From Thiopseudomonas denitrificans (GTDB lineage Bacteria > Pseudomonadota > Gammaproteobacteria > Pseudomonadales > Pseudomonadaceae), in assembly GCF_002866065.1 (NCBI RefSeq), contig NZ_LNJZ01000009.1, forward strand, positions 62,001 through 126,000: 64,000 nt of DNA. The letters run 5' to 3'. This document shows positions 1-64,000 of this stretch, one piece after another. The position numbers and the translations under genes are program-made. The notes under the pieces are model-generated. The model was given only the letters and a program-made list of their open reading frames with translations. It was not told where the DNA came from and made no database searches. The number at the start of each line of letters is the position of its first letter. The first letter of the stretch is position 1.

Positions 1-652
<652 letters not shown>

Positions 653-836
653 TTAACAAGCGTGGTCTACAGTAAACAATTCTGGCCGGTCCGGCTCATG
701 AATTGATCCAAATGCCACAATAAACAAAATCTATCGAGTTCCGTACGAATCCTGACAATTTTTTGGTACCGGCTCGCAGGCATGACCAGGCCTTCAGCAA
801 TCACTGCCTGGGCCGTACGGATCCGGCGGCTGCATG

Positions 837-1127
837 TCAGTGCTGGCAATCCGGCCCGTGAACATGCCCGTCCGCCATTTCATCGGGGTCTGCCGCTTCC
901 ATTTCCAGCTCGACACTGACCAGATTGGTGGCCATGGGACGCAGCAGCAGGTTGGCGTATTCGGTGTCGCCTTCCTCGACATCAACACCCAGCATCAGCT
1001 GGTTGCCGACCGGCTGCAGCCAGAGTTCCTTGTCTTGCCAGATCACTGCAACCCGGGCACATTCCTGCAGCTGTTGTTCGCCTGCTTCATTTTCCAGCAA
1101 CAGGCTCAAGGTTTGTAATTTCATCAT
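837..1127 (-). CDS. Small acidic conserved hypothetical protein (96 aa)
   Basis: I do not recognise a function. The 96-residue product begins MMKLQTLSLLLENEAGEQQL and is acidic, with LMLGVDVEEGDTEYANLLLR in the middle and a C-terminus rich in His and Cys (ADGHVHGPDCQH) that might bind a metal; this last point is inference. It has no signal peptide or membrane segment. I chose the ATG ending at 1127 because AGGAAG lies just upstream, whereas the longer frame up to 1220 would run inside the aminotransferase gene. It follows that gene by about 20 nt and precedes alaS, so it is probably cotranscribed with the aminotransferase. The 226 nt between it and alaS hold no obvious gene. Confidence 0.7.
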   Translation of the reverse strand: MMKLQTLSLLLENEAGEQQLQECARVAVIWQDKELWLQPVGNQLMLGVDVEEGDTEYANLLLRPMATNLVSVELEMEAADPDEMADGHVHGPDCQH

Positions 1128-1146
1128 CGCTTCCTGGTTTGGCGGC

Positions 1147-2367
1147 TCAGCCTTCGCACAGCCGCTGGACCGCAACGGCAAAGCGTTGCAGGCCCTCATT
1201 GATATCTTCGGGTTCAACAATCAGGCTCGGGGCAAAACGTATGACGTTCGGCCCGGCCATCAGCACCAGCACGCCGGCCGCCTCTGCAGCAGCCAGAAAC
1301 TCGGCGGCACGGCCCTGCCATGGCTCGGCCAGAACCGCGCCAAGCAGCAGCCCCTGGCCACGCACCTCGCTGAAAATGCCGTACTGGTCGGCCAGCTCCT
1401 GAAGTTTCCGGCGCAGCAACGCCTCGCGTTCGGTCACGCCGGCCAGCGTCTGCGGAGTATTGATGATGTCCAGCACCGCCTCGCCTACGGCACAAGCCAG
1501 GGGGTTGCCACCAAAGGTGGTGCCATGTGTGCCTGCCGTCAGGTGGCCGGCCCAGCGTTCATGGGTCAGCATGGCGGAAACGGGAAACCCGCCGCCCAGG
1601 CTCTTGGCGGCGGTCAGTACATCCGGAATGACACCATAATGCTCGTACGCAAACAATTTGCCGGTACGGCCGACACCGGTTTGCACCTCGTCAAAAATCA
1701 GCAGGGCATCGTGCTTGTCACATAGTTCGCGCACACGCTGCACCCATGCCGGGTCAGCCGGGAGCACTCCGCTCTCGCCCTGGATGAGTTCCAGAATCAC
1801 GGCACAGGTCTTGTCACTGATGGCCGCTTCCATCGCCGCGATGTCGTTGTAGGGCACATGGGTGATGCCCTCCGGACGCGGACCAAAGTCCTCGGAATAT
1901 TTTGGCTGCCCGGCCACGTTGACGGTAAATACCGTGCGTCCGTGGAAGCTGTTGATCGTGGAAATGATTTCGTATTTGTCGTCACCAAAGCGGTCACGGG
2001 CCACTTTCCGCGCCAGTTTCAGCGCCGCTTCGTTGGCCTCGGCACCCGAGTTGGCAAAAAACACCCGTTCGGCAAAGGTGGCATCAACCAGTTTGCCGGC
2101 CAGCCGCAAGGCCGGTTCGTTGGTGAACACATTGGACATGTGCCAGAGTTTGCCAGCTTGCTCCGTCAATGCCGCAACCAGCGCCGGATGGCAATGTCCC
2201 AGGCCGTTGACAGCAATCCCGCCGGCCAGATCAACCAGCTCGCGGCCAGCCTGGTCCCAAACGCGGGACCCCAGCCCGCGCACGGGCACAAAGCTGGCTG
2301 GCGCATAATTGGGCACCATGACCCGGTCAAAGTCGGCCCGTTCCACACGGGGTTGCTGCGTAGACAT
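1147..2367 (-). CDS. aruC: Acetylornithine/succinylornithine aminotransferase (AruC/ArgD type)
   Basis: PLP-dependent class III aminotransferase of 406 residues. AruC-type enzymes act on N-acetylornithine in arginine synthesis and on N-succinylornithine in arginine succinyltransferase catabolism. Visible signatures are [55 protein letters not shown], the PLP-lysine region [10 protein letters not shown], and [11 protein letters not shown]. The N-terminus ([19 protein letters not shown]) closely matches the Pseudomonas AruC family. GAGGAG lies just upstream of the ATG at 2367. None of the aruFGDBE genes that accompany aruC in Pseudomonas follow it here, so a biosynthetic ArgD role is likely, by inference. 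argD is an equally acceptable name. Confidence 0.9.
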
Positions 2368-2396
2368 CCGGTTACTCCTCGTCAGGCAAAATCAAA

Positions 2397-2417
2397 GACC
2401 GCCCTTTAAGGGCGGTC
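2397..2417 (-). terminator. Probable Rho-independent terminator after cysG
   Basis: A perfect 8-bp stem GACCGCCC/GGGCGGTC with a 5-nt loop. On the minus strand the stem is followed by TTTGATTTT, a moderate U-rich run. It lies between the stop of cysG and the start of the aminotransferase gene, so it probably ends the cysG transcript. Confidence 0.7.
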
Positions 2418-2459
2418 GTAAAAACACAGGCGGCCGACAGCCGCCAACCAGGCGGTCTG

Positions 2460-3848
2460 CTAGCGATTTTCATCCCCGAACCATGCCAGGCGCTCCTTCA
2501 GGGCTACGACCTCGCCGACAATGATCAAACTGGGGCTTTCAACCTTTTCCTCTACTATACGCTGATGAATGTCACTCAGGGTACCCAAAATTACCCGCTG
2601 CTGCGTCGTGGTGCCACGCTCGATCACCGCAACCGGTGTAGCAGGCGCCCGGCCATTGGCCATCAGCTGCCTGGCAATGTCCGGCAAGGTGCCCAGCCCC
2701 ATGTAGAAAACCACGGTCTGGGTGGTTGAGACCAGCTCGCTCCAGGGCAGGTTGAGGTTGCCATCTTTCGGATGTCCGGTGACAAAACGTACCGACTGCG
2801 CATAATCGCGGTGCGTCAGCGGGATACCCGAGTAGCAGGAACAACCGGATGCCGAGGTGATGCCCGGCACCACCTGGAAAGGCACACCGTGCTGGGCCAG
2901 CTCTTCGATTTCCTCGCCGCCACGTCCGAAAATGAACGGATCACCGCCCTTCAGGCGCAATACCCGCTTGCCTTCCCTGGCCAGTTCGACCAGCTTCTGG
3001 TTGATCTTGTCCTGCGGCAGGCTGTGGTTGGATGCCGCCTTGCCCACATAGATACGATCGGCATCGCGCCGGCACATCTCGACAATTTCCGGTGCCACCA
3101 GGCGGTCATACAATACCACATCCGCCTGCTGCATCAGACGCAGGGCCTTGAAGGTCAGCAAGTCGGGATCACCCGGCCCCGCTCCAACCAGATAAACCTC
3201 GCCTTCCACGGCTGCCGGTTTACCCTGCAGTTTGTCCTGCACCATCTGCTCGGCCTGCGCCAGGTTGCCGGCAAACACCTGTTCGGCAACCGGCCCCTGG
3301 AAGGTCTCTTCCCAGAACACACGGCGCTGCTGCAGGTCAGCAAAGCGCTGCTTGACCGCTTCGCGGTATTTCTGGCCAAGACCTGCCAACTTGCCATAGC
3401 CGGCAGGCAACACGGTTTCGATTTTTGCCCGTACCAGTCGCGCCAGCACCGGGGCACGACCACCACTGGAGACTGCCACCATCAGCGGTGAACGGTCGAC
3501 AATGGCCGGAAAAATCACGCTGCACAGTTCCGGGGTATCCACCACGTTGACCGGCAAGCCCAGGGCTTTTGCCTCGGCGGCAATGGCGGTATTGAGCTGA
3601 TGGTCTTCTGTCGCCGCCACCACCAGCACATGCCCCTTGCAATCGCCCGGCTGCCAGCCACGCAGCTGACAGCTGCCACCGGTCTCTTCCAGCAGCTGGC
3701 CAAGCTGCGGATGCAGCTCAAGCGTAACCACATTGACACGGGCACCGGCCTGGGCCAGCAGCCTTGCCTTGCGCAGCGCAACCTCACCTCCACCGACCAG
3801 CAGCACGGACTGCTCCTGCAAACGGTGAAATAACGGCAAGTAATCCAT
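2460..3848 (-). CDS. cysG: Sirohaem synthase (trifunctional CysG)
   Basis: Converts uroporphyrinogen III to sirohaem, the cofactor of sulfite and nitrite reductases. The 462-residue protein has the expected two modules. The N-terminal dehydrogenase/ferrochelatase module (about 1-205) has the NAD motif [13 protein letters not shown] (16-28), Asp104 in NVVDTPELC, and Ser128 in AVSSGGRAP at the position phosphorylated in Salmonella CysG. The C-terminal SAM-dependent methyltransferase module (about 217-462) has [30 protein letters not shown] and [15 protein letters not shown] precedes the ATG at 3848. It is downstream of serS in the same orientation, as in Pseudomonas, but 125 nt separate them, so it may have its own promoter. 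Length and motifs are complete. Confidence 0.97.
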
Positions 3849-3973
3849 TGGTACTCCTTAATGGCTTTTATCGCCTAATCAAAAGACTCTGGTTGCGACT
3901 CTACTAACAAAACGTCTGAAGGCTCATGCGCCAAATCAAGAACCAAACCGGATATGAATATATTAAATGTTCA

Positions 3974-5275
<1,302 letters not shown>

Positions 5276-5423
5276 TTACTTTGTTTGTATACCGGCTGTG
5301 TCCACGCAAGATCACAACCGGCATTTGTTACTTCCGCAAGGCCAGGCCAGCAAGGCTGTAAAAATTACGGCAAAGGCATGGGGCTTGCAGCCGGCACGGA
5401 GCTGAGCAGCGGCAGCGGCAGCG

Positions 5424-5525
5424 GCAGCGGGGTACAGGTTCCGCAGGGCTTCGGCGGCATGGATGCCGCCGTAGAGCTTACATGGACGTACTTGCAGCGA
5501 CCCTGCGGAGCCTGTGCCCCGCTGC
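5424..5525. repeat. 102-nt nested stem-loop element, possible dispersed intergenic repeat
   Basis: The 306-nt gap between crcB and serS is dominated by this structure. Arms 5424-5448 and 5501-5525 are inverted repeats matching at 23 of 25 positions; both mismatches become G-U wobbles in a plus-strand transcript and A-C mismatches in a minus-strand one. Inside is a second perfect 8-bp hairpin, GGCGGCAT (5453-5460) with ATGCCGCC (5463-5470). Four copies of GCAGCG (5406-5429) abut and overlap the left arm. The inner segment (GGATGCCGCCGTAGAGC, then ACATGGACGTACTTGCAGCG) has the look of intergenic repeats I have seen in other gammaproteobacteria, but that is memory only. No second copy was seen in this window. 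Confidence 0.6.
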
Positions 5526-5563
5526 AGCAAACACAAAACGCCCACCCGGCAAGCCCCAAAAAA

Positions 5564-5917
5564 TTATCTAATCAACCCCGCCAGCAAAAAACCCATCCAG
5601 CAGGCCAGCACACCACCAACAATATTGCCAAAAAAATACAACGATGCCCGGCCCCATTCACCCAGCTGCAGCATCTGCAGGCTGTCCAGTGAAAAGGCCG
5701 AGAAGGTGGTAAAGCCGCCTAGTATGCCAGTGACCAGCAGCAAACGCAGCAGCGGATTCTCGCCGCTGGCAAAATACAAGGCACAGACACCAATCAGGAA
5801 ACTGCCCAGCAGGTTGACCGTCAGCGTCGCCCAGGGCTGCTGGACCAGCAACCCGCACAGGTAGCGCAACACGCTGCCCAGCGCACCACCCAGAGCCACC
5901 ACGATAATTGCGTTCAC
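5564..5917 (-). CDS. crcB: Fluoride ion channel CrcB/Fluc
   Basis: Dimeric inner-membrane fluoride exporter. The 117-residue product has four hydrophobic segments and the family signatures [11 protein letters not shown] (10-20), [12 protein letters not shown] (33-44) and the [10 protein letters not shown] region (67-76) that holds the channel phenylalanines and polar track. Its ATG overlaps the stop of rarA by 4 nt (ATGA), so translation is probably coupled to rarA. The rarA-crcB-serS order is also found in Pseudomonas. I saw no fluoride riboswitch upstream, which fits expression from the rarA transcript. Confidence 0.95.
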
Positions 5918-7242
5918 GCCTTGCTCCGGCGCTGACGCGGGCTCTGCGCGTCCTGCTGTTTCAGGTGTGCCAGTTTTTCGCCTATCTTTATTTCCAGGCC
6001 CCGGGGTACCGGCTGGTAATAATTGCGCGGCTCGATCGCTTCGGGAAAGTAATCCTCGCCTGCCGCATAGGCATTGGGTTCGTCGTGGGCGTAACGGTAC
6101 TCCTCGCCGTAGCCCAGCTCTTTCATCAGGCTGGTCGGTGCATTACGCAGGTGCAGCGGTACTTCCAGCGAACCCAGCTCGCGGGCATCACGCCGGGCCG
6201 CGTTGTAGCCCGCGTACACCGCATTGCTCTTGGCAGCGCAGGCCAGATAGACAATCGCCTGGGCAATGGCCAGTTCGCCCTCGGGGCTGCCCAGGCGCTC
6301 CATCACCTGCCAGGCATCCAGACAGATCGCCAGTGCACGCGGGTCAGCATTGCCGATATCCTCGCTGGCCATGCGCACCACACGGCGGGCGATATACAGG
6401 GGGTCACAGCCGCCATCGAGCATGCGCGCATACCAGTACAGCGCACCATCGGGGCTGGAGCCGCGTACCGACTTGTGCAGCGCGGAAATCTGGTCATAAA
6501 AGGCTTCGCCACCCTTGTCGAAACGCCGGGGTGTATCACCCAACACCTCGACCAGCAGCTGCTCGTCAATCTGCTGGCCGTCCTCGACCAGATCGGCGGC
6601 GTTTTCCAGCAGGTTGAGCAGGCGGCGGCCATCACCGTCGGCGGCCTGCAGCAACAAGGTACGGGCCTCATCGCTCAGGGACAGGTTGCGTGTGCCCAGC
6701 CCGCGCTCTTCCTGCAGGGCGCGGTTGAGCAAAAACGTCAGCGCCTCGTCGTCCAGGCTTTTCAGTACGTACACCCGTGCCCGCGACAACAGGGCATTGT
6801 TCAGCTCGAACGACGGGTTTTCCGTGGTGGCACCAATGAAGATGAAGGTGCCATCTTCCACGTAAGGCAAAAAAGCATCCTGCTGGCTCTTGTTGAAGCG
6901 ATGCACCTCGTCGACAAACAGGATGCTGCGGCGCTGATACTGGGCAGCCTGCAGCTTGGCCTCATCCACCGCCTGGCGAATTTCCTTCACCCCGGACATT
7001 ACCGCCGACAGGGTAATGAAGTGCGCATCACTGACCTGTGCCAGCAGCCTGGCCAGTGTGGTCTTGCCCACGCCAGGTGGCCCCCAGAACAGCATGGAAT
7101 GCAGCGCCCCCTGCCCGATCGCTTCACGCAGCGGCTTGCCGGGCGCAAGAATGTGCTGCTGGCCGGCATACTCGTCCAGTGACTGTGCCCGCAAGCGGGC
7201 AGCCAGCGGCTGGGTCAGGGCATCGGGGGCAAACAGATCCAA
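5914..7242 (-). CDS. rarA: Replication-associated recombination protein A (MgsA/RarA AAA+ ATPase)
   Basis: AAA+ ATPase of the clamp-loader-like WRNIP1/Mgs1 family that acts at stalled replication forks. The 442-residue product has Walker [10 protein letters not shown] (54-62), Walker [17 protein letters not shown], sensor 1 [11 protein letters not shown], and a C-terminal tetramerisation region with [20 protein letters not shown] and [20 protein letters not shown]. The start appears to be a TTG at 7242, two nt after the lolA stop. The GAGGAA that forms the end of lolA serves as its ribosome site, which points to translational coupling with lolA. Confidence 0.95.
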
Positions 7243-7244
7243 GA

Positions 7245-7895
7245 TTATTCCTCGATCACATCCACGCCGTCGGGAATTTCAAACACGAAATGGCTGTCAT
7301 CCAGCGGCTCGTTCATGCGAATGCTCATGAACAGGATATTGGTGCGCTGGCCCACCGCATCGCTGAGCTGCATGTCATAAATCAGATTGTCCTTGAACGA
7401 CAGGCGCAGGCTGTCAAACAGGGTGTCCTTGGCGGTCGGTGTCAGAAAGAAATCGCTGACCGAGCCGTTTTCCCGGTACTCGATCTCGAAACTGTCACGA
7501 ATCTGCGCCACATCGCCCGACAGCAGCAGCGCCGGGGTGTGGGTCATGCGCTCGTCCATCGCCTGCACCGTCACCTGCATCAGGTCCGGGTCATACAGCC
7601 AGACCTTCTTGCCGTCGGAGACCAGCTCCTGCTCCAGCGGCGGCTCGGTCACCCAGCGGAACATGCCGGGGCGCTTGAGCTCCATCAAACCGGCACTTTC
7701 CTGCAGCTGGGTGCCACCGGCATCCAGGGTCAGCTGGGAGAAACGTCCCTGCAGGGTCTGTGCTCCGCCCAGCAGACCGGCGAGTTTTTCTGCGGCCTGG
7801 TCCTGTGCCGTATCCGCCTGTGCGGGAATGACCAGTGCCGCCAGCAGCAGGCCAAGCGCCCAGCGGCGCAAGGGTTTGTTTAAATTCATCAACAT
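7245..7895 (-). CDS. lolA: Outer-membrane lipoprotein carrier protein LolA
   Basis: Periplasmic chaperone that carries lipoproteins from the LolCDE transporter to LolB. The product has a signal peptide ([19 protein letters not shown] then VIPAQA, cleaved before DTAQ). The mature part has the family pattern [31 protein letters not shown] and a hydrophobic beta-strand core. I chose the ATG ending at 7895 (MLMNLNKP, 216 aa) because TGAGG sits at good spacing. A start at 7916 would be longer but has a poorly placed ribosome site. It lies between ftsK and rarA on the same strand, the usual lolA-rarA arrangement. Confidence 0.94.
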
Positions 7896-7991
7896 AAAAA
7901 CCTCACTGATTGGCATCTCCGGGTCATATCCTGCCCGTTGCCGCTACTTGCTGCCATGACTGGCGGGTAAATTCCGGGTAAAGCGTCCGAA

Positions 7992-10403
7992 TCAGTCACG
8001 AACGGGCGGCGGGGCCAGCACCTCGCGCGAACCGTTGTGACCGGCCGATGAAATCACACCAGCGGCCTCCATGGCATCAACAATGTTGGCAGCACGGTTA
8101 TAGCCCACCTTCAGTTTGCGCTGCACCGAGGAAATGGATACCCGGCGGGTTTCGGTGACAAAGTGGACCGCCTCGTCAAACAACGGATCATCCTCGCTGC
8201 CGCCACCGCCGCCCTCGCTGCCACCAAAGCCGGACTCGGCCTCTTCCACGCCAGCCAGAATTTCCTCGATGTAGTCCGGCGCGCCGCGCGCTTTCCAGGC
8301 ATCCACCACACGGTGTACTTCATCATCAGCGACAAAGGCACCGTGTACACGAATCGGCAGGCTGGTGCCCGGCGGCAGATACAGCATGTCGCCATGGCCC
8401 AGCAACTGCTCGGCACCGCCCTGGTCGAGGATGGTGCGCGAATCGATCTTGCTCGATACCTGGAACGCCATACGGGTCGGGATATTGGCCTTGATCAGAC
8501 CGGTGATCACGTCCACGGACGGACGCTGCGTAGCCAGGATCAGGTGGATCCCGGCCGCACGTGCTTTCTGGGCAATCCGGGCGATCAGCTCTTCGACCTT
8601 CTTGCCGACAATCATCATCATGTCGGCAAACTCGTCCACCACCACCACGATGGTCGGCAGCTTGCCCAGCTCGTCCGGCTGGTCATCGGGGTTTTCACGG
8701 ATGAACAGCGGGTCCAGCAAGGGTTCGCCGGCCAGCTGGGCATCCCTGATCTTGCGGTTGTAGCCGGCCAGGTTGCGCACTCCCAGCTTGGACATCAGCT
8801 TGTAGCGGCGCTCCATCTCCGCCACGCACCAGCGCAGGGCGTTGGCCGCCTCCTTCATATCGGTCACCACCGGGCACAACAGGTGCGGGATACCTTCGTA
8901 TACCGACAGTTCAAGCATCTTGGGGTCGATCATGATCAGTCGCGCATCCTCCGGCGAGGACTTGAACAGAATCGACAGGATCATCGCGTTGACCCCCACC
9001 GACTTGCCCGACCCGGTGGTACCGGCAACCAGCAGGTGCGGCATTCTGGCCAGGTCGGCCACCACCGGCAGGCCGCCGATGTCATGTCCCAGCCCCAGCG
9101 TAACCGGCGATTTGGCCTCGTCAAAGGCTTCGGTTTCCAATACCTCGGCAAAACGCACGATCTGGCGGTCCTCGTTTGGCACCTCGATACCGACCGTGGT
9201 CTTGCCGGGAATAACCTCGACCACCCGCACACTGATCATCGCCATGGAACGCGCCAGGTCCTTGGCCAGATTGGTGATACGGCTGACTTTGACCCCCGGC
9301 GCCAGTTCGATCTCGAAACGGGTCACTACCGGTCCCGGATGCACCGATTCCACCTGCACCTCGACACCAAACTCCTTGAGCTTGATTTCCAGCAGGCGCG
9401 ACATACTTTGCAGCGACTCTGCCGAATAGCTTTGTTTTTTCGCTTGCGGGCGGTCAAGCAGGCTCAGGGGCGGCAGGCTGCCAAGTGCCGCATCATCCAC
9501 GAACAAGGGCACCTGCTTGTCTTTCAGGGCCCGTTTGCTGGGCTCGTTTTGTGGTGCACTGGCCGCCACCACCGGCTCCTGCCGGGCCGCCCGCGTTTGC
9601 ACCCGCTGTTCCAGATTGCGCTCGCGCTGGATCACGCGTTCGCGTACCCGCTGCTGCTCGACCTTGTCGGTAACAACCGGCACCACCACTTCGCTCATGT
9701 GCTCATCCAGCTCGCGCTCGCGCTGCTGACGATGCTGGCGCTGCTGCGCCCCGTCCCACAGCTTTTGTACCTGGGCACCGATCCAGGCTGACAACCGCAG
9801 GGTTCCCTGCCCGAGCAGCTCCATCATGCGGAACCAGGACAGGTTGGTGAACAGGGTCACACCGAACATGAAGACCGCCAGCAGCAGCAGGGTCGAGCCT
9901 TCCATGTTGAGCCACAGCTGCAGCGGCTGCACCAGCTGCTCGCCGAGAATGTTGAAGTTGACCGGCCGCACCTCGGGCTCGGCAAAATGCAGGGCACTCA
10001 GCCCGGCACCGGCTACGATGACCAGCACCAGCCCCATCAGACGGGCCAGCAACAGGCTGGCACGCCAGTTCAGTGGCTGGTAGCGCTGCTGAAACAGCAA
10101 AACGGCTTTCAGCATGAGCACCAGAGGCAGCAGCCAGGCAAAGTAGCCCAGCACGCTCAACAAAAAGTCCGCCAGCCAGGCACCGGCACGTCCGCCGGCA
10201 TTGGTGATTTCCGCTGTCTGCCCGACCGCACTGCTGAAGCCCGGATCACCGGCATCAAAACTGAGCAGAATCATCCACAAATACACGCACAGGGCAGCCA
10301 GCACGATCAACACGCCTTCTTTCAGGCGCAAGCGCACTTGTTGCTGCCACTTGGGCATATCGGCCGCACCCGGCAAACTTGTCTGTTTCAAACCTGATTC
10401 CAT
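7992..10403 (-). CDS. ftsK: DNA translocase FtsK
   Basis: Divisome-anchored DNA pump that clears chromosome dimers and loads XerCD onto dif. The 803-residue protein has membrane segments at about 31-48, 78-103, 118-137 and 170-187, a charged linker (about 205-330), then the motor with Walker [12 protein letters not shown] (460-470) and Walker [13 protein letters not shown] (585-596). At the C-terminus (about 735-800) is the winged-helix gamma domain ([20 protein letters not shown]) preceded by a Gly/Ser-rich hinge. The linker is short relative to E. coli FtsK, as in Pseudomonas. The ribosome site before the ATG at 10403 is weak. It is divergent from aat, with a 180-nt gap between start codons. 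Confidence 0.96.
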
Positions 10404-10583
10404 ACCAGTAACAACTTGTCAAAAAGGCGCTTATTGTACGTCCTGCGCAGATTTATTTCATGTCCGGCAATCTCCGGCAAGCCGGACACCCGGCTTCGTC
10501 CGGGCACAGCCTGCGCCGCAGTGCTGCAGGCACTGCCTGTTTCGCGCTATCCTGCCGGCCATGTTCATTTACCGGATGCCCGC

Positions 10584-11267
10584 ATGACTCACTGGATCGA
10601 CCGCCAGTCCGACGCCTTTCCGTCCCTGGATCGTGCCCTGCGCAACCCCAACGGCCTGCTGGCACTGGGCGGCGACCTGTCGGCAGAACGCCTGATTGCC
10701 GCTTACCGCCATGGCTGCTTCCCCTGGTACAGCGAAGGCCAGCCACTGATGTGGTGGTCTCCCGACCCGCGCACCGTACTCTTTCCGGAAGAGCTGCACA
10801 CACCGCGCAGCCTGCAGAAGACCCTTCGTCGCGCGCACTTCCGGATCAGCTACGACCGGGCCTTCACGGAGGTCATCAGCGCCTGCGCACAACCCCGCAG
10901 CAACGACAGCGGTACCTGGATCACACCGGCCATGCAGGCCGCCTACTGCGAACTGCACCGGCTTGGACACGCCCACTCGGTGGAAGTTTGGCATGCCGGC
11001 CAGCTGGTCGGCGGCCTGTATGGTATCGCCATGGGCCGGCTGTTTTTTGGCGAATCCATGTTTGCCCGCATGGCCGATGCGTCCAAGGCCGGCTTTGTCA
11101 CCCTGGTCAAGGATTTGCAACAGGCCGGCTTTGTCCTGATCGACTGCCAGATGCCAACGGAACACCTGACCCGCTTCGGTGCCAGGGACATTCCCCGCAA
11201 GACATTCGCCAGCTATCTGCAGCAATATCTTGACCAGCCCGGCAGCATGGCCTGGCAGCGGACATAA
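10584..11267 (+). CDS. aat: Leucyl/phenylalanyl-tRNA-protein transferase
   Basis: Adds Leu or Phe from aminoacyl-tRNA to proteins with N-terminal Lys or Arg, creating N-degrons for ClpS-ClpAP. The 227-residue product carries the family motifs [75 protein letters not shown] and [12 protein letters not shown] start at the ATG at 10584 (MTHWIDRQ); the frame extends upstream without family similarity. The adaptor clpS and unfoldase clpA lie just beyond infA, so three parts of the N-end rule pathway are clustered. The arginyl transferase gene ate, usually next to aat in Pseudomonas, is absent here. Confidence 0.96.
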
Positions 11268-11309
11268 ACAGGCAGGCAAAGCCGGTTTGCCCGGCACCGG
11301 TTTTGCCAT

Positions 11310-11339
11310 TTGCGATTAGCGTGACAATGCAGTTATAAT
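11310..11339 (+). promoter_or_regulatory. Sigma70-type promoter for infA
   Basis: TTGCGA (11310-11315), an 18-nt spacer and a perfect TATAAT (11334-11339) lie about 60 nt upstream of infA. This is the best match to a housekeeping promoter in the window and suits a strongly expressed initiation factor gene. Confidence 0.75.
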
Positions 11340-11401
11340 ATGCGCCTTTTTAAGGCCCCGGGTTATCCGCTGGCCCTTATTTCATTTGAGGATCTGACTG
11401 C

Positions 11402-11620
11402 ATGTCCAAAGAAGACAGCTTCGAAATGGAAGGTACTGTCGTCGACACCCTGCCTAACACCATGTTTCGTGTTGAACTGGAAAACGGGCACGTTGTTACC
11501 GCGCACATCTCCGGCAAGATGCGCAAAAACTACATCCGCATCCTGACCGGTGACAAGGTACGTGTCGAACTGACCCCCTACGACCTGAGCAAAGGCCGCA
11601 TCACCTACCGCGCCCGCTAA
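11402..11620 (+). CDS. infA: Translation initiation factor IF-1
   Basis: Binds the ribosomal A site during initiation and supports IF-2 and IF-3. The 72-residue product is full length, with the OB-fold sequence [43 protein letters not shown] and the C-terminal [16 protein letters not shown] lies 9-12 nt before the ATG, and a strong promoter is visible at 11310-11339. A bidirectional terminator follows at 11657. Identity is unambiguous. Confidence 0.99.
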
Positions 11621-11656
11621 CAGGTCCGTTGCCGCCGGCAACCACCAGACTGCAAA

Positions 11657-11691
11657 AACGACCCGCAAGCACAGGCTGCGGGTCGTTTTTT
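11657..11691. terminator. Bidirectional Rho-independent terminator between infA and clpA
   Basis: A 10-bp perfect stem AACGACCCGC (11657-11666) with GCGGGTCGTT (11678-11687). The plus-strand transcript ends in a run of Us (TTTTTT). On the minus strand the stem is followed by TTTTTG when the stem's last bases are counted, so it can also stop transcription from clpA. It sits between the convergent genes infA and clpA. Confidence 0.88.
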
Positions 11692-11760
11692 ATTGTGCGT
11701 GACTGTCTCCCCGACAGCGGCCAGTGCCAACACACCGATACCCTGTCGGCACACAAGGCA

Positions 11761-14031
<2,271 letters not shown>

Positions 14032-14066
14032 GATGGTCACCTCGCTCGAGACAGGACAACAGGCTC

Positions 14067-14411
14067 TTAATCGTCGCGTTTGACTTCACATTGCAGGGGA
14101 TGTTCGCACTCGCGTGCATACTGGCTCACCTGCATTGCCTTGGTTTCGGCCACGTCACGGGTATAGATACCACAGAGCGCCTGGCCGCTGGTATGAATCC
14201 TTAGCATGGTCTGGGTCGCCTTTTCGCGGCTCATGGCAAAAAAGTCCTCCAGCACCTCCACCACGAAATCCATCGGGGTGTAATCATCGTTCAGCAACAA
14301 CACCCGGAACATCGGTGGCGGCTGCAGTTCCGGCTCATCCGGTGCCACAGCCAGCGAATGCTGCGACTCCTCGTCAAACAGGGGTTTCTGTATATGGTTG
14401 GTCATGGTCAT
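14067..14411 (-). CDS. clpS: ATP-dependent Clp protease adaptor ClpS
   Basis: Recognises N-degron substrates and delivers them to ClpA. The 114-residue product has a disordered acidic N-terminal tail, then the core FRVLLLNDDYTPMDFVVEVL with the Asn-Asp-Asp that bind the substrate N-terminus, plus HTSGQALCGIYTRDVAETK. The start may be the ATG at 14411 (MTMTNH) or at 14405 (MTNH); neither has a strong ribosome site. It is divergent from cspD and upstream of clpA, the standard gammaproteobacterial order. Confidence 0.96.
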   Translation of the reverse strand: MTMTNHIQKPLFDEESQHSLAVAPDEPELQPPPMFRVLLLNDDYTPMDFVVEVLEDFFAMSREKATQTMLRIHTSGQALCGIYTRDVAETKAMQVSQYARECEHPLQCEVKRDD

Positions 14412-14496
14412 CTGTAATAAAAAGTGAACCTGTTGGCGTATTGTACCTGTTTGCCCGGCAAAAATTGATCCAGATCTTGTCCGGTCCCTGTTTGCC

Positions 14497-14524
14497 TTGA
14501 CTGTGGCTCTGTTCGTTATATAAC
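14497..14524 (+). promoter_or_regulatory. Candidate sigma70 promoter for cspD
   Basis: TTGACT (14497-14502), a 16-nt spacer and TATAAC (14519-14524) lie about 70 nt before the cspD start in the clpS-cspD divergent region. The spacer is slightly short. Confidence 0.5.
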
Positions 14525-14592
14525 TGCCCCTGATCCGGCGGCATACCGCCGTTACTATTTATAACGCAAGGCTCGTTGATTGAGGGTTCGCC

Positions 14593-14808
14593 ATGCTCAA
14601 GGGTACAGTCAAGTGGTTCAACAATAGCAAGGGCTACGGATTTGTAGTGGCCGACGACAGCACTGAAGAGCTGTTTGCCCATTACTCGTCCATCCAGATG
14701 GACGGTTACAAGTCGCTGAAGGCAGGCCAGACGGTTCGCTTCGAGACCCGCCAGGGTCCCAAAGGCATCAATGCGGTCAACATCAGCCCATTGCAAGCGG
14801 CCCGATAA
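14593..14808 (+). CDS. cspD: Cold-shock domain protein, CspD-like
   Basis: Small single-stranded nucleic-acid binding protein; CspD inhibits replication in stationary-phase E. coli. The 71-residue product has MLKGTVKWFNNSKGYGFVVA with RNP1 KGYGFV and RNP2 LFAHYSSI. I name it CspD because of its position next to clpS-clpA and the diverged RNP2 (HYSSI instead of HFSAI); other Csp paralogues look similar, so the function is inferred. A leader of roughly 65 nt separates it from the candidate promoter. The following 172 nt contain no gene and no convincing terminator. Confidence 0.9.
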   Translation: MLKGTVKWFNNSKGYGFVVADDSTEELFAHYSSIQMDGYKSLKAGQTVRFETRQGPKGINAVNISPLQAAR

Positions 14809-14980
14809 ATAAAAGGCCGCTTTCCGGCAAGATTTGAAGGCGCGAACACCGGTCACGGACGACTGAATCACACCAGGCTGGAGCGGGGACGGAACCGCCC
14901 CGGATACTGCGTACTCCGGTATCACAGAACCCGGAGAGCAAGCATCCGTCAAGGCCAGGAAGGCCCCGTGCGGGGTGATT

Positions 14981-17425
14981 CTACACCTGGGACAGGGGTC
15001 GGGCAGGCTTGCTGTCCCTAATTTCGCTGATATAACTGCCGGCAAACTGCTTGAGTGTACGCTGGATGGCATGCAGCGCCCGCTCGAAGAAAGGTGTCGC
15101 CTCAACCTGCTCGACAATCTTCGCCTCACCCAGTTGCAACAGCTCAATCAGCTCCTTCCAGTTCTTGATATAAGAACCCTGCCCGGCACTGTCGACAAAC
15201 ATGTAACGCTGGGTGGTCGGACTGAACCATGCCAGCTTGAGCCGGTGCGGCGGCTCCCTGAACTCGAACCAGGTGCCGAAACGCACATGTTTAAGCTTGT
15301 TGACCAGCTCGCGCACCTTTTCATCCAGCGCCGACTCATCAATTTTTTCAACCGCCTGCAGTTCCTTCTCATCGGCTTCGCTCATGCTCGAAGCCAGTGT
15401 ATTACTGAGCTTCTCGACAACTTCATGCTGCTGCGCCTGTACGGCTTTCTGGCAAATCTGGATATCCTTGATCAGCCGCTGGATTTCGACATCCGAATAA
15501 CAACCAAGCTGCTCCAGCGCCTGCTGCACCCCGGACATGATCAGTTCCTTGCGTGCCATGAACTCCTGGCGCTGCTGTTCATCCAGCGGGGTACAGCTCC
15601 ATGCCAGCTCTTCGGCAATCTTTGCCTTGTCCTGCCACTGCGCACTGGCCGGGCCGGTGCGCAAAAAATAGAACACCAGCACATCCGTCCAGGCCGCCTG
15701 CAGGAAAGCCCGGATGATCTCCGGCGGGTGGTGTCGCTTGATACAGACATCAACAAAGCCACGCGCATGCTTGCGGGCGAATATCAGCTTTTCGCGCCCC
15801 TTGGCTGCGTCTACCGCACGCCGTTCACGCTTCTCCACCCGCTGCTGCAAGGCTGCAACCTGCTGGTCAAACTGGCCGAGCAAGCGCTCGAACACCTGGT
15901 CATCATGCTGGTATTCCACCAGCGCCTGCTTCACCGTTTCCTCGATGGTATCGGCCAGGCGCTGCTGTTCACTTTCACCCTGGTACTGACTGCCCGCCTG
16001 CACCATGCGATTCAGCAACAAGTGTGCCGGGTGGCGGGTATTGTGGAAGAAACTGGCATCACGCAGGGCAACCTGGCAATACAGGTTTTGCAGGTGAATT
16101 AGCACGCTCTTGTGATCATCAGCCAGGCGCTTTTCTTCCTTGACGAAATCAAACAGCATGCCGACCAGATCGATCAGGTTGGACTGGCTGCCTTCTATCC
16201 TGAAGTCCTTCGCGTTGCCGGTTGCAGCCGCCAGGGTCTGATACATGCTCTGCTTGAACGCATCGGTATCCTGCTCGTCACGCACCGACTCCTGTGCCCG
16301 CTGCCGCTGCATGCTTTGCAGCGCCTGCATCACCTGTTGCTGGCTATAGTTCTTGCTCGCTCCCGGCGGAGCAAAGGAGTCCAGCATGCGGCTGCCACTG
16401 GGCAATACCACGCCCAGCGTATTGCGATAGCTGCCCAGCAGCTGGTTGATCTCGCTGATCTGGTGTTCAATCTGCTGCTGAAACGGGGTATTGCCCAAAG
16501 CGGCATCCCCTGCTCCCTGCCCTGCTTGCGCACCTTCGGCCTGATGCTGCCCGGTACCGGCACCGGAAGCTCCCGGACGCAAGCCATGACCGCCCTTACG
16601 GCCCTGCTGCCCGTGCTCCTCTGCCCCAAGCGGCTCGTCCTCGGCTGTCGCGTGAGCATCCGCCATCTGCGCAGCCTCTTGCTTCGCCCGCTGGGCTGCC
16701 GACATTTCGGCGACAATATCGTCCACCGAAAGCCCGGGCAAAATGCCGCGTGTCTGGAAAAACTCCCCGAGGTTTGCATACACCTGCTGCAAGCCCTGCA
16801 TCACGTGGCGCTCAAACTGGACATAGAAAAAACTTTTCAGCCCGGGAGAAACCGCCATCTCCCTCATCACATGCTGCAGCGTCATGGCAACACTGTCAGG
16901 ACACAACGGACTCAGGATTTCATCGTCATAGCCGGCACCGGCCAGATGGGCCAAACGCCGCCGCATTACCACCAGTTCCAGGCTGTACTGCCGGCTCAGG
17001 CGACTGGCCATGGTGTTGATCAGCAGGTTTTCTTCCTGCTCATCTTTTTGCAGCAACGCCAGTGACGGCTTTCCATGCTGCTCGCCTGACGCTTCTTCCG
17101 GTTCAGTCTTGTGCGCCGCATGCCCGGAAAAATAGGCATTGAAATTGTCCAGGTGCCTCCCGAGAAAACCATTGACCAGTTCCTGCCTGCGCTCACGAAA
17201 AGAAGCAATACTCTCCATGTAATCCAAGCGGGACTCATTATCCCGCGCCTGTTCCATGGCATCAAAGAGTTCGTTTTCGGTTTCCTGGGCGGTATTTTTT
17301 ATACCTGCACCCAACTGGTCAAACAGCTGCTTTTGCAGCTCCCTGACCAGCTCAGTACGCATCTCTGGCGATATGCCTGGCATCTTTGCAGGCCCTGCCT
17401 CAGCTGTTCCGGGTGTTTTGTTCAT
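14981..17425 (-). CDS. DUF1631 family protein (814 aa, function unknown)
   Basis: I recognise the DUF1631 family, sometimes mislabelled thymidine phosphorylase in Pseudomonas genomes; no biochemical function is known to me. The 814-residue protein is largely helical and charged, rich in Gln and Glu, with no signal peptide or membrane segment. Around 245-310 is a low-complexity Ala/Gly/Glu/Gln linker. Family-like segments include ESRLDYMESIASFRERRQEL near residue 65, LIDLVGMLFDFVKEE (about 418) and the C-terminal HVRFGTWFEFREPP then RLKLAWFSP, a fold also seen at the end of PilZ-like proteins, by inference. AGGA precedes the ATG at 17425. It is transcribed alone, divergent from metH. Confidence 0.8.
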   Translation of the reverse strand: MNKTPGTAEAGPAKMPGISPEMRTELVRELQKQLFDQLGAGIKNTAQETENELFDAMEQARDNESRLDYMESIASFRERRQELVNGFLGRHLDNFNAYFSGHAAHKTEPEEASGEQHGKPSLALLQKDEQEENLLINTMASRLSRQYSLELVVMRRRLAHLAGAGYDDEILSPLCPDSVAMTLQHVMREMAVSPGLKSFFYVQFERHVMQGLQQVYANLGEFFQTRGILPGLSVDDIVAEMSAAQRAKQEAAQMADAHATAEDEPLGAEEHGQQGRKGGHGLRPGASGAGTGQHQAEGAQAGQGAGDAALGNTPFQQQIEHQISEINQLLGSYRNTLGVVLPSGSRMLDSFAPPGASKNYSQQQVMQALQSMQRQRAQESVRDEQDTDAFKQSMYQTLAAATGNAKDFRIEGSQSNLIDLVGMLFDFVKEEKRLADDHKSVLIHLQNLYCQVALRDASFFHNTRHPAHLLLNRMVQAGSQYQGESEQQRLADTIEETVKQALVEYQHDDQVFERLLGQFDQQVAALQQRVEKRERRAVDAAKGREKLIFARKHARGFVDVCIKRHHPPEIIRAFLQAAWTDVLVFYFLRTGPASAQWQDKAKIAEELAWSCTPLDEQQRQEFMARKELIMSGVQQALEQLGCYSDVEIQRLIKDIQICQKAVQAQQHEVVEKLSNTLASSMSEADEKELQAVEKIDESALDEKVRELVNKLKHVRFGTWFEFREPPHRLKLAWFSPTTQRYMFVDSAGQGSYIKNWKELIELLQLGEAKIVEQVEATPFFERALHAIQRTLKQFAGSYISEIRDSKPARPLSQV

Positions 17426-17584
17426 GGCCCACTATCCTGAAAATCGGGGGTCTGTTGAAAATCCAAAGCTGCCTCGACACAAGGCTGCATAATCCTGATA
17501 TCCGGGCAGTCAAACCCGGCATCCAGACCAGTCCCGGCTGCCTGAAGCATGATCCATAGGGCAACCGCACAACACTTGCAGCCA

Positions 17585-17593
17585 ATTCTAGCA
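17585..17593 (-). promoter_or_regulatory. Candidate extended -10 promoter for the DUF1631 gene
   Basis: On the minus strand TGCTAGAAT (an extended -10, TGnTAGAAT) lies about 160 nt upstream of the DUF1631 start. No good -35 is visible. The surrounding 366-nt gap to metH holds this site, the metH promoter candidate and nothing else that I can identify. Confidence 0.4.
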
Positions 17594-17723
17594 AAATCAC
17601 CATTACATTTCTGCGATCAAGGTGGCAAAACGACATCATCGAAATAACCCGACCGTCAAACACTTGGCATATTCGCATAAAAAATGACTTTTTGACAGTA
17701 TCAATCTACGCGCACCCTCTCCA

Positions 17724-17752
17724 TGTCAAGTCAAGTGCGTTTTTGCTATCAT
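17724..17752 (+). promoter_or_regulatory. Candidate promoter for metH
   Basis: TGTCAA (17724-17729), 17 nt, then TATCAT (17747-17752) preceded by TG one base away, an extended -10. It lies about 40 nt before the metH start. I saw no cobalamin or SAM riboswitch in the upstream region. Confidence 0.45.
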
Positions 17753-17791
17753 CTGCCGTTTGACTTTATTCCGACTCTCCAGGTGTGCTCA

Positions 17792-20700
17792 ATGTCCGAT
17801 CGCAGCTCCCGCTTGTCCCAACTTCACGAAGCGCTCAAGTCCCGCATTTTACTGCTTGATGGTGCCATGGGCACCATGATCCAGGCCGAGAAACTGAGCG
17901 AAGAAGCCTTTCGTGGCGAGCGCTTTGCCGACTGGCACCGCGATGTACGCGGCAACAACGACCTGCTGATCCTGACCCAGCCGCAGCTGATCCAGAAAAT
18001 CGAAAAAGCCTATCTGGATGCCGGTGCCGACATCATCGAGACCAACACCTTCAACTCCACCGCCATTTCCCAGGCCGACTATGGCATGGAAGAACTGGCC
18101 TACGAGCTGAACTTCGAAGGCGCGCGCCTGGCCCGCGAAGTCTGTGATGCCAAGACGCTGGAAACCCCCGACCGTCCGCGCTATGTCGCCGGCGTGCTCG
18201 GCCCGACCAGCCGCACCTGCTCGCTGTCGCCGGACGTCAACAACCCCGGCTACCGCAACGTCACCTTCGACATTCTGGTCGACAACTACAGCACCGCCAC
18301 CCGCGGGCTGATCGAGGGCGGTGCCGATATCATCATGATCGAGACCATCTTCGACACCCTTAACGCCAAGGCAGCGATTTTCGCCGTGGAAGGCGTGTTC
18401 GAGGAGCTGGGCGTAACCCTGCCGATCATGATCTCGGGCACCATTACCGATGCCTCCGGTCGCACGCTGTCCGGGCAGACCACCGAGGCCTTCTGGAACT
18501 CGATCCGTCACTGCAAACCGCTGTCGGTGGGCCTGAACTGTGCCCTGGGTGCCAAGCAGCTGCGCCCCTATCTGCAGGAGCTGTCGGAAAAGGCCGACAC
18601 CTATGTCTCTGCCCACCCCAACGCCGGCCTGCCCAACGCCTTTGGCGAATATGACGAAAGCGCCGCCGAAACCGCCGCGCTGATCGAGGACTTTGCCGCC
18701 TCGGGCTTCTTGAACATTGTTGGCGGCTGCTGCGGTACCACGCCGCAGCATATTGCCGCCATTGCCGAAGTGATCGCCAAATACCCCCGCCGGGAAATTC
18801 CCGACATCCCCAAGGCCTGCCGCCTGTCGGGGCTGGAGCCGTTCACCATTGACCGCAACTCGCTGTTCGTCAACGTTGGCGAGCGCACCAACATCACCGG
18901 TTCGGCCCGCTTTGCCCGGCTGATCCGCGAGGAAAACTACACCGAAGCGCTGGAAGTGGCGCTGCAGCAGGTGGAAGCCGGCGCCCAGGTGATCGACATC
19001 AACATGGACGAGGGCATGCTCGACTCCAAGGCGGCGATGGTCACCTTCCTCAACCTGATCGCCGGCGAACCCGACATTTCCCGCGTGCCGATCATGATCG
19101 ACTCCTCCAAGTGGGACATCATCGAGGCCGGCCTCAAGTGCATCCAGGGCAAGGGCATCGTCAACTCGATCTCGATGAAGGAAGGTGTGGAGCAGTTCAT
19201 CGAGCACGCCAAACTGTGCCGCCGCTATGGTGCCGCCATCATCGTCATGGCCTTTGACGAACAGGGCCAGGCCGATACCGCAGCACGCAAGAACGAAATC
19301 TGCGCCCGCTCCTACGACATCCTGGTCAACCAGGTCGGCTTCCCGCCGGAAGACATCATCTTCGATGCCAACATCTTTGCCGTCGCCACCGGCATCGAGG
19401 AGCACAACAACTATGCCGTGGACTTTATCGAATCCATGGCCTGGATTCGTGACAACCTCCCCTATGCACTGACCTCGGGCGGCGTGTCCAACGTGTCCTT
19501 CTCGTTCCGCGGCAACAACCCGGTGCGCGAAGCAATCCACTCGGTGTTCCTGTATTACGCGATCAGGAACGGCCTGAGCATGGGCATCGTCAACGCCGGC
19601 CAGCTGGAAATCTATGACCAGATTCCGGCTCGTCTGCGTGACAAGGTGGAAGACGTCATCCTCAACCGCCACCCCGGTGCCACCGAGGCTCTGCTGGAAA
19701 TCGCCGAGGAATACCGTGGCGACGGTGCCAAGAAGGAAGTCGAAAACGAGGAGTGGCGCAGCCTGCCGGTCAACAAGCGGCTGGAGCATGCGCTGGTCAA
19801 GGGCATCACCACCCATATCGTCGAGGACACCGAAGAGGCCCGCCAGCAGGCCGAGCGCCCGATCCACGTGATTGAAGGCCCGTTGATGGACGGCATGAAT
19901 GTGGTCGGCGACCTGTTCGGCAGTGGCAAGATGTTTCTGCCGCAGGTGGTCAAGTCGGCGCGGGTAATGAAGCAGGCGGTCAACCATCTGATTCCCTTCA
20001 TCGAAGAGGAAAAAGGCGACCAACCGGAAGCCAAGGGCAAGATTCTGGTCGCCACGGTCAAGGGCGACGTACACGACATCGGCAAGAACATCGTTGCCGT
20101 GGTGCTGGGCTGTAACGGCTATGACATTGTCGACCTCGGCGTGATGGTTCCAGCCGACAAGATCCTGCAGACGGCGATTGACGAAAAAGTCGACATCATC
20201 GGCCTGTCCGGCCTGATCACCCCGTCACTGGACGAGATGGTCCACGTGGCCAAGGAAATGCAGCGCCAGAACTTCCAGCTGCCACTGATGATCGGTGGTG
20301 CCACCACGTCCAAGGCGCACACCGCAGTGAAGATCGACCCGCACTACACCAATGACGCGGTGATTTACGTCACCGACGCTTCGCGCTCGGTCGGTGTCGC
20401 CACCACCCTGCTGTCGCAGGAGCTCAAGCCCGAATTCGCTCGCAAGACCCGCGAGGAATACGCCAAGATCCGCGAGCGCACGGCCAACCGCAAGAGCAAC
20501 GTCGAATACCTGACTTATCAGCAGGCCGTCGACAACCGCTTGCAGCTGGACTGGAGCGACTATCAGCCGCCGGTACCGGCCTTTACCGGCCCGCGCCTGA
20601 TCGAAAAAGCCGACCTGAAGGAAATCCGCAACTACATCGACTGGACACCCTTTTTCATCGCCTGGAACCTGGTCGGCAAATACCCGCGCATCTTCCAGGA

Positions 20701-21484
20701 CGAAGTGGTGGGCGAAGCGGCGCAAACGCTGTTTGACGAAGCCCAGGTAATGCTGGACAAGCTGATCGGCGAAGACCTGATCCAGGCCCGCGCCCTGTTC
20801 GGCTTCTGGCCGGCCAACCAGGTCAATCATGACGATCTGGAGCTGTACGACGAGAACGGCCAGCCCTTCCGGCGACTGCACCATCTGCGCCAGCAAAGCA
20901 AGATCCGTGACGAGGGTGCCAACCGCTGCCTGGCCGACTTTGTCGCACCAAAAGACAGCGGCCTGACCGACTATGTCGGCGGCTTCATCGTTACCGCCGG
21001 CATCGGCGTGGAAGAGCTGTGCAACCGCTACAAGGCCGAGGGCGACGATTACAGCGCCATCCTGATCCAGTCACTGGCCGACCGGCTGGCCGAGGCCACC
21101 GCCGAATGGCTGCACCAGCAGGTACGCACCCAATACTGGGCCTATGCCAAGGACGAGCAACTTGATAACGACGACCTGATCCAGGAAAAGTACAGCGGCA
21201 TCCGCCCTGCTCCCGGTTATCCGGCCTGCCCGGATCACACCGAAAAGGGCCCGCTGTTCCAGCTGCTCGACCCGGAAGGCAGCTGCGGCGTGTTCCTCAC
21301 CGAACACTATGCGATGTTCCCCACCGCCGCCGTCAGCGGCTGGTATTTTGCCCACCCGGAAGCCAAATACTTCGCGGTCGGCAAGATCGGGAAGGACCAG
21401 GTGGAAAGCTATGCCGCGCGCAAAGGCATCAGCCTGGAAGAAGCCGAACGCTGGCTGATGCCCAACCTGGCCTATGATGCCTGA
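17792..21484 (+). CDS. metH: Cobalamin-dependent methionine synthase
   Basis: Transfers a methyl group from methyltetrahydrofolate to homocysteine through methylcobalamin. The 1230-residue protein has all four modules. The homocysteine domain has zinc ligands Cys250 (GLNC) and Cys313-Cys314 ([11 protein letters not shown]). The pterin domain has [16 protein letters not shown]. The cobalamin domain has DVHDIGKNI with His761 as lower axial ligand. The C-terminal SAM-binding activation domain contains [16 protein letters not shown] start at the ATG at 17792 (MSDRSSRLS) because AGGTG precedes it and similarity begins there, although the frame opens earlier. Length and key residues are normal. Confidence 0.98.
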
Positions 21485-21491
21485 CTGGCTG

Positions 21492-21525
21492 TTGCGGGCA
21501 TTCGCTTGGCGGATGCCCGCAGCAA
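21492..21525. other. Stem-loop between convergent metH and the next gene
   Basis: GCGGGCAT (21494-21501) pairs with ATGCCCGC (21513-21520) across an 11-nt loop. There is no U-run on either strand, so it may be a weak or Rho-assisted terminator, or a 3' end stabiliser. Confidence 0.4.
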
Positions 21526-21541
21526 TCCTGCCGCAGATGCA

Positions 21542-22321
21542 CTAGCGGCCGCCCATCTCTTCCAGCGCTTTCAGCATCTCGCCCAGCGCTTCCATGGCTT
21601 GTGGTGTCTGCTCTGCCGCCTGCTCCAGCAGCACGCCAAAGTCCGGCATGCCGCCCGGCGCGGCCGGCAACACAAACCGCTCCGCCGCCGGCGTCTGCCC
21701 GTTCAGGGAGATCAGTCGCATGTCCTGGCCCATGCGCAACAGGCCAAGATTGTCGTCAAGCAGCATACGGGAAAACTTGTCCAGCGCATCGTTCGGCTGT
21801 CCCAGTGCGCTGGTCAGCACCCGTGACAGGTGTACCATGGTCCGGGTCAGCTCCAGCGCCCGGGGGTCGCTGCTCAATACCGCCTCGTCCGTCTGCCGGT
21901 TACCCTTGTCATCGACATGCTCCACCTGATACAGCTGCCCGCTGATGCCGGCAACAGTCTCGGTCCGGTCTTGCCGGCGAAGCTCCAGCACCTCGCCAGC
22001 CAGCGCATCCAGCGGCATGGCCGGCTGACCGGCAGCACCGGCCATGGCTCCCATCATCCGGCCCATACTGGCCATGTCCAGTACCACTGGCTGGCCGTTG
22101 TCCAGACTGACGGCATAGGCCTTGTTGCCATCAATGACCAGGTAGCCGTTCATGCCGCCCTGCTGCGGAGCCTCCAGGCGAATCTTGTCGCCATCGTATT
22201 CCAGTGTCGCCTGCTCGCCGGCATTGCCGGTACCTATCACCGCTGTACCGCCAGCCCAGACCGGGCCGGAAAAAATCACGGCCGCTGCGGCCAATACCAC
22301 GGGTTTCATCAGATGTTTCAT
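21542..22321 (-). CDS. Secreted protein of unknown function (259 aa)
   Basis: I do not recognise the family. The product starts MKHLMKPVVLAAAAVIFSG and has a signal peptide probably cleaved after VWA, so it should be periplasmic. The mature part is rich in Met, Gly and Ala (MASMGRMMGAMAGAAGQPAM) with a long helical C-terminus. Its organisation (short strands ATLEYDGDKIRLE and GYLVIDGNKAYAVS, then a Met-rich stretch) suggests a sensor-like or lipoprotein-localisation-like beta fold, but this is a guess. GAAGGAG lies 7 nt before the ATG at 22321, which decides the start over a GTG at 22327. It is convergent with metH and borders the decayed hipA region. Confidence 0.75.
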   Translation of the reverse strand: MKHLMKPVVLAAAAVIFSGPVWAGGTAVIGTGNAGEQATLEYDGDKIRLEAPQQGGMNGYLVIDGNKAYAVSLDNGQPVVLDMASMGRMMGAMAGAAGQPAMPLDALAGEVLELRRQDRTETVAGISGQLYQVEHVDDKGNRQTDEAVLSSDPRALELTRTMVHLSRVLTSALGQPNDALDKFSRMLLDDNLGLLRMGQDMRLISLNGQTPAAERFVLPAAPGGMPDFGVLLEQAAEQTPQAMEALGEMLKALEEMGGR

Positions 22322-22500
22322 GGGCACGCTCCTTCTCGTGGACTACCTGCATACTGCCGGACAAGCACGGCATAATCCACTGCGTTTTTAACTCATTAGC
22401 GCTGCCAGAAAAGACCCCGGTTTGAATCGTCACACAAAATACTCCACCATACCGACCCTGGCTCGCAGCTATCATCTGATATACAAATGCCAACTGTGGA

Positions 22501-22832
22501 TTGACCTTGCGTGTACATCCCGTAAGCGGCCAACGGGCGGTGTATGCTGCCAGTGTGCAGCATGGGTGCGTCATTGGCACCCTGCGCTCAACCCGGATGC
22601 GCAATAGCGAACACTTCAGTTTTGCCTACAATTCTGAGTGGCTGCCACAGACAACAGCCTCGACTTTGGCCTGGCCATGGAAGTCATTGCGCATTTTCAG
22701 CTGAGCGAACAAGAAGCAAAAATTATTTTTCAGGATGTGTGCGATAGTGTGAAAAACTGGCAGAAAGAAGCTGCCTCGGCAGAAATCGACCGTGCCGGGC
22801 AAGACAGGATGGCGGCTGCGTTCAGGTATTAG
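22501..22832 (+). pseudogene. Relic of a HipA-type toxin kinase gene with a large internal deletion
   Basis: Two pieces of a HipA-like protein lie in different frames and abut. The first frame reads AVYAASVQHGCVIGTL then HFSFAYNSEWLPQ (about 22540-22650), matching the HipA N-terminal pattern of a strand, GxLIGTL and FxYdxxWL. The second frame, from about 22638, reads TDNSLDFGLAMEVIAHF, EAKIIFQDVCDSVKNWQ and a final DRMAAAFRY, matching the HipA C-terminus (DNSLD, helical region, W, xRMAxAF). The roughly 300-residue kinase core is missing and the frame shifts at the junction near 22640-22650. No hipB antitoxin gene is seen. Upstream DNA (22322-22500) holds no recognisable gene. Family assignment rests on my memory of HipA motifs. 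Confidence 0.6.
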
Positions 22833-22902
22833 AACCACGCAGTATCCACCCAGCCCTACACCGCTATAGTCCTCCCCTTTTTACCTCGTGCGAGTATTCC
22901 CC

Positions 22903-24867
22903 ATGCCCATCCAACACGCTCAACTGCACTGGGACGACCAGGGCCAGCCTCTGTCCAGCGCCTATGACGATGTGTACTTCTCCCGCGAGTCGGGGCTGGA
23001 GGAAACCCGCTATGTATTTCTGCAGCACAACCGGCTGGCCGAACGCTTTACCGCACTGCGCGAGCATGACTGCATGGTGGTGGGTGAAACCGGTTTTGGC
23101 ACCGGGCTCAATTTTCTGTGCTGCTGGCAGCTATTTGAACGACAGGCACCATCAGATGCCCGGCTGCACTTCATCAGTGCCGAGAGGTTCCCCCTGCAAC
23201 CAACCGACTTGCAGCAGGCACTGGCACTCTGGCCGGAACTGGAAGACTACAGCCGGCAGCTGCTGCAAGCCTATCGGGTGATCCAGCCCGGCATGCAGAC
23301 ACTGCTGCTGGCGAACGGACGGGTCCAGCTGACATTGCTGATCGGCGAGGCCTGCGAACAACTGGTGCAGCTCGATGGTCTGGTCGATGCCTGGTTTCTC
23401 GACGGTTTTGCACCTGCGAAAAATCCTGACATGTGGACCGATGCGTTGTTCAATCAACTGGCCCGGCTGTCGGCACCAGAGGCTACGCTGGCTACTTTTA
23501 CCAGCGCCGGCTTTGTGCGCCGCGGCCTGCAGGCGGCCGGTTTTGCCATGCAGCGCACTCCCGGTTTTGGCCGCAAACGGGAAATGCTCTGCGGCCAGCT
23601 GGAAAACGCTCCCCTTGCAGAATGGCAAGCGCCCTGGTTTGCCCGGCCGTCCCGCCGTTTGTCCGCTAAAAAACATGCCATTGTGGTCGGTGCCGGTCTG
23701 GCCGGCTGTGCCACCGCCCGCAGTCTGGCCAATCGCGGCTGGCAGGTCACCGTGCTGGAACGTGAAGCGCGGATAGCCGGCCGGGCTTCCGGCAACGCCC
23801 AGGGCATGCTCTATCTCAAATTGTCGGCAGCACACACGCCGCTGTCACAGCTGGTGCTGGCCGGTTTCGGTTTCAGTCGCCGCTTGCTGCAACAGTGGCC
23901 GAACAGCGATCACTGGCAGGCCTGCGGCCTGTTGCAGCTGGCCTGGAACCCGCAAGAAAGCAAACGCCAGCAACAATTGGTGGCAGCCTTTTCCAACGAT
24001 CTGTTGCAACCACTGAATGCACGGGAAGCAACCACAGTCGCCGGCATCGGACTGGAGCACGGCGGACTGTTCTACCCGGACTCCGGCTGGATCTCCCCGG
24101 CCCACTGGTGCCGGTGGCTGCTGGATCACCCGCTGATAACGCTGGAAACCTCGACTACGGTGGCGCAGCTGCAATTCGAGGAGCCACACTGGCAGGTCCT
24201 CACCACTGATGGCCGCCACTGGCAGGCACCTGTGGTGGTGCTGGCCAATGCAGCGGATGCCGCTCAGCTATCGCAAGCGGCACACCTGCCACTCAAGGCC
24301 ATTCGCGGCCAGACCAGCCTGCTGCCCGCCAGCCCGGCCAGCTCGGTACTGCGCTGTGTGGTCAGTGCTGACGGCTATGTCGCGCCCGCGCACAATGGCC
24401 AACACTGCACTGGTGCCAGCTTCGTCTTTGACAATCCGTCCACAGCGCTGAACGGACAGGAGCAACTGGACAACATCCAGCGGCTGCAACAGCTGTCTCC
24501 TGAGCTTTACCGGGCCATGGGCGGCGATGCGCTGCAGCAGGCAGCGCTGGCCGGACATGCCGCCCAGCGTTGCAGCACACCGGATTATCTGCCACTGGTT
24601 GGCCCGCTGGCCGATGCCGAAATCTTCACTTCGCGCTATGCCGGCCTGCGACACAACGCCCGCCTGCAAGCGGACACGCCCTGCCCCTGGTTGCCCGGGC
24701 TCTATGTCAATCTGGCTCATGGATCGCGCGGACTGGTCACCGCACCGCTAAGCGGCGAGCTGCTGGCCGGCTGGATCTGCAACGAGCCGCTGCCCTTGCC
24801 GCGCCAGGTGGCCGAAGCCTGCCACCCCAACCGTTTCCTGCTGCGCCAGCTGGCACGGGGAGTCTGA
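22903..24867 (+). CDS. mnmC: Bifunctional tRNA mnm5s2U biosynthesis protein MnmC
   Basis: Completes mnm5s2U34 in tRNAs for Lys, Glu and Gln: the FAD domain removes the carboxymethyl group and the methyltransferase domain methylates the product. The 654-residue protein has the N-terminal methyltransferase module (about 1-245; VVGETGFGTGLNFL and WFLDGFAPAKNPDMW) and the C-terminal oxidoreductase (about 260-654; HAIVVGAGLAGCATARS, then PLKAIRGQTS and the terminal GSRGLVTAPLSGELLA). I start at the ATG at 22903 (MPIQHAQLHWDD) by family similarity; a GTG at 22888 is in frame, and neither has a strong ribosome site. Length is normal. Confidence 0.95.
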   Translation: MPIQHAQLHWDDQGQPLSSAYDDVYFSRESGLEETRYVFLQHNRLAERFTALREHDCMVVGETGFGTGLNFLCCWQLFERQAPSDARLHFISAERFPLQPTDLQQALALWPELEDYSRQLLQAYRVIQPGMQTLLLANGRVQLTLLIGEACEQLVQLDGLVDAWFLDGFAPAKNPDMWTDALFNQLARLSAPEATLATFTSAGFVRRGLQAAGFAMQRTPGFGRKREMLCGQLENAPLAEWQAPWFARPSRRLSAKKHAIVVGAGLAGCATARSLANRGWQVTVLEREARIAGRASGNAQGMLYLKLSAAHTPLSQLVLAGFGFSRRLLQQWPNSDHWQACGLLQLAWNPQESKRQQQLVAAFSNDLLQPLNAREATTVAGIGLEHGGLFYPDSGWISPAHWCRWLLDHPLITLETSTTVAQLQFEEPHWQVLTTDGRHWQAPVVVLANAADAAQLSQAAHLPLKAIRGQTSLLPASPASSVLRCVVSADGYVAPAHNGQHCTGASFVFDNPSTALNGQEQLDNIQRLQQLSPELYRAMGGDALQQAALAGHAAQRCSTPDYLPLVGPLADAEIFTSRYAGLRHNARLQADTPCPWLPGLYVNLAHGSRGLVTAPLSGELLAGWICNEPLPLPRQVAEACHPNRFLLRQLARGV

Positions 24868-24894
24868 ACAGGCACGGTTCGTGGCAAACTTTCA

Positions 24895-24903
24895 TGCTAA
24901 GAT
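24895..24903 (+). promoter_or_regulatory. Candidate extended -10 promoter for map
   Basis: TGCTAAGAT (extended -10) lies about 36 nt before the map ATG and 28 nt after the mnmC stop. No convincing -35 is visible. Confidence 0.4.
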
Positions 24904-24939
24904 ATCGCGTTATTTGCAAACATCACCCAGAGGCAGTTC

Positions 24940-25722
24940 ATGAGCGTATCCATCAAAACCCCGGAAGACATCGAGAAAATGCGTATTGCCGGCCGTCTGG
25001 CCGCCGAAGTTCTGGAGATGATCGGGCCGCATGTCAAAGCCGGGGTGACCACCGACGAACTGAATACCCTGTGCCACAACCATATCGTCAACGTGCAGAA
25101 GGCGATTCCCGCGCCACTCAACTATAACGGATTCCCGAAATCCATCTGCACCTCGATCAACCACGTGGTGTGCCACGGCATTCCCAATGACAAACCGCTC
25201 AAGGATGGCGACATCATCAATATCGACATCACCGTGATCAAGGACGGCTACTACGGCGATACCAGCAAGATGTTCCTGGTCGGCGAGACACCCGAGTGGG
25301 CGCAGCGCCTGTGCCAGATCACCCAGGAGTGCATGTACAAGGGCATCGAGATTGTCCGCCCCGGCACCCGCCTGGGTGATATCGGCGCCGTTATCCAGCA
25401 GCATGCCGAAAGCAACGGCTATTCGGTAGTTCGCGAGTTCTGTGGCCACGGCATTGGTACCGTATTCCATGAAGAACCCCAGATATTGCACTACGGCAAG
25501 GCCGGCACCGGTCTGGAACTGAAGGAAGGCATGTGCTTCACCATCGAGCCGATGATCAACCTGGGCCGCAAGGAAACCCGCGTGCTGGGCGACGGCTGGA
25601 CCGCCATCACCAAGGACCGCAAGCTGTCCGCGCAGTGGGAGCACACCCTGGTGGTGACCGCCAACGGTTACGAGATCTTCACCCTGCGCGAGGAAGAAAG
25701 CTTCCCGCGCATCACTCCCTGA
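24940..25722 (+). CDS. map: Methionine aminopeptidase, type I
   Basis: Removes the initiator methionine from new proteins. The 260-residue enzyme has the pita-bread fold with the expected ligands: His in VCHGIPNDK, Asp in [10 protein letters not shown] and [10 protein letters not shown], His in [14 protein letters not shown], Glu in FTIEPMIN and Glu in [14 protein letters not shown] is present upstream of the ATG. It starts the plus-strand run map-glnD-(small gene)-yffB-csdA-csdE; in many relatives map is likewise followed directly by glnD. The 16-nt gap to glnD suggests cotranscription. Confidence 0.98.
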
Positions 25723-25738
25723 ACAAGCGGAGCAGCGC

Positions 25739-28420
25739 GTGACCACCGATCTGGAGCTGTTTGACAGTGCCGCCTTTCACCAAAACCTGAGCGGCCATGA
25801 ACAGCCGCGCGTGCTATTCCGGCAGGCGCTGGAACATGCCCGCCTGGTGCTCGACCAGCGCTTTCTCGATGGTCACGACATCAACGGGCTGGTACAGGCC
25901 CGTACCAGCCTGATCGACCAGCTGCTGGGGCAGGCCTGGATGCATTACGGCCTGGAAAACCACAGCACACCCACGGCCCTGGTGGCGGTCGGCGGCTACG
26001 GGCGCGGCGAGCTGCATCCGCACTCCGATATCGACCTGCTGATCCTGCTACAACATGAACCCAACCCGGCGCTGGTCGAAGTCATCAGCCAGTTCCTGAC
26101 ATTCCTCTGGGACCTGGGGCTGGAAATCGGCCATAGCGTACGCACACTGGAACAGTGCAGCGAAGAAGCCGCCAGCGACCTCAGCGTAATCACCAACCTG
26201 CTGGAAAGCCGGCTGGTACTGGGCAACCGCCCGCTGTTTCTGCAGATGAACGAAGCCATCGGACCGTTGCACATGTGGAGCAGCCGCGAGTTTTTCCTCG
26301 GCAAATGCGACGAGCAGCGGGATCGCCACGAGCGCTACAACGACACCGAATACAACCTGGAACCGGACGTGAAAAGCTCGCCCGGCGGGCTGCGCGACCT
26401 GCAAACCATCATGTGGATCGCCCGTCGCCGCTTCGGCATGCAGACACTCGCCAGCCTTGAGGCTCCGGGCTTCCTGACCGGCGGCGAATACCAGCTGCTG
26501 GCCCGCTCCCGCGCCTTCCTGTGGCGGGTGCGCTACGCCCTGCACATGCTGGCCGGACGCAGCGAGGACCGCCTGCTGCTCGAATACCAGGCCAAGGTGG
26601 CCGGGTTGTTCGGCTTTGATAGCGACGATGTGAAAAGCAACATCGAAGGCTTCATGCAGCAGTACTACCGCACGGTCATGGGCATTGCCGAGCTCAGCGA
26701 CCTGATCCGCCAGGTATTCGAAGAGCAGATCGTGCGTGACGCCAGCCACCAGCCGCCACAGATCATCAACGAGCGTTTCCGCATCCGTGACGGCTATCTG
26801 GAACACATCCACCCCTATGTGTTCAGCAGAACGCCCTCGGCCATGCTTGAAGTGTTCGTGCTGATGGCCCAGCACCCGGAGCTGAAGGGCGTGCGCTCGG
26901 AAACCATCCGTCTGCTGCGTGACCACCGCCACCTGATCGACGACGATTTCCGCCAGAACCCGGACAACACCCGCCTGTTCGTCGAGCTGTTCAGCTGCGC
27001 CGAAGGCGTACACATGAACCTGCGCCGCATGAACCGCTACGGCATCCTCGGCCGCTACCTGCCCGAGTTCGGCCGCGTCGTCGGCCAGATGCAGCATGAC
27101 CTGTTCCACATCTATACGGTGGACGCACACACCCTGAACCTGGTCAAACACCTGCGCAAGCTGCGCCACCCGGACTTTGCCGAAAAATTCGCGCTGGCCG
27201 GTGCCATCATCGCCCGCCTGCCGCGCCCCGAGGTGTTGTACATGGCCGGCCTGTATCACGACATCGCCAAGGGCCGGGGCGGTGACCATTCCGAACTGGG
27301 CGCGGACGACGCACACGCCTTTGCCGTGCGCCACCAGCTGCCCGCCGAGGACCGCCGCCTGATGGTCTGGCTGGTACGCAACCACCTGATCATGTCGACC
27401 ACCGCCCAGCGCAAGGACCTGTCCGACCCGGACGAGATCCACAACTTCGCCACCCTGGTCGGCGACCAGATGCGTCTGGACTACCTGTATGTCCTGACCG
27501 TCGCCGATATCAATGCCACCAACCCCAAACTGTGGAACTCATGGCGCGCCCAGCTGCTGCGTCAGCTGTACAGCGAAACCCGCCGCGCCCTGCGCCGTGG
27601 CCTGGCCAACCCGCTGGAGCGCGAAGAACTGATCGAAACCCGGCAAAGCACCGCCCTCAGCTGGCTGTGCAGCGATGGTGCCTGCAACAGCGCGGTGCAG
27701 GCCCTTTGGGCCAATCTGGGCGACGACTACTTCCTGCGCCACGGTACCGGCGATATCGTCTGGCATACCGCTGCCATGCTCGAACACGGCAACAGCAGCG
27801 ACCCGCTGGTACTGGTACGCGAATCCAACCAGCGCGGTTTTGCCGGCGGTACCCAGATCTTCACCTATGCGCCCAACCGTCAGGATTTCTTCGCCGCCAC
27901 CACCGCCGCCCTGGCCCAGCTCAACCTGAGCGTGTACGAAGCGAAAATCACCACCTCCAGCTCGCAGTTCACCATCGACAGCTACATCGTGCTGGAAGCC
28001 GATGGCGGACGTATCGGCAATGACCCCAAGCGCATACAGACCATCCAGCAGCGTCTCAGCGAGGCACTGCGCAACCCCGAACACTACCCGGACATCATCC
28101 AGCGCCACATTCCGCGCCAGCTCAAGCACTTCACCTTTGCCCCGGTGGTCAATATCCACAACGACGCGCAGCGCCCCTATACCGTCGTCGAAGTCATGGC
28201 CCCCGACCGCCCCGGCCTGCTGGCCCGCATCGGCAAGGTATTCATCGACTTCGGCCTGTCGCTGGTCAACGCCAAGATCATCACCCAGGGCGAGCGCATC
28301 GAGGACGTCTTTTTCATCACCGACAGCAACGGCCAGCCCCTGTCCGATCCGCAGCAATGCCAGCAACTGCAGGAAGCCCTGACCGCCCAGCTGTCACCCG
28401 GCCTGACCCCGCGTACCTGA
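25739..28420 (+). CDS. glnD: [Protein-PII] uridylyltransferase / uridylyl-removing enzyme
   Basis: Glutamine sensor that uridylylates and deuridylylates PII proteins. The 893-residue protein has the nucleotidyltransferase motif [19 protein letters not shown] (about 84-102), a helical region, the HD phosphohydrolase motif [16 protein letters not shown] (near 507) and two C-terminal ACT domains (about 700-780 and 810-890; the last begins [20 protein letters not shown]). Translation starts with GTG at 25739, with CGGAG upstream. Length is typical. In Pseudomonas dapC follows glnD; here a tiny membrane protein gene follows instead. Confidence 0.97.
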
Positions 28421-28445
28421 TTACCCATCGCAACAAGGACCCGTA

Positions 28446-28616
28446 ATGAACAACCCGCTCAATATCATGACCCTGCTGATCATTGTCAGCATGATCATTC
28501 TTGTTTTCGGTTTCACCTGGCGCAACAAGCACTGGGGACCGGTCGTCATGCTGGTCGGCGTGCTCAGCATGATGAGTTCGATCATCTACCGTATCGTGCT
28601 GGCCCTGTCCTTCTGA
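28446..28616 (+). CDS. Small two-helix membrane protein (56 aa)
   Basis: A short gene between glnD and yffB. ATG at 28446 is preceded by AAGGA at good spacing; the stop is at 28614-28616. The product starts MNNPLNIMTLLIIVSMIILV, has a short polar loop (TWRNKHWGP) and a second hydrophobic helix ending YRIVLALSF, so it should be an inner-membrane protein with two helices. I do not recognise the family. Its 25-nt and 30-nt spacings place it in the same operon as its neighbours. The clear ribosome site and hydrophobic pattern support it being real. Confidence 0.65.
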   Translation: MNNPLNIMTLLIIVSMIILVFGFTWRNKHWGPVVMLVGVLSMMSSIIYRIVLALSF

Positions 28617-28646
28617 CGGGCAGCACCGGACCTGCAGGAGCACACC

Positions 28647-29000
28647 ATGACCACCCTGACCCTCTACGGCATCAAAGCCTGTGACACCATGAAAAAAGCC
28701 CAGAACTGGCTACAGGAAAACGGCCACGACTTCGCCTTTCATGACTACAAGAAATCCGCGATCGACCGCCCGTCCCTGGAACGCTGGTGCAACGAACACG
28801 GCTGGGAAACCCTGCTCAACAAGCGCGGCACCACCTTCCGCAAACTGGATGACGCCGATAAACAGGACCTGGACCAGGAAAAAGCCATCCGCCTGATGCT
28901 GGAACACACCTCCATGATCAAGCGCCCGGTACTGGACCTTGGCGAGCGCACGCTGGTCGGCTTCACGCCCGACAGTTACGCAGAAGCACTGGGCCAATAA
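28647..29000 (+). CDS. yffB: ArsC/Spx-family protein YffB
   Basis: Thioredoxin-fold protein of the ArsC/Spx superfamily, YffB subgroup; its cellular role is not established. The 117-residue product matches the family: TLTLYGIKACDTMKKAQNWL with Cys12 as the single N-terminal cysteine, FHDYKKSAIDRPSLERW, LLNKRGTTFRKLDD and the conserved MIKRPVLDLGER. AGGAG precedes the ATG. It lies directly before csdA, whose start codon is 3 nt after its stop. In Pseudomonas the same gene sits near dapC/dapD and csdA, so position and sequence agree. Confidence 0.92.
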   Translation: MTTLTLYGIKACDTMKKAQNWLQENGHDFAFHDYKKSAIDRPSLERWCNEHGWETLLNKRGTTFRKLDDADKQDLDQEKAIRLMLEHTSMIKRPVLDLGERTLVGFTPDSYAEALGQ

Positions 29001-29003
29001 CCC

Positions 29004-30215
29004 GTGGCGGCGCACTCACCCGCCTCGCCCTGGCGCAAGGAGTTTCCCGGTTTGTTGCAGCTGGCCGTCGACGGCCAGACCTGGCTCGACAGCGCCGCCA
29101 CCGCGCAAAAACCCCGCGCCATGCTGGAAGCCCTGCAGCAGTGGTACGCCAGCGGCGTCGCCAACGTACACCGCGCCCAGCACCGGCCCGGCGAGCGTGC
29201 CACTTCCGCCTTTGAACAGGCCCGTGGCACCATTGCGCGCTGGCTCAATGCTGCCAGCGCCAGCCATATCGTACTGACCAAAGGCACCACCGAAAGCATC
29301 AACTTGCTCGCCCATGCACTGGCCGGGCAATTTCAGCCGGGCGATGAAATTCTGGTGGGCGCACACGAGCATCACGCCAACCTGTTGCCCTGGCAGCAAC
29401 TGGCCCGGCGCCAGAACCTGGCGCTGCGCATCCTGCCGCTGGACACAACCGGAGCCCTGGACCTCGAAAAAGGACTGGACATGCTCGGCCCGCGCAGCCG
29501 GCTGCTGGCGGTCAGCCCGCTATCGAACGTGCTGGGCCGGCGGCACGACCTTGCTCCGCTGCTGCAACGGGCCCGCGAGCTGGATGTACTCAGTGTGGTG
29601 GATGGTGCGCAATATGCCGTGCACCAGCGCCCCGACCTGCAGCAACTGGATGCCGACTTCTTTGCCTGTTCGGCCCACAAACTATACGGTCCGGACGGTA
29701 TCGGCCTGCTTTACGCCCATCCCCGTCGTCATGCGCTGCTGCAACCCTGGCAATGGGGCGGCGAAATGATCGAACACTGCGATTACCACAGCGCCAGCGC
29801 CCGCCCGTTGCCGCTCGGGCTGGAAGCCGGCACGCCGAACATTGCCGGCACCATCGCCTTTGCTGCAACGCTCGACTGGCTCGACAAGCTGGATAGCAAC
29901 GCCATCCGGCAGCATGAAGCAGCCCTGCATCGCTTGCTGATTGACGGGCTGCACGCCCGTGACATGCAGCTGGTCGGCCAACCGGATACCGCCCTGGCCT
30001 GCTTCAACGCTCCCGGTGTCCATAGTGCCGATCTGGCCATGCTGCTGGGCGAACAGGGCGTTGCAGTACGTGCCGGCCAGCACTGCGCCATGCCGCTGCT
30101 GCACAGCCTCAGGCTGGGCGGAGCGGTACGGGTATCGCTGGGCCTGTATAACGACGCAGAGGATCTGCAACGCTTTTTCGAGGCACTGGACGCTGCCCTG
30201 GAGATTCTCGCATGA
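29004..30215 (+). CDS. csdA: Cysteine desulfurase CsdA/SufS-like
   Basis: PLP enzyme that takes sulfur from cysteine as a persulfide for delivery to partner proteins. The 403-residue class V aminotransferase-fold protein has WLDSAATAQKPRAMLEAL, HRPGERAT, LTKGTTESINLLAHAL, HEHHANLLPWQ, DGAQYAVH, PLP lysine Lys226 in SAHKLYGPDGIG, and catalytic Cys361 in RAGQHCAMPLL, which fits the CsdA/SufS group. The start appears to be GTG at 29004, 3 nt after the yffB stop. Its stop overlaps the csdE start by 4 nt, which supports the CsdA-CsdE pairing. SufS is the alternative name, but no suf genes are near. Confidence 0.93.
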   Translation: MAAHSPASPWRKEFPGLLQLAVDGQTWLDSAATAQKPRAMLEALQQWYASGVANVHRAQHRPGERATSAFEQARGTIARWLNAASASHIVLTKGTTESINLLAHALAGQFQPGDEILVGAHEHHANLLPWQQLARRQNLALRILPLDTTGALDLEKGLDMLGPRSRLLAVSPLSNVLGRRHDLAPLLQRARELDVLSVVDGAQYAVHQRPDLQQLDADFFACSAHKLYGPDGIGLLYAHPRRHALLQPWQWGGEMIEHCDYHSASARPLPLGLEAGTPNIAGTIAFAATLDWLDKLDSNAIRQHEAALHRLLIDGLHARDMQLVGQPDTALACFNAPGVHSADLAMLLGEQGVAVRAGQHCAMPLLHSLRLGGAVRVSLGLYNDAEDLQRFFEALDAALEILA

Positions 30216-30622
30216 CAACCCCAAGCCCGGCTGCACAGGCCCTGCTGGAACGCTTTGCCGCCTGCAGGGGCTGGGAACAACGCGCGCGCCTGCTGCTGGA
30301 ATACGGGCAGCAACTGCCGGCGCTGTCACCGGATGAACGCACTGATCAGCGCCTGATCCGGGGCTGTGAAAGCCCGGTCTGGTGTCTGGCCGGCTGGCCG
30401 GCTGGCCGCCTGCAATTGCAGCTGGATACCGATGCCCGTCTGCTCAGGGGCCTGCTTGAAGTGTTGCGGATACGCTTGAGCGGTCTGACCCCCGAACAAC
30501 TGGGCGAGGTCGATCTGGCAGACTGGTACAGCCAGTTGGGCCTGGCACGCCAGCTCTCCGGCTCGCGCAGCAACGGGCTGAATGCAGTCTATCAATACGT
30601 GATGCAAAGCCGGCCGGCATAG
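30212..30622 (+). CDS. csdE: Sulfur acceptor protein CsdE (SufE family)
   Basis: Accepts sulfane sulfur from CsdA. The 136-residue product has the SufE fold with RLIRGCESPVWCLAGW, where Cys52 is the expected acceptor, a hydrophobic core, and the C-terminal SGSRSNGLNAVYQYV typical of SufE/CsdE. It overlaps csdA by 4 nt (ATGA), implying translational coupling. It is the last gene of the map-glnD-csd run and converges with zipA; a nested stem-loop lies just after the stop. Confidence 0.93.
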   Translation: MTTPSPAAQALLERFAACRGWEQRARLLLEYGQQLPALSPDERTDQRLIRGCESPVWCLAGWPAGRLQLQLDTDARLLRGLLEVLRIRLSGLTPEQLGEVDLADWYSQLGLARQLSGSRSNGLNAVYQYVMQSRPA

Positions 30623-30624
30623 GC

Positions 30625-30660
30625 GAGCCGCTCAAGGCCCGCCGCGCGGCGACGCGGCTC
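30625..30660. other. Nested GC-rich stem-loop between convergent csdE and zipA
   Basis: GAGCCGC (30625-30631) pairs with GCGGCTC (30654-30660), enclosing a self-complementary GCCGCGCGGC (30641-30650). No U-run follows on either strand, so any terminator activity is uncertain. Confidence 0.4.
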
Positions 30661-30693
30661 ACACATCCGCGTTGGCAGCAAAAGGGGAGTCCC

Positions 30694-31503
30694 TCAGTAC
30701 TTGAGGCTCAGCTGGCGACGTTCGAAATCCAGCACACGCTGGCGATAATGCTCGATGGTCTGCCCGGTCAGGTCACTGCGGTGATCATCCTTGAGCTCGC
30801 CGCCCAGTTCACTGGCCAGCTTGCGCGCTGCGGTCAGCATCAGCTCGAAGGCCTGTTTGGGCTGTCTGGGTCCCGGCAGGCTCATGAAGAAACACAGTGA
30901 GCGGGTGCTGAAGCCTTCCAGGTTGTCCAGGTCGAAGGTGCCCGGATTCAGGGCATTGGCCATCGAGAACAGCTTGTCACTGTTGCTGGAGGCGCTTTCG
31001 TGGCGGTGAAAAATATCCATGTCGCCAAAGCGCATGCCGCTTTCCAGTACCGATTGCAGCAGGTCGGGCCCCTGGAAGCCCCCGGATGACAGCGATTCGA
31101 CATAAATGATGAAGATATCGGTGACTTCCTGTTCTTCCGCTTCGGCTGCAGCCTCGGACGCAACGCTTTCCGCTCTGGCCGCTACCGGCTGTGCAACGGG
31201 TTCGGGGTCGTCCGCCAGCGGCTCATTATCAAAATATACCGGCTCCATCGGCTCGAAAACCTCAGGTTCCGGATAGTTCTGCGGCTCTTCCTCGCCCAGA
31301 ACCGGCTCTTTCGGCTGGGCAACCCGCACCGGGCCAAGAATCTCGGCGTTTTCGGTTTCTTCGGAAAACTGGCTGATCAGCTTGCGGTCGAGCTTGAACT
31401 TGAGTGTGCTGCGGCCCAGATAACGGCGGAAACCGTCAGCCACTATCGCCAGGATAATCAGGACACCAACAATCACCAACCACTCACGCAATCCGATATT
31501 CAT
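30694..31503 (-). CDS. zipA: Cell division protein ZipA
   Basis: Tethers FtsZ to the inner membrane early in division. The 269-residue product has an N-terminal membrane anchor (about 5-22, REWLVIVGVLIILAIVA), a basic stretch, a disordered acidic and Pro-rich linker (about 60-125), and the C-terminal FtsZ-binding domain (about 127-265) with DIFIIYVESL, GGFQGPDLLQSVLESGMRFG, FSMANALNPGTFDLDN and SLCFFMSLPGP. It follows smc on the same strand with 182 nt between. In Pseudomonas ligA comes after zipA; here the csdE gene converges instead. Confidence 0.95.
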   Translation of the reverse strand: MNIGLREWLVIVGVLIILAIVADGFRRYLGRSTLKFKLDRKLISQFSEETENAEILGPVRVAQPKEPVLGEEEPQNYPEPEVFEPMEPVYFDNEPLADDPEPVAQPVAARAESVASEAAAEAEEQEVTDIFIIYVESLSSGGFQGPDLLQSVLESGMRFGDMDIFHRHESASSNSDKLFSMANALNPGTFDLDNLEGFSTRSLCFFMSLPGPRQPKQAFELMLTAARKLASELGGELKDDHRSDLTGQTIEHYRQRVLDFERRQLSLKY

Positions 31504-31685
31504 AACCCGTCAACCACCTGCAAACACGTCAAATAAAAAATAAAATACTGCAAAAACAACTGTAAACCATACCGGAAAAAGCATTCCGGCTCTTCAGTCA
31601 GAGCACGACCTGATCCGTTTGTTGCATAAAAGTCGCCATTTTAACAAAGTCCGGCAGGACATTGACACCCCTGTTTGCCCAACGT

Positions 31686-34600
31686 CTATTGTTCCGCCAG
31701 CGCGACCGCCTCTTCCAGGTTGACTGATACCAGCCGCGAGCAGCCCGGTTCCTGCATGGTCACACCCAGCATTTGCTCCGCCATTTCCATCGCGATCTTG
31801 TTGTGGGTGATGTAGATGAACTGCACCTGCTCCGACATTTCCTTGACCAGTCGCGCGTAGCGGCCGACGTTGGCGTCATCCAGCGGTGCATCCACTTCAT
31901 CCAGCATGCAGAACGGTGCCGGATTGAGCTGGAAAATGGCAAACACCAGCGCCAGTGCGGTCAGCGCCTTCTCGCCCCCGGACAGCAAGTGAATGGTGCT
32001 GTTTTTCTTGCCGGGCGGACGCGCCATGATCGCCACACCGGTATCCAGCAGGTCGTCACCGGTCAGTTCGAGCCAGGCCAGCCCGCCGCCAAACACCTTG
32101 GGAAACAGTGTCTGCAGGCCACTGTTGATCTGCTCGAAGGTATCCTTGAAACGCTGGCGGGTTTCGCGATCGATCTTGCGGATGACATTTTCCAGCGTGG
32201 CCAGTGCTTCTTCGAGATCGTCATTCTGTGCATCAAGAAAGGTTTTACGCTCAGACTGCTGGCGATATTCTTCAATGGCCGCCAGGTTGATGGCACCCAG
32301 TCGCTGGATCTGGCTACCGAGCTGTTCCAGTTGCCGCTGCCAGTCGTCAATACCGGCATCCGCCGGCAACCCGAGCAGCACGTCCTGTACGCTATCGCCG
32401 GCCTCGCGCAGTTGTTCGTCCAGTGCATCACGCTGCACCTTCAGGGTATGCCAGTTCAAACGCAGCTGGTCGGCATCGGCGCGGATCTGCTCTGCCTGCT
32501 GGCTGGCCTCATGCCGCTGCCGGTCCATCTGGCGCAGCCGGTCATCCAGCTCTTCCAGCGCCAGCCGTTCGCCACGCAACTCATCGTCAACCTGCAAGCG
32601 CTGCTGCAGCTGCTCTTCCAGCTTCGCCTGCAGCAACTCCACCGGTGACTCGCCATCGGCCAGCCCCAGCGCCAGCTGCTCCTGGCGCTGCATGGCCCGC
32701 TCGATCTGTTGCTGCAGGCGCTCTAGCGCCTGCATGGTGGCCTGCCGCCGGGTAACCAGCTTGCCGTGCTGCAACTGCAGCTCCTGCCAGCGCTGCTGCT
32801 GTTGCCCGGCCAGCTGGCGAGCCTGCTCATGCTGCTGGCGCAAACCGGCCTGGCGCTGTTGCAGCTGCTCGCTGCCGGCTTCGGCCAGCCGCACCGCCTC
32901 TTCGGCCTGTTCCTGCTGCAGCTGCAATTCGGCCTGGCGCTCCTGCTCCTGTTGCTGCTGCTCGCGCAACTCCTGCAACTCATCACGCGCCTGCGCCAGC
33001 CGCTGTTGCAGCTGTTCGCTGCGGGCCTGGCCGGCCGCCAGCCGGCTTTGCAGGCGGGCCAGTTCGGCACCATCCTGTTGCTCCCGCTCGCGCAATTGCC
33101 GGGACTCCTGCTGCAGGCGGCCACGCTCTTCGCTGCACCGCTGCAAATGCTGCTCCTGTTGTTCCAGCTCTTGCTCCAGCAACTCCTGTTCGGCAGTCAG
33201 TTGCTCCAGCAGCCGGGCCCGTTGCAGCAGGCCCTGCTGCTGATGTTCGCCGCGCTGCAGGCGGAAAAAACTCTGGCTCAGCCAGCAGCCGTCAGCGGTA
33301 ACCAGGCTGTGCCCGGCAGCCAGTTGCGGCAATTGCTGCAAGGCTTCGGCCAGGCTGGCAACCGGACGGACCTGCCCCAACCAGGGCGACAGGTCGAGAC
33401 TGGACGCACGAACCTTCTCCAGTAACGAGCCGGCCACCGGCGTCAGCCTCGCCCCTTCCCTGACCAACCGCAGGTTGCCTTCCTGCAGCCCGTTGCAGTG
33501 TTCCGGCCAGCTGTCCACACAGAGCGCCTGCAGATCGCCAGCCAGCACGGTTTCCACCGCCAGCTCCCAACCCGGCTCCACCTGTAAACCGTCCAGCACA
33601 CGGCCGGCGGGCCGCAGATCCTGCCCCTGCAACCATGACAACAGGTCGTCATCCTGTTGCAGTGTCTGCTCCTGCAAGGCGCGCAGGGCACTTGACTGGC
33701 CCTGCAACTGGTGCAGGCGCGAACGCCGCTCGTTGAGCTGCTGCTGCAGCTGCTGTTCCTGCTGCTGCAGGGCATGCAAGCGTTCCTGTTGCTCTTCCTG
33801 CTGCAGTTGTAGCGTCAGTACCTGCTCCTGCAGCAGCGCCTGCTCTTCCGCCATGACCTGCAGGCCGGCATCTGCCATGTCGGCCTGCAGGCTGTCCTGC
33901 TCGCTGTCCAGACGCTGGATGCGTTGCTGCAACTGCTGGCCGCTGTTGCCCAGCTGTTGCAACTGCAGGCGCACCCGCTGCAACTCTTCACGTGGCCGCT
34001 GGCCGTCAAGACTGGCAGCCTGCCACTGCTCCTGCCACTGCTGCCAGGCGTCATCCGCCTGCAGCAGTCCGGCCTGCGCCAGCTCGTGCCGTTCCCCGGC
34101 CTGCGCCAGTTCTTCCAGCAACATCTGCTCTTCACACTCAAGCTGCTCCAGCTGATCACGGTCCCCGGCCAGCTGGCTTTCGGTTTCCTCACGCTGACGT
34201 TCGGCATCGCGCAGGTCATCCTGCAGCTGTTGCAGGCGCTGGCGTGCATGCTGGATGGCCTGCTCGCTACGGGCAATCTCGGCACCGACCAGATAAAAGC
34301 GCGCCTGCACCCGGTTGAAGCTTTCGGTACGGTCATGGTGCTGGTCGCGTAGCTGTTCGGTCTGTGCATCGGCCTGATATTGCAAGCTGATCTGCGCCTG
34401 CAGGGCGGTTTCACGTTCATCCAGCAACTGCTGCAACTGCAAGGCCTGCTCGTCCAGCGCACGCCAGCGCATCGCGGTCAGCTGGGTTTCAAAGCGCTGG
34501 CCATGCTCGCGCAGCTGCTGATAGCGTTCGGCCGCCTGCGCCTGGCGCTGCAGGCGCTCCAGCTGGCGGCCCAGCTCCTCGCGCAGGTCGCTCAACCGTG

Positions 34601-35174
34601 CCAGGTTGTCCTGGGTACGGCGCATGCGGTTCTCGGTTTCGCGGCGACGCTCCTTGTACTTGGAGATGCCAGCGGCTTCCTCGATGAAGATGCGCAGGTC
34701 ATCCGGCCTGGCCTCGACCAGCCGGGAAATCATGCCCTGCTCAATGATGGCATAGCTGCGCGGACCCAGCCCGGTGCCCAGAAACAGGTCGGTGATATCG
34801 CGGCGGCGGCACTTGGTGCCGTTCAGGTAATAGGTGCTCTGCCCTTCCCGGGTAACCTGGCGACGCACGGAAATTTCCGCATAGCTGGCATATTCACCGG
34901 GAATCCGGCCTTCGGTATTGTCGAACACCAGCTCGATGCTGGCCCGCGACACCGGTTTGCGACTGGTTGAGCCGTTGAAGATGACATCCGTCATCGCTTC
35001 GCCCCGCAGGTTCTTCGCCGAGCTTTCGCCCAGTACCCAGCGCACCGCATCAATGATGTTGGACTTGCCACAGCCATTAGGCCCGACCACTGCCGTCATG
35101 TTGCCGGGAAAGCTGACGGTGGTCGGGTCAACAAAGGACTTGAAGCCGGACAGGCGGATACATTTGAGGCGCAC
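31686..35174 (-). CDS. smc: Chromosome partition protein Smc
   Basis: Chromosome-organising ABC-type ATPase. The 1162-residue protein has the N-terminal Walker A GPNGCGKSN (31-39), a Gln/Glu/Leu-rich coiled coil of about 330 residues, a hinge (about 510-640, with LSWLQGQDLRPAGRVLDGL), a second coiled coil, and the C-terminal head with signature HLLSGGEKALTALALVF and Walker B PFCMLDEVDAPLDDANV. The start is GTG at 35174 (MRLKCIRLSGFKSFVDP); the ribosome site is weak. This is an Smc-ScpAB type rather than MukB. The coiled coils are unusually glutamine-rich, and their CAG/CTG-rich DNA explains the long spurious reading frames on the other strand. Confidence 0.97.
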   Translation of the reverse strand: MRLKCIRLSGFKSFVDPTTVSFPGNMTAVVGPNGCGKSNIIDAVRWVLGESSAKNLRGEAMTDVIFNGSTSRKPVSRASIELVFDNTEGRIPGEYASYAEISVRRQVTREGQSTYYLNGTKCRRRDITDLFLGTGLGPRSYAIIEQGMISRLVEARPDDLRIFIEEAAGISKYKERRRETENRMRRTQDNLARLSDLREELGRQLERLQRQAQAAERYQQLREHGQRFETQLTAMRWRALDEQALQLQQLLDERETALQAQISLQYQADAQTEQLRDQHHDRTESFNRVQARFYLVGAEIARSEQAIQHARQRLQQLQDDLRDAERQREETESQLAGDRDQLEQLECEEQMLLEELAQAGERHELAQAGLLQADDAWQQWQEQWQAASLDGQRPREELQRVRLQLQQLGNSGQQLQQRIQRLDSEQDSLQADMADAGLQVMAEEQALLQEQVLTLQLQQEEQQERLHALQQQEQQLQQQLNERRSRLHQLQGQSSALRALQEQTLQQDDDLLSWLQGQDLRPAGRVLDGLQVEPGWELAVETVLAGDLQALCVDSWPEHCNGLQEGNLRLVREGARLTPVAGSLLEKVRASSLDLSPWLGQVRPVASLAEALQQLPQLAAGHSLVTADGCWLSQSFFRLQRGEHQQQGLLQRARLLEQLTAEQELLEQELEQQEQHLQRCSEERGRLQQESRQLREREQQDGAELARLQSRLAAGQARSEQLQQRLAQARDELQELREQQQQEQERQAELQLQQEQAEEAVRLAEAGSEQLQQRQAGLRQQHEQARQLAGQQQQRWQELQLQHGKLVTRRQATMQALERLQQQIERAMQRQEQLALGLADGESPVELLQAKLEEQLQQRLQVDDELRGERLALEELDDRLRQMDRQRHEASQQAEQIRADADQLRLNWHTLKVQRDALDEQLREAGDSVQDVLLGLPADAGIDDWQRQLEQLGSQIQRLGAINLAAIEEYRQQSERKTFLDAQNDDLEEALATLENVIRKIDRETRQRFKDTFEQINSGLQTLFPKVFGGGLAWLELTGDDLLDTGVAIMARPPGKKNSTIHLLSGGEKALTALALVFAIFQLNPAPFCMLDEVDAPLDDANVGRYARLVKEMSEQVQFIYITHNKIAMEMAEQMLGVTMQEPGCSRLVSVNLEEAVALAEQ

Positions 35175-35346
35175 AGGATCTACTCGGGCCGGAAACGGGA
35201 TCGGCGAAGTGTAGCAACATGCCGGCCACAGGCCAATGCAGGGCCGGTCATCCGCGCATGCGGGCCAACGCGCTTTGCCGCCAGCATCAATTCGTCAAAA
35301 AACCGTGGAAGTGCTGAATAATGCTGGCGGGGCGGTCATGGCAAGG

Positions 35347-36048
35347 CTAAAACAGGCTGGGCAACGGCAAGCCGACCCGCATGCACGCCCCGCCCAACGC
35401 GCCGCCATTGAGAAGCTCAAGGCTGGCTTCGGCAGATGGCTGGTCATGCATGGCGACAATGCTGGCGGCAAAGTACAGCCCGAGCCCGGTGCTGCCGGTT
35501 TCGCGGTCGATGCCGCTGGCTTCGCGCCGACGCACCGGTCCGGTCATGCCGGCAGGGTAGCCCGGACCGTCATCGCATACGCTCAACAGCAAGACCCCGT
35601 CCACCAGAACGGCATGCAGGCCGATGGCCGAACGGCAATGATTCAGGGCATTGCCCAGCGCATTATCCAGCACCGTGGCAATCAGGTTGCGGTCAAAAAA
35701 GCCTTCCAGATCCGGATCGTCCAGTTCCACCTGCAACTCCACCTGACGATAGGCCAGTAGCTCGGCGTGGCGGTTATGCAAATCCTCGAACAGGTCGTCC
35801 ACACGGCAGTAGCCACCCTGCAGCTGCAACTGGCCATGTTCAAACTTGTACATGCCCAGCAGCTGTACCAGCATGGCATCCAGCCGCAGGGACTCGCGCT
35901 CGATCAAGCGCACTTCGGCAGACTGCTGCAATTCGGCCGGCATCTGCGCCACCAGGCTCTCGTACGCATGGCTGACGGCAGCAATAACGTTTTTCATGTC
36001 ATGCACGCTGGATGCCATCAGCGTGGAAAAATCGACCTGCTTCACCAT
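35347..36048 (-). CDS. Soluble histidine kinase without sensor domain
   Basis: The 233-residue product is a compact histidine kinase: phosphoacceptor box SSVHDMKNVIAAVSHAYESL (His about 16), then the ATPase domain with DNALGNALNHC (N box), DDGPGYPAG (G1) and STGLGLYFAASIVAMH (G2). It has no membrane segment or N-terminal sensor, so its input must come from a partner. GGAGGT lies just before the ATG at 36048, deciding the start; the frame extends upstream without kinase similarity. Its start overlaps the end of the response regulator gene by 7 nt, so the two are probably translationally coupled and form a two-component pair. The 172 nt between it and smc hold nothing I recognise. Confidence 0.85.
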   Translation of the reverse strand: MVKQVDFSTLMASSVHDMKNVIAAVSHAYESLVAQMPAELQQSAEVRLIERESLRLDAMLVQLLGMYKFEHGQLQLQGGYCRVDDLFEDLHNRHAELLAYRQVELQVELDDPDLEGFFDRNLIATVLDNALGNALNHCRSAIGLHAVLVDGVLLLSVCDDGPGYPAGMTGPVRRREASGIDRETGSTGLGLYFAASIVAMHDQPSAEASLELLNGGALGGACMRVGLPLPSLF

Positions 36049-37634
36049 GGGCGTACCTCCAGCGGGTTGGTCATTCGGGAAAATTCTCGCGCTTCCGGCT
36101 CCAGCGGCGAAAGCTGGCCGATGCGCTGCAAACAGGCCTGCAACAAGGTGCGTGCCTGCCCGTCGTGGTCTGTGGCGGCCTGTGCCGCATACAGGCGGGC
36201 GGCAGCCATGTTCAACCCGATCAGCGCGGGAGCCTGCTGCAGCGCATGCGCAAACAACCCGGCGGCCTGCTCCGGCTGGCCGGTCAGTTGCAAGGCAACC
36301 GCCTCCCGCCCCTGGCGCACCGGCTGCTGCATGGCCCTGATGTCGTAGTCCGGCAGGCGTGCGGCCAGTTGCTCCGGCACACCGGTCACCGCGCTGTGAC
36401 GCTGCGCACAGTGCTGCCAGCATTCCAGCGCGGCCGGCCTTTGGTCGAGCTGCTGCAGCCAGTCGCCCAGCTGCAGCAGGGTCATTGCCGCATAACCCGG
36501 CAAGCGGGTGCGCAGCTCGTCCGCAACATCGTGCAGCTGCCCTGCATCCACCGCCCGGCCCCGGATGTGCTGTTGTGCCAGACGCAACAATGCCGTGGCA
36601 GGCTGCAACACCGGTGTCTGCATGTCGCTCTGTTCCAGGATTTTCAACCAGTTTTGCGCCTCATCGGCAGCCCGTCCCTTGTTGCCGGCCAGCAGAATGG
36701 ACGCCAGTTGCCACAACAGCTCGGCATCAAAGGCAATCGAGTGACGCCCGATCTCCCAGCACTGGCGCAGGGCATGTGCGGCCACATCTGGCTGACCGGC
36801 CAGCCAGGCATACCGGGCCAGCGCGATCTGGCGGCGAACGGTATTGGGCGACAAGGCTACGGCCTGCTGCAGCGATTGCACCATGACGGCAAGGTCGTTG
36901 GCGTGTGCGGCCTGTGTGGCACGAATATCGTGCAGCTCCGGCATCAGCGGAAACTGCCGCATGCCGGCATCCAGCAAGGGGCCAAGCCGTTCCTGCCGGT
37001 TTTGCTCCAGCCAGAGGCCGGCCAGCATCTGCAGGTTCCAGCTGGCCGGCCGGCTGCGTGCCTGCTGCTCCAGCAATTGCTCCAGCTCGCCATGGCGGCC
37101 CAGTTGCCGGAGCGCCTCGGCCTTGTAACGCTGGCACAACACGGCATGGCGCGAGTCCTGTTCCTCGATGGTCTGGCAGGCCTGCAAAACCTGCTGGCAA
37201 TCGCCCCGTTCCAGCGCGCTCAACACCGGCGCCAGCACTTGCTTGCGCCGGACCAGCCGCTCCAGCCGGGTTTGCAGGGCCACTTTGCTGAACGGCTTGC
37301 TCAGATAGTCATCCGGCTCGCACTCGATGGCGGCCAGCACCATGGCCTGGGTGTTTTCTGCCGTGACCATGATGAAAATGCAGTGCGGCGACAGCAGTTT
37401 TTCCGCATGCAGGCGCTCCAGCACCTGCTGGCCACTGACACCGTCCCCCAGGTTGTAGTCATGCAGGATCACGTCGTAACGGTTGCGCCGGCACAGCTCC
37501 AGCACATCTTCGCCATTGGCTGCGGTATCGATCTTCTGAACCGCCAGCAGCCCGAGAATGCCGCGAATGGAGCTGCGAAACTCGGAAAAGTCATCTACCA
37601 CCAGAAACCGCATTTTGCTGAAATTGATCATCAT
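36042..37634 (-). CDS. Response regulator with long helical repeat (TPR-like) region
   Basis: The 530-residue protein has an N-terminal receiver domain (about 8-125) with acidic pair Asp14-Asp15 (VVDDFSEFR), phosphoacceptor Asp59 (VILHDYNLGDG), Thr in MVTAEN and Lys in YLSKPFSK. The rest is helical and rich in Ala, Leu and Gln, with recurring segments such as ALLIFDEV-like helices replaced by units like GLWLEQNRQERLGPLLDAGM and AARLYAAQAATDHDGQARTL, consistent with tetratricopeptide-like repeats. There is no DNA-binding domain, so output is probably by protein contact. GGGGAA precedes the ATG at 37634. It is followed by, and overlaps, the soluble histidine kinase gene. Confidence 0.82.
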   Translation of the reverse strand: MMINFSKMRFLVVDDFSEFRSSIRGILGLLAVQKIDTAANGEDVLELCRRNRYDVILHDYNLGDGVSGQQVLERLHAEKLLSPHCIFIMVTAENTQAMVLAAIECEPDDYLSKPFSKVALQTRLERLVRRKQVLAPVLSALERGDCQQVLQACQTIEEQDSRHAVLCQRYKAEALRQLGRHGELEQLLEQQARSRPASWNLQMLAGLWLEQNRQERLGPLLDAGMRQFPLMPELHDIRATQAAHANDLAVMVQSLQQAVALSPNTVRRQIALARYAWLAGQPDVAAHALRQCWEIGRHSIAFDAELLWQLASILLAGNKGRAADEAQNWLKILEQSDMQTPVLQPATALLRLAQQHIRGRAVDAGQLHDVADELRTRLPGYAAMTLLQLGDWLQQLDQRPAALECWQHCAQRHSAVTGVPEQLAARLPDYDIRAMQQPVRQGREAVALQLTGQPEQAAGLFAHALQQAPALIGLNMAAARLYAAQAATDHDGQARTLLQACLQRIGQLSPLEPEAREFSRMTNPLEVRPW

Positions 37635-37672
37635 GAAATTCCCCGGACAACGGCTCCTGTTGGGCCGATCCT

Positions 37673-38758
37673 TTATGCGACAGTTGCCGGTGCCTTGGCC
37701 AGCCTGAACAGCGTATGGCCCAGACCGACGTCATCCTCCTCGGACAACAGGACAAAACCTGCCTCGTGCACCAGCCGCAGCAGCTCATCACTGCGGTAGA
37801 AACGGCTGTTGCCATTGGCCAGACAGGTGAAATAGAGCGATGTGGCATTCAGCGAGTAACTCGCCGCCGCATGCTGTTGCCGGTCCCAGAACAGCTCGAG
37901 GATATACAGCCGCGCATCATCCGGCATGGCGGCATGGGCCGCCCGCAGGATGTGCAGGACCTGCTCCGGCGAAAAACAGTCGAGGAACTGGCTCATCCAC
38001 CACAGGTCGCCGCTGCGCGGCAAGCGTACATCCGGCTCCAGCATGTTGGCCGGATGCAGGCTGACCCGTTGCGCAAAACCCTGCTGCACCATGCTGGCAC
38101 CGGCCAGCTGCAGTTGTTGCGGCAAGTCGACCAGGGTCATTTGCACGCTGGCGTCATGCTTCAGGCACTGGCTGGCCCAGCGTCCGGTATTGGCGCCAAC
38201 ATCGACAATATGCTGCGGGGCGTTGTCACCGAATATCTGTTTGAGCAGTTCGGGAAAGGCGCGGTCGCTATAGAAATGATCAAACTCGAACCAGCTGGTG
38301 CGCGCCGGTTCCGGCAATGCGGCCAGCGCCGGATAGATGGTCGGCCAGTCGCCCAGCTCGCTCAGGCCGGCCGGACGCCCATCACGGATGGCGTCGTCCA
38401 GATGCTCCATGGCGCGATAACACACATCATCGGTGAAGGCCATGTTGACCCGGGTCATGTCATCATGCAGCAGGAAATAGCCGGTTTTGGCCAGCCGGTA
38501 CAGGCTGCCGTCAAAAATCACCAGACGACTGCTCATGCCCATGTCCAGCAGCACCTGCACGCCATATTCGTCCACACCGGTTTGCTGCGCGAGTGCCGCC
38601 ACGTCACACCCCTGTTTGCCGGCGGCATCCAGCGCTTCGAGGATGCCCAGCCGCAACAGGCTGCGGGCAGCCTGGAAGGCAATGGGGGCAAAAGCAAGGT
38701 ACTGGGCCAGTTCCTTGGCCTGCATGGCGGTCAGATTGTCTTGCGCATGGTGCGGCAT
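37673..38758 (-). CDS. SAM-dependent O-methyltransferase (family 2, plant-type fold)
   Basis: The 361-residue protein has an N-terminal dimerisation/winged-helix region (about 18-100; AFQAARSLLRLGILEAL, GVDEYGVQVLLDMGM) and a C-terminal Rossmann methyltransferase domain with SAM motif HIVDVGANTGRWASQCL (183-199), TLVDLPQQLQLA and DLWWMSQFLDCFSPEQ. This is the architecture of hydroxyneurosporene, acetylserotonin and polyketide O-methyltransferases; the substrate cannot be told from sequence. The usual catalytic His in a WxxxHxxxD motif is not clear: the equivalent region reads WMSQFLDCF. AGGAG precedes the ATG. Its neighbours are signalling genes and a flavin reductase, with no obvious biosynthetic cluster. 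Confidence 0.78.
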   Translation of the reverse strand: MPHHAQDNLTAMQAKELAQYLAFAPIAFQAARSLLRLGILEALDAAGKQGCDVAALAQQTGVDEYGVQVLLDMGMSSRLVIFDGSLYRLAKTGYFLLHDDMTRVNMAFTDDVCYRAMEHLDDAIRDGRPAGLSELGDWPTIYPALAALPEPARTSWFEFDHFYSDRAFPELLKQIFGDNAPQHIVDVGANTGRWASQCLKHDASVQMTLVDLPQQLQLAGASMVQQGFAQRVSLHPANMLEPDVRLPRSGDLWWMSQFLDCFSPEQVLHILRAAHAAMPDDARLYILELFWDRQQHAAASYSLNATSLYFTCLANGNSRFYRSDELLRLVHEAGFVLLSEEDDVGLGHTLFRLAKAPATVA

Positions 38759-38868
38759 GGATCACTCCTGTCGGGTACGTTGAGGGCCGGCGATCAGCTC
38801 ACCGGCCCGGTGCAAATGGCAATCATCCTGTTTTTGCCATCACAGTCAACGTATAAAACAGGATTCCA

Positions 38869-38910
38869 TGACGGTACCCCCGTCAGGCAGCGAAGCCATG
38901 CGCCTGACGG
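38869..38910 (-). promoter_or_regulatory. Two mutually exclusive hairpins upstream of the methyltransferase gene
   Basis: GCCTGACGG (minus strand, 38888-38880) can pair either with CCGTCAGGC upstream (38910-38902, 9 bp) or with CCGTCA downstream (38874-38869, 6 bp). They lie just after the reductase stop and about 110 nt before the methyltransferase start. There is no U-run, so a classical attenuator is not evident. Regulatory role is inference. Confidence 0.35.
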
Positions 38911-38912
38911 AC

Positions 38913-39638
38913 TCAATAGCCGGTAAAGCTCTCGCTGTGGATGTCATCCTCGTCAACGCCGGCATCCTCAAGAATGTCATACATGGCTTCCACCATGGCC
39001 GGCGGCCCGGACAGGTAAAACAGCGGCTGTTCGAGGTCCTGGCAATGCTGGCGAATACCTGCGGCATCGAAGTAGCCGGTCGGACCGTCCCAGCTCAGGG
39101 CAGAATCATCCATATTGGTCATGGTGGCCACCAGACTGAAGGGCGGGTACTGCTGCTGCAGTTGCTGCAGCTCAGCCAGAAACGCGGTGTCTTCCGGCCG
39201 GCGGTTTGAATACAGCAGGCGCAACGGGCGCTGCAGCTGCCTGTATGCGGAATCGCGCAGAATGCTCATGAAGGGCGTGATGCCAATGCCGCCGGCAATC
39301 AACACCAGTGGTCGCGCCGAATCATCCGGCACCAGCGCAGTGCCGAAAGGGCCTTCAAATTGCAGCGTTGCACCAACCGGCAAGTCCGCCAGGGCATTCT
39401 TGAACGCACTGTCACGCATGCGTGTTGCTACCGTCAGCTGGCCCTCGTGCGGCGCACTCACCAGCGAAAACGTGTGCATGACATCCTGCAGGGGCGCGCC
39501 GTCCGGGGTCCCTGTCAGGCTCAGGTCAATCGACTGGCCGGGCGAGAATTCGAACCCTGCCGGTTTGGCAAGATGGAACTCCTGAGTGCCCCGGGCCAGC
39601 TGTGTGCCGCCTGTCAGCTCGGTATGAAGAATGGTCAT
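38913..39638 (-). CDS. Ferredoxin-NADP reductase-like FAD/NAD(P) oxidoreductase
   Basis: The 241-residue flavoprotein has an FAD-binding barrel (about 1-100; FEFSPGQSIDLSL, HTFSLVSAPHEGQLTVATRM, GPFG) and an NAD(P)-binding domain with LIAGGIGITPFMSILR (113-128), LLYSNRRPEDTAF and FYLSGPPAMVEAMYDIL. The usual RxYS flavin motif is replaced by HTFS. No ferredoxin-type [2Fe-2S] cysteines are present, so it needs a separate electron partner. The start at the ATG ending at 39638 (MTILHTELTG) is supported by AAGGGGA upstream; the frame continues upstream into the chemoreceptor gene. It lies 31 nt after that gene, so they are likely cotranscribed. Confidence 0.82.
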   Translation of the reverse strand: MTILHTELTGGTQLARGTQEFHLAKPAGFEFSPGQSIDLSLTGTPDGAPLQDVMHTFSLVSAPHEGQLTVATRMRDSAFKNALADLPVGATLQFEGPFGTALVPDDSARPLVLIAGGIGITPFMSILRDSAYRQLQRPLRLLYSNRRPEDTAFLAELQQLQQQYPPFSLVATMTNMDDSALSWDGPTGYFDAAGIRQHCQDLEQPLFYLSGPPAMVEAMYDILEDAGVDEDDIHSESFTGY

Positions 39639-39669
39639 TGCATGTTCCCCTTCAGGCTGTTGATCAGGC

Positions 39670-41292
39670 CTACAGTCTGAACTGACTGACCAGTCGGCGC
39701 AACTCGAGCGCCAGCTCCACCAGTGCCTCGCTTTGTTCATGCGTGCCTGCGGCACCCTGCGAGGTGTTGTCGGCAATCTGGCTGATGGTCGCGATGTTGC
39801 GGTTGATCTCTTCAGCCACTGCACTCTGCTCTTCTGCCGCTGCCGCAATCTGCAGGTTCATGTCATTGATGCCCGATACTTCCGCAGCAATGCTGTTCAG
39901 GCTCTGCGCCGCGTTCTCTACATGACCCACACTGTGCGCCGCCCGCTGACGGGCAACTTCCATTGCCTTGACCGCATCGGCAACCGCCGCATGCAGACGC
40001 TGGATCATCTGCTGGATCTCTTCGGTGGAATTCTGCGTGCGTGATGCCAGGGTACGCACCTCGTCGGCGACCACGGCAAAGCCCCGGCCCTGTTCGCCAG
40101 CCCGTGCCGCCTCGATGGCAGCGTTCAACGCCAGCAAGTTGGTCTGTTCGGCAATGCCGGTGATGACACCCAGCACCTCGCTGATGCTGGAGGAGTCGGC
40201 CTGCACCCGTCCAACCACCTGCGCCGCCTGCTCGATCTCCTCGATCAACAGGCCAATCGCCTGGCTGGCCTCGCTGGCCACGCTGACACCCTGCCGCGCC
40301 TCGTCATCGGCGTTCTGCGAAGCCTGTGCGGTACGCGCCGCATTGCCCGCCACCTCCTGCACGGTAGCGCTCATCTCGTTCATCGCCGAAGCCACCATGT
40401 CGGTTTCGGTACGCTGTTGCATCACCTGCTGCAGGGTATTGTCAGCCACGCTGGACACCTCGTCCGTCACCCGGCCCAGACGCCCGGTAACATCGGCCAC
40501 TGCCTGCAGGCTATGACGGAACTTGGTGATCATCTGGTTGAAGGCATGTCCCATGGCCCCGATTTCATCATTGGCACCAATGCTGACGGTATGGCTCAGG
40601 TCGTCATCCCGGGTCATGTCTTCCATGGTGCGGCGCAGGGCATGCACCCGGCCGATCACCACACGCCGGACAATGGCAATGATCACCGCCAGCCCCAGCA
40701 CCAGCAACACGGCCTGGATCAGCGCCGACGTCCAGAAATTGCGTTGCACCTGCTTGTCCAGCTCTTCCAGTGAATAGCTGATGCGCACAGCCCCGACCAC
40801 CGAATCTTCCGGCACCATGTGGCACATCAGGCAGTCAGTTCCGCGATAGTTGCGGCTGGCATGCACCGGATTGATCACGGTGAGGATACGCTGACCGCTG
40901 CTGCTGTCGATCTCGATAATGGCTTCATCCTGCAGGGCCCGACGGTCAAGCTCGTCGGCCGGAGCCTGGTGGTCATAACCCGGGCCAAATACCGAGGTAA
41001 TCGCCTCGTTGCGGATGATGCGGGCATCCACCACACCGGGACGCTCGAGGATTTTTTCGCGCAGCACGCCACGCTGGGCCATGGTGCCGGTCAGCATCAT
41101 GGTGTTGATGCTGTCAAAATAGCTGTCGGCAGCGTCCCTGGTTTGCTGCTCGACCACCTCAAGCACCAGTTTGCGCTCGGCCATTACGGAAAACGCCAAT
41201 GAGACGGCCATAATGACAAAAAAGACGGCCAGTAGCGCCAGGTTGATCTTGCTTTGTACTGACAGCTGCCGGGGCTGATTGGTAGGGCTCAT
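39670..41292 (-). CDS. Methyl-accepting chemotaxis protein with a periplasmic CxxCH haem-c motif
   Basis: The 540-residue chemoreceptor has membrane segments at about 17-37 and 187-208, a periplasmic domain of about 150 residues, a HAMP domain (about 210-265) and the cytoplasmic signalling domain with the hairpin tip [20 protein letters not shown] and [13 protein letters not shown]. The periplasmic domain has CLMCH at 154-158, a c-type haem attachment motif, within [21 protein letters not shown] redox or gas-sensing role is inferred. GGAG is 8 nt before the ATG ending at 41292; a longer frame from 41349 lacks such a site. I see no C-terminal CheR-docking pentapeptide. It heads the minus-strand signalling cluster. 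Confidence 0.88.
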
Positions 41293-41454
41293 GCCGTTGA
41301 CTCCACTGCTAACGGTTGCAGATTGATTCAAAACTGTGTTGCACATCACATGTATCGGCCAAAGATTACAAACCTTTTGACGCCATGATTATGACATGCC
41401 TCAAGGAACTGACTACACTCAAGCAAATGCCAAGCCAACTTGCAATGAGAAAAG

Positions 41455-41509
41455 GATAAAGGGGTCAGGTACATTTAATCGGAGATTAAATGTACCTGAC
41501 CCCTTTATC
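41455..41509. repeat. Perfect 26-bp palindrome with 3-nt loop (REP-like element)
   Basis: Arms 41455-41480 and 41484-41509 are perfectly complementary, separated by GGA. The core of each arm contains AAAGGGGTCAGGTACATTT or its complement AAATGTACCTGACCCCTTT. This core resembles REP-type palindromes associated with IS200/IS605-like RAYT transposases in gammaproteobacteria; that link is from memory and no transposase gene is here. It lies between DUF2058 and the chemoreceptor gene, in their 236-nt gap. In RNA it would form a very stable hairpin on either strand but has no U-run. Confidence 0.8.
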
Positions 41510-41528
41510 GACCCTTTTGTCTTGCTCC

Positions 41529-42068
41529 TCACCACATCAGGTCATCAGGCACCTGGTAGGCGGCGTAGGGATCATCCTCGTCCGGCGCAGCGGTCTGCGT
41601 ATTGAGCAACACGATCCGCCGGGCATCCCGCTCCTGGATTTTCAGCGCTGCATCCCGCGGGATGACCTCATAACCACCGGCATGGCCGACAATCGCCAGG
41701 CTGCCGCTGCTGAGCTTGTTGCGCATCAGGTCATTGACGGCGATGCGCTTGACCTTTTTCTGGTCAACGAAGTTGTAATAATCCCCGGTGTCCAGTTTGG
41801 GCAAACGACAGCTTTCGACCAGCTGCTTGATCTGGGCATTACGGGCCTTGCGATCCGCTTTTTCCTGCTGTTCGCGGTTCAGCTCCTGATCTTTTTTCGC
41901 TTTCTCGGCCAGCGCCTGCGCGGCAGCCTGCTGCGTGCTCAGGTCTTCCTCGGCCTGGCCCTTCTTGACCATGCGCTGCTGTTTCTTCTGCTGACGCTCG
42001 GCCTGTTTGGCCTGTTTTTCATTGACCAGCCCGGCTTTGAGCAGCTGGTCACGCAAGGACAAACTCAT
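41529..42068 (-). CDS. DUF2058 family protein (YaiL-like)
   Basis: The 179-residue cytoplasmic protein has the family's start MSLSLRDQLLKAGLVNEKQA, a strongly charged Lys/Gln/Glu helical stretch (about 15-90) and a conserved C-terminal region KLDTGDYYNFVDQKKVKRI, LAIVGHAGGYEVIPRDAALK. E. coli YaiL belongs to this family and has been called a nucleoprotein/polynucleotide-associated enzyme, without a firm role. AAGGAAG sits 6 nt before the ATG ending at 42068, which decides the start. mazG lies 147 nt upstream on the same strand. Confidence 0.85.
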   Translation of the reverse strand: MSLSLRDQLLKAGLVNEKQAKQAERQQKKQQRMVKKGQAEEDLSTQQAAAQALAEKAKKDQELNREQQEKADRKARNAQIKQLVESCRLPKLDTGDYYNFVDQKKVKRIAVNDLMRNKLSSGSLAIVGHAGGYEVIPRDAALKIQERDARRIVLLNTQTAAPDEDDPYAAYQVPDDLMW

Positions 42069-42215
42069 CTTCACTCTTCCTTTCAACTGTTCCAACCACG
42101 CACCCAAGGGCGCATGGACTCATACAAAAACCTGGCAAACAACATGCAACCACTTCCACTATGCTGCGCAGCGGCAGCACCCGGAAACATCCGGCAAACG
42201 CCATCTGGTTACCGT

Positions 42216-43046
42216 TCAAGCCCGTGACAACACGCGCTTGGCTTCATCCCACAGGGCATCCAGTTCCTGCAAGCTGCAATCTTCCAGCTGCCGGCCGCTG
42301 CCGGCCACCTGCTGCTCGATATGCGCAAAGCGCTGACAAAAACGCTGATTGGTCCCGCGTACCGCCTGTTCCGGGTCAATGCCGGCATGGCGGGCCAGAT
42401 TGGTCACGGCAAACAGCAGATCGCCAATTTCGTGTTCAAGTGCCTGATGCGAGCCGCTGGCCAGCGCTTCATGCACCTCGGCCAGTTCCTCGTGAATCTT
42501 CGCCAACACCGGCTCCGGGCCGTCCCAGTCAAAACCGGTGCGGGCGGCTTTCTTCTGCAATTTCACCGCCCGGGTCATGGCCGGCAGATTAAGCGGCACA
42601 TCAGCCAGAACCGAAGCCGCATCATCCCTGCCCTGCTCGCGTTTTTCCTGTGCCTTGATCGCCTGCCACTGCCCCGGCACTTCCTCGCTGGCCACTGTCT
42701 GCCCGTCATGGCTGGCACGCAGATCACCACCGGGAAACACATGCGGATGCCGGCGCACCAGCTTGCGCACAATGCCATCCACCACATCGGCAAACCCGAA
42801 GCGTTCCTGCTCCTGGCCGAACTGCGCGTAATACACCACCTGGAACAGCAGGTCGCCCAGCTCGCCGGGCAGCTCGTCCCAGGCCTTGCGCTCGATGGCG
42901 TCGGCCACTTCGTAGGCCTCTTCCAGTGTGTGCGGCACTATGCTGTGAAAATCCTGCTGCAGATCCCACGGGCAACCGCTTTGCGGGTCACGCAGACGGG
43001 CCATCAGATACAGCAGGTCTTCCACCTGATAGCGCTGCTCACTCAT
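42216..43046 (-). CDS. mazG: Nucleoside triphosphate pyrophosphohydrolase MazG
   Basis: Hydrolyses NTPs, including damaged ones, to NMP and pyrophosphate, and can lower ppGpp levels in E. coli. The 276-residue protein has two MazG repeats: the N-terminal one with CPWDLQQDFHSIVPHTLEEAYEVADAI and ELGDLLFQVVYYAQ, the C-terminal one with KIHEELAEVHEAL and HEIGDLLFAVTNLARH, and EExxE-type metal-binding acids in both. GGAGGAAGG precedes the ATG ending at 43046. The start overlaps the msbA stop by 8 nt, so translation may be coupled. Confidence 0.95.
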   Translation of the reverse strand: MSEQRYQVEDLLYLMARLRDPQSGCPWDLQQDFHSIVPHTLEEAYEVADAIERKAWDELPGELGDLLFQVVYYAQFGQEQERFGFADVVDGIVRKLVRRHPHVFPGGDLRASHDGQTVASEEVPGQWQAIKAQEKREQGRDDAASVLADVPLNLPAMTRAVKLQKKAARTGFDWDGPEPVLAKIHEELAEVHEALASGSHQALEHEIGDLLFAVTNLARHAGIDPEQAVRGTNQRFCQRFAHIEQQVAGSGRQLEDCSLQELDALWDEAKRVLSRA

Positions 43047-44853
43047 CGCCTTCCTCCGCCAGCTCTTCAAACTGGGTGGCATGCAGACGGGCGTAATAAC
43101 CGTTTTCCGCCAGCAACTGGGCATGGCTGCCACGCTCGACAATACGGCCCTGGTCCATCACCAGAATCAGGTCGGCCCGCTCGATGGTGCTCAGGCGGTG
43201 GGCAATCACCAGCGTGGTCCGGCCCTGTACCGCATGCTCCAGTGCAGCTTGAATGTGCCGCTCTGATTCAGTATCCAGCGCCGAGGTGGCCTCGTCCAGA
43301 ATCAGCAGCGGTGCATCCTTGAGCAGTGCCCGGGCAATTGCCAGGCGCTGGCGCTGGCCACCGGACAGCAACACACCGTTCTCGCCAACCAGCGTCTGGT
43401 AACCGTCGGGCATGCGTTCGATGAACTCGGCAGCAAAGGCGGCCTCGGCGGCAACCCGCACCTCATCTTCACTCTTGCTGGCCAGATCGCCATAGGCGAT
43501 GTTGTTGAACACGGTATCGTTGAACAGCGAAACCTGCTGGGTTACCAGCGCAATGTGCCGGCGCAGGCTCTGTAAAGGCAACTGGCGGATTTCAACGCCA
43601 TCAATGAGTATCTCGCCTTCGCTATGGTCATAAAAACGCGGAATCAGGTTGGCCAGCGTCGACTTGCCACTGCCCGAGCGGCCGACCAGCGCCACCATCT
43701 GGCCCGGCTCGGCAACGAAGCTGATATTGTCCAGCACCCGCTTGTCAGTCTGCGGATAGACAAAGCCCAGGTTGCGTACCTCCAGCCGGCCCTGCACCTG
43801 CTGCAGCTGCTGCGTGCCTGTATCCACTTCCTGCGCTTCATCCAGCTGCTCGAAAATGCTTTCCGCTCCGGCCACACCGCGCTGAATGGTCGAGCTGACT
43901 TCCGACAGCTGGCGAATCGGTTTGGGCAACAGGCCGGCCAGCGTGATATAGGCCACCAGATCGCCCGGCGAGGCATCACCGCGCAACCACAGCACCAGAA
44001 ACAGCAGCACCGACATCGCCGAATAGATCACCAGCTGCAACGACGGCGTATACACCGAGGTGGTCTTGACCATTTTCAGCTGGCGCTTGGTGTTCTGCTC
44101 GCTGGCATCAAGAAAACGCTCCTGCTCGTAGGCTTCGCCACCAAAGCTGCGCACCACGCGATGGCCCTGGATCGCCTCCGACGCGACATGGGTGACATCG
44201 CCCATCGCCACCTGGATCTTCTTGCTCTGCTTGCGAAATTTCTTGCTGGCACTGCCCACCATCAGGGCAATCACCGGCAAAATCGCCACCATCACCAGCG
44301 TCAATTTCCAGTTCATCCACAGCAGCATGCCAAACAGGAACACCACCGTCATGCCTTCACGCACCACCACCTTGATCGCCTCGGTGGCGGCACCGGTGAC
44401 CATGGTGACGTTGTAGGTGATGCGGGAAATCAGGTGACCGGAGTTGTGGTGGTCAAAATAGCTGTTGGGCAGGGTTAGCAGGTTGTTGAACAATTGCACA
44501 CGCAGATCGTGCACCAGCCCCAGCGAGGTCTTGGCCAGGAAAAAGTTGCCAAGGAAGGAGCCGACACCCTGCCAGAAGGCAATCAGCACAATCAGCAACG
44601 GCACCGCCTGCACCAGACGCAAATCCGCCAGCCAGCTCACGTTCGGGAACAGCACCGCTTCCGGATTGGTCAGCCCGTCAACGAAATATTTGAGAATGTA
44701 ACCCAGCATCGGCTGGGTCGAGGCGAAGATCAGATAACCGAGGATACTCAGGCTGAAATAGCCGATATAGGGCCTGACATAGCGCAACAGGCGAAAGTAG
44801 ATCTTGACACCGGACATGGCCGGTTTTTCTGCTTCTTTATCAGTATCAGTCAT
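43039..44853 (-). CDS. msbA: Lipid A ABC transporter (flippase) MsbA
   Basis: Flips lipid A-core across the inner membrane as a homodimer. The 604-residue half-transporter has six membrane helices (about 20-320) and an ATPase domain with Walker A ALVGRSGSGKSTLANL, Q-loop VTQQVSLFNDT, signature LLSGGQRQRLAIARAL, Walker B PLLILDEATSALD and switch His in VIAHRLST. Strong MsbA similarity appears in YVRPYIGYFSLSILGYLIFA and NSYFDHHNSGHLISRITYN. The start at 44853 has only a weak ribosome site. It lies 44 nt after hda. lpxK, its usual partner, is not adjacent. Confidence 0.93.
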   Translation of the reverse strand: MTDTDKEAEKPAMSGVKIYFRLLRYVRPYIGYFSLSILGYLIFASTQPMLGYILKYFVDGLTNPEAVLFPNVSWLADLRLVQAVPLLIVLIAFWQGVGSFLGNFFLAKTSLGLVHDLRVQLFNNLLTLPNSYFDHHNSGHLISRITYNVTMVTGAATEAIKVVVREGMTVVFLFGMLLWMNWKLTLVMVAILPVIALMVGSASKKFRKQSKKIQVAMGDVTHVASEAIQGHRVVRSFGGEAYEQERFLDASEQNTKRQLKMVKTTSVYTPSLQLVIYSAMSVLLFLVLWLRGDASPGDLVAYITLAGLLPKPIRQLSEVSSTIQRGVAGAESIFEQLDEAQEVDTGTQQLQQVQGRLEVRNLGFVYPQTDKRVLDNISFVAEPGQMVALVGRSGSGKSTLANLIPRFYDHSEGEILIDGVEIRQLPLQSLRRHIALVTQQVSLFNDTVFNNIAYGDLASKSEDEVRVAAEAAFAAEFIERMPDGYQTLVGENGVLLSGGQRQRLAIARALLKDAPLLILDEATSALDTESERHIQAALEHAVQGRTTLVIAHRLSTIERADLILVMDQGRIVERGSHAQLLAENGYYARLHATQFEELAEEGDE

Positions 44854-44897
44854 GCCGACTCACTATAAAATTCGATATCAGGGCAACAGCCCGCACA

Positions 44898-45629
44898 CTA
44901 AAGCCGGCCATTATCGCCAAACAGCACATCTTTGACAAAAGGAATGGTCAGCTTGCGCTGGGCCTGCAGTGATGCCTGGTCCAGCTGCTCTAGCGCGGCA
45001 AACAGCGCATCCATGCTGCGCGTCAGCCGGCCCAGCAAAAAACGTCCGACCTCGTCCGACAGGTAGAGTCCGCGCCGTGACGCACGCAATTGCAAAGCAC
45101 GCAATTTTTCGTCGTCGTCCAGTTCCTGCAGGTGAAACACCAGCGCCAGGTTGAACCTGGAATGCAAATCCGGCAGGTCAATCACCAGTTCGCGTGGCGA
45201 ACAATCGGCGCTGATCAACAGGCGCTTGCCGGCATCACGCAACCGGTTGAAGGCATGAAACAGCCCCTGCTCCCACCCGGGCTGGCCGGCAACCAGCTGT
45301 ACATCATCCAGTGCCAGCAGATCGCAGTACTCGACGCCATCAAGTACCCCCGGGCCATAGTCCAGACACTCCTGCAGCGGCAGATACTGGGCGCGCAACC
45401 CCTGTTCCTCGGCACGCAGGCAGGCTGCCTGCAACAGGTGGCTGCGGCCGGAGCCGGGCTTGCCCCACAACCAGATGAAACTGTCGACCCAGGCATCCTG
45501 TGCATGGCAGGCCCGCTCGATATAACCCTGCGCGGCGGCATTGGCACCGGCATAATAGTTGGCAAAGGTGGCATCATCACGCAGACGTATGCCCAGCGGC
45601 AACTGCACCGGTTTCTGTTCTGGATTCAT
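44898..45629 (-). CDS. hda: DnaA regulatory inactivator Hda
   Basis: With the loaded beta clamp, Hda stimulates ATP hydrolysis by DnaA after initiation. The 243-residue product starts MNPEQKPVQLPLGIRLRDD, where QLPLGI is the clamp-binding motif. It then has the AAA+ core with WLWGKPGSGRSHLLQAAC as Walker A (Arg after Ser instead of the usual Lys-Thr, normal for Hda), LLALDDVQLVAG as Walker B, DLHSRFNLALVFHLQ and a C-terminal helical lid. It follows perM with 1 nt between and precedes msbA, so it is part of a compact operon. Confidence 0.95.
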   Translation of the reverse strand: MNPEQKPVQLPLGIRLRDDATFANYYAGANAAAQGYIERACHAQDAWVDSFIWLWGKPGSGRSHLLQAACLRAEEQGLRAQYLPLQECLDYGPGVLDGVEYCDLLALDDVQLVAGQPGWEQGLFHAFNRLRDAGKRLLISADCSPRELVIDLPDLHSRFNLALVFHLQELDDDEKLRALQLRASRRGLYLSDEVGRFLLGRLTRSMDALFAALEQLDQASLQAQRKLTIPFVKDVLFGDNGRL

Positions 45630-45630
45630 T

Positions 45631-46707
45631 TCATTCCTGCCGGTACAGCTCGGAGGAGCGATAGCGCTGATACAAGAACCGCACCCAGACCATCAGCACC
45701 GCGGCCACTGGCAAGGCCAGCAACACACCGGTAAAGCCGAACAGCTGGCCCCCGGCAAGGATGGCAAACATCACCGCCACCGGATGCAGGCCAATGCGGT
45801 CACCCACCAATAAGGGAGTCAGGGCGACCGACTCAAGCACCTGGCCCAGCAAGAATACGCCGACAATGCCGCCCAGCATCAGGTAATCCAGCCCGAACTG
45901 GAACAGCCCGGCAATCAGTGCCACGCCGATACCGACGATAAAGCCCATATAGGGCACAATGCTGGCCAGCCCGGCCAACACCCCGACCAACAACCCCAGC
46001 TTGAGGCCAAGCAGCATCAGGCCCAGCGCATAAACCACCGCCAGCGCCAGCATCACCAGCAGCTGGCCACGCATGAAAGCGCCCAGCACTTCATGGCATT
46101 CACTGGTCAGGCGGATCACCAGCGGCTCTTCACGCCGGGGCAACAATACCTGCACCTTGCCAACAATCAACCGCCAGTCGCGCAGCAGGTAAAACGTCAC
46201 CACCGGCACCAGAAACAGATTGGTTAGCCAGCCGACCAGCGCCATGCCGGAGCTGCTGAGCACTCCGAGCAGCATGCCGGCGATATTGGGAGCCTTCTCC
46301 AGCTGGCTGCTCAGCGCCTGTTTGAGCTTGTCCACCTCCCAGACGTCTTCTTCCAGCCCGAGGGTCTCCTGCAGCCAGGGCAGCAGGCTTTGTTGCAGCC
46401 AGTCCAGCAGTTGCGGAGTCAGCGCGTAAAGATCGGTCAGCTGGCGACCCAGCATGGGTACCAGAATCAGGATCAGCAGCGCCACTATTCCGGCCAACCC
46501 GAGAAACACGATCGCCACGGCCCAGGTGCGTGACAGGAACTTCAGCTGCTGCAGCCGCTCTACCAGCGGATTGCCCATATAAGCGAGCAGTGCGCCCAAC
46601 AGGAAGGGGGTCAGCACCGGCAACAGGGCATAACCCAGCACCAGTGCTGCCAGCAAGGCCAGCCATGGCCAATAGGCCCTCAGGGCCTGAGCGGGTTGCA
46701 TGGCCAT
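45631..46707 (-). CDS. AI-2E family transporter / PerM-type permease
   Basis: The 358-residue inner-membrane protein has about eight hydrophobic helices with the family pattern: LLPVLTPFLLGALLAYMGNPLV, a charged loop at about 95-150, NLFLVPVVTFYLLRDW, and the C-terminal PYMGFIVGIGVALIAGL and VLESVALTPLLVGDRIGLHPV. Substrates of this family range from AI-2 to ions; none can be assigned here. The start ATG at 46707 overlaps the DUF2066 stop by one base (TGATG), which supports coupling. The order DUF2066-perM-hda is found, with variations, in Pseudomonas relatives. Confidence 0.88.
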   Translation of the reverse strand: MAMQPAQALRAYWPWLALLAALVLGYALLPVLTPFLLGALLAYMGNPLVERLQQLKFLSRTWAVAIVFLGLAGIVALLILILVPMLGRQLTDLYALTPQLLDWLQQSLLPWLQETLGLEEDVWEVDKLKQALSSQLEKAPNIAGMLLGVLSSSGMALVGWLTNLFLVPVVTFYLLRDWRLIVGKVQVLLPRREEPLVIRLTSECHEVLGAFMRGQLLVMLALAVVYALGLMLLGLKLGLLVGVLAGLASIVPYMGFIVGIGVALIAGLFQFGLDYLMLGGIVGVFLLGQVLESVALTPLLVGDRIGLHPVAVMFAILAGGQLFGFTGVLLALPVAAVLMVWVRFLYQRYRSSELYRQE

Positions 46708-47711
46708 CAGCGCACAAAGACCAGCTCGGTCACGGCAGGCGAAGCCTCGTCCTGCTCGTCATCCTGATACTGCGGCAACTCCCGGAACTGGTACAGCGCC
46801 AGCTGGCTGCGCAGTTGCTCGGGCAGTGCGGTCAGCTGCCAGATGGCCTGATTACCCTGCAGGGACACCAGTTTGCCGTCAAATACCTGCAGCGCTTTTT
46901 CGGCGGCCAGCATGCCGTCCAGGTCCAGCCCCTGCAGGCGCACACGAATATGATCGCCCTGCCCCGGCACCACCGCATATTCCTGTGCCATGTCGGCGGC
47001 CAGCTGCCGGAACAGCGCATCGGCGGCCGCCACCGCGTTGTCACCAGACAGCTTGCCGGACAACTTGTGGCTGCTGCCAAGCAGCTGCCAGTTACCGCTG
47101 ATGCCTTCGGCCGCCTCCTGTGCGTTGACCACCAGCAGCGCGTCACCGCCATAACGCTGCAGCAACTCCTGCCACTGCTGCTCATCGGTGCTGTCCCAGC
47201 CCTGGTCAGCACGCACCTGTTCGCTCAGGTCAGCCAGCGGAAAGCGTGCCGGCAAGCCCCGGTGCAAGGCGGCCTGCTGCAGGTTGAGCGAACGGTTCTG
47301 GCCATCCCCCAGCAACTGACGACCCTGCAACCCCTCCTGCACCCACCACAGCAGCAAGACCGGACGATCATTACCCCAGACCGGAACCTGCGCATCACGC
47401 AATGCCTGCATGACGCTGGCCGGATCAAAGCTTACCTGCAGCTCGTCCTCCTGGTAGGTATAGCCCAGTGCCAGGTCCTGCGGGCTGGCCAGTTGTGCGG
47501 CCAGCGCCCTGTTGTGTGCATTGTCGGCAGAGCCGGTCAGGCGCTGCATCAGCGTGACAAAGGCGCGTGAAAATGCCTCCGCCCTGGCATCGTCACCAGC
47601 CTGTGCAAGGGGTTCACGCACCTGATACAGCCCGGACACCGGCGCAGCCCAGACCGCCTGCGTTGCCAGTAGAATGATGCCACCGAGTAATGTTGCCTGA
47701 AGCTGCTTCAT
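46707..47711 (-). CDS. DUF2066 family periplasmic protein
   Basis: The 334-residue product has a signal peptide (MKQLQATLLGGIILLATQAV, cleaved after WA or AAP) and the DUF2066 pattern: YQVREPLAQAGDDARAEAFSRAF, LMQRLTGSADN, LGYTYQEDELQVSFDP, PVLLLWWVQEG and GDALLVVNAQE. No function is known to me. I start at the ATG ending at 47711 because AGAGGT lies just upstream and the signal peptide begins there; the upstream extension has no family similarity. It begins the run DUF2066-perM-hda-msbA-mazG-DUF2058. The usual divergent purM is not present upstream. Confidence 0.86.
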   Translation of the reverse strand: MKQLQATLLGGIILLATQAVWAAPVSGLYQVREPLAQAGDDARAEAFSRAFVTLMQRLTGSADNAHNRALAAQLASPQDLALGYTYQEDELQVSFDPASVMQALRDAQVPVWGNDRPVLLLWWVQEGLQGRQLLGDGQNRSLNLQQAALHRGLPARFPLADLSEQVRADQGWDSTDEQQWQELLQRYGGDALLVVNAQEAAEGISGNWQLLGSSHKLSGKLSGDNAVAAADALFRQLAADMAQEYAVVPGQGDHIRVRLQGLDLDGMLAAEKALQVFDGKLVSLQGNQAIWQLTALPEQLRSQLALYQFRELPQYQDDEQDEASPAVTELVFVR

Positions 47712-47844
47712 CTTTACCTCTGCTCTTGCCGGCCTGTTGTGTGCCATCCGCTGCATTGACGTGACAGCACCGAAAAATGGATGCAATAGTGTATAAGATT
47801 CGGCAATGAAAAACCGCACTTGTCTTGCCGGCAACCGCCCAACG

Positions 47845-47881
47845 AAAAACGGCCCTGTCCACATCAGCAGACAGGGCCGTT
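47845..47881 (-). terminator. Rho-independent terminator of the comEA-like gene
   Basis: A perfect 12-bp stem, AACGGCCCTGTC (47848-47859) with GACAGGGCCGTT (47870-47881), has a 10-nt loop. On the minus strand it is followed by TTTTT overlapping the stem end. It lies 18 nt after the ComEA-like stop and before the DUF2066 operon. Confidence 0.82.
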
Positions 47882-47898
47882 GCCGGCAACCGCTCCGG

Positions 47899-48213
47899 TC
47901 AATCAACCGTTAGCTGGTCACGAATGCGCTCCAGCGTAGAGACGCCGATGCCGTTGACCTCCAGCAGCTCATCCACCGAGACAAAAGCCCCCTGCTGGGT
48001 ACGGTAATCGACAATCGCCTGGGCCTTGGCCGGGCCGACTCCTTTCAGCTCCTTGGCCAGGGTTTGCGCATCGGCTTCATTGATGTTGATTTTCGTTGTG
48101 ATGGCCGCCATGGCAACGGCCGGTGCTTCTGTTTGCGCATGTACCTGCGATGCCAGCGGCAGGCTGGCCAATGCGGCAAACAACAGTGCAGCCAGTTTGT
48201 TCTTCATTATCAT
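47899..48213 (-). CDS. Small secreted ComEA-like helix-hairpin-helix protein
   Basis: The 104-residue product has a signal peptide (MKNKLAALLFAALASLPLAS, cleaved after VHA) followed by one ComEA-type domain with two helix-hairpin-helix motifs: ININEADAQTLAKELKGVGP and LLEVNGIGVSTLERIRD. ComEA proteins bind DNA in the periplasm during natural transformation; in Pseudomonas and Haemophilus short secreted forms like this one occur. AAGGAG precedes the ATG ending at 48213; an internal ATG at 48207 is possible. It lies after pilD on the same strand, which fits a link to DNA uptake through type IV pili, by inference. It has its own terminator. Confidence 0.85.
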   Translation of the reverse strand: MIMKNKLAALLFAALASLPLASQVHAQTEAPAVAMAAITTKININEADAQTLAKELKGVGPAKAQAIVDYRTQQGAFVSVDELLEVNGIGVSTLERIRDQLTVD

Positions 48214-48396
48214 GATATTGCTCTCCTTGTCAGTCTGACGGCCGGCGGCAAGCGCTCCGGCCATTCCTTGTGTCCCCTGCACTGCAAAACCCGGGTCCGG
48301 TTCTCAGGTGACACCCATAACAATAATCCACCCCGGAAAATCGTCTGCCTTTATTGCCGGTTCGTGAAGCAGATCACAAAAGCACCGCTGCCCTCC

Positions 48397-49266
48397 TCAG
48401 AAGCCGGCAAACTGCAAATAACTTTGGGTGATCTGCTCACCCCAGATCAGGGCAATCCAGCCGGCAACAGCCAGATAAGGGCCAAACGGCAGCGGTTGCG
48501 CCATGCCCTGGCGCTGCAGGCGCAAGATGATCACCCCCAGCACCGCCCCTACCACCGACGACAGCAAAATGGTCAGCGGCAGCACCTGCCAGCCACCCCA
48601 TGCACCCAGCATTGCCAGCAGCTTGAAATCGCCATAGCCCATGCCTTCCTTGCCGGTCACCAGCTTGAACAACCAGAACACCGACCACAGCGACAGATAA
48701 CCGAACGCCGCACCATAGACTGCATCCTGCAGGCTGACAAACAGCCCGAAACTGTTGACCAGCAAACCCAGCCACAGCAACGGCAACACCACCACGTCGG
48801 GCAGTAGCTGATGGTCAGCGTCAATCAGGCTCAGTGCAATCAGGCCCCATGTCAGCAGCAGCATCGCCGCCCCTTCTGCGGTTGCACCGAAGTGCCAGGC
48901 AACCACCAGCGACAGCAGGCCCGAGGCCAGCTCCACCAGCGGATAACGCGCGCTGATGCCTCCCTTGCACGAACTGCAACGCCCACGCAACGCCAGCCAG
49001 CTCGCCAGCGGAATGTTCTGCCAGGCACGAATCGGGGCTGCACAATGCGGGCAGCGTGACGGCGGCCACAACAGGTTGAACGGCTTCTGCTGCTCTGTCG
49101 CCGGCAACTCCAGTATATCCCGCGCCTGGGTTTCCCAATCCCGCTGCAGAATCACCGGCAAACGGTACACCACCACATTGAGAAAACTGCCGACCATCAG
49201 GCCCAGCACGCCAGCCACCAGCAGCAGCGCCACAGAGTTGGTCTGCAGCAAGTCGACCACATTCAT
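48397..49266 (-). CDS. pilD: Prepilin peptidase / N-methyltransferase PilD
   Basis: Cleaves type IV prepilins and N-methylates the new N-terminal residue. The 289-residue inner-membrane protein has the N-terminal VLGLMVGSFLNVVVYRLP, two zinc-binding Cys pairs (SRCPHCAAPI and RCSSCKGGIS), and the catalytic aspartates in SLIDADHQLLPD and GMGYGDFKLLAMLG. Eight hydrophobic helices are visible. Its ATG at 49266 overlaps the pilC stop by one base. It should process the prepilins encoded at 54.6-62.0 kb in this window. coaE, which follows pilD in Pseudomonas, is absent. Confidence 0.96.
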   Translation of the reverse strand: MNVVDLLQTNSVALLLVAGVLGLMVGSFLNVVVYRLPVILQRDWETQARDILELPATEQQKPFNLLWPPSRCPHCAAPIRAWQNIPLASWLALRGRCSSCKGGISARYPLVELASGLLSLVVAWHFGATAEGAAMLLLTWGLIALSLIDADHQLLPDVVVLPLLWLGLLVNSFGLFVSLQDAVYGAAFGYLSLWSVFWLFKLVTGKEGMGYGDFKLLAMLGAWGGWQVLPLTILLSSVVGAVLGVIILRLQRQGMAQPLPFGPYLAVAGWIALIWGEQITQSYLQFAGF

Positions 49267-50480
49267 CAAACCACCGCGCCCAGCTGGAAAATCGGCAGGT
49301 ACATGGCAATGATCAAACCACCAACCAATACCCCCAGTACCGCCATGATCATCGGCTCCATCAGCGCAGTCAGGCCGTCAACCGCGTTGTCCACCTCGGC
49401 CTCGTAGTGGGTGGCCACCTTGTCCAGCATCTCGTCGAGGGCACCGGACTCCTCACCAATCGAGGTCATCTGCAGGGCCATGGCCGGAAACACCTGGGTC
49501 GCACGCATGGCGATGTTCAGCTGGGTACCACCGGTGACTTCGGTCTTGATTCTTTGCACCGCATTTTTGAACACCACGTTACCGGTGGCACCGGCCACCG
49601 AGTCCAGCGCATCCACCAGCGGCACACCGGCCGAAAAGGTGGTGGCCAGCGTACGCCCGAAACGGGCCACCGCCGAGTTGTAAATGATGTTGCCCACCAC
49701 CGGCACCTTCAGCAGCATCCGGTCAATGCTGTCACGCAATTTTTCCGAGCGCTGCATCGCCGTACGAAACAGGAAACCGGCCGCCACCAGCGCCAACAGA
49801 ACAACCAGACCATGCTCCTGCAGGGTCTCCGACAACCCGATCACCATCATGGTAAAGGCCGGCAGCTCGGCACCGAAGTTGGCAAACACTTCCTGAAACT
49901 GCGGCACCACCTTGATCAGCAGGATCGCGGATACGATCACCGCCACCAAGATCACCGCAATCGGATAGTTCATGGCTTTCTTGATCTTGGCTTTCAGCGC
50001 CTCGGTCTTTTCCTTGTAGGTGGCAACCCGGTCCAGCAGGGTTTCCAGCGCACCGGACTGCTCACCCGAGTCCACCAGGTTGCAATACAGGTCATCAAAA
50101 AACTTGGGGTGCTTGCGCAAACTGCTGGCCAGGCTGTTACCGGCCCCCACATCCACCTTGATCGACTCCACCAGACGGGTCATGTTGGGGTTCTGCAAAC
50201 CCTCAAGAATGATGTCGAACGACTGTAACAACGGCACCCCGGACTTCATCATGGTAGCCAGCTGGCGGGTAAACACCGCAATGTCCATCGGCTTGATCCG
50301 TTTGCCGGAGCCAAACAGCTGCACTCCCTGCTTGCGCACCTTGGTCGGGTTGATGCCCTGCTTGCGCAGCTGCGCCTTGACCAGCGATGGGTCCTGGCCC
50401 GACATCTGACCCTTGATCTTCGTGCCCTGCCGTGTGGTGCCTTCCCACAAAAAAATCGTCTCTTTAGCTGCTTTGGCCAT
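49266..50480 (-). CDS. pilC: Type IV pilus inner-membrane platform protein PilC
   Basis: Inner-membrane platform that couples the PilB and PilT ATPases to pilin movement. The 404-residue product has two repeated T2SF domains (about 70-190 and 273-395), each starting with FTRQLATMMKSGVPLLQSFD or FGRTLATTFSAGVPLVDALD, and three membrane helices at about 170-192, 218-242 and 375-396. The start MAKAAKETIFLWEGTTRQGT is typical. It lies 3 nt after pilB. Confidence 0.97.
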   Translation of the reverse strand: MAKAAKETIFLWEGTTRQGTKIKGQMSGQDPSLVKAQLRKQGINPTKVRKQGVQLFGSGKRIKPMDIAVFTRQLATMMKSGVPLLQSFDIILEGLQNPNMTRLVESIKVDVGAGNSLASSLRKHPKFFDDLYCNLVDSGEQSGALETLLDRVATYKEKTEALKAKIKKAMNYPIAVILVAVIVSAILLIKVVPQFQEVFANFGAELPAFTMMVIGLSETLQEHGLVVLLALVAAGFLFRTAMQRSEKLRDSIDRMLLKVPVVGNIIYNSAVARFGRTLATTFSAGVPLVDALDSVAGATGNVVFKNAVQRIKTEVTGGTQLNIAMRATQVFPAMALQMTSIGEESGALDEMLDKVATHYEAEVDNAVDGLTALMEPMIMAVLGVLVGGLIIAMYLPIFQLGAVV

Positions 50481-50483
50481 GAT

Positions 50484-52184
50484 TTAGTCCTTGGTTACAC
50501 GGTTCACTTCTTCCAGGCTGGTCACGCCCTGGATAACTTTCAACAAGCCGGAGGCGCGCAGATCGGGATAGCCCTCCGCGCGCATCTGTGCACTCAGTTC
50601 AATGGAGTTGGCGTTTTCCATGATCAGGCGTTGCAGAGGCGGTGTAATGCTGACCACTTCATAAATCCCGACCCGCCCCTTGTAACCGCCATTGCAGTTC
50701 TCACAGCCCTTGGGCCCATACACCTTGAAGGTGCCGATCTGCTCCCTGGTGAAGCCTTCAGCCAGCAACACATCAGCCGGCACATCAACCTCTGTCTTGC
50801 ACTTGCACAACCGCCGTGCCAGCCGCTGGGCAATGATCAGGTTGACCGAAGTGGCCAGGTTGAACGAGGCAACCCCCATGTTGATCATGCGGTTGAGGGT
50901 TTCCGCAGCACTGTTGGTGTGCAGCGTGGACATCACCATGTGCCCGGTCTGTGCCGCCTTGATGGCAATCTCTGCGGTTTCCAGGTCACGGATCTCACCC
51001 ACCATGATGATGTCCGGGTCCTGCCGCAGGAAAGCACGCAGCGCCTGGGTAAAGTCCATGCCCTGCCGAGGGTTGACGTTGACCTGGTTGATGCCTTCCA
51101 GGTTGATCTCGACCGGGTCTTCGGCGGTGGAAATGTTCACGCCCACGGTATTGAGAATATTGAGGCCGGTATACAGCGAAACGGTCTTGCCCGAACCGGT
51201 CGGGCCGGTAACCAGAATCATCCCCTGTGGCTGGGCCAATGCGTTCAGATACAGCTGTTTCTGGTCATCTTCATAACCCAGCGCATCAATGCCCATCTGC
51301 GCGCTACTGGCATCCAGAATCCGCATGACGATCTTTTCGCCCCACAGGGTCGGCATGGTATTGACACGAAAGTCGATAGACTTGTTGCTCGAAACCTTGA
51401 GCTTGATGCGCCCGTCCTGGGGTTTGCGGCGCTCGGAAATATCCAGCCCCGCCATCACCTTCAAACGTGCGGAGATCCGGTCGCGCAGCTGGATCGGCGG
51501 CCGGGCCACCTCGTGCAATACACCATCGGTACGGAAACGCACGCGATAGGATTTCTCGTAAGGCTCAAAGTGCAAGTCCGACGAACCGCCCTTGATGGCG
51601 TCCAGCAACATCTTGTTGACAAAGCGCACCACCGGGGCTTCGTCTGCCGGGTCCATGGAAACAGCAGCATCTCCACCGTCACCGGTCTGTTCCGTCTCCA
51701 GGCCGTCAAGCTCCATGTCATCCAGCCCTTCCAGGGCTGCCGACGGCGAGTCATACAGCCGGTCAATGGCCTGGCCGAGCTTGTCGTCTTCAACCAGCAA
51801 ACCTTCGACCGTCAGGCCGGTGCTGAACTGGACATCGTTCATTGCCTGCTGGTTGGCGGGGTCAGACATGGCGATGTACAGCTTGTTGCCGCGCTTGTAC
51901 AGCGGCAGGATACGGTGCTGGCGCGCCAGTTTTTCAGCCACGCAATCCTTGACAAAAACTTCCGGATTGATTGCACTCAAGTCCATGTAGGCAACGCCAA
52001 ACTGGTCGGCAGCCAGCTCCATCAGGCGTCTGGCCGGTGCCAGCTTGTTCTGCACCAGCCAGGTAACCAGGGGCGTCGAATTGCGCCTGGCCTGCTGCAC
52101 CGCGTCGATGGCCTTGCTGTCTTCGAGCAAGCCTGCCTCAACAGCAGCTCGTGCCAAACCGACCAGATGAACCTTAGTATTCAT
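50484..52184 (-). CDS. pilB: Type IV pilus extension ATPase PilB
   Basis: Hexameric ATPase that powers pilus extension. The 566-residue protein has the N-terminal MshEN-type domain (about 1-150), then the motor with Walker A VTGPTGSGKTVSLY (about 323-336), Asp box STAEDPVEINLEGINQVNVN, Walker B DPDIIMVGEIRDLETAEI, His box TGHMVMSTLHTNSA, and the tetracysteine zinc site (CKCKTEV and CENCNGGYKG). The 200-nt upstream gap lacks a pilA gene, which in Pseudomonas sits divergently next to pilB; the major pilin is not in this window. Confidence 0.97.
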   Translation of the reverse strand: MNTKVHLVGLARAAVEAGLLEDSKAIDAVQQARRNSTPLVTWLVQNKLAPARRLMELAADQFGVAYMDLSAINPEVFVKDCVAEKLARQHRILPLYKRGNKLYIAMSDPANQQAMNDVQFSTGLTVEGLLVEDDKLGQAIDRLYDSPSAALEGLDDMELDGLETEQTGDGGDAAVSMDPADEAPVVRFVNKMLLDAIKGGSSDLHFEPYEKSYRVRFRTDGVLHEVARPPIQLRDRISARLKVMAGLDISERRKPQDGRIKLKVSSNKSIDFRVNTMPTLWGEKIVMRILDASSAQMGIDALGYEDDQKQLYLNALAQPQGMILVTGPTGSGKTVSLYTGLNILNTVGVNISTAEDPVEINLEGINQVNVNPRQGMDFTQALRAFLRQDPDIIMVGEIRDLETAEIAIKAAQTGHMVMSTLHTNSAAETLNRMINMGVASFNLATSVNLIIAQRLARRLCKCKTEVDVPADVLLAEGFTREQIGTFKVYGPKGCENCNGGYKGRVGIYEVVSITPPLQRLIMENANSIELSAQMRAEGYPDLRASGLLKVIQGVTSLEEVNRVTKD

Positions 52185-52384
52185 GCGTATTACTCATTCC
52201 CCACCCGTTGTCACTGCAAATCTACAAGACCGCAAACAACGGACTTATACCCTAATCTTGTGTTGCAGTATCAAAACCCGCGCACACTTTAGCAAACTCG
52301 CAGCCATCTCTGCTGACTAAATAGCATCACAAACGATCTGCATCAATTGCAGGCAAGGATTTATCCTGCCGGACAGCAGCGTCA

Positions 52385-53872
52385 TCAAGTGCCTTCCGCA
52401 ATCACCACCAGCCCGTCATGCCCCTTGCCGACAAACTGCTGCGTGATGGCCTGCTGCAACACCTGCTTGGCGCGCGCATCGCCATGCACCAGCCGCACTT
52501 GCTGCGGCCAGCGCTGCATGCCGGTGACAAAGCGCACCAGCCCGGCCTGATCGGCATGGGCCGAATAGCCCTCGACAGCGGCAATGCCGGCACGAATGGT
52601 CAGACGCTTGCCGTTGATATCGACATAACCGTTCTTCGGCCCGTAGGTCTGGATCTTGCGCCCCAGCGTCCCCTCGGCCTGATAACCGACAAACAGCACG
52701 TTGTGCCGCGAGTCTGCCAGCATTTTTTCCAGATAATTGACAATGCGGCCACCCTCGCACATGCCACCTCCGGCAATCACAATCGCCGGACGGCCGGTAC
52801 GGGCCAGAAACTCGACCATCTGCGCATGCGCGGCATGCTCATCAATCGTCAGCAGGTGCAGAAAATCCAGCGGGTTGCGCCCCTGGCTCAAACGCTGCCG
52901 GGCCTCACCATCCCAGAACGGATACAGGCGCTGATAGGCAGCGGTGAACTTGCTGGCCAGTGGCGAATCCAGAATCACCGGTACATCTTCCCAGCGCGGG
53001 CTGGCCTGCCCGTCCAGCTCGCGCGTGAACAGCGCCAGCGGGTCCGTCACGCAACTGCGGCAACCGGCCTCGTGCAGAATGGCCTCCAGCTCGTAAAGGA
53101 TTTCCTGGGTGCGCCCCATGCTGAACGCCGGTATCAGCACCGTTCCCTGGTCACGCAGGGCGGCTTCGATGACCTTTTTCAGTTGTTGGCGGCGGTTGCG
53201 GCGGTTCTTGTGCAGACGGTCGCCGTAGGTACTTTCCAGTACCAGCACATCGGCCCGATACGGCGGCTTGGGTGCCGACAGGATGGGCGCATAAGGAGCC
53301 CCCAGGTCGCCGGAAAAAACAATGCGCGGCGCAAGCTGTGCACCTTGCGGCTTTGGCAGCTCGAACTCGACATAGGCAGATCCCAGAATATGCCCGGCGC
53401 GCTGCAAGCGCATGCGCAGCTGAGACCCGGCAGCCGATGATAGCGGCAGCCACTGGTTATAGGGCACGGCAATAATGCGTTTGTGCAACAACCGCAGATA
53501 GCCATCGACCAGTTCGCGCTCGCGGCTGACACTCAGCTTGAAGGCATCTTCCAGCACGATCGGCAACAGCTCGGCACTGGGCTCGCTACAGATGATCGGC
53601 CCGTCAAAACCGGCATCCAGCAACCAGGGAATGCGCCCGACATGATCGATATGTACGTGCGTGACAATCAGTGCCCTGATTGTGCTGATATCAAAATCAA
53701 TCGCCAGCCGGGTATTGGCACCCCGTTCCAGATCAGTGGTTTCCGCACCCTGAAACAGGCCGCAATCAATCAGGAAACTGGTATCGCTGTCGATCAGCAA
53801 TTGATGACAGGAACCGGTGACACCGGCATGGGCACCATGATGGACGATGCGGGGCCATTCAACGTTCTGCAT
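52385..53872 (-). CDS. MBL-fold / beta-CASP RNase-like protein
   Basis: The 495-residue protein is a metallo-beta-lactamase/beta-CASP enzyme of the CPSF73-like bacterial group (YsH1/Ysh1-type), probably an RNase. Signs are the zinc motif THVHIDHVGRIPWLL (71-85), QRAGHILGSAYVEFE, SGDLGAPYAPILSAP, LESTYGDRLH, AFSMGRTQEILYEL, the beta-CASP block with GGGMCEGGRIVNYL and the final GYSAHADQAGLVRFV. Zinc ligands appear complete. I start at the ATG ending at 53872 (MQNVEWPRIVHHGAH) because AAGGAAC lies upstream. It lies 47 nt after the MarR regulator on the same strand. Substrate is unknown. Confidence 0.88.
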   Translation of the reverse strand: MQNVEWPRIVHHGAHAGVTGSCHQLLIDSDTSFLIDCGLFQGAETTDLERGANTRLAIDFDISTIRALIVTHVHIDHVGRIPWLLDAGFDGPIICSEPSAELLPIVLEDAFKLSVSRERELVDGYLRLLHKRIIAVPYNQWLPLSSAAGSQLRMRLQRAGHILGSAYVEFELPKPQGAQLAPRIVFSGDLGAPYAPILSAPKPPYRADVLVLESTYGDRLHKNRRNRRQQLKKVIEAALRDQGTVLIPAFSMGRTQEILYELEAILHEAGCRSCVTDPLALFTRELDGQASPRWEDVPVILDSPLASKFTAAYQRLYPFWDGEARQRLSQGRNPLDFLHLLTIDEHAAHAQMVEFLARTGRPAIVIAGGGMCEGGRIVNYLEKMLADSRHNVLFVGYQAEGTLGRKIQTYGPKNGYVDINGKRLTIRAGIAAVEGYSAHADQAGLVRFVTGMQRWPQQVRLVHGDARAKQVLQQAITQQFVGKGHDGLVVIAEGT

Positions 53873-53919
53873 CCGGCAAGTTCCTTTTGTCCAGCGGCTC
53901 CGTGCAGCCATGCCGGGCG

Positions 53920-54357
53920 CTATCGCGCCGCAGCGGCCAGGTTGCCCAGCACACGTTGAAACACATGCTGGCACAGCTCGATATCCTCATCGGCAATGCC
54001 GTTGAACACCTCACTGCGCAGCTGCCTGGAAATCTCCTCGATTTCGCTGGCAATCTCGCGAGCCTCCTCCGTCAGCAACACGCGCTTGATGCGGCGGTCC
54101 TCCCCGCACGACTGCCGCTGCACCATGTTCATGCCTTCCAGCGTATCCAGGGTACGGGCCAGCGTGGGGCTCTCGATGCCGATCAGGTCGGCCAGCTCAC
54201 GCTGGGTGGGTGGCGTACCTTCGTTGCGGATCAAATGAAGCAAAACCATCCAGCGCGCCTGTGACAAGCCGGTACTGACCAGACGGCGATCCAGCTCTGC
54301 CCGCCATGCCCTCGACACATGCGCCAGCTCCATGGCAAAACGATGTTTTTCGTACAT
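53920..54357 (-). CDS. MarR/SlyA-family transcriptional regulator
   Basis: The 145-residue dimeric winged-helix regulator has ELDRRLVSTGLSQARWMVLL, the DNA-recognition helix PTQRELADLIGIESPTLARTLDTLE, the wing VQRQSCGEDRRIKRVLLTEEA, and C-terminal dimer helices. SlyA-like similarity is strongest around TPPTQRELA. On the minus strand TATACT (54397-54392) lies 35 nt upstream as a candidate -10. TGTCGAGT occurs at 54387 and again at 54436, a possible pair of half-sites, weak evidence only. It is upstream of the beta-CASP gene in the same direction and divergent from the minor pilin operon, so it could control either. Confidence 0.88.
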   Translation of the reverse strand: MYEKHRFAMELAHVSRAWRAELDRRLVSTGLSQARWMVLLHLIRNEGTPPTQRELADLIGIESPTLARTLDTLEGMNMVQRQSCGEDRRIKRVLLTEEAREIASEIEEISRQLRSEVFNGIADEDIELCQHVFQRVLGNLAAAAR

Positions 54358-54627
54358 AGAGTCCCTGCCATCCTAATTGTTGTTTGTGTCGAGTATAGCC
54401 AGTAAAAGCAAAAGGGAAGCACGCCCTTGGTCTAATGTCGAGTTTTCATCTGCAGCAATCCATGCACAACCAGGCCCATCCCTGCATCCACAAAACGCCA
54501 ACCCGCTCACAAACATGCCATAACGCCAGCCACTCATCCCCCGTCAGTGACCGGCTGTCACATGACGAACGACAAGACAGAAGCGGCCAGGCAGGATGAC
54601 AGTCAGAAATCCCTCAGGAGAGAGATG

Positions 54628-55125
54628 ATGTTGAAAACTTCAAAAAAGACACGTGGTTTTACGCTGGTAGAGCTCATGGTCACGCTGGCTGTTCTGGCCA
54701 TAATCATAGGTATAGCCATGCCAGCCATGGGTCAGTTTACAAAAAAACAAGCTGTGCGTAGCACGGCCGACGAGCTGATGCTTAGTTTGGTCTTTGCTCG
54801 CAGCGAAGCTCTGAAAGCCGGGCACGACATTCACATAATGCCCGTCGCCGCCGGTTGGAATGTTGGCTGGTGTGCAACCCCTGACCTGACTGGCTGCAAA
54901 GACACATCTTTATTGCGTAGTTTTTCCCCCTCAGGAAAAGGGCTGGAAATCACCAACAGCAGAAGCTTCAACACCGGAAACCCAGTCACTTTTACCCCAA
55001 GGGGAATGCTCAAGTCTGGCGGTACCGATGCCATTTTCACAGTTAAAGATCCGTTGCTGTCTGACGCTGAAAGGCGCTGTATCACACTGGTCAAAACCGG
55101 ACGGGCAAGCGTCAGCGGCTGCTGA
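54628..55125 (+). CDS. fimT: Type IV minor pilin FimT/FimU (GspH family)
   Basis: The 165-residue prepilin begins MLKTSKKTRGFTLVELMVTL with PilD cleavage between Gly and Phe and Glu5 of the mature form, then a GspH-type domain with MLSLVFARSEALKAG and a Cys pair near the end (RRCITLVKTGRASVSGC). AGGAG lies 7 nt before the ATG at 54628; an adjacent ATG at 54625 is equally in frame. FimT can bind DNA in natural transformation in some species, and FimU primes pilus assembly; sequence alone does not decide which this is. It is the first gene of the minor pilin operon. The 270 nt upstream hold no gene. Confidence 0.85.
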   Translation: MLKTSKKTRGFTLVELMVTLAVLAIIIGIAMPAMGQFTKKQAVRSTADELMLSLVFARSEALKAGHDIHIMPVAAGWNVGWCATPDLTGCKDTSLLRSFSPSGKGLEITNSRSFNTGNPVTFTPRGMLKSGGTDAIFTVKDPLLSDAERRCITLVKTGRASVSGC

Positions 55126-55153
55126 TCTGTAAACCACATTCAAGGCATGCATC

Positions 55154-55672
55154 ATGAACAGACAAAAAGGCATCACCCTGATTGAAGTTCTGGTTACTTT
55201 GCTGGTAACCACAGTAGGCTTACTCGGTTTGGCCGCTCTCCAGCTCAACGCGCTGCAGGCAACCGCCGACAGCGGACAACGTAGCCAAGCCGTGTGGCTA
55301 ATGCAGGATCTGATCGAGCGCATGCGGGTCAACCCCAGGGCCAGTGATGGCCAATACCTGCAGGCTGTCACCTGCACCACAACACCGCAACAATGTGCCC
55401 CTACTCCCAACGAAACAAATTCGGTCGCCTGTTCAGCCGAACAAATGGCGTACTTCGATCTATGGGAAACCCAATGTCGCTACAGCAGTAACAATAACGA
55501 GATTTACAACAGCCGTGATGCCCTGCTACCTGCCGGCAGCCAGCCGGGCATCATCAGCTTGGCACAAGAAACCAACTCGGATGTTTTCAGAGCTACTGCT
55601 ACATGGTTCTACAAAGGTGGGTCCAGTCACACCAGCTCTGGTATCAACACTCCACAGGAGATCCGCAGATGA
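55154..55672 (+). CDS. pilV: Type IV minor pilin PilV
   Basis: The 172-residue prepilin starts MNRQKGITLIEVLVTLLVTT with cleavage between Gly and Ile, followed by GLLGLAALQLNALQATADSGQRSQA, the conserved PilV/GspI-like helix. Four cysteines (about 79, 86, 98 and 112) should give periplasmic disulfides. It is cotranscribed with fimT 28 nt upstream and overlaps pilW by 4 nt. PilV is part of the minor pilin priming complex with PilW, PilX, FimU, PilE and PilY1. Confidence 0.9.
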   Translation: MNRQKGITLIEVLVTLLVTTVGLLGLAALQLNALQATADSGQRSQAVWLMQDLIERMRVNPRASDGQYLQAVTCTTTPQQCAPTPNETNSVACSAEQMAYFDLWETQCRYSSNNNEIYNSRDALLPAGSQPGIISLAQETNSDVFRATATWFYKGGSSHTSSGINTPQEIRR

Positions 55673-56490
55673 ATATCCAGTCACGTTTCCAGCGTGGATT
55701 ATCCCTCGTGGAGCTAATGGTTGCACTAGCCATTGGCATGGTTTTAATTGCAGGTTTTCTGCAAATTTTTCTTTCGGTCCGCAGCACTTACTCTACGAAC
55801 GAAGCTGCCTCAAGAACACAAGAAAACGGGCGCTTTGCTCTGGAATTTCTTTCCGAGCATGCACGTATGGCCGGATACCGCGACCCCAAGCATCTTGACC
55901 GCCCTCTGCCAATCATGCCTCCTACAGGTAACGGCTGCGCATTTTCCAGTGGTACCAAAAGCGCTTTTTGTACCGAGGAACGCGGAATCGTTTCCAGCCC
56001 GGATAATGGTGATGAAACTGGTGACCGCATTGCCTTCACTTACCAGCCACCACTGGACTCCAGCGGAAAACGACTCGACTGTGCAGGCAATGAAGTAACC
56101 GATGCAGATGGGGTCATTATTAACACTTTCACTACCCGCGCCACTGAATCTTCGAGCGGACTTGCCTGCCGCAGCATCTATGATGACGGGACCACACTCT
56201 CCTCAGGATACACCGAGCTGGTAGATGGTATTGATGCCGTGCAATTCCAGTATGGGCTAATGTCACCCACCGGTTTCATCCATCAATATGTAACAGCAGA
56301 TAACGTACCCAACTGGTCCGATGTCGGTGCTCTACGTATTGCCGTGCTGGCCAACTCTATAAGTACGGTCACCCCGCCACCACCTGACAAGGACTACTAT
56401 CTACTAGATGCCGGGCCCTACAACTTCAGTGACGGCAAGATACGTCAGGTTTTTACCACTACCGTATACCTGCGTAACAGCATTCAATAG
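55669..56490 (+). CDS. pilW: Type IV minor pilin PilW
   Basis: The 273-residue prepilin starts MNIQSRFQRGLSLVELMVAL with cleavage between Gly and Leu and Glu5 present. The PilW/GspJ-like region follows: ENGRFALEFLSEHARMAGYRD, GCAFSSGTKSAFC, ELVDGIDAVQFQYG and LRIAVLANS. The start ATG overlaps the pilV stop (ATGA), with AGGAG 8 nt upstream; a longer frame from 55603 has no pilin signal. GC content is visibly lower than in neighbouring housekeeping genes. Confidence 0.92.
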   Translation: MNIQSRFQRGLSLVELMVALAIGMVLIAGFLQIFLSVRSTYSTNEAASRTQENGRFALEFLSEHARMAGYRDPKHLDRPLPIMPPTGNGCAFSSGTKSAFCTEERGIVSSPDNGDETGDRIAFTYQPPLDSSGKRLDCAGNEVTDADGVIINTFTTRATESSSGLACRSIYDDGTTLSSGYTELVDGIDAVQFQYGLMSPTGFIHQYVTADNVPNWSDVGALRIAVLANSISTVTPPPPDKDYYLLDAGPYNFSDGKIRQVFTTTVYLRNSIQ

Positions 56491-56502
56491 GAGCCCCGTG
56501 CC

Positions 56503-57042
56503 ATGAACAATCTTCACAATATTCATTCAAACCGTGGCTCTGCGCTGGTAATGTCGATGATTTTCCTGCTGGTACTGACCATTGCCGGCGTCACCGCCAT
56601 GCGCTTTGCTACCCTGGAAGAAAAAATGGCTGCCAACAGCCAGGCCAGCGCCCATGTGTTCCAGCAGGCACAAAGTGAAATTCGCACACAGCTCAAACAT
56701 CTGGCCACGGCCGCCGGGCGCAATCAGCTGAATAGTCTGGATTATCCGACCATGCCCAAGGAAGCCAATTCCACCACACTCAAATACATGCCTGAAACTG
56801 CAAGCCAGCGCGAATATCTTGCTGTTGCCTCCACTGAAACCTCCACCAACTTGATCTCCAATATCAATGACAACCGTCAGATCCGCTTTGTACGTGATGG
56901 CCATTGCGGGGACGGTTCCAGCATCGGCCTATTCATCTGCATCGACTTCGAAATTGAGGTCGAAGCGGCAGTGGGTAGCGGCGCACAGACTCACCAGGCA
57001 CAGGGCTTTACCTTCAAGAACAACGTTGCGGACGGAAACTGA
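56503..57042 (+). CDS. pilX: Type IV minor pilin PilX
   Basis: The 179-residue protein starts MNNLHNIHSNRGSALVMSMI then FLLVLTIAGVTAMRFATLEEKMAANSQ, the PilX N-terminal pattern in which the Gly-Ser cleavage site and the missing Glu5 are usual. The rest is a GspK-like helical and disulfide-containing domain with HCGDGSSIGLFIC near the C-terminus. It lies 12 nt after pilW and 1 nt before the next gene. PilX interacts with PilY1 in the tip complex in related bacteria. Confidence 0.88.
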   Translation: MNNLHNIHSNRGSALVMSMIFLLVLTIAGVTAMRFATLEEKMAANSQASAHVFQQAQSEIRTQLKHLATAAGRNQLNSLDYPTMPKEANSTTLKYMPETASQREYLAVASTETSTNLISNINDNRQIRFVRDGHCGDGSSIGLFICIDFEIEVEAAVGSGAQTHQAQGFTFKNNVADGN

Positions 57043-57043
57043 C

Positions 57044-57376
57044 ATGAAGAAGAATATTTTATTTGCACTACTTGCAATCGCAGCACTGAGCACCACCGCA
57101 ACACGGGCCGAAGAATCCGGCCATGTCAACGCGGTTGAATACGAACGCTTGATCGTCAACTGGAACCCCAGTGGTACCCGTCTGGCCCGGGTACTGGCTT
57201 ATGGCTGTCAAACCTGCGCACCAGCACGCTTTGAAATTCATCAAAATACCGAACTAGAAGGAGAGGACGGCAGCCCGCTGGATATTGAGTTCCTGAAAAC
57301 CCGGGTGGACTGGGCCGGTACGGTACAGACCCTAGAAGGCCAAACCGATAGCATTTATAAAATCATGCTGCACTGA
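57044..57376 (+). CDS. Small secreted protein in the minor pilin operon (110 aa)
   Basis: A 110-residue product with a clear signal peptide (MKKNILFALLAIAALSTTAT, cleaved after TRA) and a mature part with ESGHVNAVEYERLIVNWNPSG, GCQTCAPARFEIHQN and a hydrophobic terminus. The CxxC could form a disulfide or bind a metal. I do not recognise the family. Pseudomonas aeruginosa has an unrelated-looking small secreted PilY2 between pilY1 and pilE; this one sits instead between pilX and pilY1, 1 nt after pilX and 25 nt before pilY1, so it is surely in the operon and may help tip assembly, by inference. Confidence 0.75.
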   Translation: MKKNILFALLAIAALSTTATRAEESGHVNAVEYERLIVNWNPSGTRLARVLAYGCQTCAPARFEIHQNTELEGEDGSPLDIEFLKTRVDWAGTVQTLEGQTDSIYKIMLH

Positions 57377-57401
57377 GCCGGCACTACGCGAGGACCGAAT
57401 C

Positions 57402-60400
57402 ATGAAACACTTTCAACTCAAGCCAGTAGCTCTTGCAACAGCCGCTTTTCTGTACGCCAGCGCAAGTTTTCAGGTCGCGATCGCTGAAGACACGGAAATC
57501 TATGTACCCAAGGACATTCCGGCAGACCAGCAAGTGCGTCCCAATATCCTGCTGGTGCTAGACACTTCTGGCAGCATGTCTACTACAGTTACAGGGACGT
57601 CACCAAAGAAATCGCGTATTGAAGTTCTTCGCGAAGTGGTGCACGACCTTGTAGGTACTTTAAAAAACCAAAACGTCAACTTGGGCTTCATGCGCTTTCA
57701 CGGCAGTGATGGCGGGGCTGTTACAAAAGCGGTCGAGCACCTCACAGCAGATAATGCAGCAGCTTTCCTTCAAAAAATTGATGATACAATCAAGGACGGG
57801 GGAAACACCCCCATGTCTGAAACCTATTATGAATCATATCTCTACCTAGCCGGAAAACAACCATACTGGGGCAAGTATGGCACCAACCAGAGAAATGGAA
57901 CCGATAGAAATGCTTTAACAAATGCAACAAAAAATGGCACATGCTCTACCGCTAACAACTGCCAATGGGTATACAAATCGCCCATTACACATAGCTGCCA
58001 AAAAACACACATCGTTTATATCACCGATGGAGCTCCGGTAAGCGATAACAGCTCAAATACCTCCATTCGTAATTTACTGGAAAAGACCTCTCCGCAAGGA
58101 AATCAGACCAACCCTGTCTGGAAAAAGAGCACTTGCAACTCCGGAAACGGAGAATGCCTGCCGCATCTCGCCGAGTATATGTACAACCAGGACATAGCAG
58201 CAGAAAATGGCCTGCCGAAAGGTTTTGACGATCCAACAGGACGCAAACAAAACATCACCTCCCACTTCATCGGCTTTGCTCTTGACTTGGCGCTACTTAA
58301 AAATGCTGCCGATGCAGGCGGTGGAAAATACTACACCTCCAACAACGTCAGCGGCCTTGTCGATGCGCTCCAGTCCATCATTGTCGATATTACCGCCGAC
58401 AACACCACCTTTGTCGCGCCCAGTGTTGCGGTTACTGCCTACAACAACTTCGGCTTCCGTGACGAACTGTATTACGCCCTGTTCCGCCCTTCCGAGGGTA
58501 GCAACTGGCCGGGCAACGTAAAGAAATACAAACTGAAAAGTACCGATGCTGACGGTAAGCCCGTTACTCCGCTGATTGTGGATCGCAACGGTACCCACGC
58601 CATTGATCAAACCACCGGTTTCTTCAAGGAAACCTCGTCCAGTTTCTGGAACACCGTTGTGGATGGTGAGGATGTCAGCAAAGGCGGCTTTGCCGCTCGC
58701 CTGCAACCCGGTACCCGTAAAATCTACACTTGGTATGGCACCGACAAGAAAGCCGGCAACCCGGGTGCCGCCGAAACCTTGAAAGTGTTTTCCAGTAACG
58801 GCACCCTCAACACGACCACCACCAATACCAGCAATATCAGCAACACCATGCTGGGTGTTAATAGCTCAGGCGATCGCACCAAAGTGCTCCGCTGGATTCG
58901 TGGCTATCAGGAAGATAGTGACAGTGCTGCACGCTATGCTATTGGCGATATATTGCACAATGAACCTCGCCTGATTGCTTATAAGACCGATGAGAACATT
59001 GAGCGTGCTGAAGGAGAAAACTCTAAAGAGGAAGTTGTCATTTTTGTCGGCACCAATGAAGGTTTCATCCACGCCATTGATGCAAATACCGGTGACGAAA
59101 AATTTGCCTTCCTGCCCAAGGAGCTGTTGTCGGTACCCAACAAGTACCGGCAAAACAACGTAGGCTACAACAACAAAGCCTACGGCATGGATGGCTACTT
59201 CACCGCTCTCACCGAATACGGCTCACGCCTGTCGGACGACACCCGTGTCGCCAGCAAGGTAAACCTGTACGCAGGCATGCGCCGTGGTGGCAGCAACTAC
59301 TATGCACTGGATGTGAAAGACCTGAGCACTCCCCAGTTGAAATGGGTACTCAAGGGCGCATACAAGGACAACTATCGCGACCTGATCAACCAGAACAGCG
59401 ATGACATCTATCGTCCGGGCGGTGCCAACAGTGAAACCACCAGTGGCTTTGAACGCCTTGGCCTGACCTTTTCCGCAGCCAAGATCGGCAAGCTGAAAGT
59501 GGGTGGCACCACCAAGGACGTTCTGGTATTTGCCGGTGGCTATGATGCCAAGCACGACGTCGTCGGCAACAACGTGCCCCGCAATGACGAGGTCGGCAAC
59601 GCCATCTACATTGTAGATGCAGACAGCGGAGAGCTGTTGTGGCGTGCCTCGGGCAATAACGGTCGCACACAATCCAGCCTTGCCAACAGCATGCAACTGG
59701 CCAGCATGACCAACAGCATGCCGGCCAGTCCGACCATCATCGATATCAACGGCGATGGCCTGATCGATATAATCTATGCCACCGACTTGCGTGGACAGAT
59801 TTTCCGCTTTGATATCACCAGCGGCAATGTCAACAGCATCAACGGACACCTGTTTGCCCAGCTGGGCGGTGCAGATGCCACCAACAACCGCCGTTTCTTC
59901 AACAGCCCAGACGTTGCCCTGATCCGTGACCGGGGCCAGAAGCCCTACTTCACTATTTCGGTAGGTAGCGGTTTCCGTGAAAGCCCGCTGAATGAACAAA
60001 CCGATGACCGCTTCTACATGATCCGGGACACCTACGTGACCCAGTCCCGCTCTTCACTGGCCACACCGCCCGTCATCACCGAAAGCGACCTGACCGACGT
60101 ATCCGGTCTGGACAGCAGCGCCGCCAACACCGAAGCTGCCTATGCCCGGATTGCCGAGCATCAGTCCAAAATTGATGCCCTGGAAGCTGCCGTCCGTCAA
60201 AAAGAGCAGGAGTTTGAAGACCATAAAAATAGCATTGGCTATACGGCCGAGCACAACGCCTATCTGGATGCTATGACAGCCGCCAACGATCTGCAACGGG
60301 ATATCGATGGAATCATCCTGAGCGCCTATCCGGCATTCGACCCCGAGAATTACACAGAGGACGGGTATTACAACAGCAACTACTTTGCAAATCATGTTGA

Positions 60401-61592
60401 TGAAGCAGCACAGCAGGCCAATTATCAAAAAGCCATTGCCGGACTACAAGCTGCTATCAACAAGCTGGAAACTGACGGTAACGTGCCTGATGCCAAACTT
60501 CTGGCACAACACTATGAGCTCTTGCTTGCTTCGCAGCAGATACAGCAAAACTCTGCTAAAGAGCTGCTGAAAAAAGAAAACCTCGTACTGTACGGGCATG
60601 CCAATCCAGAACTGACACCAGAGCTAATTGCAGAAATCGAGAGTCAGTTTGGCAATCCGGGAATTGCCTATGAAAACTATGGCGACTTCTCTGACCTTGC
60701 CGAACTCGAGCTGGATTCCAGGATTGCAACATCATATGAAGCCCATTTAATCAAACCAGAGGTGCTTTTCCGAAAAAACCTCATTGAAAACAATCTCGCG
60801 GGATTGCTGACAGCACTGGATGCAGACCCACTCGATTTAACGGATATCACTAGCAATCTACCAACGATATTAACAGGTACTGAGCCAGAGCCGGACCTTG
60901 TCAACCTGCTTGAAAAAAACCAGGAAACCATTCTGGATGAACTTCAAGCAACTGCTGATAACTTCAGCAATAAGGCAAGTGATATGCAAGAAAAAGCTGA
61001 CCAACTGGTAGCTGTCCAAGGCACGGCAAATACTCATAAAGCAGCCGCCGATGCCTTGGAAACCGGCTTCCAGCCTTACCTTGATGCCATCGAAGCCGCT
61101 TATGAGGCAACCCGCGACCCCAACACCGGAATCTACGCTTGGCGTGTCAAAATCAATGACGAGTACAAATCGCTTGATCTGGACGGCGACACCATGAGTG
61201 ACGAGCAGAAAGCCCACCTGCTGAACAGCGACGGCTTCATGCTGCGCCTGCCCCGTGGCGAGAAAGTCCTGGCGGACTCGATCTCCTATAGCGGCACCGT
61301 GCTGTTCTCGACCTTCTCGCCCCGTGGCGAAAACATTTCCGACTGCGGTTCCGACGTAGGCGTGGGCCGCACATACGGACTCAGCCTGCGTACAGCGGAA
61401 GGAGTCTTCACCACCGAAATCGGTGGTGATACCAAATACGTCCGCAGCATGGTCAACAAGCAGGCCGGCATACCGCCAACTCCGGTGATTCTGGTCACTC
61501 CGGAAGGCACTGAAGGAGGCCTGCACGACGGTATCTACACCACACCCAACGACAGCCCCATCAACCCGACCTATTGGAGGGAGGAAGAATGA
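57402..61592 (+). CDS. pilY1: Type IV pilus tip adhesin PilY1 with large helical insertion
   Basis: The 1396-residue secreted protein has a signal peptide (about 1-29), a von Willebrand A domain (about 45-330) with MIDAS DTSGSMS (54-60), and a PilY1-type beta-propeller from about 420. Calcium-loop sequences are DINGDGLID (781-789) and DLDGDTMSD (1259-1267). Between about 905 and 1235 lies a helical, Ala/Glu/Asn-rich stretch ([40 protein letters not shown]) that interrupts the propeller before [11 protein letters not shown]; Pseudomonas aeruginosa PilY1 is 1163 residues. GC falls in the vWA and insert regions. Its stop overlaps pilE (ATGA). Confidence 0.92.
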
Positions 61593-61981
61593 AAAAGCAA
61601 CGGGGCTTTACCCTGATCGAAGTCATGATCGTAGTGGTCATCGTAGGGATTCTGGCTTCCATCGCCTACCCCAGCTACCGCAACTACGTGTTGCGGGCTA
61701 ACCGTGCCGAAGGAGCTGCGCATATCCTGCGCGTGCTCCAGGCACAGGAACGTCATCACTCACAAAACATGACGTACACCACAACGCTGAGTGATCTTGG
61801 GATCAATCCAGGCTCGGAAACAGGAAGATATACCATTACAGCCACTGGTCTGGCTGCATGCGGCGGTCAGACCATCGCACAATGCGTCACCGTGACGGCA
61901 ACAGCCGCAACAGCCGATCCGGTCTGTAACACAATGAGTATGGATTCACGCGGAGCCAAAAACCCAACAGCATGCTGGTAA
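61589..61981 (+). CDS. pilE: Type IV minor pilin PilE
   Basis: The 130-residue prepilin starts [20 protein letters not shown] with Gly-Phe cleavage and Glu5, followed by [21 protein letters not shown] and a C-terminal disulfide loop ([17 protein letters not shown]). In P. aeruginosa PilE closes the fimU-pilVWXY1Y2E operon and forms part of the minor pilin priming complex. GGAGGGAGGAAGA gives a very strong ribosome site at the overlap with pilY1. A strong terminator follows. Confidence 0.92.
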
Positions 61982-61990
61982 TCCCGACGT

Positions 61991-62023
61991 CAATAACCCG
62001 GCTCAGGCCGGGTTATTGTTTAT
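61991..62023 (+). terminator. Rho-independent terminator of the minor pilin operon
   Basis: A perfect 12-bp stem, CAATAACCCGGC (61991-62002) and GCCGGGTTATTG (62007-62018), has loop TCAG and is followed by TTTATAT. It lies 10 nt after the pilE stop and overlaps the end of the convergent GIY-YIG gene. Confidence 0.9.
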
Positions 62024-62341
62024 ATGCACCCTGACAAGCCAGAAGTTCCTTCTCCCGCTTCCCCATCCGCTTGATATCGACTTCCCTTCTCAGCGCCGTC
62101 CCCTTGTCCGCGCACTCTTCGACATACACCATCGCCAGCGCCGGGCTGCTGTTGAAAAAACGTGCGCCCTTGCCGCTCTGGTGCTGTTTGAAGCGCCGCT
62201 GCGGGTCGTTGGTGATGCCGCAATACAGCGCACCATTGGCAGCCCGCACCAAATAGACGTACCAGCGGCCCGGGCTAGGCTGCGCTGTCTGTTCTGGGCT
62301 AGACTGCGTGCTCTTGTTATCTGACAAACCGTTGAATTCCC

Positions 62342-62348
<7 letters not shown>
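62013..62348 (-). CDS. GIY-YIG nuclease-superfamily protein, YhbQ-like
   Basis: The product of about 111 residues has the GIY-YIG domain: [21 protein letters not shown] (the GIY and YIG equivalents are YVYLVR and YCGI), then [51 protein letters not shown]. It is close to YhbQ, whose function is not firmly known. The start is uncertain: the frame opens with TTG at 62348, which overlaps the start of the asparaginase-like gene, and neither this nor a TTG at 62327 has a good ribosome site. The gene is divergent from the asparaginase-like gene and convergent with pilE. Confidence 0.85.
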
Positions 62349-63503
<1,155 letters not shown>

Positions 63504-63672
63504 CACGGGATGTTTTAGTAACCGGACAGGGGTTCTTTAGTAATCGCCTGCTTCCCCGGTTTCCATTAAGCCCGGGCGGGTTTACATAACCTTTACCCGC
63601 CAGAACTTTATCTGTCTGCCAGTTTTGCTACTGTGTGCGCTCCCGAATGGGCCGGTGAATCTGGAGGGTTCC

Positions 63673-64000
63673 TTGAGCGCACGTCCTGTTTTTATTCTGC
63701 GTCTTGCCATGCGTAGCGGTGTTCTGGCGGCTGCCAGCCTGCTGGGTGCCTGCGCCGTGATCCGGGCGCCCGAGGTGACCCTGTCCGCACCGGCCACGCC
63801 ACCGGCCTGGCAAGTAATCCAGCCTGCCCGGCTGGACCTGCAAACCGACACCGGGGCCGCCAACGATGCGGCGAATAATCTGGCCGGCTGGTGGCAGGCC
63901 CTGCACGACCCGGCACTGAACAAGCTGTTGCAGGCAGTGCTGGCCAACAACCCGTCGATGCAAAGCAGCGGTATCAGTTACCGTCTGGCCGAGCTCAAGG
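63673..64000 (+). CDS. Outer-membrane efflux lipoprotein (NodT/OprM family), N-terminal part
   Basis: Runs off the right end of the window. The visible 109 residues give a lipoprotein signal (AMRSGVLAAASLLGACA with lipobox LGAC) and the start of the mature channel: NLAGWWQALHDPALNKLLQAV then LANNPSMQSSGISYRLAELK, matching the W-W...DPxL..L...N pattern of TolC-type RND efflux lipoproteins. The start is probably TTG at 63673 because GGAGGG lies 6 nt upstream; an ATG at 63709 lacks such a site. The rest of the transporter should lie downstream. The 169-nt gap upstream has a weak GGCGGGT/ACCCGCC stem only. Confidence 0.82.
   Translation, partial: MSARPVFILRLAMRSGVLAAASLLGACAVIRAPEVTLSAPATPPAWQVIQPARLDLQTDTGAANDAANNLAGWWQALHDPALNKLLQAVLANNPSMQSSGISYRLAELK

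Follow-up and report, generated by a model that had tools for sequence, protein, structure and literature searches.

The five genes that lie in a row between positions 35347 and 41292 of the window (the whole stretch of 64,000 nucleotides from Thiopseudomonas denitrificans that was analysed) are likely to be a lineage-specific juxtaposition of three units and not one system. These units are a haem-c chemoreceptor (MCP) with a reductase-like flavoprotein (FNR), an O-methyltransferase (OMT), and a response regulator (RR) with a histidine kinase (HK), the last of which is the one linked to motility. The unit that is truly conserved is the two-gene RR-HK pair. An earlier note on this DNA had proposed the interval as the best local candidate for an undescribed system, in the form of a five-gene redox signalling cassette. 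The five-gene form of this idea has had to be given up beyond Thiopseudomonas, while the two-gene RR-HK unit still fits it, and the process best supported for that unit is motility. The host genome is 2.84 Mb in size and belongs to the Pseudomonadaceae, and the features of the interval are as follows.

35347-36048, minus strand: HK, a sensor-less histidine kinase of 233 aa, whose gene overlaps the RR gene
36042-37634, minus strand: RR, a predicted VieB-like response regulator, REC plus TPR superhelix
37673-38758, minus strand: OMT, a class-I SAM O-methyltransferase with a dimerisation domain, FlxJ-like
38759-38912, minus strand: FNR-OMT gap of 154 nt, with hairpins and a promoter-like site
38913-39638, minus strand: FNR-like flavoprotein, an FNR-superfamily reductase (FAD, NAD(P)H) that lacks a ferredoxin domain
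39670-41292, minus strand: MCP, with a predicted haem-c Cache-type periplasmic sensor, HAMP and an MCP signalling domain
41461-41503, no strand assigned: 19-bp perfect inverted repeat GGGGTCAGGTACATTTAAT, upstream of MCP, a REP-like dispersed palindrome

A reading of the open reading frames of the window gave five intact genes, all on the minus strand, and recomputed gaps of 31 nt (MCP-FNR), 154 nt (FNR-OMT), 38 nt (OMT-RR) and -7 nt (RR-HK), in agreement with the order and spacings reported previously. The shared strand and short spacing are therefore real; the five genes may form one transcript or several. The 154-nt FNR-OMT gap contains two GC-rich hairpins and has a folding stability far above that of its shuffles (z -4.7). 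A consensus scan also found a promoter-like site in it (TTGACT-16-GATGAT, 38849-38822, 9/12 matches), and the gap is a possible start of a separate transcript. An Rfam search of the gap returned no family, with weak miRNA- or snoRNA-like chance matches elsewhere. The palindrome GGGGTCAGGTACATTTAAT upstream of MCP lies outside the signalling genes and by its distribution is REP/REPIN-like: its half-sites occur 25 times genome-wide (with up to 2 mismatches), often as close inverted pairs, as compared with 0 for a reversed-pattern control. The sole genome match to Y1_Tnp, the REP-associated transposase type (G000:C2:290636-290911), is short and carries a stop codon, so that these palindromes may be without a live transposase of this family.

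Evidence that the five genes do not form a conserved system came from their neighbourhoods in a sample of 148 Pseudomonadaceae genomes, 38 of which have RR; the surroundings of RR were read in these 38. The complete five-gene order was present only in the window genome (G000) and in one other Thiopseudomonas (G006), and neither FNR nor OMT was found near RR in the other Pseudomonadaceae loci examined. HK lies nearby in 77 of 79 named RR loci, FNR and OMT together in one, that of G006. In a third Thiopseudomonas (G037) MCP-FNR and RR-HK are on separate contigs and OMT is absent; here MCP-FNR stands beside yjgA-mazG-msbA, as in the window, and RR-HK has flgK and flgL just upstream. The linkage of four or more genes in distant genomes that the earlier note had named as support for a system was not found, the five being together in two Thiopseudomonas only, and with the split in G037 and its missing OMT a conserved five-gene redox cassette was rejected beyond Thiopseudomonas.

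A genuine five-gene redox or NO cassette might have come together recently within Thiopseudomonas, with MCP as the sensor, FNR and OMT modifying a small molecule and RR-HK adjusting motility. The proteins encoded in G000 and G006 have diverged to 62-84% identity while order and strand are the same, which indicates that the order has persisted in two species, and RR and haem-MCP co-occur above chance among flagellates (see below). Set against this, the arrangement is broken in G037, OMT is missing from both G037 and a fourth Thiopseudomonas (G023), and in G023 FNR stands instead beside a sulphite/nitrite reductase gene. The gaps also differ between the two species that share the order, FNR-OMT being 63 nt in G006 (vs 154 nt in the window) and OMT-RR 242 nt (vs 38 nt), and RR-HK of G006 retains the SNF2/metH neighbours that it has in G037. 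We regard such a cassette as distinctly unlikely and favour juxtaposition of separate units, in which FNR and OMT appear to have come along as passengers, unrelated in function. In G037 the place next to FNR that is occupied in the window by OMT-RR-HK holds another REC-containing protein (L174, 509-1309).

The two proteins of the conserved pair are a response regulator with helical repeats and no DNA-binding domain and a kinase with no sensor of its own, as had been read from the DNA at first sight. RR begins with a CheY-like REC domain (Pfam Response_reg, E 1e-20) in which D14, D15, D59, T91 and K113 are intact, D59 and K113 being invariant among homologues. Its C-terminal part gives weak Pfam TPR matches, and is modelled as helical hairpins (pLDDT 88.7) whose Foldseek matches are TPR superhelices. 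Domain searches and the predicted structure revealed no DNA-binding domain, and on this combination of domain matches and modelling RR is assigned as a VieB-like REC-TPR regulator. HK has the canonical features of a histidine kinase, with an H-box (HDMKN, H16) and a HATPase_c domain (Pfam) carrying the N-box NALGNA, G1 DDGPG and STGLG; NCBIfam kinase matches reach over the H-box, and the catalytic motifs are conserved in 14 homologues, the catalytic residues being invariant. An input domain of its own is absent: no sensor, transmembrane input or other domain was found in the 233 aa, and the H-box is preceded by 15 residues.

HK adjoins RR in Pseudomonadaceae wherever the contig allows, with 1-2 loci excepted, and the closest named relatives of RR are in Thiopseudomonas and Denitrificimonas. 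The RR profile matched in 37 of 274 genomes of a class-wide sample of Gammaproteobacteria, from 29 genera, and the pair is found in about 25 Gammaproteobacterial families. In the other families of the class HK (about 222-260 aa) was next to RR in 16 of the 20 loci read, which together with the 77/79 named loci shows the sensor-less two-component pair to be real and widely conserved. There was no match to RR outside the Gammaproteobacteria in a phylum-wide sample. One family (f118; L276, L277, L280, L281) has several REC-TPR paralogues with no adjacent kinase.

The closest described relative of RR in architecture is VieB of the Vibrio cholerae VieSAB system, which likewise has an N-terminal REC domain with an acceptor Asp, a TPR output, no DNA-binding domain and an adjacent kinase gene. 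VieB binds and inhibits the kinase VieS, and phosphorylation of its REC domain modulates this inhibition (PMC4352251). The partners of VieB, however, are VieS, a hybrid kinase bound to the membrane, and VieA, a regulator of DNA-binding/EAL type (PMC4352251), whereas the partner of RR is a small soluble HK and there is no counterpart of VieA. A second likeness is to PSPTO_1911 and PSPTO_1912 of Pseudomonas syringae DC3000, annotated as 'Response regulator/TPR domain protein' and 'Sensor histidine kinase' respectively (PMC11813219), the former of which was classed as VieB-like in a survey of 2007 (as PSPTO1911; PMC2222644). Like RR-HK, these are an RR/TPR protein and a sensor kinase, with consecutive locus tags in a flagellar region, and their annotation, their order and their place close to flagellar genes make them apparent orthologues of the window pair. 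In the P. syringae-group loci that were read the RR is about 34-36% identical to that of the window and, as a point of difference, no FNR, OMT or haem-MCP stands beside the pair. A single line in a screen table (PMC11813219) and the VieB-like classification (PMC2222644) were all that was found on the pair, which appears to be little studied in the papers searched.

RR-HK is probably tied to swimming, because three kinds of evidence point to a role in motility. Firstly, flhA is present in 34 of the 37 RR carriers of the class sample as against 111 of the 237 non-carriers (47%; Fisher p 8e-8), an association for which phylogeny and genome size are possible confounders. Secondly, flagellar or chemotaxis genes recur as neighbours in separate lineages: flgM-flgN-ycgR, with families confirmed, lie within 8 kb of the pair in 19 of the 79 named loci, all of them Pseudomonas, and in family f112 genes of CheW and FlhB C-terminal type stand beside RR-HK. 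Thirdly, when transposon mutants of P. syringae DC3000 were screened for fitness, PSPTO_1911 and PSPTO_1912 fell together with cheA, cheY and cheW among the genes that contribute to swimming (PMC11813219). Several RR-HK neighbourhoods are without motility genes, and the pair might alternatively be a regulator of general stress or of polarity, with a flagellar link that arises only through both being frequent in the large genomes of free-living bacteria. The diversity of its neighbours, which include a polyamine ligase, an acyl-CoA ligase, metH and glycosylation genes, would suit such a regulator, as would the three carriers that have no flhA. This reading sits poorly with the repeated nearness to flagellar and chemotaxis genes in separate lineages and with the appearance of both genes alongside cheA/cheY/cheW in the fitness screen (PMC11813219), and we consider it unlikely.

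The chemoreceptor of the interval may meet RR-HK in function, also where the genes are not linked. MCP has HAMP and MCPsignal domains (Pfam), one CXXCH motif (residues 154-158) and a sensor that is predicted to have a Cache fold, in agreement with its first description as a haem-c chemoreceptor. Pfam by itself was set aside as a guide to the sensor, its only match being a weak one to the Tll0287-like family (E 0.13, below the cut-off), and the identity was settled by fold. The model of the sensor (pLDDT 91.6) has GSU0935 (3b42) as its top Foldseek match (E 2.3e-5) and scores Z 10.2 against Tll0287 (5b82), although WalK and other Cache domains score equal or better by Z. The CXXCH sits in the model between strands 136-144 and 165-174, the third and fourth, and is invariant in 27 sequences. 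The sCache_haem domains are defined by a CXXCH in this place, and members fused to signalling domains bind NO stably; stable NO binding and covalent haem have been reported for a HAMP-containing member (PMC12889525). The modelled sensor has both the Cache fold and the CXXCH in this position. In common with GSU0935 and Tll0287 it is a periplasmic Cache fold with the CXXCH between strands 3 and 4, here fused to HAMP and MCP domains (PMC12889525), and it differs from the Tll0287-like Pfam family in matching it so weakly as to suggest a divergent branch. By analogy with the fold of these haem-c Cache domains, MCP is probably a periplasmic sensor of NO or redox state.

Homologues of the haem-MCP sensor were found in 40 of the 274 class genomes, and at all loci read they are MCPs. 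Many stand in chemosensory clusters with CheW, CheR, CheA and CheB. FNR, OMT and RR-HK were all absent from the 12 haem-MCP neighbourhoods that were read. Among flagellate genomes, haem-MCP is present in 16 of 34 RR carriers as against 19 of 111 non-carriers (p 0.001, or p 0.006 when collapsed to families), and a control Cache domain, sCache_2 (PF17200), showed no association with RR. At most, this co-occurrence hints that MCP and RR-HK might be connected in function where their genes are not neighbours. Compact clusters of CheW, CheR, CheW-like, CheA and in some cases CheB genes with the haem-c MCP at their head occur in several families (L220, L221, L222, L224, L226, L227).

A mechanism for the pair can be proposed in which HK autophosphorylates at H16 and the phosphate passes to D59 of the RR REC domain. 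Since HK has no sensor and RR no DNA-binding domain, contacts of the TPR superhelix would serve as both the input and the output of the pair. By analogy with the binding of VieS by VieB, the TPR would bind HK, or a component of the flagellum or of the chemotaxis machinery, or both, under the control of REC phosphorylation, and the net outcome would be that swimming is tuned. MCP would for its part feed the ordinary chemotaxis pathway as it senses periplasmic NO or redox state. That a pair without classical input and output domains runs flagella or chemotaxis by protein contacts alone, with the TPR at both ends and in trans with haem-c (NO-sensing) chemoreceptors, is put forward tentatively, as a possibility that we hold to be less than even. 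If the pair does regulate swimming, many Gammaproteobacteria have, besides CheA/CheY, a second and receptorless phosphorelay into motility. The route by which a signal enters a sensor-less HK is a question that a small soluble two-protein system would make easy to test, and RR-HK offers a concrete candidate partner pair for the published P. syringae motility screen.

The remaining two genes are enzymes whose first descriptions were borne out. FNR has NAD_binding_1 as its only Pfam match, partial NCBIfam matches of MmoC/BenC type and an HTFS/GGIG pair of the kind usual in the FNR superfamily; a domain search gave no [2Fe-2S]/ferredoxin domain match, in keeping with a ferredoxin reductase-like flavoprotein. 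OMT has Dimerisation2-like and Methyltransf_2 domains (Pfam), as expected of an O-methyltransferase. It matches the solved structure 3dp7 (E 4e-102) and NCBIfam NF053543 ('FlxJ family methyltransferase') over its full length, sharing with both the dimerisation and O-methyltransferase domains, and differs from the latter in scoring 452 bits, below the curated cut-off of 560; a literature search on 'FlxJ' found nothing. OMT occurs in 7 of the 148 Pseudomonadaceae genomes and would be a sporadic FlxJ-like unit apart from MCP/FNR and RR-HK.

MCP and FNR could themselves be a two-gene redox-sensing unit, being adjacent in three Thiopseudomonas genomes (G000, G006, G037). They are next to each other only there, FNR being missing from the 12 more distant MCP neighbourhoods that were read, and the FNR homologues of Denitrificimonas-group genomes have no MCP beside them. 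The sensor, moreover, is periplasmic and FNR cytoplasmic, and we think such a unit improbable. The FNR homologue of G023 is divergent beside a nitrite/sulphite reductase gene (L175, 2598-5174), an arrangement that is also seen with the OMT homologues of two other Pseudomonadaceae (L182, 5075-8551; L183, 7371-10888).

Follow-up and report, generated by a model that had tools for sequence, protein, structure and literature searches.

A predicted helical insertion in the propeller half of the type IVa pilus tip adhesin PilY1 of Thiopseudomonas denitrificans, shared by a single clade of PilY1 proteins

Analysis of the window (the whole stretch of 64,000 nucleotides of T. denitrificans DNA studied here) identified an intact minor-pilin operon on the forward strand. 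This operon encodes a minor pilin of the GspH/FimU type (54577..55122; PF12019, PF07963), a pilV-like minor pilin named from the gene order (55154..55672; PF22150, PF07963), pilW (55669..56490; PF16074), pilX (56503..57042; PF14341), a small secreted-type protein of 110 amino acids with an invariant pair of cysteines (57044..57373), pilY1 (57402..61592) and a pilE-like minor pilin whose gene overlaps the pilY1 stop (61589..61981; PF16732, PF07963). The last of these pilins scored 67 bits with PF16732 (ComP, the DNA-uptake-sequence receptor; cut-off 27.3). Further along the window, a frame of 160 amino acids (62342-62824) aligned with asparaginase profiles over roughly their first half only (TIGR00519 positions 4-149 of 337, without reaching the cut-off). 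Two PilT-family frames of the genome scored above the curated cut-off, and the pilus machine is therefore probably functional. No match to 16S rRNA was obtained in this genome, despite the 100% completeness rating of the assembly. The GlnD protein scored above the cut-off of NF001366, a model of Pseudomonas type, which in combination with the gene order is suggestive of the Pseudomonadaceae.

The reading frame of pilY1 is intact and encodes a type IVa pilus tip adhesin of 1396 amino acids, the only copy of a PilY1 of this type in the genome. Its identity was supported by its position within the minor-pilin cluster, by the profile of the C-terminal propeller domain (PF05567, 57 bits against a cut-off of 28.1) and by a sequence match to the Pseudomonas aeruginosa PilY1 propeller (3HX6, E 7.6e-11), with which it shares protein family, propeller, calcium site and minor-pilin operon. 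The VWA profile PF13519 scored slightly below its cut-off on the N-terminal part (24.6 bits against 27), where a MIDAS-like motif of the VWA domain, DTSGSM, is present (57561..57578). The NCBIfam profile for the PilC tip adhesin of Neisseria type (NF040838) reached 28.8 bits, against a curated cut-off of 350. Alignment with 3HX6 and a motif scan located the equivalent of the propeller calcium site at residues 781-789 (59742..59768, forward strand), where the sequence DINGDGLID conforms to the pattern Dx(D/N)xDGxxD. In P. aeruginosa PilY1 this site is placed on blade IV in the accessible text of the relevant study (PMC11891296).

Alignment boundaries in 21 insert-type PilY1 proteins, along with spacing relative to non-insert PilY1 and 3HX6, delimited a putatively helical insert of 374 amino acids (residues 902-1275; 60105..61226, forward strand). 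Comparison of related loci showed it to be flanked upstream by a conserved RFY...TESDLTDVS segment (starting RFYMIRD) and downstream by SDGF...GEKVL, and the same flanking motifs were identified in all 21 insert-type proteins, marking one fixed site. The distance from RFY to GEK is 416 amino acids in the window PilY1 against 78 in 3HX6, confirming the large insertion in the propeller-encoding half of PilY1 that had been proposed in an earlier note on this DNA. Among the non-insert PilY1 proteins inspected, this distance was 53-86 amino acids overall (53-69 across 15 distinct loci, represented by 17 rows of which two are repeats; 61-66 in another 11 loci, all from the same family; and 86 in L053) and it was also short in further readable partial matches, the distance being unreadable for loci L088 and L142. 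A profile of 18 non-insert proteins aligned with 3HX6 across the insert site (E 1.4e-28), at which 3HX6 has 35 residues between the flanks, compared with the 374 found here, and no comparable insert. The short spacing in these proteins, set against the 416 residues of the window PilY1, indicates that the extra length arose where a short loop, lying downstream of the calcium site of blade IV, became expanded. The net excess between RFY and GEK is approximately 335-360 amino acids; the earlier estimate of about 230 extra residues holds for the difference in length of the whole protein and not for the insert site. The coordinates proposed in that note (60110-61110) began within 5 bases of the start defined here and ended approximately 115 bases short of the end.

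The insert was found to be enriched in alanine (14.2%), glutamate (9.4%) and leucine (11.8%) relative to the rest of PilY1 (7.3, 4.3 and 7.0%, respectively), while asparagine, which had also been named as abundant, was not enriched (7.5% against 7.4%). Cysteine is absent from all 21 inserts, which range in length from 358 to 432 amino acids, except for one of 684. Three segments could be distinguished. The N-terminal root (residues 902-960; 60105..60281, forward strand) is 58-59 amino acids long in 21/21 and contains a conserved turn with an invariant glycine and threonine; the middle (residues 961-1200; 60282..61001, forward strand) is variable, being 203-273 amino acids long, with 524 in one relative; and the C-terminal root comprises residues 1201-1275 (61002..61226, forward strand). 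Mean pairwise identity among the 21 proteins fell from 62% in the propeller ahead of the site to 40% in the N-terminal root (first 59 residues) and 28% in the middle, then rose to 45% in the C-terminal root and 54% after the insert. The insert of 684 amino acids (L121, genome G146), nearly double the usual length, contains a long Ala/Thr-rich stretch; internal duplication was rejected as its origin, as self-comparison gave Ala-rich similarity at many lags and no clean repeat.

Searches with Pfam gave no match above cut-off for the 374-residue insert, nor did any of 11 inserts, searched together with their flanks, yield one at E 0.01, and comparison of the insert profile with solved structures yielded no relative. 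Two AlphaFold2 predictions were obtained, each with an alignment of 2 sequences: residues 497-1396 (pLDDT 33.4, pTM 0.27) and the insert alone (pLDDT 49.9, pTM 0.37). Both gave helices with breaks throughout the insert and strands mainly outside it, in agreement with the helical character originally proposed, at low confidence; these pLDDT values are too low for placing the helices, and the arrangement of the helices in the models is not trustworthy. Hydrophobicity along the window insert peaked at the 3.5-residue heptad period (0.10, against 0.05 +/- 0.01 for shuffled sequences), with no such peak in the propeller, which is a coiled-coil-like sign. Averaged over the 21 inserts the peak was weaker (0.07-0.08 against 0.05). 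It is plausible that the insert forms a separate coiled-coil lobe standing out from the propeller.

A second calcium-type loop of the form DxDxDxxxD had been described as following the insertion. The corresponding string, DLDGDTMSD (residues 1259-1267; 61176..61202, forward strand), was instead found to belong to the final part of the insert itself. As none of the 20 remaining inserts contains it, it was rejected as a second calcium site. Regarding the propeller site itself, the pattern Dx(D/N)xDxxxD present in the window PilY1 was absent from 13 of the 21 insert-type proteins. Nine of these 13 sites were read and have Gly, Thr or Ser at the third position (e.g. DITGDGLID), suggesting that the calcium switch may be altered in the insert-type PilY1 proteins that lack the pattern.

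The distribution of the insert was investigated using a profile (A2) built from 11 inserts plus short flanks. Within the family to which the organism belongs, matches were obtained in 21 of 398 genomes, representing 7 of 19 genera; the insertion, which is absent from most PilY1 proteins, is not species-specific, contrary to what had been suggested. The match extended over the whole profile in 20 of the 21 genomes and was divided in G146 into two pieces that jointly cover it. Wider, overlapping samples of the order (293 genomes), class (369) and phylum (299) contained no full-length match outside the family, those found being the genome studied here (G000, all three samples) and G038 (order and phylum samples), both members of the family. 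Nearly all other matches in these samples were limited to the first 29-64 model positions, which correspond to the flank. A frame of 718 residues in another genome of the order (L090, G230) matched profile positions 145-268 only (E 1.8e-4), a similarity between coiled coils that may be due to chance. A profile search of this kind can miss inserts of unrelated sequence at this site; the loci read showed no such case. No relative was found on viral contigs, and plasmids gave only ordinary relatives of PilY1, at 26-29% identity, which stop short of the insert. Three other genomes of the genus, all fragmented drafts of 87-90% completeness, gave no match to A2. One genome of the genus (G002) was observed to encode a different, non-insert PilY1 (L059), followed by a secreted-type protein of 115 amino acids. 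This protein lies at the position occupied by pilY2 in P. aeruginosa.

A phylogenetic tree was constructed from the 400 residues preceding the insert site, with 49 rows (21 insert and 28 non-insert proteins). Loci without the RFY motif or with too few upstream residues were omitted, these including L053, L058, L059, L066, L068-L075 and L077. All 21 insert proteins formed one clade with a support of 100/100, the simplest reading of which is that the insert was probably gained once. This clade adjoins two non-insert PilY1 proteins (L129/L164 and L133/L165) that come from the same class but from outside the family, and it is separated from the alternative PilY1 type found in its own family. These neighbours have the same small protein before pilY1 and differ in having no insert, with 67 amino acids from RFY to GEK. 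The spread of the insert across the family is patchy, and two genera (g11 and g14) each occur in more than one place within the insert clade, which points to exchange or to old diversity with many losses.

These observations are best accommodated, with slightly more confidence than doubt, by an exposed helical arm, specific to one clade, on the propeller of the tip adhesin, arising from a single loop expansion and serving in binding or spacing. A short PilY1 propeller loop would have expanded once, in an ancestor, into a helical arm of approximately 370 residues that marks one clade. Its helices would pack as coiled-coil-like hairpins or as a bundle standing out from the propeller, to which the conserved roots would anchor it, and the variable middle would be the exposed part, touching surfaces, partners or phages, or setting how far the tip reaches and how it is spaced. 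Either role, binding or spacer, would be in keeping with the proposal made in the earlier note.

An alternative is that the insert works inward, contacting the minor pilins or the channel of the secretin while the pilus is being primed, and so controls assembly or retraction instead of engaging outward targets. The insert lies in the C-terminal half of PilY1, a region that other studies have linked to contact with the minor pilins, as stated in the accessible text of a survey of myxobacterial PilY1 (PMC13190605), and all 21 insert-type operons retain both the small Cys-pair protein that precedes pilY1 and the surrounding pilin genes. This small protein belongs to no Pfam family. A model built from 11 of its sequences found 10/10 of those held out and none in the non-insert loci then compared, and within the family its profile and that of the insert select the identical 21 of 398 genomes, the small protein thus being a marker of the operon lineage within the family. 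It was also identified in six of 11 loci from other families (E 8.8e-13 to 1.2e-4), none of the six carrying the insert. It is therefore older than the insert, and the idea of a dedicated partner was rejected. That the same operon layout occurs without the insert in other families counts against an inward role, as does the middle of the insert, whose evolution is much more rapid than that of the propeller, which would not be expected of a conserved surface for docking. An inward role is consequently considered unlikely, while retaining some force.

The insert might also be an almost passive linker or low-complexity expansion that is tolerated and does little more than leave the fold undisturbed, as its middle is Ala-rich and variable in length and one relative has grown to 684 amino acids with Ala/Thr-rich stretches. 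To set against this, the frame is open in all 21 insert-type proteins, the roots are conserved with invariant positions, and the insert has been kept since the base of the clade. The ratio dN/dS of the insert could be computed for seven of nine close pairs (0.035, 0.062, 0.089, 0.096, 0.139, 0.146 and 0.287), lies far below 1 in all seven and is higher than the propeller value in six of them; the insert is thus kept by purifying selection, under looser constraint than the propeller. The two remaining pairs were saturated at silent sites and include the only close pair of the window copy, for which selection is therefore judged from the other pairs. A passive linker is accordingly regarded as improbable. 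That ordinary propeller blades had been misread as an insertion, a reading for which no support was found, is contradicted by the alignment of both flanks with non-insert PilY1 and 3HX6 and by the all-helical prediction for the insert, and can be dismissed as very improbable indeed.

For the exposed helical arm, the closest parallel is the finger of Acinetobacter ComC, likewise a lineage-specific insertion in a PilY1-type tip adhesin, the gene cluster of which is described as an exchanged cassette in the accessible text of that study (PMC10374093). According to the same text, the finger, of approximately 90 residues, is inserted in the N-terminal vWFA domain, its deletion impaired adhesion, twitching and DNA uptake, and the C-terminal domain varies little (PMC10374093); the present insert differs in lying in the C-terminal domain. 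The 2026 myxobacterial survey also stresses N-terminal variation, and the words insertion, coiled and helical are absent from its main text as accessible (PMC13190605). No report of a comparable insert in the PilY1 propeller was found among the open-access papers searched. As far as these accessible texts go, published work on PilY1 diversity has placed lineage differences in the N-terminal half and treated the C-terminal propeller as a conserved platform (PMC10374093, PMC13190605). More tentatively, and with rather more doubt than is attached to the arm itself, PilY1 may possess a second place for lineage-built binding modules, in which the variable recognition part takes the form of a helical arm built on a propeller loop, either in place of the VWA head or in addition to it, and is inherited patchily with its own lineage of minor-pilin operon. 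A conserved insert of domain size within the propeller platform offers a clean, removable element for probing propeller-side contacts of the pilus tip, and its presence can serve to mark one lineage of minor-pilin operons.
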